Source of the DNA: Acidobacteriota bacterium
GTDB taxonomy: Bacteria > Acidobacteriota > Holophagae > Holophagales > Holophagaceae
Direction: 5' to 3'
Assembly: GCA_016213735.1 (NCBI GenBank)
Contig: JACQZU010000014.1
Coordinates: forward strand, 1-64,000
Length of the DNA stretch: 64,000 nt
In this document: piece after piece, positions 1-64,000 of the stretch
How positions within the stretch are numbered: position 1 is the first letter of the stretch
Layout: each line of letters begins with the position of its first letter
Made by a program: the position numbers and the translations under genes
Notes under the pieces: generated by a model
The model's database searches: none
What the model saw: only the letters and a program-made list of their open reading frames with translations
Told to the model about the DNA's origin: nothing

Positions 1-232
1 TCCCGGCGAAGCCGGGAGATGAAAAGGGCCGGACCCGGAAGGGAATCCCTCTCTCTCCGCCACTGAGGGGCCGCCAAGGGCGGCCCTGAAGGTTTTTGCA
101 GAGAGAGAGGGATTCGAATCGGCAATGGCGGCCCGGTAGCACCAGGCGAGGACGCACCGCGTCCGAGCCGGTCCCCGCAGGGGAGGTGCGGGGCCAGCCA
201 GTGCCGCGGCCTGGAGGGTCCGCGCCGGAACC
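1..232. repeat. tRNA-Ser-linked hairpin repeat, unit A
   Basis: This is the first of two tandem copies; bases 1-112 recur almost unchanged from 233 (offset 232). The unit holds a tRNA-Ser 3'-end-like piece (44-62), a terminator-like hairpin with a T run (68-97), then an inverted copy of the same tRNA end. The arms 44-57 and 101-114 are perfect 14-bp inverted repeats. Further on is a 6-bp hairpin with the three-base loop ACC (150-164) that is conserved in unit B. No D-arm or anticodon arm is present, so it is not a tRNA gene. The same order of parts follows the real tRNA-Ser at 36039. The left edge may be cut by the window. Confidence 0.75.
68..97 (+). terminator. terminator-like hairpin inside repeat unit A
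   Basis: An 8-bp GC stem (68-75 with 79-86, loop AAG) is followed after a few bases by TTTTT. It sits directly after a tRNA-Ser 3'-end-like piece, just as the terminator at 36133 follows the real tRNA-Ser. It may be a relic of a tRNA terminator copied with the repeat. Confidence 0.5.
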
Positions 233-480
233 TCCCGGCGAAGCCGGGAGATGAAAAGGGCCGGACCCGGAAGGGAATCCCTCTCTCTCCGCCAGTGAGG
301 GGGCGCCAAGGGCGGCCCTGAAGGTTTTTGCGGAGAGAGGGGTTCGAAACCCGGATGGCGCGCCGGCTGACGAAGGCCCGTCCTGGGCCATCGCCCTGCG
401 GGCCGCCTGCGAGGCAGTCGGTCCTATTCGCCAATCCTGGCGAAGGGTGAGAAAGCCGAGGACGCACCGCGTCCGAGGCG
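233..480. repeat. tRNA-Ser-linked hairpin repeat, unit B
   Basis: Second tandem copy of the repeat. It begins with the same sequence as unit A, including the tRNA-end-like piece and the terminator-like segment, then an inverted tRNA-end remnant near 330-345. A chain of short hairpins follows: 375-389 (loop TCC), 393-403 (loop TGC), 407-417 (loop GAG), 427-444 (7-bp stem) and 460-474 (loop ACC). The string GGCTGAC with nearby GGCC palindromes also occurs in the element at 36 kb. It runs into the 5' flank of the relA/spoT gene, so that gene's leader may contain part of it. No protein-coding signal is seen here. Confidence 0.7.
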
Positions 481-644
481 GTCACCGCCAGGAGAGGCCC
501 GGGCGCAGGGCGCCGGGCGGCGAGGAGGGGCCGGGCCCGACCCCCCCGGAACCGCCGGAAAGCCCGGGAAACCGGAGACGAGGGGAGCCCTCCGGAAAGG
601 TGCCGGCGCTGGCACGGGTCCCCCACCTGTCCCAAACTCTTTTC

Positions 645-2870
<2,226 letters not shown>

Positions 2871-2871
2871 A

Positions 2872-3516
2872 GTGTGGCGTCCGCCCGCCAATGGCCCCGC
2901 CGTGCCCTGGGCCGCCGTGGAGGCCAGCCTCCGGGCTCCCCAGCGGGGCCCCAACCCCCACAAGTTGAGCCCCCGCATTCCCGAATCCACGCGGCGGGCG
3001 GCGGTGGCCGTCGTGCTCTGGGGGGATGGGGCCGGTGCGCGGAAGCTGGTCCTGGTCCAGCGGGGCCACGGCGCCCCGCGGCACGCCGGTGAATTGGCCT
3101 TTCCCGGGGGCATGGTGGAACCCGAGGACCGGGACCTCCCTCACACCGCCCGCCGCGAACTTGAGGAAGAGCTGGGCCTTCGGGAAGGGCTGTGGGAGCT
3201 GGGCTGCTACCCGGACGGCGTCGCCAAGGCCCTCACCCGCTTCACCCCGGTGTTGTTCCGGTGGGAGGTGCCCCATCCCGTCTTCCACCCGAACGAGGAG
3301 ATTCACGACGTCCTCCTACTCCCCCTGGAGCCCCTGATCCGGGCCCCCTGGACCACGGAAGTCCTGGAGCGGAACGGGTTGAGTCTCGTCCTGCCCCGCC
3401 TGGAACTGCCGGAGGCACCCCTTTGGGGCGCCACCGCCTACGTCCTGAAGGCCTGGCTGGACGGACTCGCCGGAGAGCTGGTCAGGGCTTCGCGCAAGGA
3501 TGACCGCCCCGGTTGA
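2872..3516 (+). CDS. CoA pyrophosphatase, Nudix family (NudL-like)
   Basis: Predicted to hydrolyse CoA and its derivatives to 3',5'-ADP and phosphopantetheine. It carries the UPF0035-type motif (LVLVQRGHGAPRHAGELAF, then PGG) leading into a Nudix box at about residues 80-103, with the metal-binding REL-EEELGL core. This arrangement is specific to CoA-type Nudix enzymes. GTG 2872 lies one base after the upstream stop; TTG 2854, inside rel, is an alternative in-frame start. The protein is about 214 residues, normal for the family. The spacing suggests translational coupling with rel, although no functional link is established. Confidence 0.88.
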   Translation: MWRPPANGPAVPWAAVEASLRAPQRGPNPHKLSPRIPESTRRAAVAVVLWGDGAGARKLVLVQRGHGAPRHAGELAFPGGMVEPEDRDLPHTARRELEEELGLREGLWELGCYPDGVAKALTRFTPVLFRWEVPHPVFHPNEEIHDVLLLPLEPLIRAPWTTEVLERNGLSLVLPRLELPEAPLWGATAYVLKAWLDGLAGELVRASRKDDRPG

Positions 3517-3578
3517 GAGGGAAGGATCCGGCCCGGGGGGTGCGAGCTCACCCGATCTTCGTCGGGGGGGGTCGGCCC

Positions 3579-4169
3579 TCAGGCCGGCTGGCCCGCCTTG
3601 AGGAGGGTCGAGATCGACTTGAAGGAGGGATGATCCTTGTCGCGGGCCCACTCGAAAGCCACGGATTCGTGGTTCGTCATCACTGCGCCCGCCGCGGCCA
3701 TCCGCTCCAGGGCGTGACGCCGGTATTCCTCCCCCCGGCCGCTGACGGCGTCCCAGCAAACATGGACCTGCTCGCCCCCCCGGAGAAGCTCCAGGACGGT
3801 CTGCATCACGCAGACGTGGGCCTCGATTCCGGCCACCACCACCTGCCGGCGGCCGGGCGGGAGGCCCGGCCGGGCGTCGGAGAGCAGGGCGGCGAAGCCC
3901 GGGTCTCCGCAGCAACCGAAGGCCACCTTCTCCAGGAAGAACTTCCGCGTGGCCAGGGCGTCGTAGGCTGAGCGGATCCCCGGATGGGTGGGGCCGATGC
4001 CTTTGGGGTACTGCTCCGTGAGCAGCACCGGGACCGAGAAAAGGTCCGCCAGCCGGAGGAGCCTCGTGGTGCTCTCCAGCACCATGGCGGGCCGATGGAC
4101 CATCTCCACCAGTTTCCCCTGGAGGTCGATGACCAGGAGGATGCTTCGCCGGGGATCAAGGATGGACAT
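3579..4169 (-). CDS. isochorismatase-family cysteine hydrolase
   Basis: A soluble hydrolase of 196 residues with the isochorismatase/nicotinamidase fold. The expected catalytic triad is visible: Asp15 (LLVIDLQ), Lys81 (FLEKVAF) and Cys120 (IEAHVCVMQT). It most resembles YcaC-type members, whose substrates are usually unknown. The frame is open further upstream to 4832, but ATG 4169 gives the normal family length, and the extension overlaps the gene on the other strand. It is convergent with the CoA pyrophosphatase and divergent from the DUF4287 gene. Substrate cannot be assigned from sequence. Confidence 0.87.
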   Translation of the reverse strand: MSILDPRRSILLVIDLQGKLVEMVHRPAMVLESTTRLLRLADLFSVPVLLTEQYPKGIGPTHPGIRSAYDALATRKFFLEKVAFGCCGDPGFAALLSDARPGLPPGRRQVVVAGIEAHVCVMQTVLELLRGGEQVHVCWDAVSGRGEEYRRHALERMAAAGAVMTNHESVAFEWARDKDHPSFKSISTLLKAGQPA

Positions 4170-4286
4170 GGCCGATTCCAGGGGAAAGGGCGGGGGCCCG
4201 CCCAGGGCCAGGATACCCCCGGGGGTCCCTCCGGGGGGGCCGTGCCTCCCGCCTTCAGCCCTAAACTGGGCGGGCGAGGAGGCCCC

Positions 4287-4913
4287 ATGGATGTCCGTCC
4301 CAACGCGGTCCACCCGGGGGTCGCCCACGTCCAGGCCATCCTCCGGAACCTGGAACAGAACACCGGAAGGGATCTGGGCTCCTAGGTGGACCTGGTGAAG
4401 AGGAGCGGGCCCCAGGAGGAAAGGGCGCGGCGCGCCTGGCTGAAGGAGCAGGGACTGGGCGGGGCCCAGGCCTGGTTCGTGGCGGAACGGAGCATGGGCA
4501 AGAGCGCCCACGCTTTCGACGACACGCCGGAAGGCTACCTGACCCTGGCGCCCCAGTACGTGGACCGGCAGTACGCGGGGCGGAAGGCCGCCCTCCGGCC
4601 GCTCTACGAGGCCCTCCTGGACCTGGCCTTCGCCCTCGGCCCCGACGTGAAGGCCTGTCCCTGCGAAACCATCGTCCCCCTCTACCGCCAGCGCGTCTTC
4701 GCCCAGATCAAGCCCGCCACGCTCTCGCGGGTGGACCTGCTCCTGGCCCTGGGGGACCCCCGGAAGGTGCAGGACCCGGAGGGCCGGCTCCTCGACACTG
4801 GGGGTTTCGCCAAGAAAGACCGCCTCACCCACCGTCTTGAGGTGAAGGCCCTGCCGGACCTGGACGCGTCGCTGAAGAAGTGGCTGAAGGCCGCCTACGA
4901 GGCCGACGCCTGA
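4287..4913 (+). pseudogene. DUF4287/DUF5655 protein interrupted by an in-frame TAG
   Basis: The frame starts at ATG 4287 with an excellent Shine-Dalgarno (GAGGAGG, 4 bases upstream). It reads 32 residues ending NLEQNTGRDLGS, then meets TAG at 4383-4385, then continues in the same frame for 175 residues (VDLVKRSGP and onward) to 4913. DUF4287 proteins normally read NLEEKTGKSLEEWVxLV through this point, so TAG falls where a Trp codon (TGG) is expected. The C-terminal half matches DUF5655. A one-base change would restore an intact 208-residue protein. Options are a true nonsense mutation, a sequencing error, or internal initiation at GTG 4386. The family function is unknown. Confidence 0.7.
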
Positions 4914-4919
4914 TCCGCC

Positions 4920-5402
4920 TCAGCGCTCCAGGGCCACCTGGACGGGTGTGAGCGCCAGGGCCTTCTCCAGGTCCCGGGGGTCGAGGCCGATCAGGAAACC
5001 CCGGGAGCCGCCGTTGATCCAGATCCGCTCCAAGGCCAGGATGCTGGCCTCGGCGTAGACCGGCAGGGCCTTGCGGAGGCCAAAGGGACTGGTGCCGCCC
5101 ACGAAGTAGCCCGAGTGGCGGTTCGCCACCTCGGGCCGGCAGGGACCCACGGCCCGGGCTCCGATCTGGCGGGCCAGCTCCTTGGCGCTCACCTCCCGGT
5201 CCCCATGCATGAGGATCACGAAGGGCCGCCCCCGGTCGTCCTCGAAGACCAGGGTCTTGACCACGGCGTGCTCGTCCAGCCCCAGCTCCCGGGCGGAGAC
5301 CGCCGTGCCGCCATGCTCCTCGTAACGGTACAGGTGTTCCGTGAAGGGAATGCCGACCTCCCGCAGCAGGCGGGTGGCGGGAGTGCTCGGAGCCTTCGAC
5401 AT
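4920..5402 (-). CDS. YbaK/EbsC-family aminoacyl-tRNA deacylase
   Basis: Probably removes mischarged Cys (or a related amino acid) from tRNA-Pro in trans. The 160-residue length and motifs fit the YbaK/EbsC group of the INS superfamily: VVKTLVF near the substrate Lys, GDREVSAKEL, and the GGTSPFG loop. The start at ATG 5402 (MSKAPSTPA) gives the usual length; the frame continues upstream to 5459 but that part is AT-rich intergenic sequence. It is divergent from the MarR gene, sharing a short AT-rich intergenic region. Confidence 0.9.
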   Translation of the reverse strand: MSKAPSTPATRLLREVGIPFTEHLYRYEEHGGTAVSARELGLDEHAVVKTLVFEDDRGRPFVILMHGDREVSAKELARQIGARAVGPCRPEVANRHSGYFVGGTSPFGLRKALPVYAEASILALERIWINGGSRGFLIGLDPRDLEKALALTPVQVALER

Positions 5403-5443
5403 GAGGACATTCTGGCAGGGGCCGGCCGGGAGGAATTTTTTAA

Positions 5444-5455
5444 TTGCATGTACAA
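5444..5455. promoter_or_regulatory. putative MarR operator between divergent genes
   Basis: The sequence TTGCATGTACAA is an imperfect palindrome with TTG...CAA half-sites of the kind many MarR proteins bind. It lies in an AT-rich patch between the YbaK gene and the marR gene, 23 bases upstream of the latter's GTG. Autoregulation is an inference. Confidence 0.35.
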
Positions 5456-5478
5456 ACAAATGAGGCCATGCTTGTCCC

Positions 5479-5916
5479 GTGGCCGAACCCCTCCACCCCT
5501 ACTGCAGATGCCTCTTCTACTCGGCGAACGCCCTGGCGCGAGGCGTCACGCGCCTGGCGGAGGAAGCGTTCGCTCCCTCCGGGCTCGCGCCCAGCCTGGC
5601 CTTCGTGCTGATGTCGGTGAACCGCCATCCAGGGATCCAGCCCAAGGAGCTGGCCCGGATCATGATGCTCCACCCCAGCACGGTCACGAGGCTGCTGGAA
5701 AAGCTGGAGGGCCGGGGGCTGCTGCGGCGCCGGTCCGAAGGGAAGGCGGTCTTCGTCCACCCCAGCGCGGCCGGCAAGAAGGTCTACCCTGCCCTCCAGG
5801 CCGCCTGGCGGCATACCTACGCCCGCTATGTGCGCGTCCTGGGGGAATCGGTGGCCCGGGACCTCACGGAAGGGACCTATTCCGCCGCCGTGGCCTTGGA
5901 AACAACCTCGGCCTGA
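5479..5916 (+). CDS. MarR-family transcriptional regulator
   Basis: A 145-residue winged-helix regulator. The recognition region runs at about residues 50-110, including LHPSTVTRLLEKLEGRGLL and a wing rich in Arg/Lys. It begins with GTG 5479. It is followed on the same strand by an F420-type reductase, an Old Yellow Enzyme and a short-chain dehydrogenase. The context suggests it represses a redox or electrophile-detoxification cluster and is released by a phenolic or quinone-like ligand. The ligand is not known. An early Cys pair (YCRCLFY, about residues 9-11) could be redox-sensitive, but this is speculative. Confidence 0.9.
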   Translation: MAEPLHPYCRCLFYSANALARGVTRLAEEAFAPSGLAPSLAFVLMSVNRHPGIQPKELARIMMLHPSTVTRLLEKLEGRGLLRRRSEGKAVFVHPSAAGKKVYPALQAAWRHTYARYVRVLGESVARDLTEGTYSAAVALETTSA

Positions 5917-5947
5917 ATTCGATTTCATCCATCCAAAGGAGACACGC

Positions 5948-6592
5948 ATGAGCAAGCCTTCCGTCGCGGTCCTCGGGTCGGGCCAGGTGGCCCAGGTGCT
6001 CGCCAGGGGCTTCAAGAAACATGGCTACCCCGTGTGCATGGGCAACCGGGACGCCGCCAAGCTGGAGGCATTTTCCAGGGAGACAGGCATCCCGGCCCAC
6101 CCCAGCGCCGAAGCCGTCCGGGCGGCGGAGATCGTCGTGCTGGCGGTGAAGGGAACCGCCGCGGAGAGCGTGGTCTCCACCCTGTCGGCGCACCTCGGTG
6201 GCAGGGTGGTTCTGGACGCGGTGAATCCCATCGCAGATGTGCCTCCCCAGAATGGGGTCCTCCGCTACTTCACGGGGCCCAACGAATCGTTGATGGAGAG
6301 GCTCCAGAAGCTGGCCCCGGAGGCCCGCTTCGTGAAGGCCTTCAATTCGGTCGGCAACGCCTTCATGGTGGATCCGGCCTTTCCGGGGGGCCGGCCGACC
6401 ATGTTCCTCGCCGGCAACGACCCTGGGGCCAAGGCGGCTGCGGCCGCCATCCTCGAGGCATTCGGATGGGACGCGGAGGACATGGGGCCGGCGGAGGCGG
6501 CCCGGCCCATCGAGGCCCTGTGCCAGCTCTGGTGCGCCCCTGGATTCCTCCGCAACCAGTGGACCCATGCGTTCAAGCTCCTGAAACTCTGA
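5948..6592 (+). CDS. NADPH-dependent F420 reductase-like oxidoreductase
   Basis: A 214-residue Rossmann-fold protein of the F420-dependent NADP oxidoreductase (FNO-like) family. The N-terminal dinucleotide-binding motif reads AVLGSGQVAQVLA, and the conserved segment VKAFNSVG follows at about residue 130. Such proteins in organisms without F420 usually act as NAD(P)-dependent reductases of unknown substrate. ATG 5948 has a strong Shine-Dalgarno (AAAGGAG). It lies 31 bases after marR and just before the Old Yellow Enzyme gene, so it is probably MarR-controlled. Confidence 0.85.
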   Translation: MSKPSVAVLGSGQVAQVLARGFKKHGYPVCMGNRDAAKLEAFSRETGIPAHPSAEAVRAAEIVVLAVKGTAAESVVSTLSAHLGGRVVLDAVNPIADVPPQNGVLRYFTGPNESLMERLQKLAPEARFVKAFNSVGNAFMVDPAFPGGRPTMFLAGNDPGAKAAAAAILEAFGWDAEDMGPAEAARPIEALCQLWCAPGFLRNQWTHAFKLLKL

Positions 6593-6655
6593 CGCGGACC
6601 CTTTCCCGCTCGTCCCGCCCTTTCGTCCCGCCGGCCACGGTCCTGGAGTCCTCTC

Positions 6656-7738
6656 ATGAACGGCTTGCTCTTCACCCCCTACCCCCTGGGGCCCCTCACC
6701 CTGGCCAACCGTGTGGTCATGGCGCCCATGACCCGGAACCGGTCCATCGGCAATGTGCCCGGACCCCTCGTGGCGGAGTACTACCGCCAGCGGGCGGGTG
6801 CGGGCCTGATCATCACGGAGGGAACCTCCCCTTCGCCCCACGGGCTGGGATATCCCCGGATTCCAGGCATCTTCAGCGAGGCCCAGGTCCAGGGCTGGGC
6901 AGGCGTGGCCGAAGCGGTCCACCGCGAGGGCGGGAAGATCTTCGTCCAGCTCATGCACTCGGGGCGGATCGGCCACCCGGCCAACCTTCCCGAAGGGGGC
7001 CGCCTGCTCGCTCCTTCGGCGGTGGCCGCGGCCGGGGAGATCTGGACGGACACCCTGGGCATGCAACCCCACCCCGCTCCGGAGGCCATGACCGAGGCAG
7101 ACATCGCGGAGGCCACCGAGGAGTTCGTCCGGGCGGCGGTGAACGCGACCCGGGCCGGGCTTGACGGCGTGGAACTGCATGCGGCCAACGGCTACCTTCT
7201 GGAACAGTTCTTCCACCCCGCCTCCAACCAGAGGAACGATGCCTGGGGAGGAGACATCCCCCGGCGGGGGCGCTTCCTCGTGGAGGTCGCCCGCCGCTGC
7301 GCCGCGGCCATTGGAGGCGGCCGGCTGGGGGTTCGCCTCAGCCCCCACGGGGTCTTCAACGACATGGCGCCCTACGCCGAGGTCCAGGAAGCCTACGCCT
7401 GGCTGGCAAGGCAGCTTCATGAAGCCGGAGTGGGGTACCTCCACCTCGTGGACCACGCGGCCATGGGGGCTCCGCCGGTTCCCGAGCCCACCAAGGAGGC
7501 GGTGCGGAAAGCCTTCCCGGGAACCCTCATCCTTTCCGGGGGCTACGACCGGTCCCGGGCCGAGGCCGACCTGGCCGCGGGGAAGGGGGACCTGGTGGCC
7601 TTCGGGCGTCCCTTCCTGTCCAACCCGGACCTGGTGCGACGCCTCGAATCCGGGGCGGCCCTGGCCCCTCCCGACCAGGCCACCTTCTACACTCCCGGGC
7701 CGGCCGGCTACACCGACTACCCGTCCCTGGGGGGCTGA
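6656..7738 (+). CDS. alkene reductase, Old Yellow Enzyme family (NemA-like)
   Basis: An FMN-dependent NAD(P)H oxidoreductase of 360 residues that reduces activated C=C bonds of enones, maleimides, quinones or nitro compounds. Seen are the N-terminal LANRVVMAPMTRNRS, the ligand-binding His175/Asn178 pair in LHAANGYLLEQFF, and the C-terminal FMN-phosphate loop around FGRPFLSNPDL. Length and motifs match the NemA/YqjM-type classical OYE group. It sits between a putative NAD(P)-dependent reductase and an SDR under a MarR regulator, a common arrangement for electrophile stress genes. Confidence 0.93.
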   Translation: MNGLLFTPYPLGPLTLANRVVMAPMTRNRSIGNVPGPLVAEYYRQRAGAGLIITEGTSPSPHGLGYPRIPGIFSEAQVQGWAGVAEAVHREGGKIFVQLMHSGRIGHPANLPEGGRLLAPSAVAAAGEIWTDTLGMQPHPAPEAMTEADIAEATEEFVRAAVNATRAGLDGVELHAANGYLLEQFFHPASNQRNDAWGGDIPRRGRFLVEVARRCAAAIGGGRLGVRLSPHGVFNDMAPYAEVQEAYAWLARQLHEAGVGYLHLVDHAAMGAPPVPEPTKEAVRKAFPGTLILSGGYDRSRAEADLAAGKGDLVAFGRPFLSNPDLVRRLESGAALAPPDQATFYTPGPAGYTDYPSLGG

Positions 7739-7771
7739 ATCCATGCGTGTGCCGATGGGGGAGGTGTCAGG

Positions 7772-8443
7772 ATGAGCGGCCAGCTCGCCATGGTCACGGG
7801 GGCGGGGCGGGGGATCGGCCTGGAGGTGGCTCGGGGGCTGGCCGCCCGCGGCTTCGAAGTGCTTGCGGGGGTCCGGAATCCGGCCCGCATGGCGGCCATT
7901 CCCGGGGTGACGGCCCTGGAGCTGGATGTGTCCGATGAGGCCTCGGTTCGGCGTGCGGCGGCCCGGGCGGCGGAGGGGGGGCGGCGGATCGGCGTGTTGG
8001 TGAACAATGCCGCCGTGCTCCTGAAGGGCGACGACGCCATCCTCAACCTGGAGACGGGGCAACTCCGCCAGACCCTGGAGACGAACACCCTTGGACCGCT
8101 CCGGGTGGCGCAGGCCTTCGCTCCCTTGATGGGCAGAGGCGGGCGCATCCTCAACGTGAGCAGCGGCGGGGGACAGCTCAGCAGTCCCAGCACCTGGGCT
8201 CCCGCCTACTGCATCAGCAAGACCGCCCTCAACGCCGTGACCGTCCAACTGGCCGAAGCCCTACGCCCCGAGGGCATCGCGGTGAACGCCGTGTGCCCGG
8301 GGTGGGTGCGCACCGACATGGGCGGAGCCGAGGCCCCCAGGAGCGTCGAGGAGGGGGCCGCGGGCATCCTCTGGCTGGCGGTGGAGGCCCCGGCCGAACT
8401 CACCGGCGGGTTCTTCCGGGACGGGGTTCGCATTCCCTGGTGA
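7772..8443 (+). CDS. short-chain dehydrogenase/reductase
   Basis: A 223-residue classical SDR. It has the cofactor motif TGAGRGIG (residues 9-16), NNAA after the fourth strand, a catalytic Ser in NVSSGGG, and Tyr146/Lys150 in YCISK. It resembles carbonyl-reductase-type SDRs. The start is ATG 7772 behind a GGAGG at 7760-7764. It is the last gene of the MarR cluster and probably reduces a carbonyl or quinone substrate. Its TGA stop abuts the stop of the convergent acetyltransferase gene, making the palindrome TGATCA. Confidence 0.9.
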   Translation: MSGQLAMVTGAGRGIGLEVARGLAARGFEVLAGVRNPARMAAIPGVTALELDVSDEASVRRAAARAAEGGRRIGVLVNNAAVLLKGDDAILNLETGQLRQTLETNTLGPLRVAQAFAPLMGRGGRILNVSSGGGQLSSPSTWAPAYCISKTALNAVTVQLAEALRPEGIAVNAVCPGWVRTDMGGAEAPRSVEEGAAGILWLAVEAPAELTGGFFRDGVRIPW

Positions 8444-9238
8444 TCAGAAAGCGGGATTCCGGAACCGGGTGCCCGGGGGGAAATCCAGCCCGAAGACCTG
8501 CCCGAGCAATTGCAGGAGCTCCTCGGGGCTCCCGATCTCCCGCGACCTCACCTCCTCGCCCCGGAGCACGGTGTAGTTGCGGTTCCGCAGGATGTGGCGG
8601 ATCCCGGGCGAGGGCAGCTGCACCGTGAGCGTCTGCACGAAGCGGCTCCCGGGAAAGGTGCTCGTGTAGTGGTTGGCCACCAGGTAGTCCACCGGGAACA
8701 CCGGTTCGGGTTCCAGGGCATAGAAATCGAACCAACCTTCCGGGCGGAGTTCCTGCAGCACCGTCCGGGAACCCATGGGCTGGAGGCGGAAGGTCTCCCC
8801 GAAGCGATCGTGGGGGGCCCCGCCCCAGGGGACGGGACCCAGGAGCCCCTCCCCTCCGAAGCCCACGTCCGCGAGCCAGTCTCCCCCAGGAAGCTGGACC
8901 CGCAGGGCCATGTGGCCCCTGGAGGTGAGTTCGGGCAGGCCGAAACGGACCCGTGCCTCCAGGGTCTCCAGGCGGAAACCCAGGCGCCGGAGGACGGCGG
9001 CGAACAGGGTGTTCTGCTCGAAGCAGTAGCCTCCCCGCCGGCGCCGGACCAGCTTGTCCTCCAGAGAGGCCAGGTCCAGGGGGATCGGAAGGCCCAACTG
9101 GATGTCCAGGTTCTCGAAGGGAATGTGGGTGGCGTGGGCCAGGTGGAGGGCCTCGAGACAGGCCAGGGTGGGTTCGCGGGGCCCGTCGTGGCCGATCCGA
9201 TCGAAATAGGCGCCGAGGTCCAGCGGGTAACCGTCCAT
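8444..9238 (-). CDS. nat: arylamine N-acetyltransferase
   Basis: Transfers acetyl groups from acetyl-CoA to arylamines or arylhydrazines by a thiol mechanism. The Cys-His-Asp triad is clear: Cys72 (RGGYCFEQN), His109 (SRGHMAL) and Asp124 (LADVGFGG). The length is 264 residues from ATG 9238; an in-frame ATG at 9247 would add three. The longer open frame to 9379 runs through a terminator hairpin and is not likely to be coding. The detoxification role fits the neighbouring reductase cluster, but it is transcribed in the opposite direction. Confidence 0.92.
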   Translation of the reverse strand: MDGYPLDLGAYFDRIGHDGPREPTLACLEALHLAHATHIPFENLDIQLGLPIPLDLASLEDKLVRRRRGGYCFEQNTLFAAVLRRLGFRLETLEARVRFGLPELTSRGHMALRVQLPGGDWLADVGFGGEGLLGPVPWGGAPHDRFGETFRLQPMGSRTVLQELRPEGWFDFYALEPEPVFPVDYLVANHYTSTFPGSRFVQTLTVQLPSPGIRHILRNRNYTVLRGEEVRSREIGSPEELLQLLGQVFGLDFPPGTRFRNPAF

Positions 9239-9303
9239 GCTTCCCATCCTGCGACACACCCTCGGGTCCTGGAATGACTTAAGCCATTCCCGGCCGACGA
9301 AGG

Positions 9304-9330
9304 AAAGGCCCGGCGAGGGGCCGGGCCTTT
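9304..9330 (-). terminator. terminator downstream of acs
   Basis: An 11-bp perfect stem (AAAGGCCCGGC / GCCGGGCCTTT, five-base loop) ends in TTT on either strand and is followed on the minus strand by a short T-rich stretch. It lies 46 bases after the acs stop and before nat. Confidence 0.75.
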
Positions 9331-9375
9331 CCCGTGGGGCCGGAGAGGATGGGGCGTCACGGCGCCCCAGGCGGG

Positions 9376-11310
9376 TCAATCCGCCAGTGTGCTGAGATCT
9401 CCCGGATCCTGGCCGAGCGCCTCGGCCTTGAGCGCCCGACGCACGATCTTCCCGCTGCGGGTCTTGGGAAGGGAGGCCCGTATCTGGATTTCCGCAGGCG
9501 TGGCGATGGCGCCCAGGTCCTCCCGGACGTGGTCCCGGAGGCTGGCGATGAGGCCAGGCCCGGTTTCAGTTCCGGCCCGAACCACCACGAAGGCCATGAT
9601 GCTCTCGCCCTTGATCGGGTCCGGCAGGCCGACGACGGCGGACTCTGCCACGGCGGGATGGCGCAGCAGGCAGCTCTCGACATCCGCGGTCCCGATCCGG
9701 TGGCCGGCGACGTTCAGCACGTCGTCCGCCCGGCCCAGCACCGCGAAGTAGCCCTCGGTGTCCTTGAAGGCCACGTCCCCCGCGCAGTAGTAGCCAGGGA
9801 TCTCCTGCCAGTAGGCCTCGTAGCGCTTCGGGTCGTTCCACACGGTTCGGAGCATGTAGGGCAGGGGGCGCGTGAGCACCAGGAGGCCGCCCTGGTTGTC
9901 CGGGACGGGCTTCCCGTCCTTGTCCACGACCGCGGCGCCCACCCCGGGCATGGGCTTGCCAACCTTACCGGGACGGGCCTCGAAGGTGGGCATGGTGCCC
10001 AGCACGGGGCCGGCGATCTCGGTCTGCCAGAAGTTGTCCACCACCATGCCGTTGGCCTGGCCCACCAGGTACTTCTGGGCCCACCGGTGCGCCTCGGGGT
10101 TCAGTGGCTCGCCCGCGCAGGCCATCAGGCGGAGCTTGCTGAGGTCGAACTTGCTGGGGGCCTCTCCCCCGTGGCTCATCCACATGCGCACCGCCGTGGG
10201 GGCGGTGAACATCACGTTCACCCCGTAGCGCTCGCAGAGCTCCCAGGTCACGTCGGGGCTCGGGTAATCCGGGGCGCCCTCGCGGACGAGGATCGTCGCC
10301 CCGATGCTCAGGGGGCCGTACACGATGAAGCTGTGGCCCACGATCCAGCCGATGTCCGAGGTGGACCAGTAGATGTCCCGTTCCTGGATCTGGAAGAAGG
10401 CCTTGGCCAGGTAGGTCACCCCCACCATGTAGCCGCCGGTGACGTGGACCACGCCCTTGGGCCGGCCCGTGGTGCCGCTGGTGTAGAGGATGAAGAGGGG
10501 GTGATCGGCGTCCACCATCTCGGGCTCGCAGCGGATCTCCCGGGGCTGCTGGATGTCGTACCAGTCCTTCTCGCGGTCGGAGTCGAACTTCACGTCCGGG
10601 TCTCCCGGCCGGCTCCCCCGGCGGTGGACGATCACGTGGTCCACGAAGGAAAGGTCGCGGACGGCCTCGTCCACCGCGGGCTTCAGGGGGATCTTCTTCC
10701 CTCGCCGGAAGGTGAAGTCGGAACAGACCACCACCTTGGCGTGGGCGTCCTCGATTCGCGCCTTGAGGGACTGGTGCCCCATGCCGGCGTAGACCACGGA
10801 GTGGATGGCCCCGATCCGGGCGCAGGCCAGCATGGTGATGATTCCCTCCGGGGTGAGGGGCATGTAGAGAATGACCCGGTCCCCCTTCGCGACCCCCAGG
10901 CGCTTCAGGGTGTTGGCGAAACGGTTCATTTCCCGGTAGAGACGGTTGTAGGTGTAGGAGCGCTCCTCCCCGTCCTCCCCGACCCAGAGCAGGGCTGCCT
11001 TGTTCCGCCGGTCCCCGTGGACATGGCGGTCGATGCAATTGACGGTGGCATTCAGCCGGCCGCCCAGGAACCAGGAATGGTTCGGCGCCTTGAAGTCCAG
11101 CACCTTGCTCCAGGGCTGGTACCACTCCAGGGCCCGGGCCTTCTCCGCCCAGAAGACCTCCGGATCCTCCTCGGCGATGGCGCACTCTGCTTCGTAGTTC
11201 ACCGCGGCCTGGCGCGCGAGCCAGCCGCGGGGAGGAATGGCGGACTCGCCTTTCAGGAGAGCCTGGATGTTCGCCTGTTGACTCGAACTGATTTCGAGCT
11301 CGTTGGCCAT
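9376..11310 (-). CDS. acs: acetyl-CoA synthetase (AMP-forming)
   Basis: Activates acetate to acetyl-CoA through acetyl-AMP. The 644-residue length is normal. Seen are the AMP-binding P-loop LYTSGTTGRPKG, the Trp-containing STSDIGWIVGHS segment of the acetate pocket, and the C-terminal PKTRSGKIVRRAL holding the catalytic Lys that is commonly regulated by acetylation. The ATG at 11310 has a GAGGAG Shine-Dalgarno. No Pat/CobB genes are nearby. It stands alone between terminator 9304-9330 and a divergent metalloprotease gene; the 172-base gap should hold both promoters. Confidence 0.97.
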   Translation of the reverse strand: MANELEISSSQQANIQALLKGESAIPPRGWLARQAAVNYEAECAIAEEDPEVFWAEKARALEWYQPWSKVLDFKAPNHSWFLGGRLNATVNCIDRHVHGDRRNKAALLWVGEDGEERSYTYNRLYREMNRFANTLKRLGVAKGDRVILYMPLTPEGIITMLACARIGAIHSVVYAGMGHQSLKARIEDAHAKVVVCSDFTFRRGKKIPLKPAVDEAVRDLSFVDHVIVHRRGSRPGDPDVKFDSDREKDWYDIQQPREIRCEPEMVDADHPLFILYTSGTTGRPKGVVHVTGGYMVGVTYLAKAFFQIQERDIYWSTSDIGWIVGHSFIVYGPLSIGATILVREGAPDYPSPDVTWELCERYGVNVMFTAPTAVRMWMSHGGEAPSKFDLSKLRLMACAGEPLNPEAHRWAQKYLVGQANGMVVDNFWQTEIAGPVLGTMPTFEARPGKVGKPMPGVGAAVVDKDGKPVPDNQGGLLVLTRPLPYMLRTVWNDPKRYEAYWQEIPGYYCAGDVAFKDTEGYFAVLGRADDVLNVAGHRIGTADVESCLLRHPAVAESAVVGLPDPIKGESIMAFVVVRAGTETGPGLIASLRDHVREDLGAIATPAEIQIRASLPKTRSGKIVRRALKAEALGQDPGDLSTLAD

Positions 11311-11482
11311 TGCGTGCTCCTCGCCGGGATTTTGGGTGTGGATCCTGTTCTACCTGCGGTCAGGTTTCCCGCCAAGCAAAAGTCCCGGATCAACCTTCCA
11401 GGGGTCCGAAAAAATGGCAGGAAAGTGACAATTGGATCGTAATGCGAGGTATGATGCCCGGAACTTTCCGCCTGGAGGATGG

Positions 11483-14080
11483 ATGCGAACCCTCGGTCCC
11501 CTGCCCGCTTCCCTGCTCGCCCTGGGCCTGATCGCCCAAGCGCCCCCTCCCACCCCGACCCCGGGTCCCGGTCCCGGCGGCCCGGCGGCTCCCAGGCCGG
11601 CTGGAGCCCCAGGGCTCCCCGGAGCCCCAGGCGCCGAGGCGGAACCCAAGCCCTACGACAAGGTCATCACCCCGGAGGCCAAGACCCAGCCGGGCCTTTT
11701 CAAGGTCCATCGGGTCAAGAGCAAGCTCTACTTCGAGATCCCCAAGGCCCTGCTGGGCAGCGAGCTGCTGCTCGTCGCCACGGCCCAGCAGGTTCCGGAG
11801 GGGGTGAACCACGCCGGCTCGGCCGTGGCCCGGGAGGTGGTGCGCTTCACCCTCCATGAGAACAAGGTCTACCTGCAGGGGGTCTCCCATGCCTACATGA
11901 GCGACCCGGGCAAGGCCATCGCCCCGGCCGTCGCCGCCTCCCAGAGGGACACCATCCTTCGGAGCTTTTCCGTGGAGGCCTTCTCCAAGGACGGCGCGCC
12001 GGTCATCGACGCCGGGGGCTTCTTCACGAGCGAGGTCGGCCCCTTCACCGCCAAGGGGCTCCTGAACGCCACCATGCTGGACGTCTCGCGCAGCTACGTG
12101 GACCAGGCCAAGGCCTTCCCCACCAGCCTCCGGGTGGACGCCGTGCAGACCTACACGCTGGCCTCTCCTTTCGCGGGCGCCACCCCCATCCCTGGGATGC
12201 CCACCCCTCCGGCCCGCAGCGGTTCGGTGCTGATGGCCTACAGCCTCGTGCAACTGCCCGGGAAACCCATGATGCCGCGGCACCTGGACGACCGGGTCGG
12301 GTACTTCGGCATCTCCCGGGTGGATTACGGCAGCGACGAGCATGAGTCCAAGCGGGAGCGCTTCATCGCCCGCTGGCGCCTCGAGAAGAAGGACCCCAGC
12401 GCGGCCCTCAGCGAGCCCGTGAAGCCCATCGTCTGGTACATCGACCGGAACACCCCCACGGCTCTGGTGCCCTACGTCAAGAAGGGGGTGGAGGCCTGGA
12501 ACGTGGCCTTCGAGGCGGCGGGCTTCAAGAACGCGGTGCAGGCCCGGACCTTCCCCACCAAGGAGCAGGACCCCGAATTCGATCCCGAGGACATCCGGTA
12601 CAGCGTCATCCGCTGGGTGCCCAGTCCCATCGCCAACGCCTACGGCCCCCACATTTCGGATCCGCGAACCGGCGAGATCCTGAACGCCGACATCGTGATG
12701 TACCACAACATCCTCCAGCTGCAGCGGGACTGGTACTTCACCCAGGTGGGCCCCCTGGACAAGCGGGCCCAGAAACTGCCGCTCCCCGACGACCTCATGG
12801 GGGAACTCGTCGCCTACGTGGTGACCCACGAGTGCGGCCATTCCCTGGGCTTCCCCCACAACATGAAATCCTCGAGCCTCTACCCCATCGAGAAAATCCG
12901 GGACAAGGCCTGGCTCAAGGAGATGGGTCATGTGGCCACCCTCATGGACTACAGCCGCTTCAATTACGTGGCGCAGCCGGAGGACGGGATCGACCCCGAA
13001 CTTCTCCGCCCCAAGGTGGGCCCCTACGACCTCTTCGCCGTGAAGTGGGGCTACCAGCCCATCCCCGGGGCCAAGACCCCCAAGGAGGAGAAGGCCACGT
13101 TGGACGCCTGGGCCCTGGAACAGGACGCCAAGCCCTGGCTGCGCTTCTCGACCCCCCGGGCCGCCGGGAGCGACCCGGGCGAGAACACCGAGGCCGTGGG
13201 CGACGCCGACGCCGTGAAGGCCACCACCCTGGGCACCAAGAACCTCCAGCGGGTGCTGGCCATGCTGCCCGCGGCGGTGGAAAAACCCGGGGAGAGCGAC
13301 GACACCCTGGAACACCTCTACCGCGCCGTGTGGGGCCAGTGGTCCAGGGAGCTGGGCCACGTCGCCGCCATCGTGGGCGGTTTCGACAGCCAGAACAAGC
13401 ACCAGGGACAGAAGGGGCCGGTGTTCACCCCGGTGCCCAGGGCCCGGCAGAAGGATGCCGTGCGCTACCTCAACGAAGCCGTGTTCAGGACACCCCAATG
13501 GATCCTGGACAAGAACATCCTGGCGAGGCTGAGCCCGGCCTCGGGCAGCACGCAGCTCCTCGGCGCCCAGCGCAGCGCCCTGCGGGCCCTGCTGGACCGG
13601 GGCCGCACGCTCCGCCTCCAGGAGCAGGAGGCCCTCCTGGGGGATCAGGCCTACAAACTGACCGAGATGCTCGCCGACCTCAGGGACGGCATTTTCGGGG
13701 AACTCAAGGCCGCCGCCCCCAGGGTCGAGCCCATGCGCCGCAACCTCCAGCGGGCCTACCTGGAACAGCTCGACGAGAGGCTGAACCGGCCAGCCCCGTC
13801 GGTCCCACCCCAGTTGGCCGCCTTCGTGCAGATGGCCCCGAACCTCCCGGACGACACGCGGGGTGCCATCCGGGCCGAGCTGAGGAGTCTCCAGGCCGCT
13901 GCCTCGGCCAAGGCCGCCGTGGCCGGGGATCGGGGCACCCGGGCCCACCTGGAGGATGTGAAGGACCAGATCTCGAAGATCCTCGATCCCCGTTTCGCTC
14001 CGGCGGCCGGCAGTTCCCCGTCGGTCTTCCGCCTCGGGGTCCAGGACGCCTGCTGGCCTTCCGCCCTCCCGGAGGAGTGA
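11483..14080 (+). CDS. secreted zinc-dependent metalloprotease (DUF5117/DUF4953 family)
   Basis: An exported protein of 865 residues. It starts with a signal peptide (MRTLGPLPASLLALGLIAQA) and a Pro/Gly-rich linker. The N-terminal part matches DUF5117, and the metzincin-like motif HECGHSLGFPH spans residues 449-459, supplying three His ligands and the catalytic Glu450, within the DUF4953 region. ATG 11483 has a GGAGG Shine-Dalgarno; an upstream in-frame ATG (11432) would bury the signal peptide. The family is common in Acidobacteriota and Bacteroidota; substrates are unknown. Confidence 0.9.
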   Translation: MRTLGPLPASLLALGLIAQAPPPTPTPGPGPGGPAAPRPAGAPGLPGAPGAEAEPKPYDKVITPEAKTQPGLFKVHRVKSKLYFEIPKALLGSELLLVATAQQVPEGVNHAGSAVAREVVRFTLHENKVYLQGVSHAYMSDPGKAIAPAVAASQRDTILRSFSVEAFSKDGAPVIDAGGFFTSEVGPFTAKGLLNATMLDVSRSYVDQAKAFPTSLRVDAVQTYTLASPFAGATPIPGMPTPPARSGSVLMAYSLVQLPGKPMMPRHLDDRVGYFGISRVDYGSDEHESKRERFIARWRLEKKDPSAALSEPVKPIVWYIDRNTPTALVPYVKKGVEAWNVAFEAAGFKNAVQARTFPTKEQDPEFDPEDIRYSVIRWVPSPIANAYGPHISDPRTGEILNADIVMYHNILQLQRDWYFTQVGPLDKRAQKLPLPDDLMGELVAYVVTHECGHSLGFPHNMKSSSLYPIEKIRDKAWLKEMGHVATLMDYSRFNYVAQPEDGIDPELLRPKVGPYDLFAVKWGYQPIPGAKTPKEEKATLDAWALEQDAKPWLRFSTPRAAGSDPGENTEAVGDADAVKATTLGTKNLQRVLAMLPAAVEKPGESDDTLEHLYRAVWGQWSRELGHVAAIVGGFDSQNKHQGQKGPVFTPVPRARQKDAVRYLNEAVFRTPQWILDKNILARLSPASGSTQLLGAQRSALRALLDRGRTLRLQEQEALLGDQAYKLTEMLADLRDGIFGELKAAAPRVEPMRRNLQRAYLEQLDERLNRPAPSVPPQLAAFVQMAPNLPDDTRGAIRAELRSLQAAASAKAAVAGDRGTRAHLEDVKDQISKILDPRFAPAAGSSPSVFRLGVQDACWPSALPEE

Positions 14081-14125
14081 GGCTTCAGCCCGGGATTCCG
14101 GTCCCCCGGAGAGTCCAGACCCGAA

Positions 14126-15292
14126 CTACAACAGCGCCCCAGGAGCCAGGCCCCATTCCAGGGGGTCCGCGTAGCTCTCGATGCCGTCGGTGCCGCCGGC
14201 GAGGTCCAGTTCCGCCCCGGGCAGGGCCGGGCCGCGACGGGAGTCCTCCAGGAGCCCAACCACGGGTTTGAGAAGTTCAGGACCCTGTTCAAGGACCACG
14301 GCGAGCCGGCCGCTCACAAGGCGCACCAGGGAACCGACGGGGTAGATCCCCAGGGTCCGGATGAACCGCTCGACCAGTTCCCCATCCAGGTGATCCCCGG
14401 ACCATTCCAGGAGCTTGCGCAGCGCCTCGGTGGGCTCCAGGCCGCGGTGATAGCAGCGGTCGGAGGTGATGGCGTCGTAGACATCCGCGATGGCGGCCAT
14501 TCGCCCCAGCAGGCTGATCGAGCGCCCGCGGCAACCGGAAGGATAGCCCGCCCCCCCGAGGCGCTCGTGGTGCTCGGCGGCCACCTGGAGCACCGCTTCC
14601 GAGATTCCCGGGAGGTCCTCCAGCAACCGCCTCCCCAGGGAAGCGTGGGATTTCATCACGGCGAATTCCTCCGGGCTCAGGGGCCCTGGCTTGTTGAGGA
14701 TCTCGGGGGGGATCCGCATTTTCCCGGCGTCGTGGAGCAGGCCCCCCAGGCCAGCCTCGTACGCTTGTTCCGCGGACATTCCCTGGCCGTTGCAGAAGGC
14801 CACCAGGAGGGCGCAGACACTCACGGAGTGTTGGAAGGTGTAGGTGTCGACCTGCTTCAACCGGGCCAGGCCGATGAGGGCTCCAGGGTTCCGGGCGAGG
14901 GAAGCCTGCACCTCCTCCACCACCGGTCGGGCCCGGGAGGGGTCCACCTGCTTCCCGAGCCTAACCTGCTGGAGGAGCCCCTGGGCCACCGCCCCGGCCT
15001 CGGACAGAATGCGCCGGGCGGCCTGGGCTTCCTCGCGGTGGGAAAGTCTTGGAGCATGGTGGGCCGGCTCAGACCCCGGGGCCACCGGTTCGGAGGGCCC
15101 GGGCACGTCCAGGCCGCGGGCCGTGTCGATGTCCACCTCCACGATGCCCTGGCGCTTGATCTTTCGGATCTGCTCCTCGTCCCTGAGGACGAAGTGGGAG
15201 TGGATGAATCCATGGCTGAAATAGCCGCGGCGCAGGTCGTGGATGTACATCCCCGGCCTGAGCTGTCCGACGGCTACCCGCTTGATGGCCAT
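14126..15292 (-). CDS. HD-GYP domain protein, probable c-di-GMP phosphodiesterase
   Basis: A 388-residue cytoplasmic protein with an N-terminal DUF3391-type domain (about 1-60) and an HD-GYP domain (about 145-320). Metal ligands are visible: His155, His187-Asp188 in LLHDAGK, His241-His242-Glu243, and GYP at 249-251. The usual HHExxDGxGYP reads HHERLGGAGYP here, so the Asp after HHE is replaced by Gly; activity may be altered. ATG 15292 fits family starts. It lies 49 bases downstream of nudJ on the same strand. Confidence 0.88.
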   Translation of the reverse strand: MAIKRVAVGQLRPGMYIHDLRRGYFSHGFIHSHFVLRDEEQIRKIKRQGIVEVDIDTARGLDVPGPSEPVAPGSEPAHHAPRLSHREEAQAARRILSEAGAVAQGLLQQVRLGKQVDPSRARPVVEEVQASLARNPGALIGLARLKQVDTYTFQHSVSVCALLVAFCNGQGMSAEQAYEAGLGGLLHDAGKMRIPPEILNKPGPLSPEEFAVMKSHASLGRRLLEDLPGISEAVLQVAAEHHERLGGAGYPSGCRGRSISLLGRMAAIADVYDAITSDRCYHRGLEPTEALRKLLEWSGDHLDGELVERFIRTLGIYPVGSLVRLVSGRLAVVLEQGPELLKPVVGLLEDSRRGPALPGAELDLAGGTDGIESYADPLEWGLAPGALL

Positions 15293-15341
15293 CCCGCGCA
15301 CTCGCAGCCAGAATCGGCCCGACCTGGTCCGACCTTGAGAT

Positions 15342-15803
15342 TCAGCGGTCCGAGCGCAAGCCCCCGATGGCCCCCAGGGGAATTCGCCGGCCCCGGATGA
15401 AATCGTCCAGGCACGCGAGGACCAGGCTGGACCTCTGCCTGCGGGCGGCGATCTCCTCCCGGGTGAGCCAGTGGCAGGCCAGGATCTCGGAGTCGCCGGG
15501 GCGGGCCTCCAGGTCCGGGGGCACGGTGCCTGCAAAGCACACCCGGCAGTAGTCCCGTCCGTTCCGGGCCCGCACCTGGTAGACCCCGACGAGGGTTTCG
15601 GGGGTGAAGGGGAGGCTGGTCTCCTCCCGGGTCTCCCGGATCACGGCGTCGATCAGGGATTCGCCGGGGTCCACGTGGCCCGCGGGCTGGTTGAGGACAC
15701 GCTGGGGGTTGGCCCCGTCGAGCTCCTCCACGACGAGGAAACGGTCCTCCCGCTGCACGATGGCGGCGACGGTAAGGCCCCAGGAGAGAACGGGGACGGC
15801 CAT
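15342..15803 (-). CDS. Nudix hydrolase, NudJ-like phosphatase
   Basis: A 153-residue Nudix protein. The Nudix box begins at the Gly of GHVDPGE and ends in RETREETSL, with the usual final Gly replaced by Ser. The preceding NQPA and following VGVYQ segments match the NudJ (YmfB) group, which acts on thiamine pyrophosphate precursors and nucleoside di- or triphosphates. Its ATG directly abuts the acnB stop codon with no spacer, so it is likely co-transcribed with acnB. Confidence 0.85.
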   Translation of the reverse strand: MAVPVLSWGLTVAAIVQREDRFLVVEELDGANPQRVLNQPAGHVDPGESLIDAVIRETREETSLPFTPETLVGVYQVRARNGRDYCRVCFAGTVPPDLEARPGDSEILACHWLTREEIAARRQRSSLVLACLDDFIRGRRIPLGAIGGLRSDR

Positions 15804-18380
15804 CTAGACCGCCACGGTTTGAGCGACGTCGCGGAAGCTGGGGATCTGATCGAAGTTCATGTATCGATAGATGTCCTTGGCCTTCGGGCCCACCACGGCC
15901 ATGTGCTGGAGGTACTCGGCCACCGTGGGGACCTTCCCGGTGAGCGCGCAGACGGCGGCCAGTTCTGCGGAGCCCAGGTACACCCGGGTGTCGATCCCGA
16001 GCCGGTTGGGGAAGTTGCGGGTGCTGGTGGACATGGCCGTGGACCCTTTCCGGATCTGGGCCTGGTTGCCCATGCAGAGGGAGCAGCCCGGCATCTCCAT
16101 GCGGGCGCCGGTGCGGCCCAGGATGCCGTAGTAACCCTCCTCGGTGAGGATCAGGGCGTCCATCTTGGTGGGGGGGGCGATCCACAGGCGCGTGGGAAGG
16201 TCCGTCTTGCCGTCCAGGAGGCGCCCCGCGGCCCTGAAATGGCCGATGTTGGTCATGCAGGAGCCGATGAAGACCTCGTCGATCCGATCCCCCGCGACCT
16301 CGGAGAGGAGCTTGACGTCGTCGGGATCGTTGGGGCAGGCGACGACGGGCTCCTTCACGTCAGCCAGGTCGATCTCGATGACCGCGGCGTACTCGGCGTC
16401 TGCGTCGGGAGAGAGCAGCTCGGGCCGCGCGATCCAGGCCTGCATGGCCCGGATGCGACGCTCCAGAGCCCCCCGGTCCTCGTAGCCATTGGCGATCATC
16501 CACTTCATGAGGGTGTGGTTGGAGGTCATGTACTCGACGATCGGTTCCTTGTCCAGCCTCACGGTGCAGCCCGCGGCGCTGCGTTCGGCGGAGGCGTCGG
16601 TCAGCTCGAAGGCTTGCTCGACCTTCAGCTTGGGGAGCCCCTCGATCTCCAGGATGCGGCCCGAGAAGACGTTCTTCTTGCCCTTCTTCTCGACGGTGAG
16701 GAGGCCCATCTTGATGGCGTAGTAGGGGATCGCGTTCACCAGGTCCCGCAGCGTGATCCCGGGCTGCAATTCCCCCTTGAATCGCACGAGGACGGACTCG
16801 GGCATGTCCAGCGGCATGACCCCGGTGGCCGCGGCGAAGGCCACCAGACCCGAGCCGGCGGGGAAGGAGATGCCGATGGGGAACCGGGTGTGGGAGTCGC
16901 CGCCGGTGCCCACCGTGTCGGGGAGCAGGAGGCGGTTGAGCCAGCTGTGGATCACGCCGTCCCCTGGGGCCAGGGAGACGCCGCCCCGGTGGGTGATGAA
17001 GGGCGGGAGCTCCCGGTGGGTCTTCACGTCCACGGGCTTGGGATAGGGGGCCGTGTGGCAGAAGGACTGCATCACCATGTCCGCGCTGAACTGAAGGCAG
17101 GCCAGGTCCTTCAGTTCGTCCCGGGTCATCGGGCCCGTGGTGTCCTGGGAACCCACGGTGGTCATGCGCGGCTCGCAGTAGGCGCCGGGGCGGATGCCGG
17201 CCATCCCGCAGGCCCGGCCCACCATCTTCTGGGCCAGGCTGAAGCCCTTGCCCGAATCGGCCGGGGCCGGGGGCAGGCGGAAAGCGGTGGAGGGGGGCAG
17301 GCCCAGGGACTCCCTGGCCTTGGCGGTGAGGCCGCGGCCGATGATGAGGGGGATCCGCCCCCCGGCGCGAACCTCGTCGAAGATCACTTCGGACTTCACC
17401 TTGAACTCCGCGATGACCTGGCCGTCCTTCAGGGCCTTCCCCTCGAAGGGGCGCAACTCCACCACGTCCCCCATCTCCATCCTGGACACGTCCAGCTCGA
17501 TGGGCAGGGCGCCGGCGTCCTCCATGGTGTTGTAGAAGATCGGGGCGATCTTGCTGCCCAGGCAGACCCCGCCGAAGCGCTTGTTGGGGACGAAGGGGAT
17601 GTCCTCCCCCGTGAACCAGAGCACCGAGTTGGTCGCCGATTTGCGGGAGGAGCCCGTGCCCACCACATCCCCGACGTAGGCCACGAGGTTGCCCTTGGCC
17701 TTGAGGGCCTCCAGTTGGCGCAGGGGGCCCACCTTGCCGGGCTCGTCCGGCTCGATTCCGGGCCTCGGATTCTTCAGCATGGCCAGGGCGTGCAAGGGGA
17801 TGTCGGGGCGGCTCCAGGCGTCAGGGGCCGGGGAGAGGTCGTCGGTGTTCGTCTCCCCGCTGACCTTGAACACGGTGACCGTGAGGCTGCGGGGCACCTC
17901 CGGACGGGAGGTGAACCACTCCGCCTCGGCCCAGGACTGAAGGACGGATTTCGCGTTGGCATTCCCGGCGTCGGCCTTGGCCTTCACCAGCTGGAAGGCG
18001 TCGAAGACGAGGAGGGTGCCCTTCAGGCCCTTGGCAGCCACCGCGCCCACCGCGGGGTCGTCCAGCAGGTCGATGAGGGGCTGGACGTTGAAGCCGCCCA
18101 GCATGGTTCCCAGCAGCTCCGTGGCACGCTCCCGAGAGACCAAGGGGGAAGTCTCCACGCCCTTGGCGACCTTGGCCAGGAAGTCCGCCTTCACCGCGGC
18201 AGCATCGTCCACCCCGGCGGGAACGCGGTGGGTCAGCAGGTAGGCCAGTTCCTGTTCCTCCCCGGCCGGGGGGTTCTGGAGCAGGCCGACCAGGTCCAGG
18301 GTCTGCTGGACGGTGAGGGGAAGGGGCGGGATGCCCTGGGCGGCGCGTTCGGCGACCTGCTGTCGATAGGCCTCAAGCAT
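15804..18380 (-). CDS. acnB: bifunctional aconitate hydratase 2 / 2-methylisocitrate dehydratase
   Basis: TCA-cycle aconitase of the AcnB type, 858 residues against about 865 in E. coli. The N-terminal HEAT-like domain ([14 protein letters not shown]) comes first, then the swivel domain with [11 protein letters not shown], then the catalytic domain. Fe-S cluster cysteines are seen in [11 protein letters not shown] and CSLCMGNQ near the C-terminus. ATG 18380 has an AGGAG Shine-Dalgarno five bases upstream; the open frame to 18434 is not needed. No other TCA gene is adjacent. Confidence 0.97.
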
Positions 18381-18512
18381 GGGGACTCCTGGACAAGTGT
18401 TGGGCGCATGAACCGGCCCGAAGCCCGGAAGCATCCGCCTCCCCGGCTCAGGTCCTCCAGTCTATCGCCCAAGGGTTCCTTTGCCTCCAGTCCGGTTGGG
18501 ACCGGCCCGCCA

Positions 18513-19250
18513 TCAGCGGTCGTCCTCGTACCAGTACTTTTGCGCGAAGGCCGACCCCCGCCCCGTCTTCAGCACCATCCCCAGGAGCAGGGCCGGCATC
18601 CGGGTGAAGTAGTGCCAATCCCCGTATTTGTCGAATTTCCGTGTGGAACCCAGGGCCTCGGTTCCCTTGAGGCGCAGCAGGGACTGGCCCCGGGAACGGC
18701 CCAGTCGCCGCAGGGACCACAGGAATTCCACATCTTCCGCGAACAGCCTGGCCTCGTTGTAGCCTCCGATGGCCTGGAAATCCTCCCTCCGGCAGAAAAC
18801 CACGCCGGTATCCACCTTCAAGGCGGCGACCAAGGCCATCAGGAGGCACCAGGTGAGGAAGATGCCCGGGGACCAGCGGTCCAGGCGAACCCCCGTCGCC
18901 CCTGCCACCCACCGCCCTTCCCCCATGGCCCGGTGGATGGCATCGAAGGTTTCCGGGTGGACCTCCGAGTCCGCGTCCACGAAGCAGAGGATTTCCCCGG
19001 TGGCGATCGCGGCGCCGCCGTTCCGGGCGGCCGCGATGGCGCGTTTTTGGACGGAAACCACCCTGCAGCCCCGGGCCTCCGCGATGCCTGCGGTGCCATC
19101 CGTGGAGGCGTTGTCCGCGACGATGACCTCCACCGCCCCCGACCCCAGGCGGCACCCGGCCTTGGCCGCGTCGATGGAATCCAGGAGGCGCGGCAGGTAC
19201 TTCTCCTCGTTCCACGCTGGGATCACGAGTGAAATCACCGGTCCTGGCAT
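18513..19250 (-). CDS. family 2 glycosyltransferase
   Basis: A 245-residue GT-A-fold transferase. The start reads [14 protein letters not shown], and NASTDGT follows. The metal-binding DADSE is at about residue 90, and an [11 protein letters not shown] segment serves as the acceptor-side motif. A hydrophobic stretch (about 130-150) may touch the membrane. It probably transfers a sugar to a lipid or polysaccharide precursor; donor and acceptor are unknown. No polysaccharide cluster surrounds it. The start at ATG 19250 is followed by a typical GT2 N-terminus, and the long upstream frame overlaps ribH on the other strand. Confidence 0.88.
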
Positions 19251-19370
19251 GCCCCAAGGCTGCCACGGGTGATGGAATCGGGTGCTTGCAAATTCCCGAC
19301 CCGCCCCGGGTTCCCAACGAACTGTGCTAGGCTCATCGGTTCCGGCACAACCGCCTCGAGGGGGGTTCCC

Positions 19371-19853
19371 ATGGCGATCTTTGAAGGCCATCTGCGCGTC
19401 GAGAAGGGCGACCGTTTCGCCCTGGTGGCGGCGCGCTTCAACGACTTCATCGTGGACCGCCTGGTGGCCGGCGCCACGGACTGCCTCCTGCGCCATGGCG
19501 GCAGCGAATCCCAGGTGGACCTCTACAAGGTCCCGGGTTCCTTCGAACTGCCCCAGGCCGCCCTGCGGGTGGCCCGGTCGGGGCGCTACTCCGGCGTGGC
19601 CGTGCTCGGGGCCGTGATCCGGGGAGGGACCCCCCACTTCGACATGATCGCCGCGGAGGTGACCAAGGGGACCGCCCAGGTGGCCCTCGAGACCGGCGTT
19701 CCGGTGGTCTTCGGCGTCCTCACCACCGACACCGTGGAGCAGGCCATCGAGCGGGCCGGCACGAAGATGGGCAACAAGGGCTGGGAAGCCGCCCTGGGCC
19801 TCATCGAACTGGTGGACCTCGCCCGCCACCTCGAGGGGAAGGGCAAGCGCTGA
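19371..19853 (+). CDS. ribH: 6,7-dimethyl-8-ribityllumazine synthase
   Basis: Penultimate enzyme of riboflavin synthesis, condensing the ribityl-aminouracil with dihydroxybutanone phosphate. The 160-residue protein has [32 protein letters not shown] and [14 protein letters not shown]. The usual Glu of GxVIRGET is Gly here; the following His is kept. ATG 19371 has a GAGGGGGG ribosome-binding stretch. The stop overlaps the nusB start by one base (TGATG). No FMN riboswitch was recognised upstream, and no other rib genes are adjacent. Confidence 0.95.
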
Positions 19854-20356
19854 TGGGCGTGCGCCGCCGGGGGCGGGAGTACGCCCTCCAGATGCTCTAC
19901 GCCATGGACCTCACCGGGTACCAGCCCGACCAGGTCTTCGCCGGCTACTACGCCCTCCAGGACCTGAACCGGGACGCCTTCTACTACGCGAGACGCCTCG
20001 TGGACGGCGTCCACTCCCACCTGGAAGAGATCGACACCGCCCTTTCCCGGTACGCCGAACACTGGAAGATCCACCGCATGGCCGCGGTGGACAGGAACCT
20101 CCTTCGACTGGGGCTCTACGAACTCATGCACGTCCGGGAGATCCCTTTTCCCATCATCATCAACGAAGCCCTGGAGATCGGTAAGGAGTTCAGCGACCTG
20201 GAGAGCACCCATTTCCTGAACGGGATCCTGGATGCCGCCCGGAAGGAGTTCCGTCCCGACGAGAGCGGATCCAAGTCCCGTGGTTCCAAGCCTCCGTCTG
20301 AGGCGGGCTTGGACGAAAGCGAGAATCCTCCCTTTCCGGAACCTTCCGGCCCCTGA
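19853..20356 (+). CDS. nusB: transcription antitermination factor NusB
   Basis: RNA-binding component of rRNA antitermination complexes. The 167-residue protein begins RRRGREYALQMLYAMDL and has the conserved VDRNLLRLGLYEL and PIIINEALEIGKEFS segments, followed by a family-typical FLNGILDAA. A disordered Ser/Pro/Glu-rich tail of about 30 residues is extra. It overlaps ribH by one base; the ribH-nusB pair is common in bacteria. Confidence 0.96.
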   Translation: MGVRRRGREYALQMLYAMDLTGYQPDQVFAGYYALQDLNRDAFYYARRLVDGVHSHLEEIDTALSRYAEHWKIHRMAAVDRNLLRLGLYELMHVREIPFPIIINEALEIGKEFSDLESTHFLNGILDAARKEFRPDESGSKSRGSKPPSEAGLDESENPPFPEPSGP

Positions 20357-20390
20357 TCGCACCTAACCACGTTCCCCCCCTGGAGCACCC

Positions 20391-20951
20391 ATGAGCCCAT
20401 CCCGGAAGAAAGCCCCCGCGGCCAAGGCCGCGGCGCCCAAGCCCTCCCCCTTCGGGCGGACCGGGGCCCTGGCCCTGGGCCTGGAGGAACTGAAGTCTCT
20501 CATCGGTTTGGTGGCCGCCGAGAACATCCACGAGTTCGAATTCGAGACCGGGTCCGTTCGGTTCCGCATCCGCAAGGACGGGGCGGGAATCCCGGTCGTG
20601 GGGCACGCTCCGGCCTCCGCCCTCCATCCCCCCGCCCCCGCCCTGGCGCCTCCCCCGGCGCCGGCCCCGGTGTCCGCGCCCACCCCCGCTGCCATCGAGG
20701 ACGATCCCGCCATCCACTTCGTGACCAGCCCCATCGTCGGAACCTTCTACCGATCCCCCAGCCCCACCTCGCCCGCCTTCGCCGATGTGGGGGACTTCGT
20801 GAAGCCCGGGCAGACGCTCTGCATCGTCGAAGCCATGAAGCTCATGAACGAGATCGAGAGCGAGGTGGCCGGAGAGGTCGTGAAGGTCCTGGTGGAGAAC
20901 GGCCAGCCCGTGGAATACGGCGAGCGGATCTTCGCGATCCGCGTGGGCTGA
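20391..20951 (+). CDS. accB: biotin carboxyl carrier protein of acetyl-CoA carboxylase
   Basis: Carries biotin between the carboxylase and transferase subunits in the first step of fatty-acid synthesis. The 186-residue protein has a basic N-terminus, a Pro/Ala-rich mobile linker (about 75-102) and a C-terminal biotinyl domain with the target Lys150 in [13 protein letters not shown] Shine-Dalgarno precedes ATG 20391. accC follows after four bases. Confidence 0.96.
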
Positions 20952-20955
20952 CCGC

Positions 20956-22383
20956 ATGGCAGCCGCCATCAAGCGCAAGGGCGCCCGCGCCGCCGCGCAC
21001 ACCGCGGAAGAGCCGCCGTTCAAGAAAATCCTGGTGGCCAATCGGGGCGAGATCGCCCTCCGGGTGATCCTGGCCTGCAAGGAACTGGGCATCCAGACGG
21101 TGGCGGTCTACTCGGAGGCGGACCGCAACGCCCTCCACGTGCGCTTCGCCGACGAGGAAGTGTGCATCGGCCCCGCCCCCTCCTCCCGGTCCTACCTGAA
21201 CATCCCCCAGGTCATCGCCGCCGCGGAAGTGACCGGGGCGGAGGCCATCCACCCTGGCTACGGGTTCCTCAGCGAGAATCCCCACTTCGTGGAAGTCTGC
21301 ACCGCCTGCGGCATCAACTTCATCGGGCCCAACGCCGAGATCATCCGCCGGATGGGCAACAAGGCGGAGGCGAAGGCCACCATGCAGGCCGCGGGCATCC
21401 CCCAGATGCCCGGCAGCGACGGCCTCGTGCACACCGTGGAGGACGCCCTCGCCACCGCCGAGAGGATCGGGTACCCCGTCATCGTGAAGGCCTCCGCTGG
21501 AGGTGGGGGCCGGGGCATGCGCATCTGCAACACCCCCGAGGAACTTCCCGACCTCTACGGCACGGCCCGCAGTGAGGCCAAGGGAGCCTTCGGGGACGAT
21601 TCGGTCTACATGGAGAAGTACCTGCTCGAGCCACGCCACATCGAGGTTCAGATCCTGGGCGACCTCTTCGGCAACGTGGTCCATCTGGGTGAGCGGGAAT
21701 GCTCCATCCAGCGCCGCCATCAGAAGCTCATCGAGGAGTCCCCGTCCGCCGCCCTCTCTCCGGACCTGCGGAAGCGCATCTGCGAAACGGCGGTGAAGGC
21801 GGCCCGGGCGGTGGGCTACTACAACGCCGGCACCATCGAGTTCCTCCTCGACAAGCGCGGGGACTTCTACTTCATGGAGATGAACACCCGGGTCCAGGTG
21901 GAGCACCCCGTCACCGAGCTGGTCACGGGAATCGACATCGTGAAGGAGCAGCTCCGGGTGGCGGCGGGACGCAGGCTCAGCTTCACCCAGGACCAGGTTA
22001 TCCAGCGGGGCCATGCCATCGAATGCCGGATCAACGCCGAGGATCCCTTCAAGTTCACCCCCAGCCCGGGCCGGATCACCGCCCTGAACTTCCCCGGAGG
22101 CCCCGGCATCCGGGTGGATTCGGCCATGCACCAGGACGCCACCATCCCGCCCCACTACGATTCGATGATCGCCAAGCTCATCGCCTTCGGGGCGGACCGC
22201 ACCGAAGCCATCGCCCGGATGCGCAGGGCCCTGGACACCCTGGTCGTCGAGGGTGTCAAGACCACGGCCCCGCTCCATCGGCGGATGCTGGACCACGCCG
22301 ACTTCATCTCCGGAGCCTTCAGCACCAAGTGGCTTGAAGGCGCGATGGAATCCCTGAAACAACCCGGGGGGACCGGGGGTTGA
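20956..22383 (+). CDS. accC: biotin carboxylase subunit of acetyl-CoA carboxylase
   Basis: ATP-grasp enzyme that carboxylates biotin on AccB. The 475-residue sequence includes [15 protein letters not shown], the Gly-rich loop [11 protein letters not shown], and the active-site stretch [14 protein letters not shown]. It carries about 22 extra N-terminal residues (Lys/Ala-rich) compared with E. coli AccC. It lies four bases after accB. The carboxyltransferase genes accA and accD are not in this window. Confidence 0.97.
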
Positions 22384-22584
22384 AGGACTCCCGAGCCCGG
22401 GGGCTCGTCCACGCCGCCTGAATTCACCGCCGTGAGCCTGGCCGAAGGCGGGGTGAACTCCCCCGGGGGCCCGGCCCCCTCCGGCGCCCGCTGACGCAGG
22501 GCCCTGCGGGCCGTCCCCCCACACGTCCACCGTGTCCAGCCCACCGGCTGTACGGAATGGTCCAGGGATTTCCGGCGGGCAGGG
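22384..22584. other. intergenic region between convergent accC and barrel-protein gene
   Basis: About 200 GC-rich bases without a convincing gene. It contains a 7-bp stem CGAGCCC/GGGCTCG just after accC, a TTCACCGCC/GGCGGGGTGAA inverted pair and the palindrome GCAGGGCCCTGC. None is followed by a T run, so no intrinsic terminator can be called. Confidence 0.5.
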
Positions 22585-23166
22585 CTAGAATTTCATCCCG
22601 CGGTAGACGACGCCCAGGCTCCACCACCCGGGATTGTGCAATTTGTTGAATTCGGTCTGGGTGTAGCTGCCGAAGACCGAGAAGTCCTTCCGGAAGGCGT
22701 ATTCGAGGCCCAGGCGGGCACCGAACTTGGTGCCCTTGGGGGCGTTCAGGTTGTCCTTGGTGCCGGCGAGGTTGAGATCGCGGAATTCGTCGGTGGTCTT
22801 GTCGTCCACCGACTGCTTCCAGCGGATTCCCAGGAAGCCGCTGTAGAAGGACCAGTTGCCCCGGGGGAAAATGAGGTCCCAACCGAATTCAAGGTGCTTG
22901 GGGGCGGCCCCTTCCATTCCGGTGGTCTCCTGGGCCCGCAGGCCCAGGAGGTCCAGGTGGACCCGATGCTGGAGACCGCCCGCCATCAGGCGGCCACGGT
23001 AGGCCACCCCCAGAGACAGGCCAGCCAGGCTCCGGCCGTCCACGAGACGGCGGGTTTCCGGGCTGACGTTCAGCAGGGAGGCCTGGGCCTCCAGGAAGTG
23101 CTGGGGCTCCTGCGCCAGGGCGGGCAGGGCCAGGAGTGCCGTCGCGAGCCTCCTCCAATTCGTCAT
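22585..23166 (-). CDS. exported outer-membrane beta-barrel-like protein
   Basis: A 193-residue protein with a signal peptide (MTNWRRLATALLALPALAQ). The rest alternates polar and hydrophobic residues in strand-like blocks with aromatic girdle residues and ends YRGMKF, a C-terminal Phe typical of outer-membrane barrels. No named family was recognised. The ATG at 23166 has a GGAGA Shine-Dalgarno; the frame upstream of it overlaps the TonB-receptor gene. It is last in a three-gene operon after a TonB receptor and another barrel protein. Confidence 0.75.
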   Translation of the reverse strand: MTNWRRLATALLALPALAQEPQHFLEAQASLLNVSPETRRLVDGRSLAGLSLGVAYRGRLMAGGLQHRVHLDLLGLRAQETTGMEGAAPKHLEFGWDLIFPRGNWSFYSGFLGIRWKQSVDDKTTDEFRDLNLAGTKDNLNAPKGTKFGARLGLEYAFRKDFSVFGSYTQTEFNKLHNPGWWSLGVVYRGMKF

Positions 23167-23198
23167 GTCAGTTCTCCCTGTGAAGGAAAGCATCGGAT

Positions 23199-26100
23199 TC
23201 ACCACTTGACCCCGGTGGAAAGCCACACGGAGCGCCCGCCGGTGAAGTTGGCGTAGGAGGTGGCCCCATAGCCGGTGACGTCGCCATTGGTGAGCACCCG
23301 CCGTGCAGTGGCGGAGTAGCCCGCCAGCGGGTTGGAGGTGTAGAGGGTGGTGCCCTGGTTGGAGCTGGTGGAGTAGGAGCGGAGCTGGCAGTGGTTGAAC
23401 ACGTTGTAAACGGTGGCCTCGGTGAAGAAACGCATCTTCCGCCACACCGGGATCTCCCAGCCCAGCTTCAGGTCGAAGTTGAAGATGTCGTTGAACCGGC
23501 CCAGGCCCCGGGGGCCGTAATAGCGGTCGTAGGTGCCGAACTCGCCGTAGGTGGCGCGGTAGAGGGTGGGATTGGCGTTCCGCTCATCCGGCACCTCGAA
23601 CTTCACAGTGCGGACCAGGCTGTAGGATCCTCCGCCCCGATAATTGAAAAGCAGGGACCCGTACAAGGATGTTCCCCCCGGGGCCGTGCCGAGGTAGGAC
23701 AAGTACAGGTTGCCCCGGTGCCGGATGTCCCCGGTCATGTAGCCATAGGGAGAGTAGTAGGAGAGGTCGCGGCCGTACTTCTGGTGCACGGCGTCGAAGT
23801 TCCCGATGGGGTCCAGGAACACCGGTTCGCTGGAAGTCTCGGCCCCCTCGGTGTTGCCCTTCATGATCGCGTAGGTCCAGTTGCCGCCGAAGGACCAGTA
23901 CTTGTCCAGCTTCGCGAGGAACTGGAACTCCAGGCTCTTGTAGTCCCGCCTCATCGCATTGTCGGTGCGCCACATTTCCTTGGCCGACCAGGTGTCGGTC
24001 TGGGCGTACTTGAGGGGGATGACCACCTCTTCGCCCATTTCGAAGAAATCGTTGAAGAAGTTCCCGGCCCGCCGCTGGGCGTAGGCCAGGGAGATGAAGG
24101 ACCCTGTCTTCCAACCGCGTTTCAGTTCCAGGCCCAACTCCTCCATGTAGGGTGCCTTGCTCTTCCGGTCCCCGAAACGGTTGGCGGTGGTCTGGTTCCC
24201 GTAGTTTCCCGCGGCGCTGATGTCCCAATTGTTGATGTCCGAGATCTGGGCCAGGGTGGCGTTGTTGAGCGCGCCCACCGAGGGTTTCCAGTTGTAGATC
24301 TCCACGAAGAAGGTCCCGGCCCGGGTGAATTTGTTGGTGTAGCTGTCCACCAGCTTGCCCACATACCGGGCGGCGCTGGTGCGAAGGATCAGGCTCTGGT
24401 CGCCCCGGATGTCCCAGGTGCCCTGGAGGCGCGGGCTGATCTGGTCGGAGGACATGGTGGGGGAGGAAAGGGTGTCGTAGGCTTTCACCCCGTCCCACCG
24501 CAGGCCCGCGGAGACCTGGAAATTCTGGTTGATGGACCAGATGTCGTTGATGAAGAAGGAGCGCATGTCCGAGTACGCGGTTCCCCCGTCGGTGTCGATC
24601 AGGTAGATGCGGTTTCGGACGCCGGTGGGATCCTTGGAATTCCTCGGAGCGACCCGGAAGGTTCCGTCGGGATTGATTCCCCAGACGATGAGCTGCACCC
24701 CCGTCGCCGAGGGGGAATTCGGAGCCCGGCGCTCGTGGCGCAGGAACTCGAAACCGGCGTCCACCATGTGCACGCCCCAGGCGGTGGGCGGGCTGAACCA
24801 CTGGACGTTGGTGAGGTAGGTGTAGATGTCGCGGTTCTCCGCGCCGTTGGAGCGGTCGTACATGGCGTTGTTGAAGAGCCTCAGTCCGCCGTCGCTGTAG
24901 TAGACCCGCACCGGGCTGCCCTTGGCGGGATCCCCGCCTCGCAGGATCTGATTGTGCTTCTTGGAGGCCCGGCTTTCGATGGTCACCGATTGGCCGAGAA
25001 TGCCCCGGTAGGCCAGGGTGAGGTAGGTGTTGATGGTGGTGTAGGTCTCGAGCGTCCGGGCGTCGAAGGTGGTGCTGGGGGGCCTGTCCCGGTCGTCCTG
25101 CCGGTTGTTGTTGCCGGCCAGTTCCAGGGTGTGGAAGGGGTTGATGGCGAAGGTCAGCTTGCCTTCGTAGAACTTGGTGTCCGCCTTGGAGTAGTAGGGC
25201 GACGCCGGGGTGTAGGTCACCCCGCCCACGGTCACGGGACCCGTCGCCCCGCTGCCGAGCGCCGCACCGCCGGAGAAATCCCCCAGGGTCAGGTTGCGAA
25301 CATCGCTGAACTGGCGGGGAGTCAGGGAGGATGGATCCTGCTTGGTGGACAGGGAGAACCAGAGCCGGTCCTTGATGATCGGGCCGCCCAGGGTCACGGT
25401 CCACTTGCGGGTCAGTTCGTCCTCGGAGGTGAGGGTTCCAGCATTGGCGGGCTTCGTGTTGGGCTGGTCCCCCCGGGGGGCCTGGGCCGACCAGGAGGCG
25501 CGGGTGAAAGAGCCGCGCACCACACCGGTGAACTCGTTCCCGCCCGATTTGGTCACGGCGTTGATCACGCCGCCGGAGAAGTTCCCGTAGCGGGCGTTCA
25601 CGGGGGACTGGATCACCTGGATTTCCTGGAGGTTGTCCTCCACGTAGTATTCGGCCCCCGTGGCCTGCCCGCTGAGGTTGTCGGCGATGTCCGTCCCGTT
25701 GAGCAGGAAGCGGTTCTGGTGCGTCATGGCCCCGCGGATCTGGATGCGGTCGCCGACGCCGGTGGTGACGCCGGGGCTGAGCAGGGCGATGGAGTCCATG
25801 GATCGGCTGGCCCTGGGCAGGAGGTCCATGAGCTCCGATGGGATGTTGGTCTGGGACTTCACGTCGGTCTTGTCCACCGCGCTGGCATCGGCGACCACCT
25901 CCACCGTGGCGGCGGCCTCGGGGACGATCGCGATCACCTGGTGGAGCACCTGCCCCAGGCCCAGGGTGACGGCCACCGCGGGGGCCACATGGCCCGGCTT
26001 CAGGACCGCGATGCGGTAGGCTCCCGGCGGAAGCAGGGGAGCCCGGAAGGAACCCGAGGCGTCGGTCCGGAGGACCCGGACACCCTGGAGCTGAGGGCCG

Positions 26101-26252
26101 CTGATGCGAATCTCTGCGTCGGCAACCGGTTGTCCTCCTCGGGCCTGGACGGTGCCGGTGATGGTGCCCGTGGATTCCTGCGAGACGAGGGCCGGGGCTG
26201 CCGCGAGGGCCAGGGAGAGGAGGGTCAGGGCACGGACATTGGAAGGCGTCAT
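23199..26252 (-). CDS. TonB-dependent receptor, Oar-like, with N-terminal regulatory-like domain
   Basis: A 1017-residue outer-membrane receptor. After a signal peptide (about 1-25) comes a carboxypeptidase-regulatory-like beta-sandwich (about 28-110). A plug domain follows (about 130-240; IQIRGAMTHQNRFLLNGTD), then a large barrel ending GVKW. This architecture is typical of Acidobacteriota Oar-like proteins and of SusC-type importers. Substrate is unknown. The ATG at 26252 has GGAGA upstream. It is flanked on both sides by small barrel-like proteins and lies downstream of a DeoR regulator, which hints at a carbohydrate or sugar-phosphate signal. Confidence 0.92.
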   Translation of the reverse strand: MTPSNVRALTLLSLALAAAPALVSQESTGTITGTVQARGGQPVADAEIRISGPQLQGVRVLRTDASGSFRAPLLPPGAYRIAVLKPGHVAPAVAVTLGLGQVLHQVIAIVPEAAATVEVVADASAVDKTDVKSQTNIPSELMDLLPRASRSMDSIALLSPGVTTGVGDRIQIRGAMTHQNRFLLNGTDIADNLSGQATGAEYYVEDNLQEIQVIQSPVNARYGNFSGGVINAVTKSGGNEFTGVVRGSFTRASWSAQAPRGDQPNTKPANAGTLTSEDELTRKWTVTLGGPIIKDRLWFSLSTKQDPSSLTPRQFSDVRNLTLGDFSGGAALGSGATGPVTVGGVTYTPASPYYSKADTKFYEGKLTFAINPFHTLELAGNNNRQDDRDRPPSTTFDARTLETYTTINTYLTLAYRGILGQSVTIESRASKKHNQILRGGDPAKGSPVRVYYSDGGLRLFNNAMYDRSNGAENRDIYTYLTNVQWFSPPTAWGVHMVDAGFEFLRHERRAPNSPSATGVQLIVWGINPDGTFRVAPRNSKDPTGVRNRIYLIDTDGGTAYSDMRSFFINDIWSINQNFQVSAGLRWDGVKAYDTLSSPTMSSDQISPRLQGTWDIRGDQSLILRTSAARYVGKLVDSYTNKFTRAGTFFVEIYNWKPSVGALNNATLAQISDINNWDISAAGNYGNQTTANRFGDRKSKAPYMEELGLELKRGWKTGSFISLAYAQRRAGNFFNDFFEMGEEVVIPLKYAQTDTWSAKEMWRTDNAMRRDYKSLEFQFLAKLDKYWSFGGNWTYAIMKGNTEGAETSSEPVFLDPIGNFDAVHQKYGRDLSYYSPYGYMTGDIRHRGNLYLSYLGTAPGGTSLYGSLLFNYRGGGSYSLVRTVKFEVPDERNANPTLYRATYGEFGTYDRYYGPRGLGRFNDIFNFDLKLGWEIPVWRKMRFFTEATVYNVFNHCQLRSYSTSSNQGTTLYTSNPLAGYSATARRVLTNGDVTGYGATSYANFTGGRSVWLSTGVKW

Positions 26253-26279
26253 GGGGATCTCCGTGATCTGCAGGCCTGG

Positions 26280-26963
26280 TTAGAAACGGAAGCCGAAGGC
26301 CAATTCGGAAGCCAGGCCGCTCTTCTTTCCGAGGGCGGGGCTTTCGACGGTGGCCATCCACAGGTTGAGCTCGAGGACGAACTCCCTGAATTCATAGCCC
26401 ACCCCGGCAACCGGTCCGAGGGACAGGGTCGTCTTCTCGCGGGTCTCGGCGATGGCATTCACGGCCAGGATGTTTCCGCTCACCGTGCTGGCCCGGCCGT
26501 CGGTGACGAGCTGGGTCCCGGTGTCGGTCTCCTTGAGCTTGTTGGCGCCGAGCCGCAGGCCGGCTTGCCAGTAGACACCCTCCCAGCGGGACAGGGTGCC
26601 CCGGTAGAACCCCGTGAGCTGGAAGCCGCTGCCTTCAGGCTTCCGGACCCGGGTCTCGTAGATGGTGGGATTGACGTTGGTGGCCGCGTAGGTGAAGGGG
26701 ATGGAACTGATGTTGATGTAATCCCCGGGGAAGGCCCGCCAGCCAAGGCTCAAGGCCAGGCGCGCCTCCGGAGAGCGCCGGAAGGCGACCTCGAAATCCG
26801 CGCCCAGGGAGTACCCTGCCCGCCCGAGGGGGCTCAGGAGCCCGCCGGAGGCGGGTCCGCCGCCGAATTTCAGGGTGTAGGTCCAGGGGTCCTGGGCCAT
26901 CGCGGCCGTGCCCACGAGTGCGATCAGCGCGGCCTTTCGAAGGTTTGCACGGGATACCTGCAT
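26280..26963 (-). CDS. exported outer-membrane beta-barrel-like protein
   Basis: A 227-residue protein with a signal peptide (about 1-24, MQVSRANLRKAALIALVGTA and on). Strand-like alternation follows and it ends in ELAFGFRF, again a C-terminal aromatic as in outer-membrane barrels. The start at ATG 26963 has a GGAGG Shine-Dalgarno. It is the first gene of the operon, 27 bases before the TonB receptor. It could be a companion porin or assembly partner; no family was recognised. Confidence 0.75.
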   Translation of the reverse strand: MQVSRANLRKAALIALVGTAAMAQDPWTYTLKFGGGPASGGLLSPLGRAGYSLGADFEVAFRRSPEARLALSLGWRAFPGDYINISSIPFTYAATNVNPTIYETRVRKPEGSGFQLTGFYRGTLSRWEGVYWQAGLRLGANKLKETDTGTQLVTDGRASTVSGNILAVNAIAETREKTTLSLGPVAGVGYEFREFVLELNLWMATVESPALGKKSGLASELAFGFRF

Positions 26964-27207
26964 GGGGGTCCTCCGGGGTGAGTCCAGGTTGGGGGCGCCG
27001 AGGGGGGTGGGTGGTCGTGAATATTCGGGGGAGGGACTCGCCAATGATTCATCGGACACTAGCATAGATTCGCGATGAGTCGTGAATAATAATGCAAAAT
27101 CGCATCAATTTCGCGACGGATTTCCATCCATTCAATACAAATTTTGATCGATTTCGATGATCCCGTGCTCGTCCCGCCCGCCGGGTCGGGCCCTCCGGGA
27201 CCTTGCT
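26964..27207 (-). promoter_or_regulatory. AT-rich control region of the TonB-receptor operon
   Basis: A 244-base stretch with far lower GC than its surroundings, between the DeoR stop and the first barrel gene. It contains TTGATCGATTTCG at 27144-27156, identical to a 13-mer in the promoter of the deoR gene, and further TTTCG/ATTCG repeats near 27070-27125. It is likely the operon promoter with DeoR operator sites. Confidence 0.55.
27144..27156. promoter_or_regulatory. candidate DeoR operator, copy 1
   Basis: TTGATCGATTTCG, exactly repeated at 28000-28012. It lies 181 bases upstream of the first barrel gene. DeoR-family operators often hold TTTCG-type repeats, so a shared regulator site is plausible; this is an inference. 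Confidence 0.45.
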
Positions 27208-27969
27208 TCAGATGATGGTGATGACCATTCCGGCTTCCCGAAGTCTTTCCAGCTCTCCGGGGTTGGCAGAGGCATCGGTGATCAATTCGCCCAGGACGGT
27301 CACGGGGGCGATGCACGCAAAGGCCATCCGCCCCACCTTGGATCCGTCCGCGACCACCACCACCCGGCCGGCACGGTCGAGCATGGCCCGGTTGGTGCGC
27401 GCCTCCACCACATCGTGCGTGGTGATGCCGCCCTGGGCGCTGATGCCGTCCACGCCCACGATGGCCAGGTCCAGGTTGAGGCCCTGAAGGCTGGCCTCCG
27501 CCAGGGGGCCCACCAGCTCGTAGGATTCGCTCCGGGCCCAGCCGCCCGTGACCAGAAGTTTGAGGTTGGGCCGCAGGGCCAATTCCGAGGCGATGTTCAG
27601 GGCGTTGGTGACGATGGTGAGGCCGCTTCGTTCCATCAGGGCCCGAGCCACTTCCGTGGTGGTGGTGCCGCCGGTGAGCCCCACGGAGTTGATCCCTGCG
27701 CCCACCCGTTCCGCGGCCTCCAGGGCGATCCGCCGCTTTTCCTCCTTGTGCCTTCCCCCCCGGTAGCGGAGAGGAAGTTCGTACACCATGTTCAAGGCCA
27801 CGGCCCCCCCGTGGGTCCTCGTCAGAAGCCTTTGGTTTTCAAGAATTTGAAGATCACGACGGATGGAGGCGAGGGAAACCCCCAGGTCCCCGGACAGGTC
27901 GTTGACTCCCACCGAGCCTTTTTCGGAGAGGCGCTCCAGGATCAAGCTGAATCGTTCCTCTTGCCGCAT
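27208..27969 (-). CDS. DeoR/GlpR-family transcriptional regulator
   Basis: A 253-residue regulator. The N-terminal HTH (about 3-55) includes the hallmark SLASIRRDLQILENQRLLTRTHGGA. The C-terminal sugar-phosphate-sensing domain has GLTGGTTTTEVA and VVVVADGSKVG. Such proteins usually repress sugar or polyol genes and are released by a phosphorylated intermediate. The ATG at 27969 was chosen; GTG 27984 is possible. It lies upstream of the TonB/barrel operon on the same strand and shares a 13-bp motif with that operon's control region. Confidence 0.92.
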   Translation of the reverse strand: MRQEERFSLILERLSEKGSVGVNDLSGDLGVSLASIRRDLQILENQRLLTRTHGGAVALNMVYELPLRYRGGRHKEEKRRIALEAAERVGAGINSVGLTGGTTTTEVARALMERSGLTIVTNALNIASELALRPNLKLLVTGGWARSESYELVGPLAEASLQGLNLDLAIVGVDGISAQGGITTHDVVEARTNRAMLDRAGRVVVVADGSKVGRMAFACIAPVTVLGELITDASANPGELERLREAGMVITII

Positions 27970-27999
27970 GCGGAAGGGTACCACGGAGGTATCCGATTC

Positions 28000-28012
28000 T
28001 TGATCGATTTCG
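28000..28012. promoter_or_regulatory. candidate DeoR operator, copy 2
   Basis: TTGATCGATTTCG, identical to 27144-27156, placed 31-43 bases upstream of the deoR start in an AT-rich promoter region. This position fits autoregulation. Confidence 0.45.
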
Positions 28013-28108
28013 CTTGTTTAATCAAATATCAAAAATATTCAATTGAAAAAAATGATTGATGATTCAAGGGCCGACTTGACTCCGGGGGCTCCCAGGGCCC
28101 CTCGGAAT

Positions 28109-28714
28109 TCAGGGGGTCCCCGACGCTCCCATGCGGGTGCGAACCGCAGACCGGAACCAGCCGCTTTCAAGCCGCCGCGTGAGGTTCTTCCCCGGGCAGA
28201 CGGTTTGACGCGAATAGTCCCGGTGGCTGGCGATGCGGTCCAGGCCCACCCGATGCTGGGTCGCGAGCCGGGCAACCAGGGTCACGGTGGCCTCGAACTG
28301 GAGGGCCGAGGGCTCCTCCTCCTCGAAGTTTCCCAGGAGCACCACCAGCGCGTGGCCCGTGGGGTCGTATTCCGTGTTGGTGTCCCCGGCGAAGCGGAGT
28401 TCCCTTCCGGCGAAGACGCGTCCCTCCTGGTCCACCACGAAGTGGTAGGGGATGTCCACCCATCCCTTCTCGCGCCGTGACCAATCCTGCAGTCCCCGGA
28501 GGTAGGCCTCGGTGCTGCGGGTCGGATCCACCCGGACTCCGCCGTGGTGGAGGGTGATGCGCTCAATCTGGTGGGGCCGTCCCCGGGCGGGATCCGCCGG
28601 GGTTCCCCCCCAGGAGGCCATGGTCGCCACGCCGGAGGGCAGGGGGGCTGGGACCGGCCCCCGGGTGCAGGCCGCGGCCAGGAGGAGGGGGCCCAGGAGG
28701 CCGGCGGGTCTCAT
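28109..28714 (-). CDS. N-acetylmuramoyl-L-alanine amidase, putative lipoprotein
   Basis: A 201-residue amidase_2/PGRP-type zinc enzyme that would cut the stem peptide from peptidoglycan. The N-terminus ends in the lipobox-like LAAAC (Cys about residue 16), so it is probably lipid-anchored in the periplasm. Zinc-site motifs are visible: ITLHHGG, PYHFVV, and SHRDYS followed by TVCPGKNL. It is divergent from the 5-oxoproline operon, with a 171-base gap. It could serve wall recycling or fragment sensing. Confidence 0.87.
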   Translation of the reverse strand: MRPAGLLGPLLLAAACTRGPVPAPLPSGVATMASWGGTPADPARGRPHQIERITLHHGGVRVDPTRSTEAYLRGLQDWSRREKGWVDIPYHFVVDQEGRVFAGRELRFAGDTNTEYDPTGHALVVLLGNFEEEEPSALQFEATVTLVARLATQHRVGLDRIASHRDYSRQTVCPGKNLTRRLESGWFRSAVRTRMGASGTP

Positions 28715-28885
28715 GCGTGGTCTCCGGAATGGGCTGGCAACGCGTGCATCCGAAGCTCCTCTCCCGGCGGCGGCCCCGGTCCTCCCCGGGCTCCTCCGGC
28801 CAGCCTAGCGCGCGGACCGGGGTCGCCGTGGCCTTTGGACCACAATTCCTGTTCACCCCCGCACGGATGGAGAGATCCTTCCTTC

Positions 28886-29557
28886 ATGCCCACCCTTTAC
28901 CCCCTGGGGGACCACGCCCTCCTCGTGGACTGGGGTCAGCGCCTGGACGCGGCGGTGAACGGGGAGGTGCATCGCCTGGCCCGGGCCCTCCGGGCCCGCC
29001 GGTACCCCGGCATGGAAGACGTGGTCCCCGCCTATGCAAGCCTGGCCCTCCATTGGGATCCCGAGGCGGACCCGGACGGAGGGGACCCCATGGGAGTGTG
29101 GGAGGCTCGGATCGCCCGGCTGCTCGCCGAGGAGGGCGAAACGGCGGAAAAGGGCCACCGGACGGTGGAGATTCCCGTCCGCTACGGCGGCGGAAACGGT
29201 CCGGACCTGGGGGAGGCCGCCTCGGTTGCCGGGATGTCCGAGAAGGACTACGCGGCACGCCACGCCGCGGGCCTCTACCGGGTCTACATGCTCGGGTTCA
29301 CCCCGGGCTTCCCCTACCTGGGAGGCCTGGACCCCGCCCTGGCCGCCCCCAGGAGGGCCACCCCCCGAAGCCGTGTTCCAGCGGGCTCGGTCGGAATCGC
29401 GGGGCTCCAGACAGGCATCTATCCCAGCGAAAGCCCCGGAGGATGGCAGCTCATCGGGCGCACGGACGCCGTGCTGTTCGATCCCCTGAGCCCCGAGCCT
29501 GCGCTCCTCGGACCGGGGGACCAGGTGCGCTTTCTGATGGTGGAGGGGCCCCCATGA
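28886..29557 (+). CDS. pxpB: 5-oxoprolinase subunit B
   Basis: With PxpA and PxpC forms the ATP-dependent 5-oxoprolinase that opens 5-oxoproline to glutamate. The 223-residue protein has the KipI/allophanate-hydrolase subunit-1 core, seen in [19 protein letters not shown] and [22 protein letters not shown] 28886 starts [14 protein letters not shown]; the longer frame upstream is GC-rich shadow. Its stop overlaps the pxpC start (ATGA). Confidence 0.93.
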
Positions 29558-30588
29558 GCCTTGGGGTGCTCCGGCCGGGTCTGCTGGATCTCGTCCAGGA
29601 CCGCGGTCGCTTCGGTTTCCAGGATCGCGGCGTCGGGCCGGCAGGACCGGCGGATCCCCTGTCCCACGCACTCGCCAATCTCCTCGTGGCCAATCCGCCG
29701 GACGCCGCGGTGCTGGAGATCACGCTCCGGGGCCCGGCCCTGCGCTTCGAGACCGACGTGGTGGCGGCCTTCACGGGAGCGCCTTTCCCCCTGGCGGTGG
29801 CGGGGAAGCGCGTTCACCCCTTTCGGCCGCTGTTCCTGCGGGCCGGCGCCACGCTGGAGATCGGGGAAACGGACCAGGGTCTGCGCGGCTACCTCGCCGT
29901 GGCGGGAGGGGTGGAGGTGCCCCCCGTGCTGGGAAGCCGCGCCACCGATCTCCGGGGAACCTTCGGCGGCCAGGAGGGCCGGGCCCTTCGGGAGGGGGAC
30001 CGGCTTCCCCTGGGGGCACCGAGGGAGGAGATCGCCCGCCTGCTTGGTTCTGCGATGGGGAAGTCCGAGCCCTTCCTGGCGTGCGGGTGGCGGCTGCCCT
30101 GGAGCGGCCCCCTCCCGGGCCAGGACCAGGACCCGACCCTGGCGCTCATCCCTGGACCCCAGTGGCCGGACCTGGCTCCCCCGTCCCGCAGAGCCCTGCT
30201 CGAGGAAGGTTTCAGGGTGGGCCCAGCCTCGGACCGCATGGGACTGCGCCTCCAGGGCCCCCGCCTGGATCTCACGGGGAGAACCGAGCTGCTCTCCGCG
30301 CCGGTGGTCACGGGGACCTTGCAGCTCCCCCCCGACGGGCAGCCCATCCTGTTGATGGCGGACCGCCAGACCACCGGCGGGTACCCCCGCCTGGGGGAAG
30401 TGGCGACCGTGGACCTTCCCCGGGCCGCCCAGGCCCGGCCCGGCAGCCCCCTCCGCTTCACCCTGGTGGAGGCCGGGGAGGCGCGGCGGCGGCTGAAGGA
30501 ACAGGGGAGGGGACTGGCCTTCCTGCGGGGCCTCCTGCTCCGGGAATTCGCCAACGGGGGGATGATGGGGCCATGCGGCTGGACCTGA
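29554..30588 (+). CDS. pxpC: 5-oxoprolinase subunit C
   Basis: Biotin-dependent-carboxyltransferase-fold subunit (KipA/allophanate-hydrolase subunit 2) of 344 residues. Seen are the N-terminal [16 protein letters not shown], the [17 protein letters not shown] segment and [19 protein letters not shown] near the C-terminus. It overlaps pxpB by 4 bases and pxpA by 16 bases, so the three subunits should be translated together. Confidence 0.93.
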
Positions 30589-31334
30589 ACGGCGACCTTG
30601 GGGAATCCTACGGTTCCTGGCAGATGGGCGGGGACGAGGCCCTCCTGGACCTGCTCAGCTCCGCCAACCTGGCCTGCGGCTTCCACGCCGGGGATCCTGC
30701 GACCATGCGGCGCACCGTGGGTTGGGCGGCGGCCCGGGGCGTGGCCATCGGGGCCCATCCCTCCCTGCCGGATCTCCAGGGTTTCGGACGACGAGAAATG
30801 GCGGTCACCCCGGAGGAGGTCTACGAATTCGTGCTCTACCAGATCGGCGCCCTTGCCGCCTTCGTGCGCGGGGCGGGCGCCCGGATGGCCCACGTGAAGC
30901 CCCACGGCGCCCTCTACAACCAGGCGGCCCGGGATCCGGGCCTCGCCGAGGCTGTGGCGCAGGCGGTGAAGGCCTTCGACCCCTCTTTGATCCTCGTGGG
31001 CCTGGCGGCCTCCGAGCTGGTTCGCGCAGGGGAAGAGGCAGGCCTCCGGGTGGCCCGGGAGGTGTTCGCGGATCGCGCCTACACCCCGGAGGGGCGACTG
31101 GTTCCGCGGGGGCGGCCCGGCGCGGTCCTCCAGGACGAGGAGGCCGCCCTGGCCCAAGTGCGGGACCTGGTCCGGGACGGCCGGGTCCGGGCCCAGGATG
31201 GATCCTGGATCCCCATGACCGCCGAGACCCTCTGCCTCCACGGGGACCACCCCAGGGCCCTCGCCTTCGCCCGTCGCATCCGGGACCTCCTCGGGTCCGA
31301 GGGCATCGAGGTCCTGGCCCCGGGGGCGCCATGA
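30573..31334 (+). CDS. pxpA: 5-oxoprolinase subunit A (LamB/YcsF family)
   Basis: Third subunit of 5-oxoprolinase, 253 residues. The N-terminal [38 protein letters not shown] and the C-terminal CLHGDHPRA are diagnostic for the LamB/YcsF family. ATG 30573 lies inside the end of pxpC. Its stop overlaps the DUF969 gene by four bases. Confidence 0.95.
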
Positions 31335-32002
31335 ACCTGATGCCCCTCCTGGGTCTGGCCACCATGGTCCTGGGATTCGCCCTGCGGGCCAATCCCGTCC
31401 TGGTGGTGGCCTGCGCGGCCGTGGTCACGGGGCTGGCCGCTGGAGCCTCCCCTCTCGGGGTTCTTGAAACCCTGGGGGAGGCTTTCGTGAAGAACCGCTT
31501 TCTGGCCCTTTTCCTGCTGACCCTGCCGGTGGTGGGGGTCCTGGAACGGCACGGCCTGCGGATCCGGGCGCGGGCCTGGATCGCCGGCCTCCGGGGCGCG
31601 ACCCCGGGCCGCCTGCTCCTGCTCTACCACCTGGCCCGCCAGGGGACGGCCGCCCTGGGCCTCACCAGCCTGGGAGGCCACCCCCAGACCGTGCGCCCCT
31701 TGCTGGCCCCCATGGCGGAGGCGGCCGCGGAACGGGAGAGCGGGACTCCCCTTTCGAAACAGGCCCGGGACGGACTCCGGGCCCTGTGCGCGGCCACCGA
31801 CAACGTGGCCCTCTTCTTCGGGGAGGACCTCTTCCTGGCCTTCGGGGCGGTGCTGCTGATCCGGGGATTCATGGCCGAGCAGGGCCACCTCCTCGAGCCC
31901 CTGCGGATCGCCCTGTGGGGGATTCCCACCGCCCTCGCGGCCCTCCTGATCCATGGCGGTCGCCTGCACCGTCTTGACCGGAAGCGGAAGGGCCCCGCGT
32001 GA
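31331..32002 (+). CDS. DUF969 membrane protein, probable 5-oxoproline transporter subunit
   Basis: A 223-residue integral membrane protein with about six hydrophobic segments and the family-typical [15 protein letters not shown] and [17 protein letters not shown]969 and DUF979 genes usually occur as a pair beside pxp genes and are thought to form a permease. It overlaps pxpA by four bases and the DUF979 gene by four bases (GTGA). The transport role is inferred from context. Confidence 0.85.
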
Positions 32003-32949
32003 TCGGCCTGGCCTGGATCTACCCCCTGGCGGGCCTGGTCTTCCTGGCCTGCGGGATCCGGGCGGCACGGAACCCTCGGCACCCCCGGCGATGGTCCGGA
32101 AGCCTCTTCTGGTGTCTGCTGGCGCTGCTCTTCCTCGTGGGGGATCGGCTCCAGGCCTGGATGGCCGGGGCGCTGGTCCTGGGCCTGGCCCTCCTGGCCG
32201 GCCTGGGGGGGGTGAAGGGCGGTGACCGGGAACCCGGGGATGGAGAAGAGGCGACCCGGGAAGCCGGGCGTCTGGGGAACAGGCTCTTCCTCCCGGCCCT
32301 GGCCATTCCCGTTCTGACGGTGGGCCTCCTGTTCGCGTTCCGGTGGATGTCCGCACGCGGCCTGAACCTGGTGAACCCGGCGGAGGGCACCCTGGTCAGC
32401 CTGGGTCTAGCCTGCGGCCTGGCCCTGTTCGGGGCCCTCCGGGTCACGGGCCGAGGCCCGGGCGAGGGTCTGGGAGAGGGCGCCCGCCTCCTGGACACCA
32501 TCGGTTGGGCTGCGGTGCTCCCCCTCTACCTGGCCACCCTGGGGGCCGTCTTCGCGAAGGCGGGTGTGGGGGAGGCGGTGGCCAGCCTGCTGACCCGGTA
32601 CCTGCCCCTGGGCAGTCCCAGCGTCGCGGTGCTGGCCTATGGCCTGGGCATGGCCACCTTCACGGTGGTCATGGGCAACGCCTTTGCGGCCTTCCCGGTG
32701 ATGACCGCCGCGGTGGGGTTGCCTGTGCTGGTGGGGACCCACCACGCGAATCCCGCGGCCATGGCGGCCATGGGCATGCTCACGGGATACTGCGGCACGC
32801 TCCTCACCCCCATGGCGGCCAACTTCAACCTGGTGCCCGCGGCCCTGCTGGAACTCGGGGACCCCCACGGTGTCATCCGGGCCCAGGCCCCCACGGCCCT
32901 GGTGCTCCTCGGGCTCAACCTCCTCCTCATGCGCCTGCTGATTTTCTGA
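31999..32949 (+). CDS. DUF979 membrane protein, probable 5-oxoproline transporter subunit
   Basis: A 316-residue polytopic membrane protein starting at GTG 31999. Conserved parts include TFTVVMGNAFAAFPVMTAAV and GYCGTLLTPMAANFN. A charged loop (about 75-95) separates two hydrophobic halves. It is the partner of the DUF969 protein just upstream, and pcp follows eight bases later. Placement supports import of 5-oxoproline or pyroglutamyl compounds. Confidence 0.87.
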   Translation: MIGLAWIYPLAGLVFLACGIRAARNPRHPRRWSGSLFWCLLALLFLVGDRLQAWMAGALVLGLALLAGLGGVKGGDREPGDGEEATREAGRLGNRLFLPALAIPVLTVGLLFAFRWMSARGLNLVNPAEGTLVSLGLACGLALFGALRVTGRGPGEGLGEGARLLDTIGWAAVLPLYLATLGAVFAKAGVGEAVASLLTRYLPLGSPSVAVLAYGLGMATFTVVMGNAFAAFPVMTAAVGLPVLVGTHHANPAAMAAMGMLTGYCGTLLTPMAANFNLVPAALLELGDPHGVIRAQAPTALVLLGLNLLLMRLLIF

Positions 32950-32957
32950 GGCATCCC

Positions 32958-33581
32958 ATGCGAAACGCCACCGTCCTGGTCACGGGGTTCGAGCCCTTCG
33001 GGGGCGAGGCAGTGAACCCCTCCTGGCTCGCCGCCCAGCGCCTCGACGGAGCCCGCATCCTGGGGAAGGCCGTCGCGGCGGCCCAGCTTCCCACGGTCTT
33101 CGCCACCGCCCTGCCGACCCTGGATGCATGGCTCTCGCAGCACGATCCATGCCTGGTGCTTTGCGTGGGCCAGGCCCAGGGAGAAACGGGGTTCTGCCTG
33201 GAACGGGTGGCGGTGAACTGGACCGATGCCCGGATCCCGGACAACGCCGGGGCCCAGCCCGTGGACCTGCCCGTGCTGCCCGGCGGCCCCCCGGCCCACT
33301 TCGCCACCCTGCCCCTGCGCTCCATCCTCCAGGCCCTCCACAGGGCGGGGCTGCCCGCCCGGATCTCCCACAGCGCCGGGGCCTTCGTCTGCAACCACGT
33401 CTTCTACGGCCTCATGCAGGCCTTGGCCGCCCGTCCGGCCTGTCGCGGAGGTTTCGTGCACATTCCCCTCCTTCCCGAACAGGCGGTTCGGAACCCGGGG
33501 CAGCCGAGCCTGTCCCTGGACCTGGTGGAGGCGGGCCTTCGGATCATCCTGGAGACGGGCCTCCGCGAGCTTCCCGGCTAG
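32958..33581 (+). CDS. pcp: pyroglutamyl-peptidase I
   Basis: Cysteine peptidase that removes N-terminal pyroglutamate (5-oxoproline) from peptides, feeding the neighbouring oxoprolinase. The 207-residue length and the triad Glu82 (FCLERVAVN), Cys145 (AGAFVCNHVFY) and His168 (FVHIPLLPEQ) match C15 peptidases. It ends the pxp operon. Its TAG stop shares the palindrome CTAG with the stop of the convergent deaminase gene. Confidence 0.95.
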   Translation: MRNATVLVTGFEPFGGEAVNPSWLAAQRLDGARILGKAVAAAQLPTVFATALPTLDAWLSQHDPCLVLCVGQAQGETGFCLERVAVNWTDARIPDNAGAQPVDLPVLPGGPPAHFATLPLRSILQALHRAGLPARISHSAGAFVCNHVFYGLMQALAARPACRGGFVHIPLLPEQAVRNPGQPSLSLDLVEAGLRIILETGLRELPG

Positions 33582-34045
33582 AGCTGGCCCGATCCGCTCT
33601 CCGGATCCAGCTGTTCCCACCGCACACCGAAGTGGCGAAGAATGGCCTGCCGTTCCGCCGCCTCCTGCTCCGCGATGCTGGTGTAGGGATGCTGGAAGAC
33701 CACCCGCCGCACCCCGCGGCGCACCAGGGCGCGGGTGCAGGCCAGGCAGGGTTCGTGCGTGACGTAGGCCACGGTGACGTGGCCGTCACAGAAACCCAGG
33801 GCGTTTTCCTCGGCGTGGCTGGTGTGGAGGCAGCGCTGGCCGGGCCGGCAGGTCTCGGGGGTGCAGTGCGGCATGCCCGGAAGGGCCCCGTTGAAGCCGG
33901 CCGAGGCCACCCCCCCGTCCGCCCGCAGCAGCACCGCGCCCACCTTCAGCCGGCAGCAGGTCCCGAGGCGGCTGAGCTCCCCGGCCATGCGGAGGAACAC
34001 CTGGTCCTTGAGGGCAGAACGGGAGGTCGGGGCGTCGGGGCTCAT
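33578..34045 (-). CDS. dCMP/cytidine deaminase family protein (ComEB-like)
   Basis: A zinc deaminase of 155 residues. The zinc site is His77-Ala-Glu79 (SHAEENAL) with Cys100/Cys103 (PCLAC). The LGTCCRLKVGAVLL and FNGALPGMPHC segments match dCMP deaminases, which supply dUMP for dTMP synthesis. ATG 34045 (MSPDAP) was chosen; ATG 34060 would add five residues. The stop codon overlaps that of pcp on the other strand. Confidence 0.9.
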   Translation of the reverse strand: MSPDAPTSRSALKDQVFLRMAGELSRLGTCCRLKVGAVLLRADGGVASAGFNGALPGMPHCTPETCRPGQRCLHTSHAEENALGFCDGHVTVAYVTHEPCLACTRALVRRGVRRVVFQHPYTSIAEQEAAERQAILRHFGVRWEQLDPESGSGQL

Positions 34046-34154
34046 GGGGATCTCGGCCATGGATTGGAGTGTACCCACGGTGGCCGGACCCCTGCTCCTT
34101 CTCAACCTGGAGTGCCCTTTCGCCGATAGGAGATGCCTGGACCCGGGAGGAAGA

Positions 34155-34823
34155 ATGCCGGAGGAGGAGGGGCCGAGCAGGAAGGCCGAGCCCCAGGGCG
34201 CCAGCGGCACCTCGGATTCCGACCGCTTCCACGAACTTCTGGATCACCTGCCGGTCGGGGTCTACCGCACAACCGTGGATGGCCGGATCCTCGAATGCAA
34301 CCAGGCGCTGGCCGGCATCCTGGGATTCCCGGATCCCGCGGCCTGCCGCTTCCAGAACGTCCAGCAGTTCTACATCCGGCAGGAGGATCGGGTCACGCAC
34401 CTCGAGCAGCTCTCGGCCCTGGGGACCGTCTTCACCGAATTTCAATTCCTCACCCACGATCACCGGGTGATCTGGGTCCGGGACTACCCGCGGGCGGTGT
34501 TGAACCCCGGAGGGCAGGTCCAGTACTTCGACGGGATCATCGTGGACGTCTCCGAGCTGAAGCGCAGCGAGGCCGAACGGGAAAGCCTCATCCTGGAACT
34601 GAAGCGGGCCCTGGAGAACATCCGGGTGCTCAGCGAACTGCTGCCCATCTGCTCGTCCTGCAAGAAGGTCCGGGACGACCATGGGTACTGGGAGGCGGTG
34701 GAGGGCTACCTCCTCAAGCACGCCAACATCAAGTTCAGCCATGGTCTGTGCCCTGCCTGCGCCCGGGCGCTCTACCCAGACTTCGCTGGGAACCTTCAAC
34801 TCCCGCCGGAATCCCCGGACTAG
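34155..34823 (+). CDS. PAS-domain protein with C-terminal Cys motif
   Basis: A 222-residue cytoplasmic sensor-like protein. A PAS fold (about 20-140) contains DHLPVGVYRTTVDGRILECN and ends with VDVSELKRSE, followed by a helical linker. The C-terminal tail holds PICSSCKKVRDD and FSHGLCPACARALYP, four Cys that may bind zinc; this tail also occurs at the ends of some signalling kinases and cyclases. No kinase or output domain is present, so the output is unknown. ATG 34155 has GGAGG upstream. Confidence 0.85.
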   Translation: MPEEEGPSRKAEPQGASGTSDSDRFHELLDHLPVGVYRTTVDGRILECNQALAGILGFPDPAACRFQNVQQFYIRQEDRVTHLEQLSALGTVFTEFQFLTHDHRVIWVRDYPRAVLNPGGQVQYFDGIIVDVSELKRSEAERESLILELKRALENIRVLSELLPICSSCKKVRDDHGYWEAVEGYLLKHANIKFSHGLCPACARALYPDFAGNLQLPPESPD

Positions 34824-35275
34824 ACCCCGAACTGGCGAAGGTGGTGGTCCAGGTGCTTCCAGAGGAGGTTGCTCCACTCTCCGGCCTTGAGGGGGCCGAA
34901 GGTGACGTGGGTCCTTCCTTCGAAGGCAGCGGCGCCCTGGCCGTGGAACTCCCGGATGAATCCGACCAGACGCTCCCGCTCGGAGTCCAGCTTGCGGGAA
35001 TCCGCCACCCGGAAGGCCGGGGGGGTGGGGATGTTCTTCTTGAAGGGCTGCTCACCCACCACGGAGCCCTTGAAGAACAGGCGTGCCAACAGTCGCAGGG
35101 GGAGAGGCCCCCCTCCTTTTTCTCCACGGAGCTGCTGGTAGGGGGTGCAGCAGTGGGCGCACATCTGGGCCGGGTCCATCCGGCCCCACCGAGGAGCGCT
35201 CCCAACCTGGAGGGACCCGAGGCGGGACACCAAACTCTGGATCTCCGAGGGGTCGAAGGCATTCGGAAGGGGCAT
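34820..35275 (-). CDS. DUF1569 (DinB-like) protein
   Basis: A 151-residue protein resembling the DUF1569 branch of the DinB/YfiT four-helix superfamily. Candidate metal ligands are in MCAHCCTPY near residue 40 and WKHLDHHLRQFGV at the C-terminus. ATG 35275 has GGAGG upstream. Its stop shares CTAG with the stop of the convergent PAS gene. Function is unknown; relatives are thiol-dependent metalloenzymes. Confidence 0.8.
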   Translation of the reverse strand: MPLPNAFDPSEIQSLVSRLGSLQVGSAPRWGRMDPAQMCAHCCTPYQQLRGEKGGGPLPLRLLARLFFKGSVVGEQPFKKNIPTPPAFRVADSRKLDSERERLVGFIREFHGQGAAAFEGRTHVTFGPLKAGEWSNLLWKHLDHHLRQFGV

Positions 35276-35329
35276 GGCGGGCCTCCTGGGATGTTGGGAT
35301 TATGAAACCGATCCAGTTGGGAGACTCCC

Positions 35330-36001
35330 TTGCGCCTCGCCTTCCCCCTGCCTTCGCCCGCGGTTCCCATCCAGGGCAGCGATGACTCCTTCCCGGTCCG
35401 CCGGATCTGGTGCGTGGGACGGAACTACGCCGAGCACGCCCGCGAGATGGGCTTCTCCGACCGTGAATTCCCCTTCTTTTTCGCCAAGCCCGCGGATGCC
35501 GTCGTGCCCAGCGGTGGGGAGGTTCCCTACCCTCCCCGGACGACCGATCTTCACCACGAAATCGAACTGGTGGTGGCTGTGGGGAAGGGAGGGACGGACA
35601 TTCCGGTGGCACGGGCAGCGGATTTCATCTTCGGATGCGCCGTGGGCGTGGACCTGACGCGACGGGACCTTCAGGCCCTCCTCAGAAAGGAGGGCCGGCC
35701 CTGGGAGATGGCCAAGGCCTTCGACCACTCGGCCCCGGTCGGCCCCCTGCGCCCCGGCCCGCCGCCGGAGCGAGCGGCGATCTGGCTCTCGGTGGACGGC
35801 CTGGAGCGCCAGCGCAGCGATATTGCCCACATGATCTGGTCGGTGCCGGAAATCCTGGCCAACCTCTCCGGTTTCGTGGCCCTGGCTCCGGGGGACCTCA
35901 TCTTCACGGGAACCCCGGAAGGCGTGGGACCTCTCCAGCGGGGGAGCGCCGTCCGGGGCGGCATCGAGGGGATCGGCGAGCTCGCGTTCACCGTGGGCTG
36001 A
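35330..36001 (+). CDS. fumarylacetoacetate hydrolase family protein
   Basis: A 223-residue FAH-fold enzyme, probably cleaving a C-C bond in an acyl-pyruvate (fumarylpyruvate or acylpyruvase type). Seen are IWCVGRNYAEHAREMG, the metal-binding Glu pair in HHEIELVVAVG, GVDLTRRDLQ and FTGTPEGVGPL. It starts with TTG 35330 behind GGGAG. No aromatic degradation genes are adjacent, so the substrate is unclear. It ends 37 bases before tRNA-Ser. Confidence 0.9.
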   Translation: MRLAFPLPSPAVPIQGSDDSFPVRRIWCVGRNYAEHAREMGFSDREFPFFFAKPADAVVPSGGEVPYPPRTTDLHHEIELVVAVGKGGTDIPVARAADFIFGCAVGVDLTRRDLQALLRKEGRPWEMAKAFDHSAPVGPLRPGPPPERAAIWLSVDGLERQRSDIAHMIWSVPEILANLSGFVALAPGDLIFTGTPEGVGPLQRGSAVRGGIEGIGELAFTVG

Positions 36002-36038
36002 GGCCCCCAGACGCTTCTGTTAAACTGAGCGCCCACCC

Positions 36039-36123
36039 GGAGAGGTGGGAGAGGGGGCGATCGCGCCCGACTCGAAATCTGGAGACGGGCAACCGTTCGG
36101 GGGTTCGAATCCCTCCCTCTCCG
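36039..36123 (+). tRNA. tRNA-Ser (anticodon CGA)
   Basis: An 85-base class II tRNA. Acceptor arms GGAGAGG (36039-36045) and CCTCTCC (36116-36122) pair perfectly, with discriminator G at 36123. The anticodon loop reads CTCGAAA, a long variable arm follows, and the T-arm loop is TTCGAAT (36104-36110). It reads codon UCG. CCA is not encoded directly after the discriminator. The anticodon stem appears to hold one C-U mismatch. A terminator follows at 36133. Confidence 0.92.
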
Positions 36124-36485
36124 CGCCAAAAGGCCCCGCGAATGCGGGGCTGATTTTTGCCCCGGAGAGGGAGGAATTCGAAGTCACAGAATGGCTGGCA
36201 GGCTGACTCGGCCCTCCGGGCCTCGGGGCTTCGCCCCGGCCATCGCCTGAGGCGATGCCGTCCTATCCGCCTGCGGCGGATGGTGCCGCCCGCGTAGGCA
36301 GTCCAGTGGACTGCCGGTGCGGAGGAAGCGGCGTGCCAGCCATCCGTGCGGCCTGGAGGGTCCCCGCCAGATCGTCCACGGCGCAGCCGTGGACATGCAT
36401 GGGCTGGACCCGGAAGGGAATCCCGGGGAACGGTGCCGAGGCGATGAAAAGCGGGAACGGGGCCTTTTGGCGCGGAGTGGGAGGG
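36111..36485. repeat. tRNA-Ser 3'-end-bounded inverted-repeat element with hairpin array
   Basis: A 375-base unit whose ends, 36111-36135 and 36461-36485, are inverted repeats matching at 24 of 25 positions. The left end is the tRNA 3' end plus its flank. Inside is a second inverted tRNA-end copy (36163-36182, 19/20). A perfect 10-bp stem (36191-36200 with 36334-36343) encloses hairpins with three-base loops at 36210-36222, 36224-36238, 36242-36256, 36265-36281 and 36298-36314. Another lies at 36374-36394. Parts recur at 1-480. No believable protein is encoded between the tRNA and 36508. Confidence 0.75.
36133..36158 (+). terminator. terminator after tRNA-Ser
   Basis: A 7-bp stem GCCCCGC/GCGGGGC with loop GAAT is followed by TGATTTTT, nine bases after the tRNA discriminator base. 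It is a good intrinsic terminator. Confidence 0.85.
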
Positions 36486-36507
36486 CCCCGGGAAGGGATC
36501 CCGGGAG

Positions 36508-37020
36508 TCAGGGGGCCTGCCCATCCCCGCCCTTCGGTCGGGCGCCCTGGAAGAAGGCATCGCGGATGGTTGTCTCCGCTGACTTGACCCGGCCCAGGCT
36601 GTCCCGGATGGTGATCTTCAACCGGTGTTCCGCCCCCAGTCCACCGGGCCAGGCGGCCTGGGCGACCCAGAGCCTCGGATCGGCGGGGTCCGGGCGGAGG
36701 AGGGAGAGGACCTTCACGGCCCTTGGACGCGGACGAGGGCCTGCCTCCGGGGTCCGAACGGGCAGGATCTCCATCCGGATCCGGTCCTTCCGCGGAGGCG
36801 TGCGGCCCAGCCAGCGGAAGGTGGCCCCCACCGTCGAAACGAAGGCGGGGGTGGACTCGGAGGGGGCCACCCCGGGACCGTGGGTCACCTCGGAACTGAG
36901 CAATTCAAGGGCGGCCGGAGGAAGAGGGGTCCGGGCCGGGGCCTCCACGCAGGCCAGGAGCGCCAAGGCCGCCAGGAGGGCCCGGACATGGGGTCTGGAC
37001 GGGGAGGGGTCGGGGCACAT
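36508..37020 (-). CDS. hypothetical lipoprotein
   Basis: A 170-residue protein of no recognised family. Its N-terminus has a hydrophobic segment ending LALLAC, a fair lipobox, so it is probably a lipid-anchored periplasmic protein. The rest is Pro/Arg-rich with strand-like segments and an RLKITIRDSLGRVKSAETT region suggesting a beta-sandwich. It ends next to the tRNA-Ser element and is divergent from the phospholipase D gene. The coding call rests on the open frame and leader; ATG 37020 has no clear Shine-Dalgarno. Confidence 0.6.
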   Translation of the reverse strand: MCPDPSPSRPHVRALLAALALLACVEAPARTPLPPAALELLSSEVTHGPGVAPSESTPAFVSTVGATFRWLGRTPPRKDRIRMEILPVRTPEAGPRPRPRAVKVLSLLRPDPADPRLWVAQAAWPGGLGAEHRLKITIRDSLGRVKSAETTIRDAFFQGARPKGGDGQAP

Positions 37021-37139
37021 GCCCCAGCATCGGCTTCCCCGGTCCTTCGGGCAAGGAGCGGTGTCCGGACCTTCCCCCGGGAGCTTGCATGGGTTCGGGG
37101 CGCCAGGCGTGCTCCGCTATCCTTCCCCTGGGAGGAGCC

Positions 37140-38300
37140 ATGCGTCCCTACCTGATCTGCCTAGCCCTGGCCGTCGCGGCCTGGGCGCAGCCTGCCAAGC
37201 CCCAGCTCGTCCAGTCGGTTCCCGAGGGCACCCCCCTAGCGGATCCCTCCCTGCCCTTCGCCAAGGAGGCCTGGCCCCAGATGATCCGTGGGGCCCAGAG
37301 GAGCATCGATCTGGCCGAGTTCTATGTCACCAACCGGGCGGGTTCCTTCCTGGAGCCGGTGATCCGAGAACTGGAGCTGGCCGGCGCCCGGGGGGTGAAG
37401 GTTAGGACCCTGCTCTCCACCCGGATGCTGGGGCAGGATCCGGCCTCCGTCGAGCGTCTGCGCGCCATACCCGGCGCGGAGCTCCGGAATTTCGATTTCG
37501 GCCAGGGGGTCCGGGGGATCCTCCACGCGAAGTACTTCATCGTGGACGGAGAGGAGGCCTTCCTGGGGAGCCAGAATTTCGACTGGCGGGCGCTCCAGCA
37601 CATCCACGAGATGGGCCTGCGCTTCCGGTCCCCCGAACTGGTCCAGCCCCTCGCGCGCATCTTCGGGATCGACTGGGAATTCGCGAAGACCAAGGTGATT
37701 CCGACCTTTCCTACGATGCCGCCGGGCAAGCCCCCCGGGGTCCTGGAACTGGTGGCGAGCCCCCCCCACCTGCTCCCCCCTGGCGTGCGCCCGGCCCTCC
37801 CGGCCCTGTTGCGCACCCTGGACTCCGCGAAGGAACGCATCCGGGTCCAGCTCCTCACCTACAGTCCGGTCTCGGGGAAGTCCCGCTTCTGGCCCACCCT
37901 GGACAACGCCCTGCGGAGCGCCGCGGTCCGGGGGACGAAGGTCCAGCTGATGGTCTCGGACTGGAACACCGAGAAACCGGCCGTGGACCACCTGAAGTCC
38001 CTGTCCCTGCTGCCCAACGTGGAGGTGAAGATCGTCAGCATTCCTGATGATCCCGGCGGACCCATCCCTTACGCCCGGGTGATCCACAGCAAGTACATGA
38101 CCGTGGACGGCAAACTGCTCTGGCTGGGCACCAGCAACTGGGCGGAGGACTATTTCACCGAATCCAGGAACGTGGAATTGATCCTCAAGGACTCTGACCT
38201 GACCGCGCAGGCGGACCGGGTCTTTGAGCGGCTCTGGAACGGTCCCTTTGCGGCGGCCATCGAACCCGGCCGGAACTACGTCCCGCGCAAACGGGACTAG
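37140..38300 (+). CDS. exported phospholipase D-like protein
   Basis: A 386-residue protein with a signal peptide (MRPYLICLALAVAAWAQ) and two HKD motifs, HAKYFIVDGEEAFLGSQNFD and HSKYMTVDGKLLWLGTSNW. That is the complete PLD active site. Spacing resembles the PLD3/PLD4-type or cardiolipin-synthase-like groups; being exported, it could be a periplasmic phosphodiesterase or nuclease. ATG 37140 has GGAGG upstream. A nitrilase-family gene follows after eight bases. Confidence 0.88.
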   Translation: MRPYLICLALAVAAWAQPAKPQLVQSVPEGTPLADPSLPFAKEAWPQMIRGAQRSIDLAEFYVTNRAGSFLEPVIRELELAGARGVKVRTLLSTRMLGQDPASVERLRAIPGAELRNFDFGQGVRGILHAKYFIVDGEEAFLGSQNFDWRALQHIHEMGLRFRSPELVQPLARIFGIDWEFAKTKVIPTFPTMPPGKPPGVLELVASPPHLLPPGVRPALPALLRTLDSAKERIRVQLLTYSPVSGKSRFWPTLDNALRSAAVRGTKVQLMVSDWNTEKPAVDHLKSLSLLPNVEVKIVSIPDDPGGPIPYARVIHSKYMTVDGKLLWLGTSNWAEDYFTESRNVELILKDSDLTAQADRVFERLWNGPFAAAIEPGRNYVPRKRD

Positions 38301-38308
38301 GGCCGCCC

Positions 38309-39055
38309 ATGCACCTGCACCTCTCCCGCTTCGTCTGCACGGACCCGGCCTCCAACCTCGCCCGGATGGAGGCGGAGGGGGCGGAGGCCGCCGCGGCCGG
38401 GGCGGACCTCTGTGTTTTCCCCGAAAGTTTCCTCCACGGCTATTCCCGCCGCCTGGACCCCGCGGTGGCCCGCACGGCCTTTGAGCGGGTTTCGTCCCTT
38501 CACCCTCTATGTGCCTTCCTCTTCGGTTCCCTCAGCGAGGAGCGACGGAACCGCATGACGGTGTGGAAGGCCGGGCGGGAGATGGCCCGATACGACAAGG
38601 TCCACCTCTTCGCCCCCAACGGGGAACGAGACCTCTGGGAACCCGGGGACTCCTACGCGACCCTCCGGCTCGGGGAGTGGACCTTGGGCCTCCTCAACTG
38701 CAACGACCTGCGCTTCCCTGAGCAGGCCCGGGCCCTCCGCCTCGAGGGAAGGTGCGACCTGCTGCTGGCAGTGGCCTGGTGGCCATGGCGCCGGGACCAC
38801 ATCCTCAGGGCCCTGTTGCGGGCCCGGGCCATCGAGAACGCCTGTTTTGCGGCGGTGTGTGCCCTCGCAGCCTCCGAGTGGGAGGAGGAGCCCTTCGCCG
38901 GGGCGGGGAACCACGTCTTCGACCCCCACGGCGAGGCCGTGAGGACGTTGGACGACCGGAGCTATTTCCTGGACCGAGCCCGGCTGGCCATGCCCGTCGT
39001 GGACCCCGTGGTGGACTTTGTGCCGATCCAGAGAATCCAACGGTTCCAGGCCTGA
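38309..39055 (+). CDS. carbon-nitrogen hydrolase (nitrilase superfamily)
   Basis: A 248-residue amidase-type enzyme with the Glu39-Lys97-Cys131 triad (VFPESFLHGY, RYDKVHLF, LLNCNDLRFPE). It most resembles omega-amidase or YafV-type members that act on deaminated amino-acid amides. Start ATG 38309 is eight bases after the PLD gene, so they are likely co-transcribed, though no functional link is evident. Specificity cannot be set from sequence. Confidence 0.9.
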   Translation: MHLHLSRFVCTDPASNLARMEAEGAEAAAAGADLCVFPESFLHGYSRRLDPAVARTAFERVSSLHPLCAFLFGSLSEERRNRMTVWKAGREMARYDKVHLFAPNGERDLWEPGDSYATLRLGEWTLGLLNCNDLRFPEQARALRLEGRCDLLLAVAWWPWRRDHILRALLRARAIENACFAAVCALAASEWEEEPFAGAGNHVFDPHGEAVRTLDDRSYFLDRARLAMPVVDPVVDFVPIQRIQRFQA

Positions 39056-39238
39056 GGGCGCCCGGGAGAGAACACATCAATCCCGGGACGGGTTCGCGGC
39101 TGTCCACCCAGGCTCTCTCGACCCGTTTCTCCCGCAGCCGCAATCCGCCCCGGGACACTGACATCATCGACCTGTTCGGGGGGAAAACTTTAATTTTGTT
39201 TAATTATTGGTAATATATTCGAATATGCCGAAATTTTC
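39056..39238. other. AT-rich intergenic region with 12-bp palindrome
   Basis: The last 55 bases (about 39184-39238) are strikingly AT-rich for this genome and hold the perfect palindrome ATATTCGAATAT at 39215-39226. The two flanking genes converge here, so a promoter is not expected. No gene or clear terminator is seen. Confidence 0.5.
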
Positions 39239-40282
39239 TTAATCCCCGTTCCCCCGGGCCAGACGAACCAGGTTGTTCAGGGATTCGTGGGTCCCCATGG
39301 CGACGATGACATCCCCGGGCTGGAAGTTTTCCCCGCCGGTCGGGTTGAATCGCAACCCGGTTCCCTCCCGGTTGATCCCCACCACGAGGGCCCCTGTGGT
39401 TTCTCGCATCCGGACCTGCCGGAGGGACTTTCCGGCCAGGGGGGATTCCGGATGAACCAGGATGTGTTCGATGGCCAGTTCCATCTGCTGTCCGTCCACC
39501 AGGACGTCCACATAGTTCATCAGGTCCGGGGTCAGCAGGAGGTAGGCCATGCGCCGCCCGCCGATCTCGTAGGGGCTCACGATGTGGTCCGCCCCTGCTG
39601 CGCGGAGTTGCTTCTCGGTTCCGAGTTTGGCGCTGCGGGCCACCACCGGGAGGTCCGGCCGGATCTGTTTGACCGTGAGCGTGACGAGCACATTGTCCGC
39701 ATCGGTGGTCAGGGCGGTGATGAGGCCCCGGGCCCGGCGGATGCCCGCCCGTTCCAGGGTCAGCTCGTCCATGGCGTTGCCGTGGAGGACGATGTCCCCC
39801 GCGAACCGGGGGCTGCGGCCCTTGCCTTCGTCCTGCTCGACGATGACGAAGGGGACGCCGGCCTGCTTCAATTCCCAGGCCGCCTGGAAGCCCATCTTCC
39901 CGAAGCCACAGACGATGACGTGGTCCTTCAGTTCCTTGAGCCGCTTCTCCATGCGTTTCTCCTGAAGGTAGCCCCTTAGGTCGCCCTCGACGATGAGGGC
40001 GGTGAGGTTCGAGAGTGCGTAGGTGGCCACCCCCAGGCCCGTGACGAGGTAGAGGATGGTGAACAGCTTGGTGTGGTCATTGACTTCGCCCATCTCCCGG
40101 AAGCCCACGGTGAAGAGCGTGGTGATGGCCATGTAGAAACTGTCCAGCATCCCCAGGCGGGCAAGCAGGTGGTAGCCAAGGGCCCCCACCAGGACCACGA
40201 GGATGAGCAGGGCCAGCGTGTGCCTGAGCCGGGCCATGGGCGGACTGCCCCGGAGACTGTAGCGGCCTTCGAGCTTCTTCAT
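39239..40282 (-). CDS. potassium channel with RCK (TrkA-N/TrkA-C) domains
   Basis: A 347-residue two-transmembrane channel. TM1 is about 20-42, a pore loop follows with filter-like TVGFREM (58-64), TM2 is about 75-95, then TrkA-N with VCGFGKMGFQAA and a C-terminal TrkA-C domain. The classical TVGYGD filter is replaced by TVGFRE. The ATG at 40282 overlaps the upstream thioesterase stop (ATGA). Expected role is ligand-gated K+ or cation flux. Confidence 0.88.
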   Translation of the reverse strand: MKKLEGRYSLRGSPPMARLRHTLALLILVVLVGALGYHLLARLGMLDSFYMAITTLFTVGFREMGEVNDHTKLFTILYLVTGLGVATYALSNLTALIVEGDLRGYLQEKRMEKRLKELKDHVIVCGFGKMGFQAAWELKQAGVPFVIVEQDEGKGRSPRFAGDIVLHGNAMDELTLERAGIRRARGLITALTTDADNVLVTLTVKQIRPDLPVVARSAKLGTEKQLRAAGADHIVSPYEIGGRRMAYLLLTPDLMNYVDVLVDGQQMELAIEHILVHPESPLAGKSLRQVRMRETTGALVVGINREGTGLRFNPTGGENFQPGDVIVAMGTHESLNNLVRLARGNGD

Positions 40283-40722
40283 CCCGGGGTCCTTCGGGTG
40301 ATGGCGAAGTGCGCGGTGCAGAGTGCCGCCACGTGCCCGCGGCTGTGGATCCGGCACTCGGTGACGGCCCCGCGGCCGGAGATCCGCACCACTTCGGCCC
40401 GGGCCACGACTTCCCCGAAGGCGGGCTCCAGGTAGCGCAGGTGGAGGTCGGAGGTGGCGAAGGGCATGGCTCCGTCGAAGGCGGTGCACAGCGCCAGGGC
40501 GCTGGTCATGTCCGCCATCGTCGCCAGGACCCCGCCGTTGACATTCCCCCGGCTCCCATTGACCACCAGCCCCTTGGCTTCGAGGCGCATCTCCGCCCGG
40601 CCGGGGGAGATGTCGGTGATCACCAGGCCCCAATCCCGGATCAGGGGCCAGGGATGGAAGCGGGCGCGGACCCGGTCAAGCAGGTCCGGGGCCAGCACTT
40701 CGGGAATGGCATGGGCGGGCAT
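40279..40722 (-). CDS. PaaI-family hotdog thioesterase
   Basis: A 147-residue hotdog-fold protein. Seen are LVVNGSRGNVNGGVLATMADM, where PaaI enzymes have the HGG-type catalytic turn (here NGG), and TSDLHLRYLEPA. It probably hydrolyses an acyl-CoA. It overlaps the K+ channel gene by four bases, an arrangement with no obvious metabolic reason. ATG 40722 gives normal family length. Confidence 0.85.
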   Translation of the reverse strand: MPAHAIPEVLAPDLLDRVRARFHPWPLIRDWGLVITDISPGRAEMRLEAKGLVVNGSRGNVNGGVLATMADMTSALALCTAFDGAMPFATSDLHLRYLEPAFGEVVARAEVVRISGRGAVTECRIHSRGHVAALCTAHFAITRRTPG

Positions 40723-40762
40723 GGGGGCAGTTTACCTGCCTACCCAGGTCCGATCGCGAAGG

Positions 40763-41134
40763 CTACTTGGCCGCGACCGCGAGCCGGACCTCCAAGACCG
40801 TGGTCCGCCCCTTCTCCACCCGGGTGGAGGTCCGGTGCTCCTTGTAGCCCTCCTTGGTGACCACCACCTCGTGGTCCCCCACGGGGATCGCCACCATCAC
40901 CACATCACCGGTCTCCCCCGTGGGAAAGGTCCGTCCGGCCTTGGGCACTGAGACCCAGGCTTCGTCCACTGGGGCCCCCATGGGATTGACCACGTGGACT
41001 CGGAGGTGCCCCATGTTGGTCTCTGGCGGGGGGGCTTCGGGTGCCGGGCGGGGCAGGGGCCGGTTGGGCTGCGGCGACTGGGCCACCAGGAGGACGGGCA
41101 GGGAGAAGGTCAGAAGCAGGGCACGGTGCCACAC
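40763..41134 (-). CDS. exported PEGA-like domain protein
   Basis: A 123-residue protein starting at GTG 41134 with GGAG eight bases upstream. A signal peptide (VWHRALLLTFSLPVLLVAQ) is followed by a Pro-rich linker and a PEGA/carboxypeptidase-regulatory-like beta-sandwich (VVNPMGAPVDEAWVSVPK to GYKEHRTSTRVEKG). PEGA domains are surface or periplasmic binding modules. The longer frame upstream overlaps the Mrp gene end and is unlikely to be coding. Confidence 0.7.
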   Translation of the reverse strand: MWHRALLLTFSLPVLLVAQSPQPNRPLPRPAPEAPPPETNMGHLRVHVVNPMGAPVDEAWVSVPKAGRTFPTGETGDVVMVAIPVGDHEVVVTKEGYKEHRTSTRVEKGRTTVLEVRLAVAAK

Positions 41135-41183
41135 GGCTGGGACTCCATTCACGGGGAGGAGTGCGAGGAATGGCTGGGCGGTT

Positions 41184-42218
41184 TCACAAGGCGAGGACGG
41201 TGCGGAGCCGAGCCGCCATTTCTCCGAAAATGCGGGCCTGGGGGCTTTCTGAATGCCCGATGACCAAGGGGAGGCCCTTGTCGCTCCCCTCGCAGATTTC
41301 AAGGTCGATGGGGACCTCCCCCAGGAAGGGCAGGCCGAGGCGCTGGGCCGCGGCCTTGACCCCCCCATTCCCGAAGACATGGGTCTCCTGGTGGCAGTGG
41401 GGGCAGATGAATGCGCTCATGTTCTCGATGATCCCCAGGATCGGCACCTTCACGGTCTGGAACAGCCCGATGGCCTTCTTGGCGTCCAGGAAGGCCACAT
41501 CCTGGGGGGTGCTGACCACCACCGCGCCGGCCACCTGGGCGTTCTGGATGAGGCTGATCTGGGTGTCGCCCGTGCCCGGGGGAAGGTCGATCACCAGGAG
41601 GTCCAGGTCTCCCCAGGCCACGTCCGCCAGGAATTGGGTGAGGGCCTTGTTCAGCATGGGACCCCGCCAGATCACGGGGCGGTCCTCCTCGATGAGGAAA
41701 CCCATGCTCATCAGTTTCAGCCCGTACTTCTCGATGGGGAGGATCTTGCCCTCCGGGGTGCCCAGAGGCCCCTCGGAGATGCCGAACATCATGCCCATGC
41801 TGGGGCCGTGGATGTCGGCGTCCAGAAGCCCCACCTTGAGGCCCAGCTTGGCCGCGGCGCAGGCCAGGTTGGCGGCCACCGTGCTCTTGCCCACGCCGCC
41901 CTTCCCGCTTCCCACCACCACGGTGGCCCGGACGGTGGGAAGGAGGTTCCGGAATTCCACCTGGGAGATGGGCTCCCAGGAGAAGGAGATCTCCACCTGC
42001 TCCACCCCCTCCTGACGGCCCAGCAGTTCGCGGAGCTGGGCCGTGATGACATGTTCCCGGTCCCGGTAGGACTCCAACAACTGCACCTGGAGGGTGACCC
42101 TGCCGCCCTCGGCCTCGATCCCCTTGACGGCCTTCAAGGTGGCGAAAGTGGCATTGGTGCCAGGAACGGGGTAGTGGCTGAGGACGTCGAAGATGGCGGC
42201 GCGGCTGGGCTTGGGCAT
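41184..42218 (-). CDS. Mrp/NBP35-family iron-sulfur cluster carrier ATPase
   Basis: A 344-residue cytosolic P-loop ATPase that delivers Fe-S clusters. The N-terminal MIP18/DUF59-like domain (about 1-95) precedes VVGSGKGGVGKSTVAANLAC, the deviant Walker A, with LLDADIHGPSMGMMFG and the cluster-binding ICPHCHQ. ATG 42218 has AGGAG five bases upstream; GTG 42224 is less likely. Name ApbC/Mrp applies. Confidence 0.94.
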   Translation of the reverse strand: MPKPSRAAIFDVLSHYPVPGTNATFATLKAVKGIEAEGGRVTLQVQLLESYRDREHVITAQLRELLGRQEGVEQVEISFSWEPISQVEFRNLLPTVRATVVVGSGKGGVGKSTVAANLACAAAKLGLKVGLLDADIHGPSMGMMFGISEGPLGTPEGKILPIEKYGLKLMSMGFLIEEDRPVIWRGPMLNKALTQFLADVAWGDLDLLVIDLPPGTGDTQISLIQNAQVAGAVVVSTPQDVAFLDAKKAIGLFQTVKVPILGIIENMSAFICPHCHQETHVFGNGGVKAAAQRLGLPFLGEVPIDLEICEGSDKGLPLVIGHSESPQARIFGEMAARLRTVLAL

Positions 42219-42292
42219 GGACACTCCTGAGCCGTTCAGGATGCCACGCCGGGCCGGAAAGAAAAGCGCCGGGTTCGAGCCCCGGGGACCCT

Positions 42293-44410
42293 TCAGCCCT
42301 CTCCGAGTTTCTGGGTCACCATGGCGGCGCTCCGCAGGAGGCCGTGCTCATAGGTGCGAACCTGGCTCTGGAGGGGTGGGCCGGAAGGATCCAGGCCCCG
42401 GCGCAGCACCGTTCCCTCGGGTCCGAGGACCCTGCCCTTGACGTTGTCCGAGAGCTGGAGCTCCAGAAGGTCCACCACCTGCTGGGCCAGGAGGGGATCC
42501 ACCATGGGGAAGCAGATCTCCACCCGGTGATCGAGGTTCCGGGGCATGAGGTCCCCGCTGGCCAGGAGGGTCTCGGGCTGGCCGTCGTTGACGAAGTGGT
42601 AGATCCGGGCGTGCTCCAGGAAGCGGTCCAGGATGGACAGGGCCCGGATGTTCTCCGACAGGCCCGGCACCCCGGGACGCAGGCAGCAGGTGCCCCGGAC
42701 GATGAGGTCCACCTTGACGCCCTCCTGGCTGGCCTCGTAAAGCAGCTGCGTGATCTGGGCATCCACGAGCGCATTCATCTTCAGGATCATCCGCGCGGGC
42801 TTTCCGGCCCGGGCGTGGGCCCGCTCCCGCTGGATTCGTTCCACGACGGCCTTCCGGAAGGACTGGGGCGCCAGGATGAGGCGGTTGAACCGCGGGGGCC
42901 GGGTGTAGCCCGTGAGGAAGTTGAAGAACTGGGAGAGGTCCTCGCCGAACTCGGGCCGGGCGGTGAACACTCCCAGGTCCGAGTAGATCCTGGAGGTCCG
43001 CTCGTTGTAGTTCCCCGTGCTGAGGTGGCAGTACCTGCGGATTCCCCCCGCTTCCTGGCGCACCACCAGGCAGGCCTTCCCGTGGATCTTGTACGCGGGC
43101 ATTCCGTAGACCACGTGGACCCCGGCCTTCTCCAGGCGCCGGGCCCAGGCAATGTTCGCTTCTTCGTCGAAGCGCGCCCGAAGCTCGATGATGGCCGCCA
43201 CCTGCTTGCCGCGCTCGGCCGCCCGCTCCAGGGCGGCGGCCACGGGGCTCTGGGCGCTCATGCGGTACAGGGTCATCTTGATGGCGAGCACGCGGGGGTC
43301 GTCCGCGGCCTCCCTGACGAAACGCACCATGGAGTCGTCGAAACTCTGGAAGGGGTGGTGCAGCAGGATGTCGGACTTCGCGATCGCGTCGAAGATGCGC
43401 ACGCCTCGCTCCAGTTGGGGCACGGGCAGCGGGGGCATGGGGGGGTCCTTGAGGTGGGGGAGGTCCAGTTGCCCGTAGAGCTGCATGAGGTCCGAGAAGA
43501 CCGTGAATCCCTCCGTGGGGTAGAGGTCTTCCGGGCTCAACTCCAGCTCCTGGATGAGCAGGTCGAGCAGCTCTGGATCCAGGCCCCGTTCGTACTGGAG
43601 CCGCACGGCGGCGCCCCGCCGCCGGTCCCGGAGGTTCTCTTCCACGGTTTTCATGAGGTCCTCGCCGGGATCCTCCTCCACCGGGAGGTCGCTGTCGCGG
43701 GTGACCCGGATCGCATGGCAGTTCTGGATGGCGTAGCCGTCGAAGAGGCGCCCGAGGTGCAGGCGCACCAGATCCTCAATGGTCATGAAGTGGTGCTGGC
43801 CCTGCGGTGAGGGCAGGCGCAGGAAGCGGGGCACCACCGAGGTGGGCACGTGGATGATGGACAGTTCCGAGACGGGCAGGTCCGCCTCTTCCAGGCGCCC
43901 CTCCGCCTCCAGGGCGGCCACCAGGACCAGGGCCCGGTTGCCGAGCCTGGGGAAGGGGTGGCCGGGGTCCACGGCGAGGGGGGTGATGAGGGGGGCGACC
44001 GACGTCCTGAAGTGCTCCTCGGTGAAGTCGCGCTGCACCTCGTCCAGGTCCGAGGGCCCCAGGATCCGGATGCCGTGCTCCGCGAGACGGGGTTCGATGT
44101 CCTGGTGGAAAAGCCGGTGCTGACGCAGGGCCATGGTGTGGATCCGCTCCGAGACGCGCTCCAGCACCTGGCGGGGTGTGAGGCCGTCGGGGCCGGGGAC
44201 GGTGATGCCCGCATCGATCTGGCGCCAGATGCCCGCCACCCGCACCATGAAGAATTCGTCGAAATTGCTCGACACGATGCCCAGGAACTTCACCCGCTCC
44301 AGCAGCGGATTGGAAGGATCCTCCGCCTCTTCCAGGACGCGCTCGTTGAAGGCGACCCAGGAGATCTCGCGGTTGAGGAGATCTTCCGGGCGAGGGAGGT
44401 TCTTGCTCAT
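42293..44410 (-). CDS. ppk1: polyphosphate kinase 1
   Basis: Makes long-chain polyphosphate from ATP. The 705-residue protein begins LLNREISWVAFNERVLEEA and has the Phos domains' YKIHGKACLVV and HLSTGNYNERTSRIYSD, the latter with the phosphorylated His. The C-terminal catalytic part includes ILKMNALVD and GTCCLRPGVPG. ATG 44410 has AGGAG upstream. No exopolyphosphatase gene is adjacent; polyphosphate and (p)ppGpp metabolism are linked in other bacteria. Confidence 0.97.
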   Translation of the reverse strand: MSKNLPRPEDLLNREISWVAFNERVLEEAEDPSNPLLERVKFLGIVSSNFDEFFMVRVAGIWRQIDAGITVPGPDGLTPRQVLERVSERIHTMALRQHRLFHQDIEPRLAEHGIRILGPSDLDEVQRDFTEEHFRTSVAPLITPLAVDPGHPFPRLGNRALVLVAALEAEGRLEEADLPVSELSIIHVPTSVVPRFLRLPSPQGQHHFMTIEDLVRLHLGRLFDGYAIQNCHAIRVTRDSDLPVEEDPGEDLMKTVEENLRDRRRGAAVRLQYERGLDPELLDLLIQELELSPEDLYPTEGFTVFSDLMQLYGQLDLPHLKDPPMPPLPVPQLERGVRIFDAIAKSDILLHHPFQSFDDSMVRFVREAADDPRVLAIKMTLYRMSAQSPVAAALERAAERGKQVAAIIELRARFDEEANIAWARRLEKAGVHVVYGMPAYKIHGKACLVVRQEAGGIRRYCHLSTGNYNERTSRIYSDLGVFTARPEFGEDLSQFFNFLTGYTRPPRFNRLILAPQSFRKAVVERIQRERAHARAGKPARMILKMNALVDAQITQLLYEASQEGVKVDLIVRGTCCLRPGVPGLSENIRALSILDRFLEHARIYHFVNDGQPETLLASGDLMPRNLDHRVEICFPMVDPLLAQQVVDLLELQLSDNVKGRVLGPEGTVLRRGLDPSGPPLQSQVRTYEHGLLRSAAMVTQKLGEG

Positions 44411-44587
44411 GGAAACTCCTGACCGGGCTGCACCATCCATCGGCCCTCGGCCCATTCTCCCTTGAATTTCAGCGGTTTCCGTGTAGGATGGACGCTCCGC
44501 CGGGTGACCGCGGAGGGGAACCGGGGCCCCAACCCCCGCGCCAACGAGAGGGCTGCCCCGCAGCGGGCCGGCCAGGTAGGAGGAAAC

Positions 44588-45238
44588 GTGAGCGACGACA
44601 TTTTCGTGGTGCCCCTGCGCACCGGCACCGGCAAGGCCGCGGCCAAGGCCCTCCGCAAACAGGGCATGGTGCCGGCGGTGGTCTACGGCCTGAATGAGCC
44701 CCCCGCGGCGATCACCATCTCCGCCAAGGTGGTGGCCAGGGTGCTGGCCAGCGACACGGGCATGAACTCCGTGGTGTACCTCCAGCGTGAGGGCACCGAC
44801 ATCAAGCGTCACGTGATCATCAAGGACGTCCAGCGTCACCCCACCACCCGGCGCCTGGTCCACGTGGATTTCATGCGCGTGGATCCCAACCACAAGGTGA
44901 AGGTGCACGTTCCCGTCCGGTTGACCGGTGTCCCGGTGGGCGTCAAGGCCGAGGGCGGACTGCTGGACTTCGTCCACCGCGCCGTGGTGATCGAGTGCCT
45001 CCCCAGCATGATTCCCGCGCACATCGACGTGGACGTCAGCGGGCTCAAGGTGGGGGATTCGCTGCGCCTGGACCAGGTCAGCCTTCCCGCCGCCCTGCGG
45101 ATCATCGGGGATCCCCACGAGGTGGTGGCCTCCGTGAAGGGCAAGGCCGCGGAGGAGGTCGCCGCGCCCGCCGCCGAGACGGCTGCCCCCGAGCCCGAAG
45201 TCGTGGCCAAGAAGGGGAAGAAGGACGAAAAGAAATAG
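44588..45238 (+). CDS. rplY: 50S ribosomal protein L25/general stress protein Ctc
   Basis: Binds 5S rRNA. The 216-residue long (Ctc/TL5-type) form has the N-terminal RNA-binding domain with GKAAAKALRKQGMVPAVVYG, the C-terminal beta domain, and an Ala/Glu/Lys-rich tail. It starts with GTG 44588 behind a strong AGGAGG. It is divergent from ppk1 and is followed by a terminator and then pth, a very common gene pair. Confidence 0.95.
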   Translation: MSDDIFVVPLRTGTGKAAAKALRKQGMVPAVVYGLNEPPAAITISAKVVARVLASDTGMNSVVYLQREGTDIKRHVIIKDVQRHPTTRRLVHVDFMRVDPNHKVKVHVPVRLTGVPVGVKAEGGLLDFVHRAVVIECLPSMIPAHIDVDVSGLKVGDSLRLDQVSLPAALRIIGDPHEVVASVKGKAAEEVAAPAAETAAPEPEVVAKKGKKDEKK

Positions 45239-45258
45239 CCAGCTTTCAGGCAACTGTC

Positions 45259-45288
45259 ATCGGCCCCGATTCCGGGGCCGATTTTTTT
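45259..45288 (+). terminator. terminator after rplY
   Basis: A 9-bp stem ATCGGCCCC/GGGGCCGAT with a six-base loop is followed directly by a seven-T run. It lies only 15 bases before the pth start, so it may separate or attenuate pth expression. Confidence 0.9.
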
Positions 45289-45302
45289 CGAGGAGGGCCA
45301 CA

Positions 45303-45887
45303 ATGTGGGCGATGTGGACCCTTCTGCCGCTGGGAAATCCGGGCTCCGAATACTCCGCCACGCGGCACAACCTCGGCCGGCTCATGCTCCAGCGGTGGAT
45401 CGAGGACCGGGGGTTGTCTCCCAAGGCGATCCAGGAATTCCAGACGGGACGCCTCTACCGGCTGAACCAGGATTTCCAGGCCCTGGTTCCGGGATCCTTC
45501 ATGAATCTTTCCGGCCAGACGGCCGCAGAGGCGGCGGCCTCGGGCCTTCCGTTGGAACGCATGCTCCTCCTCATGGACGACAAGGACCTACCCCTGGGCC
45601 GAGGACGGCTCCGGCTGTTCGGTTCCGACGGGGGGCACCGGGGACTCCGCTCGGTCCAGGCTTCGCTCGGCACCCAAAATGTTGCCAGGCTGAGGTTGGG
45701 CATCGGGCCATTCACCCGCCCCCTCCACGATTTCGTCCTGGGGGAATGGACCGAGGCGGAATGGGAAGCCCTGGACCGCCTCGACGCCCCCTTCGGCCAC
45801 TTCCTTGAGGCCTTGGCGGGATGCGACTCCCTTGGGGACCTCCCCAATCAGGTGAACTGGGACGAGTTCTGGGCCCGGGCCTCCTAG
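45303..45887 (+). CDS. pth: peptidyl-tRNA hydrolase
   Basis: Recycles peptidyl-tRNA released from stalled ribosomes. The 194-residue protein has catalytic His22 (TRHNLG), Asn68 (SFMNLSG), Asp92 (LLMDDKDLP) and SDGGHRGLRS. The GNPG turn at 11-14 is kept. ATG 45303 has a GAGGAGG Shine-Dalgarno just after the rplY terminator. Confidence 0.95.
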   Translation: MWAMWTLLPLGNPGSEYSATRHNLGRLMLQRWIEDRGLSPKAIQEFQTGRLYRLNQDFQALVPGSFMNLSGQTAAEAAASGLPLERMLLLMDDKDLPLGRGRLRLFGSDGGHRGLRSVQASLGTQNVARLRLGIGPFTRPLHDFVLGEWTEAEWEALDRLDAPFGHFLEALAGCDSLGDLPNQVNWDEFWARAS

Positions 45888-45972
45888 CCGGGGCGGCCTG
45901 ATTCCTGGGGTTTTGCGACCAACAGACAGGCAACCTGCGGCGTGGCATGGGGAGGCCCGCCGGCGCTCCGAG

Positions 45973-46043
45973 GGCCCCGTGGACCCTCCCCACGGGGCCA
46001 AGCCGGCTCCGGCCCCGTGGGCGGGGGCCGGAGCGGGCTTGGC
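45973..46043. repeat. two overlapping large hairpins between convergent genes
   Basis: A perfect 10-bp stem GGCCCCGTGG/CCACGGGGCC (45973-45999, seven-base loop) runs into a 20-bp stem (45997-46016 with 46024-46043, 19/20, seven-base loop). The two share 45997-45999. They lie between pth and the convergent secreted-protein gene. No T run follows on either strand, so they may block transcription or RNA decay rather than be classic terminators. Confidence 0.7.
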
Positions 46044-46055
46044 GCGGGTCCTTAC

Positions 46056-47012
46056 TCAGTCGGTGGTGGAGAGGGCGGCGGTTCCCCCGGGCTTCAGGCA
46101 GGCGGCAGGGGGATTGTTGGCGGTGTTGGAATCCATCAGCTGGCTCATGAAATCGGCACCGGAAAGGAGCGTGCCCCGGGCCGTGCGGGCCCCTCCATCC
46201 ACCGTCAGGCTGAGGTTCAGGGAGGAGCCTGCCGGCGTGGTCAGGTAGGTGCGTCCGAGCATGGTCCGGACCAGGGCCTTCCCCGTGAAGAAGGTGCCGG
46301 CGCGGGGCCCGCTGAGCACCTCCCACTTGTAATCGCCGCTCTGGGAATTGAAGCAGACCCGGCTTCGACCCTGGTCGTCCAGGCAGCTGGTGTCGTAGGA
46401 CACGGCGTAGCGGTAGTAGATGGTCCCGTTCCAGATCCTGGGGCTGAAGGTCGAGCTGAAGGGGTACATTTTCCCGAACCCGTGGAAGATGGTGAGGTCG
46501 GAGTTGGCGTAGTCGGTGGTGCCGTTCGTGTAGCGCATCACCCCGTACCCAATGGGCGTGGTGCTCGTGACGTAGAGCCCGTAGACCTGCCCAGCGTTGA
46601 GGGTGAGGCCTCCGATGGGAAGGGGCGTGGGCACCCCGTAACCGGCGCTGGTGACCGTGGCAGAACCCAGCAGGGACCACGCCCCCGGGTTCGTCTCAAA
46701 GCCGGCGGAGGTGCCCACCCGGTAGTAGACCTCGATGGGGGTCGGTGAATAGTAGGGATCGAGGTGGATGTCGAAGCTGGTGATCACGAGGTTCTTGGTC
46801 GCCTGCACGTCGAACATGTTCCCGTTCTGGCTGTTCCCCCCCGCGAACAACGTGGTGAGGCTGAGGCTCGCGATCGGCTGGGGGAAGTAGGGAGCGACCG
46901 CGACCCGGAAGGGTGGCTCCAACCCGTCGGGTCCTTCCGGATTCTGGGCCCCGAGGGGCAGGGACAAGCCGAGCAGCGCCGCGGCAAACCAACGGAGAGA
47001 GGTTCTGGCCAT
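46056..47012 (-). CDS. secreted protein with shared C-terminal domain (paralogue 1)
   Basis: A 318-residue exported protein with a signal peptide (MARTSLRWFAAALLGLSLPL and on). The middle (about 50-200) looks like an all-beta domain rich in Thr, Gly and Tyr. The C-terminal 100 residues, from YDTSCLDDQGRSRVCFNSQ to NNPPAACLKPG, are closely similar to the end of the next gene upstream (47201-48595). No known family was recognised. It is 188 bases downstream of that paralogue, separated by a terminator, so it is probably transcribed on its own. Confidence 0.8.
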   Translation of the reverse strand: MARTSLRWFAAALLGLSLPLGAQNPEGPDGLEPPFRVAVAPYFPQPIASLSLTTLFAGGNSQNGNMFDVQATKNLVITSFDIHLDPYYSPTPIEVYYRVGTSAGFETNPGAWSLLGSATVTSAGYGVPTPLPIGGLTLNAGQVYGLYVTSTTPIGYGVMRYTNGTTDYANSDLTIFHGFGKMYPFSSTFSPRIWNGTIYYRYAVSYDTSCLDDQGRSRVCFNSQSGDYKWEVLSGPRAGTFFTGKALVRTMLGRTYLTTPAGSSLNLSLTVDGGARTARGTLLSGADFMSQLMDSNTANNPPAACLKPGGTAALSTTD

Positions 47013-47153
47013 TGAGGCTCCTGTAGGTGAGGGTGATCCTATGGAAACCTACCTGTTACCCAAAATCCACCCCGCTTTGTCAGGCCTGCGCGTTCAGGGG
47101 ATCTCCAAGGGAACCCTCCCCGGGAGTAAGCAATGGAACCGGAAGGAAGAAAA

Positions 47154-47178
47154 GGCCCGGCCCATGAAAGGCCGGGCC
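47154..47178 (-). terminator. terminator after secreted-protein gene (paralogue 2)
   Basis: A perfect 9-bp stem GGCCCGGCC/GGCCGGGCC with loop CATGAAA. On the minus strand it is followed by TTTTCTTCC. It lies 22 bases after the stop at 47201. Confidence 0.85.
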
Positions 47179-47200
47179 GGAAGCTGTCCACTCCCTGCGG

Positions 47201-48595
47201 TCAGTCGGGGGAAGCTCCTGTCCCCGCTCCGACCTTCATGCAGGGGGAGGGAGGGTTGTTCAAGGTGTTGGAATCCACAAGGGAGCTCATCACCATCGGC
47301 GTGGGGAAGAAGGTCCCGCGCCCTGTATGGGCGGCCGAATCATAATTGAAGCTGAGGTTGGTGGGAGACCCCGGCGGGTTGGTCAGGAAGGTGGTGGAGA
47401 GGAAGGTCCTCACGCTGGCGGTGCCGGTGTAGAAGGTCCCGGCCCCGGGGCCGCTCAGGATCTCCCACTTCCAGTCCCCGGTCTGGGAATTGAAGCAGAT
47501 GCGCGAGCGGTTCTGGTCGTCCAGGCAGCTGGTGTCGTAGCTCACCCAGGTGAAGAGGATGGCCTTGCCGTCCGCCAGGGAAGCCGTGTTGTAGGAGTAG
47601 AGCCAGGAAGTGGTGCCGTCGCCCTTGTTCAAGCCCACGGTGGCGCCGGCTCCGTTGCCCCAGGAATCCCCGTTGTTGGTGGTGAGGTACTGGAAGAGGA
47701 TGTTGCCGTTCTCGTAGATGATGGTCTGGAAAGAAACGGCCGTGGCGGAATAGCAGCAGCGGCGGATGTTCTTCCATTCGAAGATCACCCTGCGGTTCGG
47801 GGCGCTGCCCCGGACGGTCCAGGCCCCCTCCGTGGATCCGGCCAGAAAATACAGATCGTCGAAGTAAGGCGCGATCCGGGGAAGGCCGCCGGTCGGAAAG
47901 GAATAGTTCGACCAGGTCGAATCTCCACCCCCGAAGGTGAGGTAGCCGTTGCTCCCGTAGTAGGCGGTGGTGTAACCCGTGCCGTAAACCAGGACCGGGA
48001 AGGGGAGGGCGATGGCCGTGTTGGAGTCGTCCAGATTGAGGCCGCTCCAGATGGGCGTCCCGCCGGTGCCGACGATCTCCTCCCAGGCGAAGGCGGGGCC
48101 CCCGGGCATGCTGCTGTCGGTCATCCGGTAGTTCTTCCCCGTCCCCGTGGCCGCCATGATGGGCTTGGGATCCAAGGATTCAGACGTCAGGAAGTGGATG
48201 GTCTGCGGCTGAAGGTTCGCCCCACCCTCGGAGGCGATCGCGCCCGAAAGGGACAGGATGTAGGAACTGTTTGCCTGGAGGAGGTGGGCCGGGGTGAAGG
48301 TGACCTTGGAGCCGCACAGGTTCAGGTTCCCTTCCACGGCGTTGCCCGCGGCATCCCGGAGGGCCACGGTGGCCCGGGTGAGGGTATCGGGCCGCAGCTG
48401 TTCCGAGAATTTGAGGTGGAGGGTCGCGTCACGAGCGACGGTCAGGGCCCCGTCGGCGGGCTCGGTCCTTACCTGGAGCGATGCGCCGGGAACGGGAGCG
48501 CGAGTGGATGGAGCCTGTTCGCGGCCGCTGCTGCAGGCAAGGGCGAGGAAAAGGCATGCGGTTGCGACGAAGGGAGCTAGCATACGAGGTTTCAT
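47201..48595 (-). CDS. exported multi-domain beta protein, probable lipoprotein (paralogue 2)
   Basis: A 464-residue exported protein. The leader ends LFLALACSSG, probably lipid-modified though the lipobox is not ideal. An Ig-like SbsA-type domain (about 35-145; PADGALTV, FTPAHLLQANSSY) is followed by a large beta domain (about 165-350; GSNGYLTFGGG, IAPYFDDLYF, FEWKNIRR). The C-terminal domain shared with the 46056-47012 gene runs from YDTSCLDDQNRSRICFNSQ to CMKVG. It is likely a surface or extracellular protein. ATG 48595 was chosen to expose the leader. Confidence 0.8.
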   Translation of the reverse strand: MKPRMLAPFVATACLFLALACSSGREQAPSTRAPVPGASLQVRTEPADGALTVARDATLHLKFSEQLRPDTLTRATVALRDAAGNAVEGNLNLCGSKVTFTPAHLLQANSSYILSLSGAIASEGGANLQPQTIHFLTSESLDPKPIMAATGTGKNYRMTDSSMPGGPAFAWEEIVGTGGTPIWSGLNLDDSNTAIALPFPVLVYGTGYTTAYYGSNGYLTFGGGDSTWSNYSFPTGGLPRIAPYFDDLYFLAGSTEGAWTVRGSAPNRRVIFEWKNIRRCCYSATAVSFQTIIYENGNILFQYLTTNNGDSWGNGAGATVGLNKGDGTTSWLYSYNTASLADGKAILFTWVSYDTSCLDDQNRSRICFNSQTGDWKWEILSGPGAGTFYTGTASVRTFLSTTFLTNPPGSPTNLSFNYDSAAHTGRGTFFPTPMVMSSLVDSNTLNNPPSPCMKVGAGTGASPD

Positions 48596-48758
48596 GGATC
48601 CTTCCGCAGGGTGGGGGTTGAGGGAGAGGGGGGGCATGGAGGGAGACCCTCCAGGGCGGACTTCTCGGGAGAAGTCCTCCGGACGGACCGCCAAGCATCG
48701 CGACTCCAGGGAACGAGGTGGCCTCATTCAATCCCTGGCCCGAAAAGGATTCAACTGA

Positions 48759-48778
48759 AAAATTCAGGTAAAATTCAG
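48759..48778. promoter_or_regulatory. direct repeat AAAATTCAG upstream of secreted-protein gene
   Basis: Two copies of AAAATTCAG at 48759-48767 and 48770-48778, spaced 11 bases start to start (about one helix turn). They lie in a short AT-rich patch between the 48595 gene and proline dehydrogenase. They could be an activator or repressor site; no regulator is identified. Confidence 0.4.
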
Positions 48779-48791
48779 TTTGTTGAACCCC

Positions 48792-49688
48792 TCAAGTCCT
48801 GAACAAGTTCCCCAGCACATAGGCCGCCATCATCGGATTGTGGGCCAGACGCCGCTTGAGGTAGTGGATCGCGTACTTCCACTCTTCCGCGAAGGGCACG
48901 TACAGGCGCATCACCTGGCCCTTCGCCACGATCTCCTGCTGGAGGGCCGTGCGGGGCACCCCCAGGAGCATCTGGTACTCGAAGGCGTCGTTGGGGCAGC
49001 CCCGGGCCTCCAGGTAGCCCATGCAGCGCCGGATGAGGGCCTCGTCGTGGGTCGCGATCTCGGGGTAGTGTCCGAGGTCCAGCAGCAGCTGGACGAATTC
49101 GAACATCTTCTCCTTCATGGCGCCCTTGTCCGTGAGGGCCACCTCAGGGGGCTCGTTGTAGATTCCGATGCAAATGCGGACCTTGCAGGGCAGCTTCGGC
49201 AGGGCCAGGATGTCCTCCCGGCAGCGGAAAAGCCGGGATTGGAGGACGATCCCCACATTGTCGAAGTCCGCCCGGAGGGCCTTGAAGATCCGCAGGGTGA
49301 GGTCCGTGAAGTGCCGGTCCTCCATGTCGATCGTGACCTGGGTGCCCTGGGGAGCCGCCCGGGCCACGATCTTCCGTATGTTCTCGGCGCAGGTCCCCTC
49401 GCTCTCGTGGATGCCCAGCTGCGTGGGCTTGAGGGAGATGGAGGCGTGGTGCTTGCCCTTCAAGGCCTCGATCATCCGGAAATAGAGCTGGACGGTCGCC
49501 TCCACGTCCTCCCGGCGGTGCACCGCCTCCCCCAGCAGGTCCACGGTGCTCCGGAGGCCGGCGTCCCGGAAGATCTGGTCGGCCTTGCGGATCCCGGCTT
49601 CCATCCCTTTCCCGGCGATGTAGGGTGAGGCAAAGGTGCGCACCAGGGGCCCCGGCATCAGGTCCACCACCGCCATCTTGAGGTCCAT
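48792..49688 (-). CDS. proline dehydrogenase
   Basis: FAD-dependent enzyme oxidising proline to pyrroline-5-carboxylate. The 298-residue monofunctional type has STVDLLGEAV, HASISLKPTQLG, VTIDMEDRHFTD, VGIVLQSRLFRC and ICIGIYNEP, all along the TIM barrel. ATG 49688 has GGAGGGG upstream; the longer frame to 49886 overlaps the rpsF leader. No P5C dehydrogenase gene is in the window. Confidence 0.93.
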   Translation of the reverse strand: MDLKMAVVDLMPGPLVRTFASPYIAGKGMEAGIRKADQIFRDAGLRSTVDLLGEAVHRREDVEATVQLYFRMIEALKGKHHASISLKPTQLGIHESEGTCAENIRKIVARAAPQGTQVTIDMEDRHFTDLTLRIFKALRADFDNVGIVLQSRLFRCREDILALPKLPCKVRICIGIYNEPPEVALTDKGAMKEKMFEFVQLLLDLGHYPEIATHDEALIRRCMGYLEARGCPNDAFEYQMLLGVPRTALQQEIVAKGQVMRLYVPFAEEWKYAIHYLKRRLAHNPMMAAYVLGNLFRT

Positions 49689-49897
49689 GCCCCCTCCATC
49701 CGGATCCCATGATGAGGCCAAGCCAGCGGCCCGGGCTGGGATCCAGGTCACGAGTCCCTCCGAAACCTGTCCTTGAGGAACAAGGGTTTTCCTGGGAAAC
49801 TGGTGGGCCGCGCCCCCACCGGGGGGCCTTCCTTGCTCCCGCCCCGGGGGAGACATCCTGGGGATCCACGGGGGCTTCACATCCACAAGGAGGAACG

Positions 49898-50287
49898 ATG
49901 CGTCTGTACGAGACCATCTTCATCGCCTCCCCGACGCTGACGGACGAGCAGAGCGAAGAACTCGTCAAGTACTTCGAAGGGGTCATCGCCGAGCAGGGTG
50001 GCGAACTGCTCAAGACGGACAAGTGGGGCCGGAAGAAGCTGGCCTACGAAGTCCAGAAGTTCAGCGAGGGCTACTACACCGTGTTCCAGCTGAACGCGGG
50101 CCCCAAGCTGGTCGCGGAGCTGGAGCGCCGCTTCCGGAACCACGATTCCGTGATCAAGTTCCTCAGCGTCCGCCTGGACGCCGAGCAGAAGGCCGCCGAG
50201 CGCCAGAAGGCGCGGTTCGAGCGCGAGAGCAAGCGCAAGGCCCAGGCGGGCATCAAGGAACGGACCCTCGAGGAGGTGATCGGATGA
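49898..50287 (+). CDS. rpsF: 30S ribosomal protein S6
   Basis: A 129-residue small-subunit protein starting [18 protein letters not shown], with [19 protein letters not shown]. The C-terminal tail is Lys/Arg/Glu-rich. An excellent Shine-Dalgarno (AAGGAGG) precedes ATG 49898. It overlaps rpsR by four bases. The S6-S18 pair is standard; rplI, usually next, is not present here. Confidence 0.96.
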
Positions 50288-50550
50288 GCCGACCGGTCGG
50301 ACGGGGCAAAGGCAAGCCCAAGAAGAAGAAGGCCTACAGCTCGAGGCGCAGCAAATTCTGCAAGTTCTGCGTCGAAAAGACCCCTTGGATCGACTACAAG
50401 GATGTGAAGACGCTGCTGGGTTTCACGCCGGAGCGGGGGAAGGTGCTGCCCCGCCGGACGAGCGGGGTGTGCGCCGGCCACCAGCGCCAGCTTGTCGAAG
50501 CCATCAAGCGTGCGCGAAACATCGCGCTGCTCCCTTTCGCGACGGACTAG
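50284..50550 (+). CDS. rpsR: 30S ribosomal protein S18
   Basis: An 88-residue partner of S6. It keeps a Cys set, KFCKFC and GVCAGHQRQ, typical of the zinc-binding (C+) form, and the conserved [14 protein letters not shown] near the C-terminus. The basic N-terminus is Gly/Lys-rich. ATG 50284 overlaps the rpsF stop (ATGA). Confidence 0.96.
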
Positions 50551-50572
50551 CCCGCGACGCTGGTGTCCTTTC

Positions 50573-50599
50573 AAGAGGGGGCCCGGAGGGCCCCCTCTT
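50573..50599 (+). terminator. hairpin terminator after rpsF-rpsR
   Basis: A perfect 12-bp stem AAGAGGGGGCCC/GGGCCCCCTCTT with loop GGA lies 22 bases after the rpsR stop. The following T run is short (ends CTTG), so it may be an imperfect terminator. Confidence 0.7.
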
Positions 50600-50732
50600 G
50601 CCATGGATGGCTCCAGGTCCGTGGCTGCTCGGCAGCCCCGGGCCCCGATCGATTTCGTCCAGCCCCTGTGTTTTCGGGTGGGAGCGGGGATAGAATTATT
50701 GAGATTCAATCCCATTTTCACGGGAGAGACCC

Positions 50733-51293
50733 ATGGTTCCCCTCACCCATCTTTGGCTGCCCCTCCTTCTCTCGGCGGTCTTTGTGTTCCTGGCCAGCAG
50801 CCTCGTTCACATGGCCTTCAAATGGCACAACCCGGACTACCGCCGATTCCCGAACGAGGAGGAGGTGCGCCGGGCCATCAACCAGGGCGCCCCGACCCCC
50901 GGCCAATACATCCTTCCGCATTGCCTCGATCCCCGGGAAATGGCCAGTCCGGAGATGGCCCGGAAGTATCAGGAGGGGCCGGTGGGCCTGGTGTGGCTCA
51001 AGGCTCCTGGGCTTCCGAAGATGGGCCCCCCTCTGGCGGGCTGGTTCGTCTTCAACCTGGGCGTGGCGTTGTTCGTGGGGTACCTGGCGGGTCACACCCT
51101 CCCCCCCGGGGCGCCCTACCTCCATGTGTTCCGCGTGGTCGGAACGGCGGCCTTCATGGCCCAGGGTCTGGGCGTTGTACCCGGGTCCATCTGGATGGGG
51201 AAGCCCTGGGGGGTCACCTTCAAGGAATTGGTGGACGGCCTGATCTACGCCCTGTTGACCGCCGGGACCTTCGGCTGGCTGTGGCCCCGCTGA
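50733..51293 (+). CDS. hypothetical membrane protein
   Basis: A 186-residue protein with hydrophobic segments at about 7-27, 112-130, 140-158 and 170-184. Between the first and second is a soluble loop with HNPDYRRFPNEEEVRRAIN, resembling small proteins of unknown function found near metabolic genes in several phyla. ATG 50733 has GGAGAG upstream. No named family was recognised, and neighbours on the other strand are unrelated. Confidence 0.7.
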   Translation: MVPLTHLWLPLLLSAVFVFLASSLVHMAFKWHNPDYRRFPNEEEVRRAINQGAPTPGQYILPHCLDPREMASPEMARKYQEGPVGLVWLKAPGLPKMGPPLAGWFVFNLGVALFVGYLAGHTLPPGAPYLHVFRVVGTAAFMAQGLGVVPGSIWMGKPWGVTFKELVDGLIYALLTAGTFGWLWPR

Positions 51294-51303
51294 CCCGACG
51301 GGA

Positions 51304-51822
51304 TCAGTCTGGGTCCATGAGTTCCTGGACGGACATGGCCTGGGCGCTGGTGGAGTCCCCCAGCAGCGCCCGGCGGTGGTAGCCGGCCTGGCCCAGGTGG
51401 AAGGCCAGGTGGGTCGCGAGGTGCATCAGCAGCGTGCCCACATCGGTCTGGAGGCCGCGCAGGGCTTCCGGGAAGGGCTCGGAGAGGCGGGCCGGAGGCA
51501 GGGCTCCCAGCACCTTGGCCACCACCTCCCGGGCCCGGGCGAGTTCCGCCAGGACTTCCGCCCGGCTTCCGGCCCGCCGGGAGAATTCCCCCTCCCGGTC
51601 GCGCACGAATCCGTCTCCGCCCAGGATTGCGCCCACGAAATGGCGCAGGTTGCCGGCGGCGTGCAGGGCGAGGTTGCCCGCGGGATTCAGGATGCCCGGG
51701 GGAACGCGCCATAGGTCGTCATCCTGGGGGAAGAGGGCGATCTCCCGCTGGAAGGCCTCCAGGTCCCGGAGGAGCAGGAGCCGGAGGGCCCGCAAGGTCC
51801 GAGGGGCCGACTCAGAAGACAT
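51304..51822 (-). CDS. DinB-superfamily protein (DUF1572-like)
   Basis: A 172-residue four-helix protein of the DinB/YfiT group. The pattern LALHAAGNLRHFVGAIL and LMHLATHLAFHLGQAGYHR supplies the His ligands of the usual metal site. Relatives include thiol-dependent transferases; the substrate here is unknown. The ATG at 51822 overlaps the end of the SDR gene by 11 bases, so translation is coupled to it. Confidence 0.82.
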   Translation of the reverse strand: MSSESAPRTLRALRLLLLRDLEAFQREIALFPQDDDLWRVPPGILNPAGNLALHAAGNLRHFVGAILGGDGFVRDREGEFSRRAGSRAEVLAELARAREVVAKVLGALPPARLSEPFPEALRGLQTDVGTLLMHLATHLAFHLGQAGYHRRALLGDSTSAQAMSVQELMDPD

Positions 51823-52555
51823 GGACCCCGCCGTTCACGGGCAAGGTGGTCCCGTTCACAAAGCCGCTGCCCAGGATTCCCGCGACGGCTTCCGCAACGT
51901 CCCCGGCCAGGCGGTTCCGGCGGAGGGGCGTGTGGGCGGCGGCGGCGGCCTTGTGACCCTCCGGGAGTCCGGCGGTGGCGTCGGTGAGGGTGAGGCCTGG
52001 AGCCACGGCGTTCACCCGGATCCCCATGGGCCCCAGCTCGAAGGCCAGGGCCCGGACGAAGCCTTCCAGGGCGGCCTTCGCAGCGCTGTGGGCGCAAAAT
52101 CCCCAGCCCGGACTCCGGGCCAGGCCGCTGGTGATGGCGACGATGGAACCGCCCCCCCGTGCCGCCATTCCCGGGGCCACCGCCCGGCAGGCGTGGAAGG
52201 CCGCGCCCATTTCACCCGTGAGCTTGGCCTCGAAGGCCTCCCAGGGGTAGTCCAGGAAGCCGGTCATGGGAAAGCGGATGGAGGCGTTGACCACGAGCTG
52301 ATCCACCGGGCCCAGGTCCTGCTCCACGGTGCGGACCATGCCTTCGACTTCCTCCCGGACCCGGGCATCGGCCTTCACGGCCACGGCCTTCCCGCCCTTC
52401 GCCTGGATTTCCCGCACCAGCTCCAGGGCCGGGGCCTCGGAAGCGAAGTAGTTCACCCCCACCGCGGCCCCGTCCGCCGCAAGTCGCCGGGCGATGGCGG
52501 CTCCGATGCCCCGGCTGGCACCCGTGACGAGGGCCGTCTTTCCCTTGAAGTCCAT
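51812..52555 (-). CDS. short-chain dehydrogenase-like protein with His in place of catalytic Tyr
   Basis: A 247-residue SDR with cofactor motif TGASRGIG (11-18). Ser143 is present (AITSG), but the YxxxK motif reads His156-Ser-Ala-Ala-Lys160, so the usual catalytic Tyr is His. The NNAG motif is also changed, to NASI. It resembles FabG-type reductases otherwise. It may use a different chemistry or be a non-catalytic binder. ATG 52555 gives the usual start MDFKGKTALVTG. It is coupled to the DinB gene. Confidence 0.85.
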   Translation of the reverse strand: MDFKGKTALVTGASRGIGAAIARRLAADGAAVGVNYFASEAPALELVREIQAKGGKAVAVKADARVREEVEGMVRTVEQDLGPVDQLVVNASIRFPMTGFLDYPWEAFEAKLTGEMGAAFHACRAVAPGMAARGGGSIVAITSGLARSPGWGFCAHSAAKAALEGFVRALAFELGPMGIRVNAVAPGLTLTDATAGLPEGHKAAAAAHTPLRRNRLAGDVAEAVAGILGSGFVNGTTLPVNGGVHVF

Positions 52556-52629
52556 GCACCCTCCTGGCTGGTCTCGATTCTCGGATGGCCCGGCGCGCCC
52601 CTCAAGGCGCCAGACGGAGAACATGAAGA

Positions 52630-52652
52630 GGGCCCCGGCGCAGCCGGGGCCC
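52630..52652 (-). terminator. terminator after serC
   Basis: A perfect 10-bp stem GGGCCCCGGC/GCCGGGGCCC with loop GCA, placed 18 bases after the serC stop. On the minus strand TCTTCATG follows, a weak T run. Confidence 0.65.
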
Positions 52653-52670
52653 TGGGGGGTCGGCCGAGAC

Positions 52671-53771
52671 CTACCCGTTCTTCTTCACGAAGGCCTCCAT
52701 GAAGTCCACGAGGGTCTTCACGTTGTCCACCGTCACCGCGTTGTAGGTGCTGACCCGGATGCCTCCGATGTCCCGGTAGCCCTTCAAGCCCACCATGCCG
52801 TTCTTCTTGGCCTCCCCGACGAAGGCGGCGGTGAGTTCCTCGGTGGGCAGGAAGAAATCCACGTTCATGAGGGAGCGGTGGGCTTTCTCGGCCACGTAAC
52901 CCTTGTAGAACCCGGCGTGCCGGTCAATGCATCCGTAGAGGAGCTCGCCCTTCTTCCTGTTGTTGGCTTCGATGGCCGCGAGGCCGCCAAGGCTCTTGTT
53001 GTAGGCCAGGACGTTCCGAAGGATGTAGATGCCGAAGCAGGGCGGGGTGTTGTAGAGGCTGTTCTTCTCGACGTGGATCTTGAAGCGCAGGTAGCTGGGC
53101 AGGTCCTGGGCCTCGCACATCTCCAGGAAGTCCTCCCGGATGATGGTGAGCACGACCCCGCTGGGGCCGAGGTTCTTCTGGGCCCCGGCGTAGATGAGCC
53201 CGAAGGGGGCGACGTCGAAGGGGCGCCACATCAGGTCGGAGGACATGTCGCAGACGTAGGGCTTGCCTCCCACCTGGGGGAACTCGTGCCACTGGGTGCC
53301 CTCCACGGTGTTGTTGGAGGTGAAGTGCACGAAGGCGGCGTCCTCGCCGACCTTGATCTCGCTGGCGAAGGGCAGGCGGTTGAACTTCAATTCCTTGGTG
53401 GTGGCGGCCACGCGGACGTTTTCCCCGCCCACGAGCTTCGCCTCCTTGTAGGCCTTCTCGGCCCAGTTGCCTGTGAGGATGTAGTCGGCCTTGCGGCCTC
53501 CCCGGAGCAGGTTCAGCGGGATCATGCCGAACTGAAGGTGGGCGCCGCCCTGGAGCATCAGGACCTTGTAGTTCGCGGGGAGGTTCAGGAGCTCCCGGGT
53601 GAGGGCGAGGGCTTCCTCGTGCACCGCGTCGTACTCCTTGGCGCGGTGGCTGATCTCCATGACGGACATCCCGCTGCCGGCGAAATCCAGGAGCTCCTCC
53701 TGGGCCCGCTCCAGGGCGGGGAGGGGCAGGCCGGCGGGGCCGGCGTAGAAGTTGATGACGCGATGGGCCAT
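52671..53771 (-). CDS. serC: phosphoserine aminotransferase
   Basis: PLP enzyme converting 3-phosphohydroxypyruvate to phosphoserine. The 366-residue protein starts INFYAGPAGLPLPALERAQ, has SHRAKEYDAVHEEA, the PLP Lys in YAGAQKNLGPSG, and the C-terminal GGIRVSTYNAV. ATG 53771 has GGAGG upstream. It is in line with serA and the DUF1015 gene; an inverted repeat sits between serC and serA. Confidence 0.96.
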   Translation of the reverse strand: MAHRVINFYAGPAGLPLPALERAQEELLDFAGSGMSVMEISHRAKEYDAVHEEALALTRELLNLPANYKVLMLQGGAHLQFGMIPLNLLRGGRKADYILTGNWAEKAYKEAKLVGGENVRVAATTKELKFNRLPFASEIKVGEDAAFVHFTSNNTVEGTQWHEFPQVGGKPYVCDMSSDLMWRPFDVAPFGLIYAGAQKNLGPSGVVLTIIREDFLEMCEAQDLPSYLRFKIHVEKNSLYNTPPCFGIYILRNVLAYNKSLGGLAAIEANNRKKGELLYGCIDRHAGFYKGYVAEKAHRSLMNVDFFLPTEELTAAFVGEAKKNGMVGLKGYRDIGGIRVSTYNAVTVDNVKTLVDFMEAFVKKNG

Positions 53772-53799
53772 GGAAGCCTCCGATTCAATCGAGATGAGG

Positions 53800-53879
53800 A
53801 TCACCGCCGGGACGCCAAGGCCGCCAAGAAGGGAACCAACAGGTGAATGCCTTGGCGCTCTTGGCGTCTTGGCGGTGAT
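53800..53879. repeat. CACCGCC/CGCCAAG inverted repeat between serA and serC
   Basis: Arms 53800-53828 and 53851-53879 are inverted repeats matching at 25 of 29 positions, built from CACCGCC and GACGCCAAG/CGCCAAG modules, with a 22-base loop. It begins just after the serA stop. Similar CACCGCCAAGACGCCAAG sequences are dispersed repeats in many bacterial genomes. It could terminate or stabilise serA mRNA. Confidence 0.8.
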
Positions 53880-53880
53880 A

Positions 53881-54756
53881 TTAAGCTTTGAAATCCTTCA
53901 GGATCGCCACGACCTCGTCCCCGATGCGGCCGAGGTTCTCCTTGGAACTGGCGCCGATGTGGGGAGCCATGAAGACATTGGGAGCCGAGAGCAGAGGGCA
54001 ATCGTCCGGCGGGGGGTCGCTGGGCCAGACGTCGGTGCCGTAGGCGCGCACTTTTCCGCTCTGGAGGGCGGCCACGAGGTCGGCCTCCACCACACACTTG
54101 CCACGGCCCGTGTTCACGATGATGACGCCGTCCTTCATCTTGGCGATGAGGGCCCCGTTGACCATCCCCCGGGTCTCATCCGTGAGCGGCGTGTGAAGGC
54201 TGAGGACGTCCGACTGGGCAGCCAGCTCTTCCAGGCTGCCCACCAGCGTCGCAACTGGATGTTCCTTGAGGAAGGGATCATAGGCCAGAACGGTCATCCC
54301 GAAGGCGGCGGCGCGCTTGGCGACCTCGGTGGCGATGGCCCCGGCCCCCACGAGGCCCAGGGTCTTCTTGAACAGCTCGGTGCGCTTCAGCTCGTTCTTG
54401 AGGAACTTCCCCTCCTTCATGGAGGTGTGTGCCTCGATGAGGCGGGCAGGGATCGCCACCATGAAGGCCATGGCCATTTCGGCCACCGCCACGCTGGAGG
54501 CCCTGGGCGTGTTGACCGCCTTGACCCCCCGCTCGGCGCAGGCCTTCTTGTCCACATTGTCCATGCCCACCCCGCCCCGGATCACGAGCTTGAGGGCGGG
54601 GGCCTGGGCCAGGAACTCGGCCGTCACCTTGGTCTTGGACCGGACCAGGAGCACCTCGGCCCGGGACAGGGTGGCCAGATCGCTGGAGACCTCCCCGAAG
54701 ACGGCGAGCCGCTCGGGCAACTTCGCATCGAAGGCGTCGGCGATGAGGATGTGCAT
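53881..54756 (-). CDS. serA: D-3-phosphoglycerate dehydrogenase, short form
   Basis: First step of serine synthesis. The 291-residue NAD-dependent 2-hydroxyacid dehydrogenase has IRGGVGMDNVD, the Rossmann motif LGLVGAGAIATEVAKRA, NTGRGKCVVE and the catalytic His in MAPHIGASS. It lacks the C-terminal ACT domain that gives serine feedback control in longer SerA forms. ATG 54756 has GGAG upstream. It is 29 bases downstream of the DUF1015 gene. Confidence 0.93.
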   Translation of the reverse strand: MHILIADAFDAKLPERLAVFGEVSSDLATLSRAEVLLVRSKTKVTAEFLAQAPALKLVIRGGVGMDNVDKKACAERGVKAVNTPRASSVAVAEMAMAFMVAIPARLIEAHTSMKEGKFLKNELKRTELFKKTLGLVGAGAIATEVAKRAAAFGMTVLAYDPFLKEHPVATLVGSLEELAAQSDVLSLHTPLTDETRGMVNGALIAKMKDGVIIVNTGRGKCVVEADLVAALQSGKVRAYGTDVWPSDPPPDDCPLLSAPNVFMAPHIGASSKENLGRIGDEVVAILKDFKA

Positions 54757-54785
54757 GGGGGACTCCGGGTGCAGGGTGGAATGGT

Positions 54786-56033
54786 TCAGTGGGCGTCCGG
54801 TTCGTACATCCGGACGATCAGCCCCGAGCGCAGCTTGGGCTCGAACCAGGTGGACTTGGGAGGCATGATCTGGCCGGCGTCGGCCACGGACATGAGCTGG
54901 TCCAGGCTGGTGGGGTACAGGCTGAATGCCACGGCCCACCCCTGCTTCACGCGGCGCTCGAGCTCGTCCATGCCGCGGATCCCGCCGACGAAATCGATCC
55001 TCGTGTCGGTGCGGGGGTCCTGGATTCCCAGCACGGGAGCCAGCAGGTTCTCCTGCAGGATGCTCACGTCCAGCCCGCGGACCGGGTCGTTGGCGGGGTA
55101 GCTTCCCGGCTTGGCCTTCAGGGTGTGCCAGGCCCCATCCAGGTACATGCCGAAGGTGGCCGGGATCCTGGGGCTGCGGGATTCGCTGGGCAGCACCTCG
55201 AAGCGTTCCCCCACCTTGGCCAGGAAGGCCTCCTTGGTGAGCCCGTTCAGGTCCTTCACGACGCGGTTGTAGTCCATGATGCGGAGCTGGTCGTGGGGGA
55301 AGACCACCGCCATGAAGCTCTCGTAGGACTCGCCGCCCCAGGGCTTGGGATTGGCCTCCCGCTGGGCGAGCCCGTACCGGGCGGCCGCCGCCGTCCGGTG
55401 GTGGCCATCCGCCACGTAGAGCGCGGGCACGCCGTTGAAGAGGGTCACAAGCTCCAGGATCGTCCGCTCATCCTGGATGACCCAGACGGTGTGGCCGATG
55501 CCGTCCTCGGTCACCACGTCCACCGCGGGCGGCCGCTTGCGGGTGTCGTCCACGATGTGGTCGATGTAGGGAACCGCCCGGTAGGCCAGGAACACGGGTT
55601 CGGAGTTGGCGTGCTGCTCGGAGACGTGGCGCGTCCGGTCGTCCTCCTTGTCCCGCCGGGTGTGCTCGTGCTTCTTGATCAGGCCCTGTTCGTACTCCTT
55701 GACCGAACAGAGGCCCACCAGCCCCGCCTGGACGTGGTCCCCCATCCGCTGCTGGTAGACGTAGAGACAGGGCCGGGCGTCCTGGATCAGCACTCCGTCG
55801 GTGATCAGGCGGTGGAGGTTTTCAACCCCCTTCGCATAGACCCTGGGATCGTGGATGTCCACGTCGGCTGGGAGGTCGATTTCCGGTCGCCCCACGTGCA
55901 GGAAGCTGAATTCGTTCCCTTCGGCCAGGCGCCGGGCTTCTTCGGTGTTCACCACGTCGTAGGGCACCGAGGCGACCTTCTGGGCGTGGACCTGCTTGGG
56001 CCTGAAGGCCTTGAAGGGGAGGAGCTGGGACAT
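54786..56033 (-). CDS. DUF1015 family protein in serine-biosynthesis cluster
   Basis: A 415-residue protein of unknown function. Conserved parts include KVASVPYDVVNTEEAR, HEHTRRDKEDDRTRH, and VADGHHRTAAAARYG at about residue 218. The DGHHR motif resembles the nucleotide-contacting motif of ParB/Srx-fold enzymes such as the archaeal serine kinase SerK. It heads the operon DUF1015-serA-serC; no phosphoserine phosphatase gene is seen. A phosphotransfer or phosphatase role in serine metabolism is an inference. Confidence 0.88.
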   Translation of the reverse strand: MSQLLPFKAFRPKQVHAQKVASVPYDVVNTEEARRLAEGNEFSFLHVGRPEIDLPADVDIHDPRVYAKGVENLHRLITDGVLIQDARPCLYVYQQRMGDHVQAGLVGLCSVKEYEQGLIKKHEHTRRDKEDDRTRHVSEQHANSEPVFLAYRAVPYIDHIVDDTRKRPPAVDVVTEDGIGHTVWVIQDERTILELVTLFNGVPALYVADGHHRTAAAARYGLAQREANPKPWGGESYESFMAVVFPHDQLRIMDYNRVVKDLNGLTKEAFLAKVGERFEVLPSESRSPRIPATFGMYLDGAWHTLKAKPGSYPANDPVRGLDVSILQENLLAPVLGIQDPRTDTRIDFVGGIRGMDELERRVKQGWAVAFSLYPTSLDQLMSVADAGQIMPPKSTWFEPKLRSGLIVRMYEPDAH

Positions 56034-56223
56034 GAAGTCTTCCTTTTTCTGGGGCCATGGGCCCCCCGGGAGGGGGCTCCGGCGGCGGTGCGGGGCTCCG
56101 CCCAGGATAGATCGGGGAAGATGTGGCCCTGGTCACTATTGAAAAAATATTCAGCCAGGTCTTCTTGTTTTCCAAGGGCATTCACGAAAATTGAATATTG
56201 CTTGCCGCAGACGGCGGCCAGGG
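56034..56223 (-). promoter_or_regulatory. likely promoter region of the DUF1015-serA-serC operon
   Basis: A 190-base gap. Its 56138-56205 part is AT-rich, with ATTGAAAAAATATTCAG and GAAAATTGAATATTG, which are partly complementary inverted sequences. This contrasts with GC-rich flanks and fits a promoter or operator for the serine operon. No specific boxes can be assigned. Confidence 0.45.
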
Positions 56224-56955
56224 TCATTCCTGACGATTGTCCAGGTCTTGAATCATGGCGGCGTTGAGCACGATCTCCGTCATGGGCATGTCGAGGGTGC
56301 GCTCCACCCGGCAGGTGTCCACGAATTCCACCTCCGGTCTGGACCAGTTGAGGATGGTGTAGGCGCTCTCCAGGGGTTCCAGATCGTGGAAAGCGGCGTG
56401 GATGAGTTCCCCGTCCTTGACGTAGAGGTGGCCGATCCCGGAGGGACCGTGGACGGTCATGGTGCAGGACTTGCGCTCCCAGCTCATGAGCTGGAGCAGG
56501 CTCCCCAGGGCGATTCCCCGAACCAGGCCGTCGGGCCGCCGCTGGGCGGCCGCCCTGATCTCCTCCCTGAGCTGGGAGAGGCGCGGGGGTTTGCTGAGGA
56601 TCCGGAGGGCCCCCAGGAAAAGGGGAGCGTTCTGATGCTCGACCTCGGGGAGCCCTGTCATCACCAGCACGGGCACCGAGGGATAGCGTTCCGCGACGAT
56701 GGCGATCAGCTTGAACCCGTCCAGCACCGGCATGCTGAGGTCGGTCACCAGCACGTCCACGGGCTGGTTCTGGAGGACTTCCAGGGCCTTCATGCCGTTC
56801 TCGGCCAGGAGGACGCGGAATCCCTGGAGACCTTTGAGGCCCATCCGATAGAGGTTCAAGGTGGCCCGGTCGTCCTCCGCGATGAGGACAGAGCGCTGCG
56901 GAGTCTCCTTGGTGGGAGGTTTCCAGGCGTACTGGCCGAAGTCTTCCTTGTTCAT
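56224..56955 (-). CDS. response regulator with C-terminal DUF4388-like domain
   Basis: A 243-residue protein. The receiver domain (about 20-140) has the acidic pair in LIAEDDRA, the phospho-acceptor Asp in LVTDLSMPVLDG, and Lys in LSKPPRL. The C-terminal part (about 145-243) resembles DUF4388/PATAN domains, with LGSLLQLMSWERKSCTM and GHLYVKDGELIHAAF. Such proteins occur in motility and polarity signalling. No partner kinase is adjacent. Confidence 0.88.
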   Translation of the reverse strand: MNKEDFGQYAWKPPTKETPQRSVLIAEDDRATLNLYRMGLKGLQGFRVLLAENGMKALEVLQNQPVDVLVTDLSMPVLDGFKLIAIVAERYPSVPVLVMTGLPEVEHQNAPLFLGALRILSKPPRLSQLREEIRAAAQRRPDGLVRGIALGSLLQLMSWERKSCTMTVHGPSGIGHLYVKDGELIHAAFHDLEPLESAYTILNWSRPEVEFVDTCRVERTLDMPMTEIVLNAAMIQDLDNRQE

Positions 56956-56994
56956 TTCCGAGGTCGAGGATACCGCGGGGCGGGGTCCTGTCCC

Positions 56995-58263
56995 TCACTC
57001 ATCGGCTCGTTCCCGCCCCTTCCCGATTTTCTTTTTGGGTCGAGGTTCCCTCTCCACCACGGCCAGGGCCTCCGCCCAGTCCCCGGGACGCTCCACCCGC
57101 CACCGCTCGGCCCAGGGGGCCAGAACCGCGTCCTCGTAGTCGCGGAGCTTCCTGAGCTGGGCCGCCAGGCTCTGGACCACGGCCTCGTGGATGTCCTGTT
57201 CCTTCGGAGGAATGTGCCCTTCGAAAATGGGCTCCTGGAGGTACCAGCGCAGGACCTTCTCCACGGGTTTTCCCCAGGGGGCGTAAGTTCTGTCAAGGGG
57301 GCCCCCCACGGGCTTCCGCGCCAGGTGTTCGCCATAGAGGTAGTAGAAAACGGCCTCCCCGTCGCTCCAGTTCCGGAGAACCTTGAAGGCCCCCCGCACC
57401 AGTTCTTCCTGGAGGGCCAGATCCAGGGGCTTGTCGGTGCGGAAGTCCCAAGGTCCCACGTGGGCGTGGGCCACGCTGGGGTACCCGACCTCCGTGATCA
57501 TGACCGGTCGCCCGAACCGGGCCTTGAGGGTCCGGGCCTTGTTCACGATCCACCACCAGGCGTCCCGGATCTGGTCCGGGGTGGGGTACTCGTCGTACTT
57601 GGCGATGGGGTCGTAGGTGTTCATCCCGATCACGTCCAGGCAGTCCCCGAAGGTGAAGGAATCGTGGGAATCGAAGTTCACGCTGTAGACGACCTTTCCC
57701 CGGAACACCTTCCGCACCTCGGCCACCAGGGCCCGCCAGCGGTCGGGGAAGGGGTGGGTGGTGGCCATCTCGGTGCCGACGCTGTACCACTCCGCACCCC
57801 CGGCCTGGGCGAGGGAGGCCAGGTGGACGTTGAATTCGGTATAGGCCCGCCACCATGCATCCCAATCCGCGGGCCGGATGTTGCCCCGCCACCACTGGGC
57901 GTTCTCCGCTTCGTCACGCATGTTGAGGGTCGGGAAGAACAGCACCCGGAGCCGGCGCTCCCGGGCCTGGCGGAAGGTGCGCATGAGGGCCGCCTCGGAG
58001 GGGCTGCTGGTGGGGTGCCGGAGGATGTCGCTGCTGCGCCCCGTCTCCATCCGGTAGATGGCCTGGAGGCTCACGCAGGTGGCCCCGGTCTGCGCGATGC
58101 GATCCAGCTCCTCCCGGTAGTCGTAGTCCGGAAGCCCCGCGTAAAGCCCGAGTACGATGCCTCGGGGCTGGGGGACCAGGCGGCGCCGTTCCATCCGGCG
58201 GACCTGGATCCAGGTTGCCGGCAGGGCCAGGAGGGCCGCGAGGGCAAGAAGGCGGCGCCACAT
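56995..58263 (-). CDS. GH113-like glycoside hydrolase, membrane-anchored or exported
   Basis: A 422-residue TIM-barrel protein with an N-terminal hydrophobic segment (MWRRLLALAALLALPATW). The likely catalytic Glu residues are in WYSVGTEMA and VMITEVGYPS, as in GH113 beta-mannanases and their relatives. The C-terminal tail is basic (REPRPKKKIGKG). The ATG is four bases after the upstream CNNM gene, so the pair is co-transcribed. Substrate is unknown. Confidence 0.82.
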   Translation of the reverse strand: MWRRLLALAALLALPATWIQVRRMERRRLVPQPRGIVLGLYAGLPDYDYREELDRIAQTGATCVSLQAIYRMETGRSSDILRHPTSSPSEAALMRTFRQARERRLRVLFFPTLNMRDEAENAQWWRGNIRPADWDAWWRAYTEFNVHLASLAQAGGAEWYSVGTEMATTHPFPDRWRALVAEVRKVFRGKVVYSVNFDSHDSFTFGDCLDVIGMNTYDPIAKYDEYPTPDQIRDAWWWIVNKARTLKARFGRPVMITEVGYPSVAHAHVGPWDFRTDKPLDLALQEELVRGAFKVLRNWSDGEAVFYYLYGEHLARKPVGGPLDRTYAPWGKPVEKVLRWYLQEPIFEGHIPPKEQDIHEAVVQSLAAQLRKLRDYEDAVLAPWAERWRVERPGDWAEALAVVEREPRPKKKIGKGRERADE

Positions 58264-58267
58264 GGGG

Positions 58268-59515
58268 TCAGGTTTTCCGCACCCGGACCAGGACCGTCCG
58301 GGCCCCGTCCATCCGGAGCACCTCGAGTCTGGCCCCTTCCACCGCGACCGCGTCGCCTTCAGCCGGCACCCGGCCCAGGCGGGCCATGACGAGGCCCCCG
58401 AGGGTGTCGAAGCCCTCCCGTTCCCAGGTCAGGCCCAGGCGGTCCTCCAGGTCCTCCACGTGGATCTGGGCAGAGACCTCAAAGATCCCCGGGGCGGTCT
58501 CCACGATTTCCGGGGGGCCCTCGTGTTCGTCGCGAATCTCCCCCACCACTTCTTCAAGCAGGTCCTCGACGGTCACCAGGCCCGACATGCCCCCGAACTC
58601 GTCCACCACCACCGCGAGGTGGACCCTGGTTCTCTGCATCTCCCTGAGAAGATCCTGGACAGGCTTGCTCTCCGGTACGAAGAGGGGGGCCTTCAGGAGG
58701 GAGGCGACGGGGACATCCTGCCCGGGGGGATGCTGGAGAAGGTCCTTCAGGAGCAGGATTCCCGCCACCCGGTCCAGGCTTCCCTCGAACACAGGAAGTC
58801 GGGAGTGACGGGATTCCCGGAATGCCTCCCAGGCGTCCTGGGCGGTGGCCTCCAGCGGGAGGGCACGGATACCGGTGCGGGGAGTCATGACCTCCCGCAC
58901 CACCGTGTCGCCGAAGCTCACCACGTTGCGGATCATCTCCCGGTCCTCGGCCTCGAGGATCCCCTCAGCTTCACCCTCCTCCAGGAGCGCGGTCACCGCG
59001 TCCCCGGAAACCTCCCCCTCCGGCGCGTCCTTTCTCACTTCCTGTTCCTCCCGGTCTCTGCCCAGGCGGCGGATCACCGGGACCAGCAGGAGGGCCAGCA
59101 GCGGATGCGCGGGCCGGAACATCGGAAAGAGGCGACACAGCCAGGCGGCGGGGTCCCGGGACACAAGGAGGGCTGGAAGCGCCGCATCCAGGAGCCAGAC
59201 GTAGGCCAGGGAGGCCAGGAGGATCCAGACCGCCGGGAAGGATCCAGCCTGGAGGGAGGCGCCCAGGAGGCCGACGAAGAGGAGCTGGTTCCACAGAACC
59301 AGCTCCAGGGTCAGGCCCCGGGGGTCCTCCTGCAGCCGGGCCAGGAGCTGGTCCGGGAAGGCCCCCTCCTCGAGGAGGCGGCGCCGCTGGAGGGAGACCA
59401 GGCCCTGATGGGCCGCCAGGAGGGCGGCCATCGCCCCGCGGTAGAGCGCGAGGAGCGCCAGGCCCGCGAGGAACCAGGCCGACGGCGCTGCTCCGCCCGG
59501 GATGGGGTCACTCAC
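58268..59515 (-). CDS. CNNM/HlyC-CorC-family transporter-associated protein
   Basis: A 415-residue membrane protein. The N-terminal DUF21-like region (about 10-150) has several hydrophobic helices. Two CBS domains (about 200-320) follow, including FGDTVVREVMTPRTGIRAL and VDEFGGMSGLVTVEDLLEEV. A CorC/HlyC C-terminal domain (about 335-410) ends the protein. Family members affect Mg2+/Co2+ handling. It begins with GTG 59515. Confidence 0.9.
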   Translation of the reverse strand: MSDPIPGGAAPSAWFLAGLALLALYRGAMAALLAAHQGLVSLQRRRLLEEGAFPDQLLARLQEDPRGLTLELVLWNQLLFVGLLGASLQAGSFPAVWILLASLAYVWLLDAALPALLVSRDPAAWLCRLFPMFRPAHPLLALLLVPVIRRLGRDREEQEVRKDAPEGEVSGDAVTALLEEGEAEGILEAEDREMIRNVVSFGDTVVREVMTPRTGIRALPLEATAQDAWEAFRESRHSRLPVFEGSLDRVAGILLLKDLLQHPPGQDVPVASLLKAPLFVPESKPVQDLLREMQRTRVHLAVVVDEFGGMSGLVTVEDLLEEVVGEIRDEHEGPPEIVETAPGIFEVSAQIHVEDLEDRLGLTWEREGFDTLGGLVMARLGRVPAEGDAVAVEGARLEVLRMDGARTVLVRVRKT

Positions 59516-59532
59516 GCCTTGATTCTAACCAT

Positions 59533-61020
59533 TCAGGGGGCCGGGGCGGCCCGGCGCTCGATCTGGGCCCGGATTCCGGCGCGTGCCTGGTCCGAGAGGG
59601 GGAGCTTCCTGCGTTCGGATTCCCGGAAGTATTCTTCGGGGTCCCGGCAGAGGCCGTCCGGGGTCGGGGCCAGGCCCTTCCGCTGCCGGGCGCTGTTGAG
59701 GAAGGCGTAGGGTTCCCGGGCCAGCTCGGGGCTCTGCAGGTAGAAGCGGAAGGTCCACCAGCCCCCCGCGACGAACCACACGGCCAGGGCGCTGAGGGCC
59801 GCCCGCTGCAGGAACCTCATGCGCTCCGGCGTCTTCCGGACCTTCTGCCAGAGAACGGCGATCCAGAGGTTCAGGGCGATGAGGGCCGCCGTCAGCAGCA
59901 GGGTCCCTGGCCAGCCCTGGGTGCCCCAGTCCCAGCCCGTCAGGCCCAGGAAGGCGGGGGTCAGCATCACCCCGAAGATCATGTTGAGGTGCAGCATGTA
60001 GACCAGGAGGCTCTCCTGGCTTGCGGCCACCACCGGGTTGGGTCCGGGCCATCGGGGCCGAAGTTTCTCGATCCAGCCCACCACCCCGCCGCCCATCAGG
60101 ATCCAGCCCAGTCGGTCCAGGACGCTGGGGAGCGTGGTGTTGTGGATGGACTGGAGTTCGTTCCAGCTCCAGGCGCCCCAGGGGCCGAGGAGGCGCCAAG
60201 CCCCGTCCGGCCCCTGGATCCAGGTGCCTTGCCAGAGCCAGACCTTCTTGTAGGAGGAGCCGAAGGCCCAGAGCCCGATCCCGACCAGGAACATGGCCGC
60301 GAGCCAGGCCCCTTCGCTGAAACGGGCCCGGCCCTCGGGATCGGCCTCCACCCGGGCCCACCGGTAGAGCCCGCCCATGAAGGAGCCGAAAGCCGGGAAG
60401 GCCAGCCAAGGGAAGAGGGGGAAGAGGGCCTGCACCCCCCGGTCGGCGTTCCCGTTGAACCAGCCCCGGATGGGCAGCCAGAGTCCGTCGCCGACGCCCT
60501 GGGCCCAGAGGTAGGGCGAGATGAGGGGGATCCAGATCGCCAGGCCCAGGGCCACCCAGGTGAAGACCCTGGCGTTGCGGATGATCCGCGCGAGGCCCTG
60601 AAGCACCAGGAGGCTGAAGACGATGCACTGGAGCACATCGAACTTGAAGAGTTCCCGGAGTTTCTGGGGGGTGGAAAGCACGGTCCAGTCCGCCAGGCTC
60701 AGGCCCGGGGCGTGCAGGGCGTAGGCACAGAGCAGGATGAATCCCAGGCGACGGGCCGTGTCGGGCCAGAAGGGCCGGATCGTACCGTCGGTGCGGAAGG
60801 TGCTGACCACCAGGCTGAAGCCCGCCGCCATGGTGAAGACGGGTGCCATGAGCCCATTGAGGTAGTTGAGCCATTCCGGACGCATGCCCTGGATGAGCCA
60901 GACATTCACGGCGTGGACCTCGATCATGACGATCACGGCCCAGCCCCGGAGCTGGTCAATGAAATCGCAGCGCTTCGATGGGCTGCGGTCCCCCCAGGCC
61001 TCGCGAATGGTGCTCATCAT
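59533..61020 (-). CDS. polytopic membrane acyltransferase-like protein (HGSNAT/DUF1624 type)
   Basis: A protein of about 495 residues with roughly ten hydrophobic segments. The start region FIDQLRGWAVIVMIEVHAVN is typical of heparan-alpha-glucosaminide-acetyltransferase-like and DUF1624 proteins, which move acyl groups onto sugars. A soluble C-terminal tail (about 440-495) is Arg/Glu-rich. ATG 61020 is used; TTG 61026 is possible. It lies upstream of the CNNM and GH113-like genes, suggesting an envelope or glycan role. Confidence 0.8.
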   Translation of the reverse strand: MMSTIREAWGDRSPSKRCDFIDQLRGWAVIVMIEVHAVNVWLIQGMRPEWLNYLNGLMAPVFTMAAGFSLVVSTFRTDGTIRPFWPDTARRLGFILLCAYALHAPGLSLADWTVLSTPQKLRELFKFDVLQCIVFSLLVLQGLARIIRNARVFTWVALGLAIWIPLISPYLWAQGVGDGLWLPIRGWFNGNADRGVQALFPLFPWLAFPAFGSFMGGLYRWARVEADPEGRARFSEGAWLAAMFLVGIGLWAFGSSYKKVWLWQGTWIQGPDGAWRLLGPWGAWSWNELQSIHNTTLPSVLDRLGWILMGGGVVGWIEKLRPRWPGPNPVVAASQESLLVYMLHLNMIFGVMLTPAFLGLTGWDWGTQGWPGTLLLTAALIALNLWIAVLWQKVRKTPERMRFLQRAALSALAVWFVAGGWWTFRFYLQSPELAREPYAFLNSARQRKGLAPTPDGLCRDPEEYFRESERRKLPLSDQARAGIRAQIERRAAPAP

Positions 61021-61041
61021 TTCCAATCCCCGATGGAGGGC

Positions 61042-62550
61042 CTATTCGGCCTTTTCCAGCTCCATCCTCATGACGCTGTGGCGCTTGCCGTAGGCGAAGT
61101 AGATCACGAAGCCGATGAGCAGCCAAATGCCCAGCCGCCACCAGTTGCCCACCGGGAGGCTGAACATCAGCAGGAGGCAGGTGAGGATCCCCATCACGGG
61201 AACGAATGGAACCCAGGGGCAGCGGAAGGGCCGCTCCGCCTCGGGGTGTTTCCGGCGCATGATCAGCACCGCGGCACAGACGATCACGAAGGCCAGCAGG
61301 GTGCCGATGTTGGTGAGGTGCAGCAGGAAGTCGATGGGGGCCAGGCCTGCGCCCACCATGACGAAGAGCCCGATTAGGATCGTGGACTTCCAGGGGGTGC
61401 GGAACCTGGGGTGGACGTCCCCGAAGAAGCCCTTGGGTACCAGGCCGTCCCGCGCCATGGCGAGGAAGACCCTGGGGCCGCTGAGCATCATGACCAGGAG
61501 GACGGACGTGATGCCCGCCACGCCGGCGGTGGCAATGAGGCCCTCGGCCCAGCCGATTCCCTTCTGTTTGAAGGCGATGGATACGGGAGCATTGATGTCC
61601 AGCTGGTCGAACTTCACCATGCCGGTGAGCACGGCCACGACGCCGATGTAGAGCACCGTGCAGAGCAGGAGGGAGGCGATGATGCCGATGGGCACGTCGC
61701 GCTGAGGATTCTTGGCCTCCTCGGTATGGGTGGAGACGGAATCGAAGCCGATGTAGGCGAAGAAGATGATGGCGGCCCCGGCCAGCATCCCCACGGGATT
61801 GCCTCCTGCGTCGACCTGTCCCGCGACATGGTGTCCGAAGAAGGAGATGCCGGTCCAGCCGAAGGGGGCGAAGGGATGCCAGTTGGTCGTGGAGATGAAG
61901 AAGGCCCCGACGCCGATCACGAAGAGGACGGCCGCCAGCTTGATCCCCACCATGGTGGCGTTGAAGGTGGCGCTCTCGTGGATGCCCTTCACCAGGATGA
62001 CGGTGACGATGGCGACGATGATGATGGCCGGCAGGTTGATCATGGAGCCCGTGCTCACGAAATGCCCCGCGGCTCCGTCCCACCGCCAGGGCGATTCGGA
62101 CAGGAGCTTGGGAATGTGGATTCCCAGTTTTGCCAGGACGTTCTGGAAGTAGCCGGACCACCCCGTGGCCACGGTGGCGCTGCCCACCGCGTATTCCAGG
62201 ACCAGGTCCCAGCCGATGATCCAGGCGAAGAGCTCGCCCAGGGTGGCGTAGGCATAGGTGAAGGCGGAGCCCGCCACCGGCACCATGGCGGCGAACTCGG
62301 CGTAGCACAGGGCGGCGAAAATGCAGGTGATGCCCGCCACCACGTAGCTGAGCATGAGGGAGGGCCCCGCCACATTGTGGGCCGCGGCCCCCGTGGCCAC
62401 GAAGATCCCCGCGCCGATCACCGCCCCCACCCCCCGGGCCGTGAGCTGCACGGGCCCCAGGATCCGGCGGAGCCGGTTGTCGTCCTTCATCTCCTGGTAC
62501 AGCATCGCCAGGGGTTTGCGGGCGAAGAGCTGGTTCGGCTTCTTGGCCAT
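61042..62550 (-). CDS. amino acid permease, APC superfamily (cationic amino acid type)
   Basis: A 502-residue transporter with about twelve to fourteen membrane segments. GVGAVIGAGIFVATG forms the unwound first helix, and FFAYIGFDSVSTHTEEAKNP is the hallmark of the CAT/YfnA group. A C-terminal KRHSVMRMELEKAE is cytosolic. ATG 62550 has AGGAG upstream. It probably exchanges or imports amino acids by proton symport. The membrane acyltransferase gene follows after 21 bases. Confidence 0.93.
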   Translation of the reverse strand: MAKKPNQLFARKPLAMLYQEMKDDNRLRRILGPVQLTARGVGAVIGAGIFVATGAAAHNVAGPSLMLSYVVAGITCIFAALCYAEFAAMVPVAGSAFTYAYATLGELFAWIIGWDLVLEYAVGSATVATGWSGYFQNVLAKLGIHIPKLLSESPWRWDGAAGHFVSTGSMINLPAIIIVAIVTVILVKGIHESATFNATMVGIKLAAVLFVIGVGAFFISTTNWHPFAPFGWTGISFFGHHVAGQVDAGGNPVGMLAGAAIIFFAYIGFDSVSTHTEEAKNPQRDVPIGIIASLLLCTVLYIGVVAVLTGMVKFDQLDINAPVSIAFKQKGIGWAEGLIATAGVAGITSVLLVMMLSGPRVFLAMARDGLVPKGFFGDVHPRFRTPWKSTILIGLFVMVGAGLAPIDFLLHLTNIGTLLAFVIVCAAVLIMRRKHPEAERPFRCPWVPFVPVMGILTCLLLMFSLPVGNWWRLGIWLLIGFVIYFAYGKRHSVMRMELEKAE

Positions 62551-62703
62551 TCGGGGCTCCTGGGGGAGGGAATCGTCGGAATTCTGGGGACCAGCGACCA
62601 TAGTGCCAGGAATCTACGGGGGCATTCCACGATCTCCGGGGGGCGGGATGCCCTCCGGTCCACAGGCCCCTCGAACCCGATTCCGCAGGAGGGAGAGGGT
62701 GTT

Positions 62704-64000
62704 TCAGCCCCCCAGGGCCTTTCTCACGGCGGCTTCGAGCGGGCCCGGCTTTACCTCGGCCAGCTCGTAGGTGGCCCGCACCATGGGCTTGTTCACCTTC
62801 AGGACCCTCGTGATGTCGATGGGAGTTGCGCTCAGCACCACGTCGCAGGGGGTCGCCTCGATGGTCGCTTCCAGGTCCTTGATCTGGGCCTCGCCGTAGC
62901 CCATGGCCGGCAGGATGCCCCGGGCGTTGGGGTACTTGAGGTAGGTGGCGGCGATGGAAGCCACGGCGTAGGGGCTGGGGTCCACGATGAGCTGGGCGCC
63001 GGCGTTCCGGGCGGCCACCACGCCCGCCCCGTAGGTCATGGAGCCGTGGGTGAGGGTGGGGCCGTCCTCGATCACCAGCACCTTCTGGTCCCTCACCCAC
63101 TCAGGGCGCTGGCAGGTGACGGGGCTGTTGGCGCGGATCACCAGGGCGCCAGGATTCAGCTTCCGGGCCGCGTCCTCGATGGCGCCGATGTCCTTCTCGT
63201 CAGCGGTGTCGCACTTGTTGATCAGGATGACGTCCGCCCGCCGGAAGTTGGCCTCTCCGGGGTGGTAGCGCTGCTCGTGGCCCGCCCTGTGGGGATCCGC
63301 GATGCAGATGTGGAGAGCGCTCTGGTAGAAGGGCAGATCGTTGTTGCCGCCGTCCCAGAGAATGACGTCCGCCTCCTGCTCGGCCTGGCGGATGATCCGT
63401 TCGTAGTCCACGCCGGCGTAGACCACGAAACCGTTGTCGATGTGGGGTTCGTACTCCTCCCGCTCCTCGATGGTGCACTGGTGGCGGTCAAGGTCCCCGT
63501 AGTCGGCGAAGCGCTGGCAGGCCTGGCGGGCCAGGTCCCCGTAGGGCATGGGGTGGCGGATGGCGACCACCTTCTTCCCAAGTTTTTTGAGGATGTTGCT
63601 CAGGTAGCGGGTGGTCTGGCTCTTCCCGGCCCCGGTGCGCACCGCGGTCACCGCTAGGACCGGCCGGCTCGAGCGGATCATGGTCTTGTCGGCCCCCAGC
63701 AGCTCGAAGTCCACGCCCTTGGCGATGCAGAGGCTGGCCAGGTGGCCGACGTGCTCGTGGGTCACGTCGGAATAGGAGAAGACCGCCACGTCCGGCCGCT
63801 CCCGCTCGATCAGGGCGGTGAGCTCGGCCTCGTCGAAGATCGGCACGCCGTCGGGGTACAGCTTCCCGGCCAGGACCGCGGGATACTTGCGGCCCGCGAT
63901 GTCCGGGATCTGGGTGGCCGTGAAGGCCACGACCTTGAAGGCCGGATTGTCCCGGAAGACGGTGTTGAAATTGTGGAAGTCTCGGCCTGCGGCTCCCAGG
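62704..64000 (-). CDS. cyclic 2,3-diphosphoglycerate synthase homologue (5' end outside window)
   Basis: About 431 residues are visible, with the N-terminus cut by the right edge. A P-loop (VRTGAGKSQTTRYLS), GDLDRHQCTIEEREEYEPHID, ILWDGGNNDLPF and VLINKCDTADEKDI match the cPGS-like GTPase-related family. In methanogens cPGS makes cyclic 2,3-diphosphoglycerate, a thermoprotectant; bacterial homologues have no settled role. The frame stays open to base 64000, reading NPAFKVVAFTATQIP. It is not overlapped by the permease gene. Confidence 0.85.
   Translation of the reverse strand, partial: LGAAGRDFHNFNTVFRDNPAFKVVAFTATQIPDIAGRKYPAVLAGKLYPDGVPIFDEAELTALIERERPDVAVFSYSDVTHEHVGHLASLCIAKGVDFELLGADKTMIRSSRPVLAVTAVRTGAGKSQTTRYLSNILKKLGKKVVAIRHPMPYGDLARQACQRFADYGDLDRHQCTIEEREEYEPHIDNGFVVYAGVDYERIIRQAEQEADVILWDGGNNDLPFYQSALHICIADPHRAGHEQRYHPGEANFRRADVILINKCDTADEKDIGAIEDAARKLNPGALVIRANSPVTCQRPEWVRDQKVLVIEDGPTLTHGSMTYGAGVVAARNAGAQLIVDPSPYAVASIAATYLKYPNARGILPAMGYGEAQIKDLEATIEATPCDVVLSATPIDITRVLKVNKPMVRATYELAEVKPGPLEAAVRKALGG

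Follow-up and report, generated by a model that had tools for sequence, protein, structure and literature searches.

A non-coding, strand-polar repeat family tethered to tRNA genes in the Holophagaceae

Behind a tRNA-Ser(CGA) gene of an Acidobacteriota bacterium of the family Holophagaceae (assembly GCA_016213735.1; genome of 3.59 Mb), inverted copies of the tRNA 3′ end enclose a row of hairpins with three-base loops. Is this arrangement a mobile element, a structured RNA or a product of chance? We analyzed it within the first 64,000 nucleotides of contig JACQZU010000014.1 (positions 1 to 64,000, here called the window), in the rest of the same genome (G000, with contigs C3, C8, C24 and others) and in relatives (other G numbers; individual loci carry L numbers).

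A composite copy behind tRNA-Ser(CGA)

The following features were assigned in the window.

36039-36124, plus strand: tRNA-Ser(CGA), the host tRNA (ARAGORN and Rfam)
36133-36158, plus strand: terminator hairpin GCCCCGC-GAAT-GCGGGGC with T-run, in the middle of the tRNA-end palindrome (read from the sequence)
36163-36182, plus strand: antisense arm, a copy of the T-loop/acceptor 3′ end of tRNA-Ser(CGA), with this tRNA ranked first among 42
36191-36200, plus strand: 5′ strand of core stem P1, ATGGCTGGCA, pairing perfectly with 36334-36343 and co-varying in relatives
36203-36285, minus strand: a set of four hairpins (CTGACTCGG...GTCCTATCCGCC...GGATGGTG) inside the core, termed module B
36286-36333, plus strand: remainder of the core, including an 8-bp hairpin at 36297-36315
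36334-36343, plus strand: 3′ strand of core stem P1, TGCCAGCCAT
36344-36415, plus strand: Ser-type linker, GGCCTGGAGGGTCC...hairpin 36374-36394...GGACCCGGAA
36416-36424, plus strand: loop-deleted T-arm mini-hairpin GGG-AAT-CCC, the start of a direct repeat whose remainder is missing in the Ser(CGA) copy
36458-36485, plus strand: second antisense copy of the tRNA 3′ end with part of the terminator (right end; 96% over 28 nt)
1-512, plus strand: tandem array of tRNA-Ser(GCT), with core matches at 121-205 (88 bits) and 429-512 (26 bits, module B nested)

Direct reading bore out all coordinates that a first-pass annotation had given for five hairpins within a 10-bp stem and for a 9-bp hairpin further on, each with a three-base loop: 36210 (5 bp, TCC), 36224 (6 bp, TTC), 36242 (6-7 bp, TGA), 36265 (7 bp, TGC), 36297/36298 (8 bp, AGT) and 36374-36394 (9 bp, GCA). 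The stem itself (P1) is as perfect as had been claimed. Two inverted tRNA-end repeats, previously described as 24/25 (36111-36135 with 36461-36485) and 19/20 (36104-36123 with 36163-36182), are contained in 28-nt repeats at 96% (36111-36138 with 36458-36485) and 89% (36104-36131 with 36155-36182), respectively. The 401-nt region folds at -241 kcal/mol, compared with -199 ± 6.9 kcal/mol in dinucleotide shuffles (z = -6.1), and its minus strand reaches z = -8.2 against shuffles. By this fold energy, and by related copies with compensatory changes (see below), the structure exceeds chance. The host gene has the lowest Rfam score among 41 tRNAs (35.5 bits), and its end, CTCTCCGCGCCA, carries two additional bases ahead of CCA; the gene has possibly been altered or is weakening.

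The row of hairpins is real but does not form a single unit. Module B lies inside the core of the Ser(CGA) copy and of others, placed between GG and the core remainder and often in the unit that ends an array. It also occurs alone, abutting the CCA of tRNA-Met, tRNA-Leu(UAG) and tRNA-Leu(CAG) in the same genome (L014, L020 and L023), with a second, partial copy further on. GNA loops of module B (six copies) were counted at 8/11 on the strand opposite to that of the core's loops and at 0 on the plus strand. Because of this opposite polarity, we take module B to be an independent, inverted insertion, i.e., a separate hairpin repeat. Since it is nested in the tRNA-tethered core, the row seen behind tRNA-Ser(CGA) is a composite of two modules.

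A family that re-encodes the end of its host tRNA

The order of parts, counted from the tRNA, is the tRNA with CCA, a terminator hairpin with T-run, an antisense copy of the acceptor and T-arm, "ATC" followed by the core, and a linker; a second copy of that tRNA's T-arm, acceptor, CCA and terminator then follows, succeeded by the antisense arm and by the first part of the core, in many cases as far as ...GGATGGCGCG. Units thus have the organization D-M-D, with a direct repeat D of ∼120 bp, and can be repeated in tandem. Tandem spacing is mostly ∼156 to 310 bp; in closed genomes we found identical units of 196 bp at tRNA-Pro (G004) and of 171 bp at tRNA-Gln (G022), each with three cores. The T-arm of the downstream repeat is often reduced to a mini-hairpin (GGGAATCCC instead of GGGTTCGAATCCC). 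The linker of the Ser(CGA) copy is common to the Ser(GCT) and Glu(UUC) copies and partly to Ser(GGA). The first-pass annotation had regarded the element as bounded by tRNA ends that serve as terminal repeats. Inverted tRNA ends are indeed present, but there is no fixed terminal repeat: the ends are re-made for each host tRNA, and the true direct repeat runs from the T-loop through the terminator and the antisense arm to ...GGATGGCGCG.

The core comprises ∼87 nt and 33 pairs, arranged as an outer stem P1, an unpaired G-G-T-A opposite one G, a stem P2 and two hairpins, one of them on a short stem. Conserved letters are G[GA]TAG and GCAGCCAG, and GTAG is found at the foot of P2 in 70 of 94 distinct copies (74%). 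No plausible gene within the units and no promoter for the element were seen in the sequences read, and the terminator is positioned between tRNA and element. The elements form a family that is non-coding, strand-polar and tethered to tRNA genes.

A covariance model of the core (R1) yielded 14 to 18 copies in the genome of origin, 18 of them at the cut-off of E ≤ 1. Of its 42 tRNA/tmRNA genes, at least 16 carry an element or a solo D, often in tandem copies, and most matches of the region within this genome adjoin a different tRNA or tmRNA gene. The copies that had been suspected at positions 1 to 480 are genuine and belong to the tRNA-Ser(GCT) array, whose tRNA gene sits at the end of another contig, C24. 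Such arrays explain assembly breaks, with at least four contig ends of this genome lying inside them; the start of the window pairs with the end of C24 (tRNA-Ser GCT), and the start of C3 with the end of C8 (tRNA-Ser GGA).

A search of related genomes with a covariance model had been proposed beforehand, and it recovered copies in 13 of 41 close genomes (12 of 40 relatives), all of the same family. In a sample of 297 Acidobacteriota genomes, R1 detected the core in 17, every one of them in Holophagaceae, and in none outside this family. A degenerate DNA pattern run over public genomes was too weak for GC-rich DNA, and 5 of its 80 matches fitted the covariance model; four of these lie in records named Acidobacteria, and the best (90 bits) lies in "Holophagaceae bacterium bog_363" (L181), the sole strong match in a record whose title states the family. 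Two pattern matches in a viral collection were not confirmed by the covariance model.

For 85 of 102 core matches, the same strand carries a tRNA or tmRNA gene no more than 1 kb upstream. Among the remaining 17, nearly all adjoin the 3′ half of a tRNA or the edge of a contig, the exceptions being L083 and L098. Elements also stand behind apparently broken tRNAs, namely, a Thr 3′ half (L080) and a Glu gene with a disrupted 5′ part (L197). Of 77 distinct antisense arms, 66 scored higher against their own tRNA than against those of other amino acids (means, 15.4 for the own tRNA versus 7.0 for others), across ∼20 tRNA types and tmRNA; the exceptions include decayed copies and copies with nested module B, which shifts the scored window. 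The arm often ends before CCA. It also tracks changes of its own tRNA: where tRNA-Cys changed from GATTCC to GACTCC, the arm changed from GGAATC to GGAGTC (L219). A pairing of the D copy with the antisense arm that would enclose the core was considered and then rejected, since in L246 and L013, whose two tRNA copies differ, the arm follows the sequence of the tRNA gene itself.

Covariation and the strand that folds

We aligned the core from nine simple copies and wrote the structure onto this alignment, A2, which was not fitted to the model. In A2, 96.2% of cells pair and 19 of the 33 pairs have changed on both sides; 0 of 500 shuffles came near these values, and slid structures paired at 35 to 42%. 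A larger alignment of 94 distinct copies was fitted to R1 and hence is biased towards the modeled structure; it pairs in 94.8% of cells, with double changes in 32 of 33 pairs (reached by 0 of 500 shuffles; slid controls, 28 to 45%). Compensatory changes also occur in situ: at the orthologous tRNA-Cys site, both sides of a long hairpin change together (GTCGGAGACGCCAC/GTGGCGTCTCCGAC, GCCGGGGGCGCCAC/GTGGCGTTCCCGGC and ACCAGGGGCGCCAC/GTGGCGTCCCTGGT). The multi-branched structure that had been proposed, along with a test of its stems for compensatory changes, is thus accompanied by very strong covariation; an absence of related copies and of covariation had been named among the grounds for discarding the proposal, and both exist.

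GNA triloops in distinct cores were counted at 55/112 on the plus (tRNA-sense) strand and at 0 on the minus strand, and the closing pairs of core triloops are almost all C-G. In DNA, C(GNA)G loops have exceptional stability, and three-base GNA loops are typical of DNA mini-hairpins. The share of G-U among standard pairs was 2.3% in the core versus 7.9% in the tRNA stems of the same loci; ratios of G-U to A-C were 65:34 in the core, 43:2 in the tRNAs and 69:20 in the pairing between arm and tRNA. From these features, we read the folding molecule as the tRNA-sense strand in single-stranded form, more likely DNA than RNA. Covariation alone does not prove an RNA, because template switching can also yield compensatory changes without selection on RNA (PMC8794818). 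Perfect stems have been suggested, from reconstructed sequence histories, to arise and be maintained through template switching (PMC8794818).

Probable spread between tRNA genes and relation to known systems

Orthologous sites in one genus (coded g4) were found in empty, solo-repeat, full, tandem and collapsed states. The tRNA-Cys site is full in L212 to L214, L218 and L219, holds a solo or decayed D in L221 and L222, is truncated in L237 and is empty in L230, L231 and L233. The tRNA-Leu(CAA) site is full in L242, L243 and L245, has module B nested in L249, is collapsed in L250 and L251, retains remnants in L248 and L252 to L255 and is empty in others, including L256 and L258 to L264. Genomes of this genus also contain many occurrences of another GC-rich repeat (GGGGGTTCCGCGCT...CACCCCCGGGCCCCCGCGC), e.g., in L203 on the minus strand upstream of tRNA-Leu(CAA).

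Between the Cys and Leu(CAA) copies of G214, core and linker share ∼0.8 to 0.9 identity and the acceptor/terminator parts ∼0.55 to 0.7; the His and Met copies of G000 likewise have conserved core and linker and lower identity in the acceptor/terminator parts. The tree of cores rests on few columns and has many weak forks, so that only starred clades were used: the His, Ala and Met copies of G000, three Ser copies of G009, and Leu(CAA) nested within Cys copies. Such clustering across tRNA types within a genome, together with the paired alignments, strongly implies spread between tRNA genes with exchange of the tRNA parts. None of the sister-genome pairs sampled captures a single new insertion together with its donor. 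The idea of a small non-autonomous mobile element, raised in the first-pass annotation, fits the copies behind many tRNAs, the filled, empty and solo sites and the cross-tRNA core clades within one genome.

We therefore favor, with a probability of about 0.5, a REP-like hairpin repeat, non-autonomous, whose spread between tRNAs proceeds by template switching during replication and whose arms are copied anew from each target. We hypothesize that this copy-and-paste spread within a genome would begin with a nascent strand that stalls at the terminator hairpin of a tRNA, folds back on itself and synthesizes a reverse copy of the tRNA end. On reaching the T-loop sequence common to all tRNAs (TTCGA-like), the strand would switch onto an existing element, copy core and linker and then switch back at the T-loop of the new tRNA. 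The old core would thereby become flanked by an antisense arm and a direct repeat that are both specific to the new tRNA, and the ∼120-bp direct repeat, once present, could expand to arrays or collapse to a solo repeat by recombination or slippage. That both junctions lie at the T-loop is suggested by a few pairwise comparisons. Against template switching speaks the excess of G-U over A-C, pronounced in arm-tRNA pairing (69 versus 20) and modest in the core (65 versus 34), which would also fit selection on RNA. The conserved G[GA]TAG and GCAGCCAG suggest a protein or RNA partner, which pure template switching does not require.

The main rival is that the element functions as a structured RNA. 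In this view, transcription from the tRNA promoter would run on into a trailer RNA, and the antisense arm of this trailer would pair with the tRNA 3′ half; the pairing might, for example, keep read-through transcripts from maturing or sequester the tRNA, while the core would serve as a protein-binding scaffold. Such a transcribed trailer would account for the constant tRNA-sense polarity, for arms that follow changes of the tRNA (as in tRNA-Cys, L219), for the G-U excess in arm-tRNA pairing and for the in situ compensatory changes at the tRNA-Cys site. However, presence at a given tRNA is erratic between sister genomes, even to complete absence, a terminator separates tRNA and element with no promoter seen, G-U is far rarer than in tRNA stems and the GNA triloops are of the kind typical of DNA; we consider this reading unlikely, if still a serious contender. 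Less probable again is a REP/REPIN-like element that once depended on a RAYT (TnpA-REP) transposase acting in trans, a gene which the genome has meanwhile lost. Short-looped hairpins, extragenic position, clusters and the GTAG at the P2 foot agree with it, GTAG being the hallmark of GTAG REPs (PMC3733652). Nevertheless, Y1_Tnp is absent from G000 and from the element-bearing relatives G004, G006, G009, G012 and G015, and the Y1 genes examined in G002, G005 and G010 have neither an adjoining core nor a convincing GTAG hairpin. Judged by sequence, the Y1 genes of bearing relatives are presumably IS200-like TnpA, and we know of no REPs with an antisense copy of a host tRNA.

Site-specific recombination could act either on attC-like sites through the resident integron integrase or through a tyrosine recombinase at the tRNA T-loop. 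T-loops are classical integrase targets, the solo repeat and the full copy resemble attB and attL/attR, and G000 encodes four tyrosine recombinases (two Xer-like, one apparently phage-type from weak matches and one integron integrase). We nevertheless hold this to be improbable, as a new antisense arm for each tRNA is not made by recombination and the core consensus lacks GTTRRRY/RYYYAAC boxes. The chromosomal integron (L317; G000:C3:28000-33914) has its integrase (TIGR02249, 454 bits) at 3197-4201 on the minus strand, two AT-richer cassette-like genes and two canonical 125-nt attC sites of the GCCTAAC...GTTAGGC type, and its array runs off the contig end; we rejected the element as an attC of this integron, the integrase being real but its attCs ordinary and the core without R″/R′ sites (RYYYAAC, GTTRRRY). 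Very little weight falls on a tRNA-primed retroelement, in which the antisense arm would be the primer-binding site and the direct repeat the LTR. The antisense tRNA 3′ end, the long direct repeats and the solo copies resemble such elements, but the arm often stops short of CCA, and the RVT_1 reverse transcriptase is absent from G000 and most bearing relatives. In two closed genomes, RVT_1 reverse transcriptases are present as near-identical full-length copies, 7 in G014:C1 and 10 in G022:C1, which may represent multicopy group II introns.

The element might, as we tentatively propose at somewhat less than even odds, represent a categorically new, "target-copying" type of mobile element, in which the structured core would hop only between tRNA genes with the universal T-loop as landing homology, and the antisense and sense flanks would be newly written from the tRNA 3′ end at each jump. 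These tiny, tRNA-tethered and presumably spreading repeats appear to be undescribed. The full-text literature searched, a scope outside which subscription papers and preprints lay, yielded no description of the element, and Rfam, at gathering and permissive thresholds, returned tRNA only, plus matches far below the gathering score, and no such family. We know of no described repeat that writes a section of its host tRNA in antisense wherever it occurs; this one does so at a large share of a genome's tRNA genes and across a bacterial family. The repeat lends itself as a natural test case for three questions: how small structured repeats manage to spread without a transposase, whether compensatory hairpin evolution can result from template switching instead of RNA selection, and why integration hot spots lie at tRNA 3′ ends.

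Among known systems, GTAG REPs, BIMEs and REPINs are likewise short-looped, GTAG-footed, extragenic, clustered and non-coding palindromes (PMC3733652, PMC3116915). The element differs in its position 3′ of tRNA/tmRNA genes, its antisense and direct copies of the tRNA end, its multi-branched 87-nt core and a genome without RAYT. REPs and REPINs are defined by a GTAG/CGTC tag at the palindrome foot, which the element has as GTAG, and by a RAYT flanked by repeats, which G000 lacks; they are scattered in high copy, whereas the 14 to 18 core copies here nearly all lie 3′ of tRNA/tmRNA genes. With integron attC sites the element shares strand-polar hairpins, tandem arrays and an integron integrase in the genome, but it has no R′/R″ boxes and no cassettes and is tethered to tRNAs, the true attCs lying on contig C3. 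Like MITEs, it is small, non-coding, repeated and equipped with inverted repeats; MITEs, however, have constant terminal inverted repeats and a short target-site duplication, while the arms here are host-tRNA sequence, site-specific and combined with a ∼120-bp direct repeat, and no parent transposon for the element was found. Template-switch or quasipalindrome mutation also makes and perfects inverted repeats in a single event (PMC8794818), but it is known as a mutation process and not as the spread of a conserved element between tRNA genes. Islands and phages that integrate at tRNA genes, finally, are flanked by direct repeats of the tRNA 3′ end in the same manner, whereas this element, at ∼200 bp and without integrase or cargo, adds an antisense copy of the tRNA end and occupies many tRNAs per genome.
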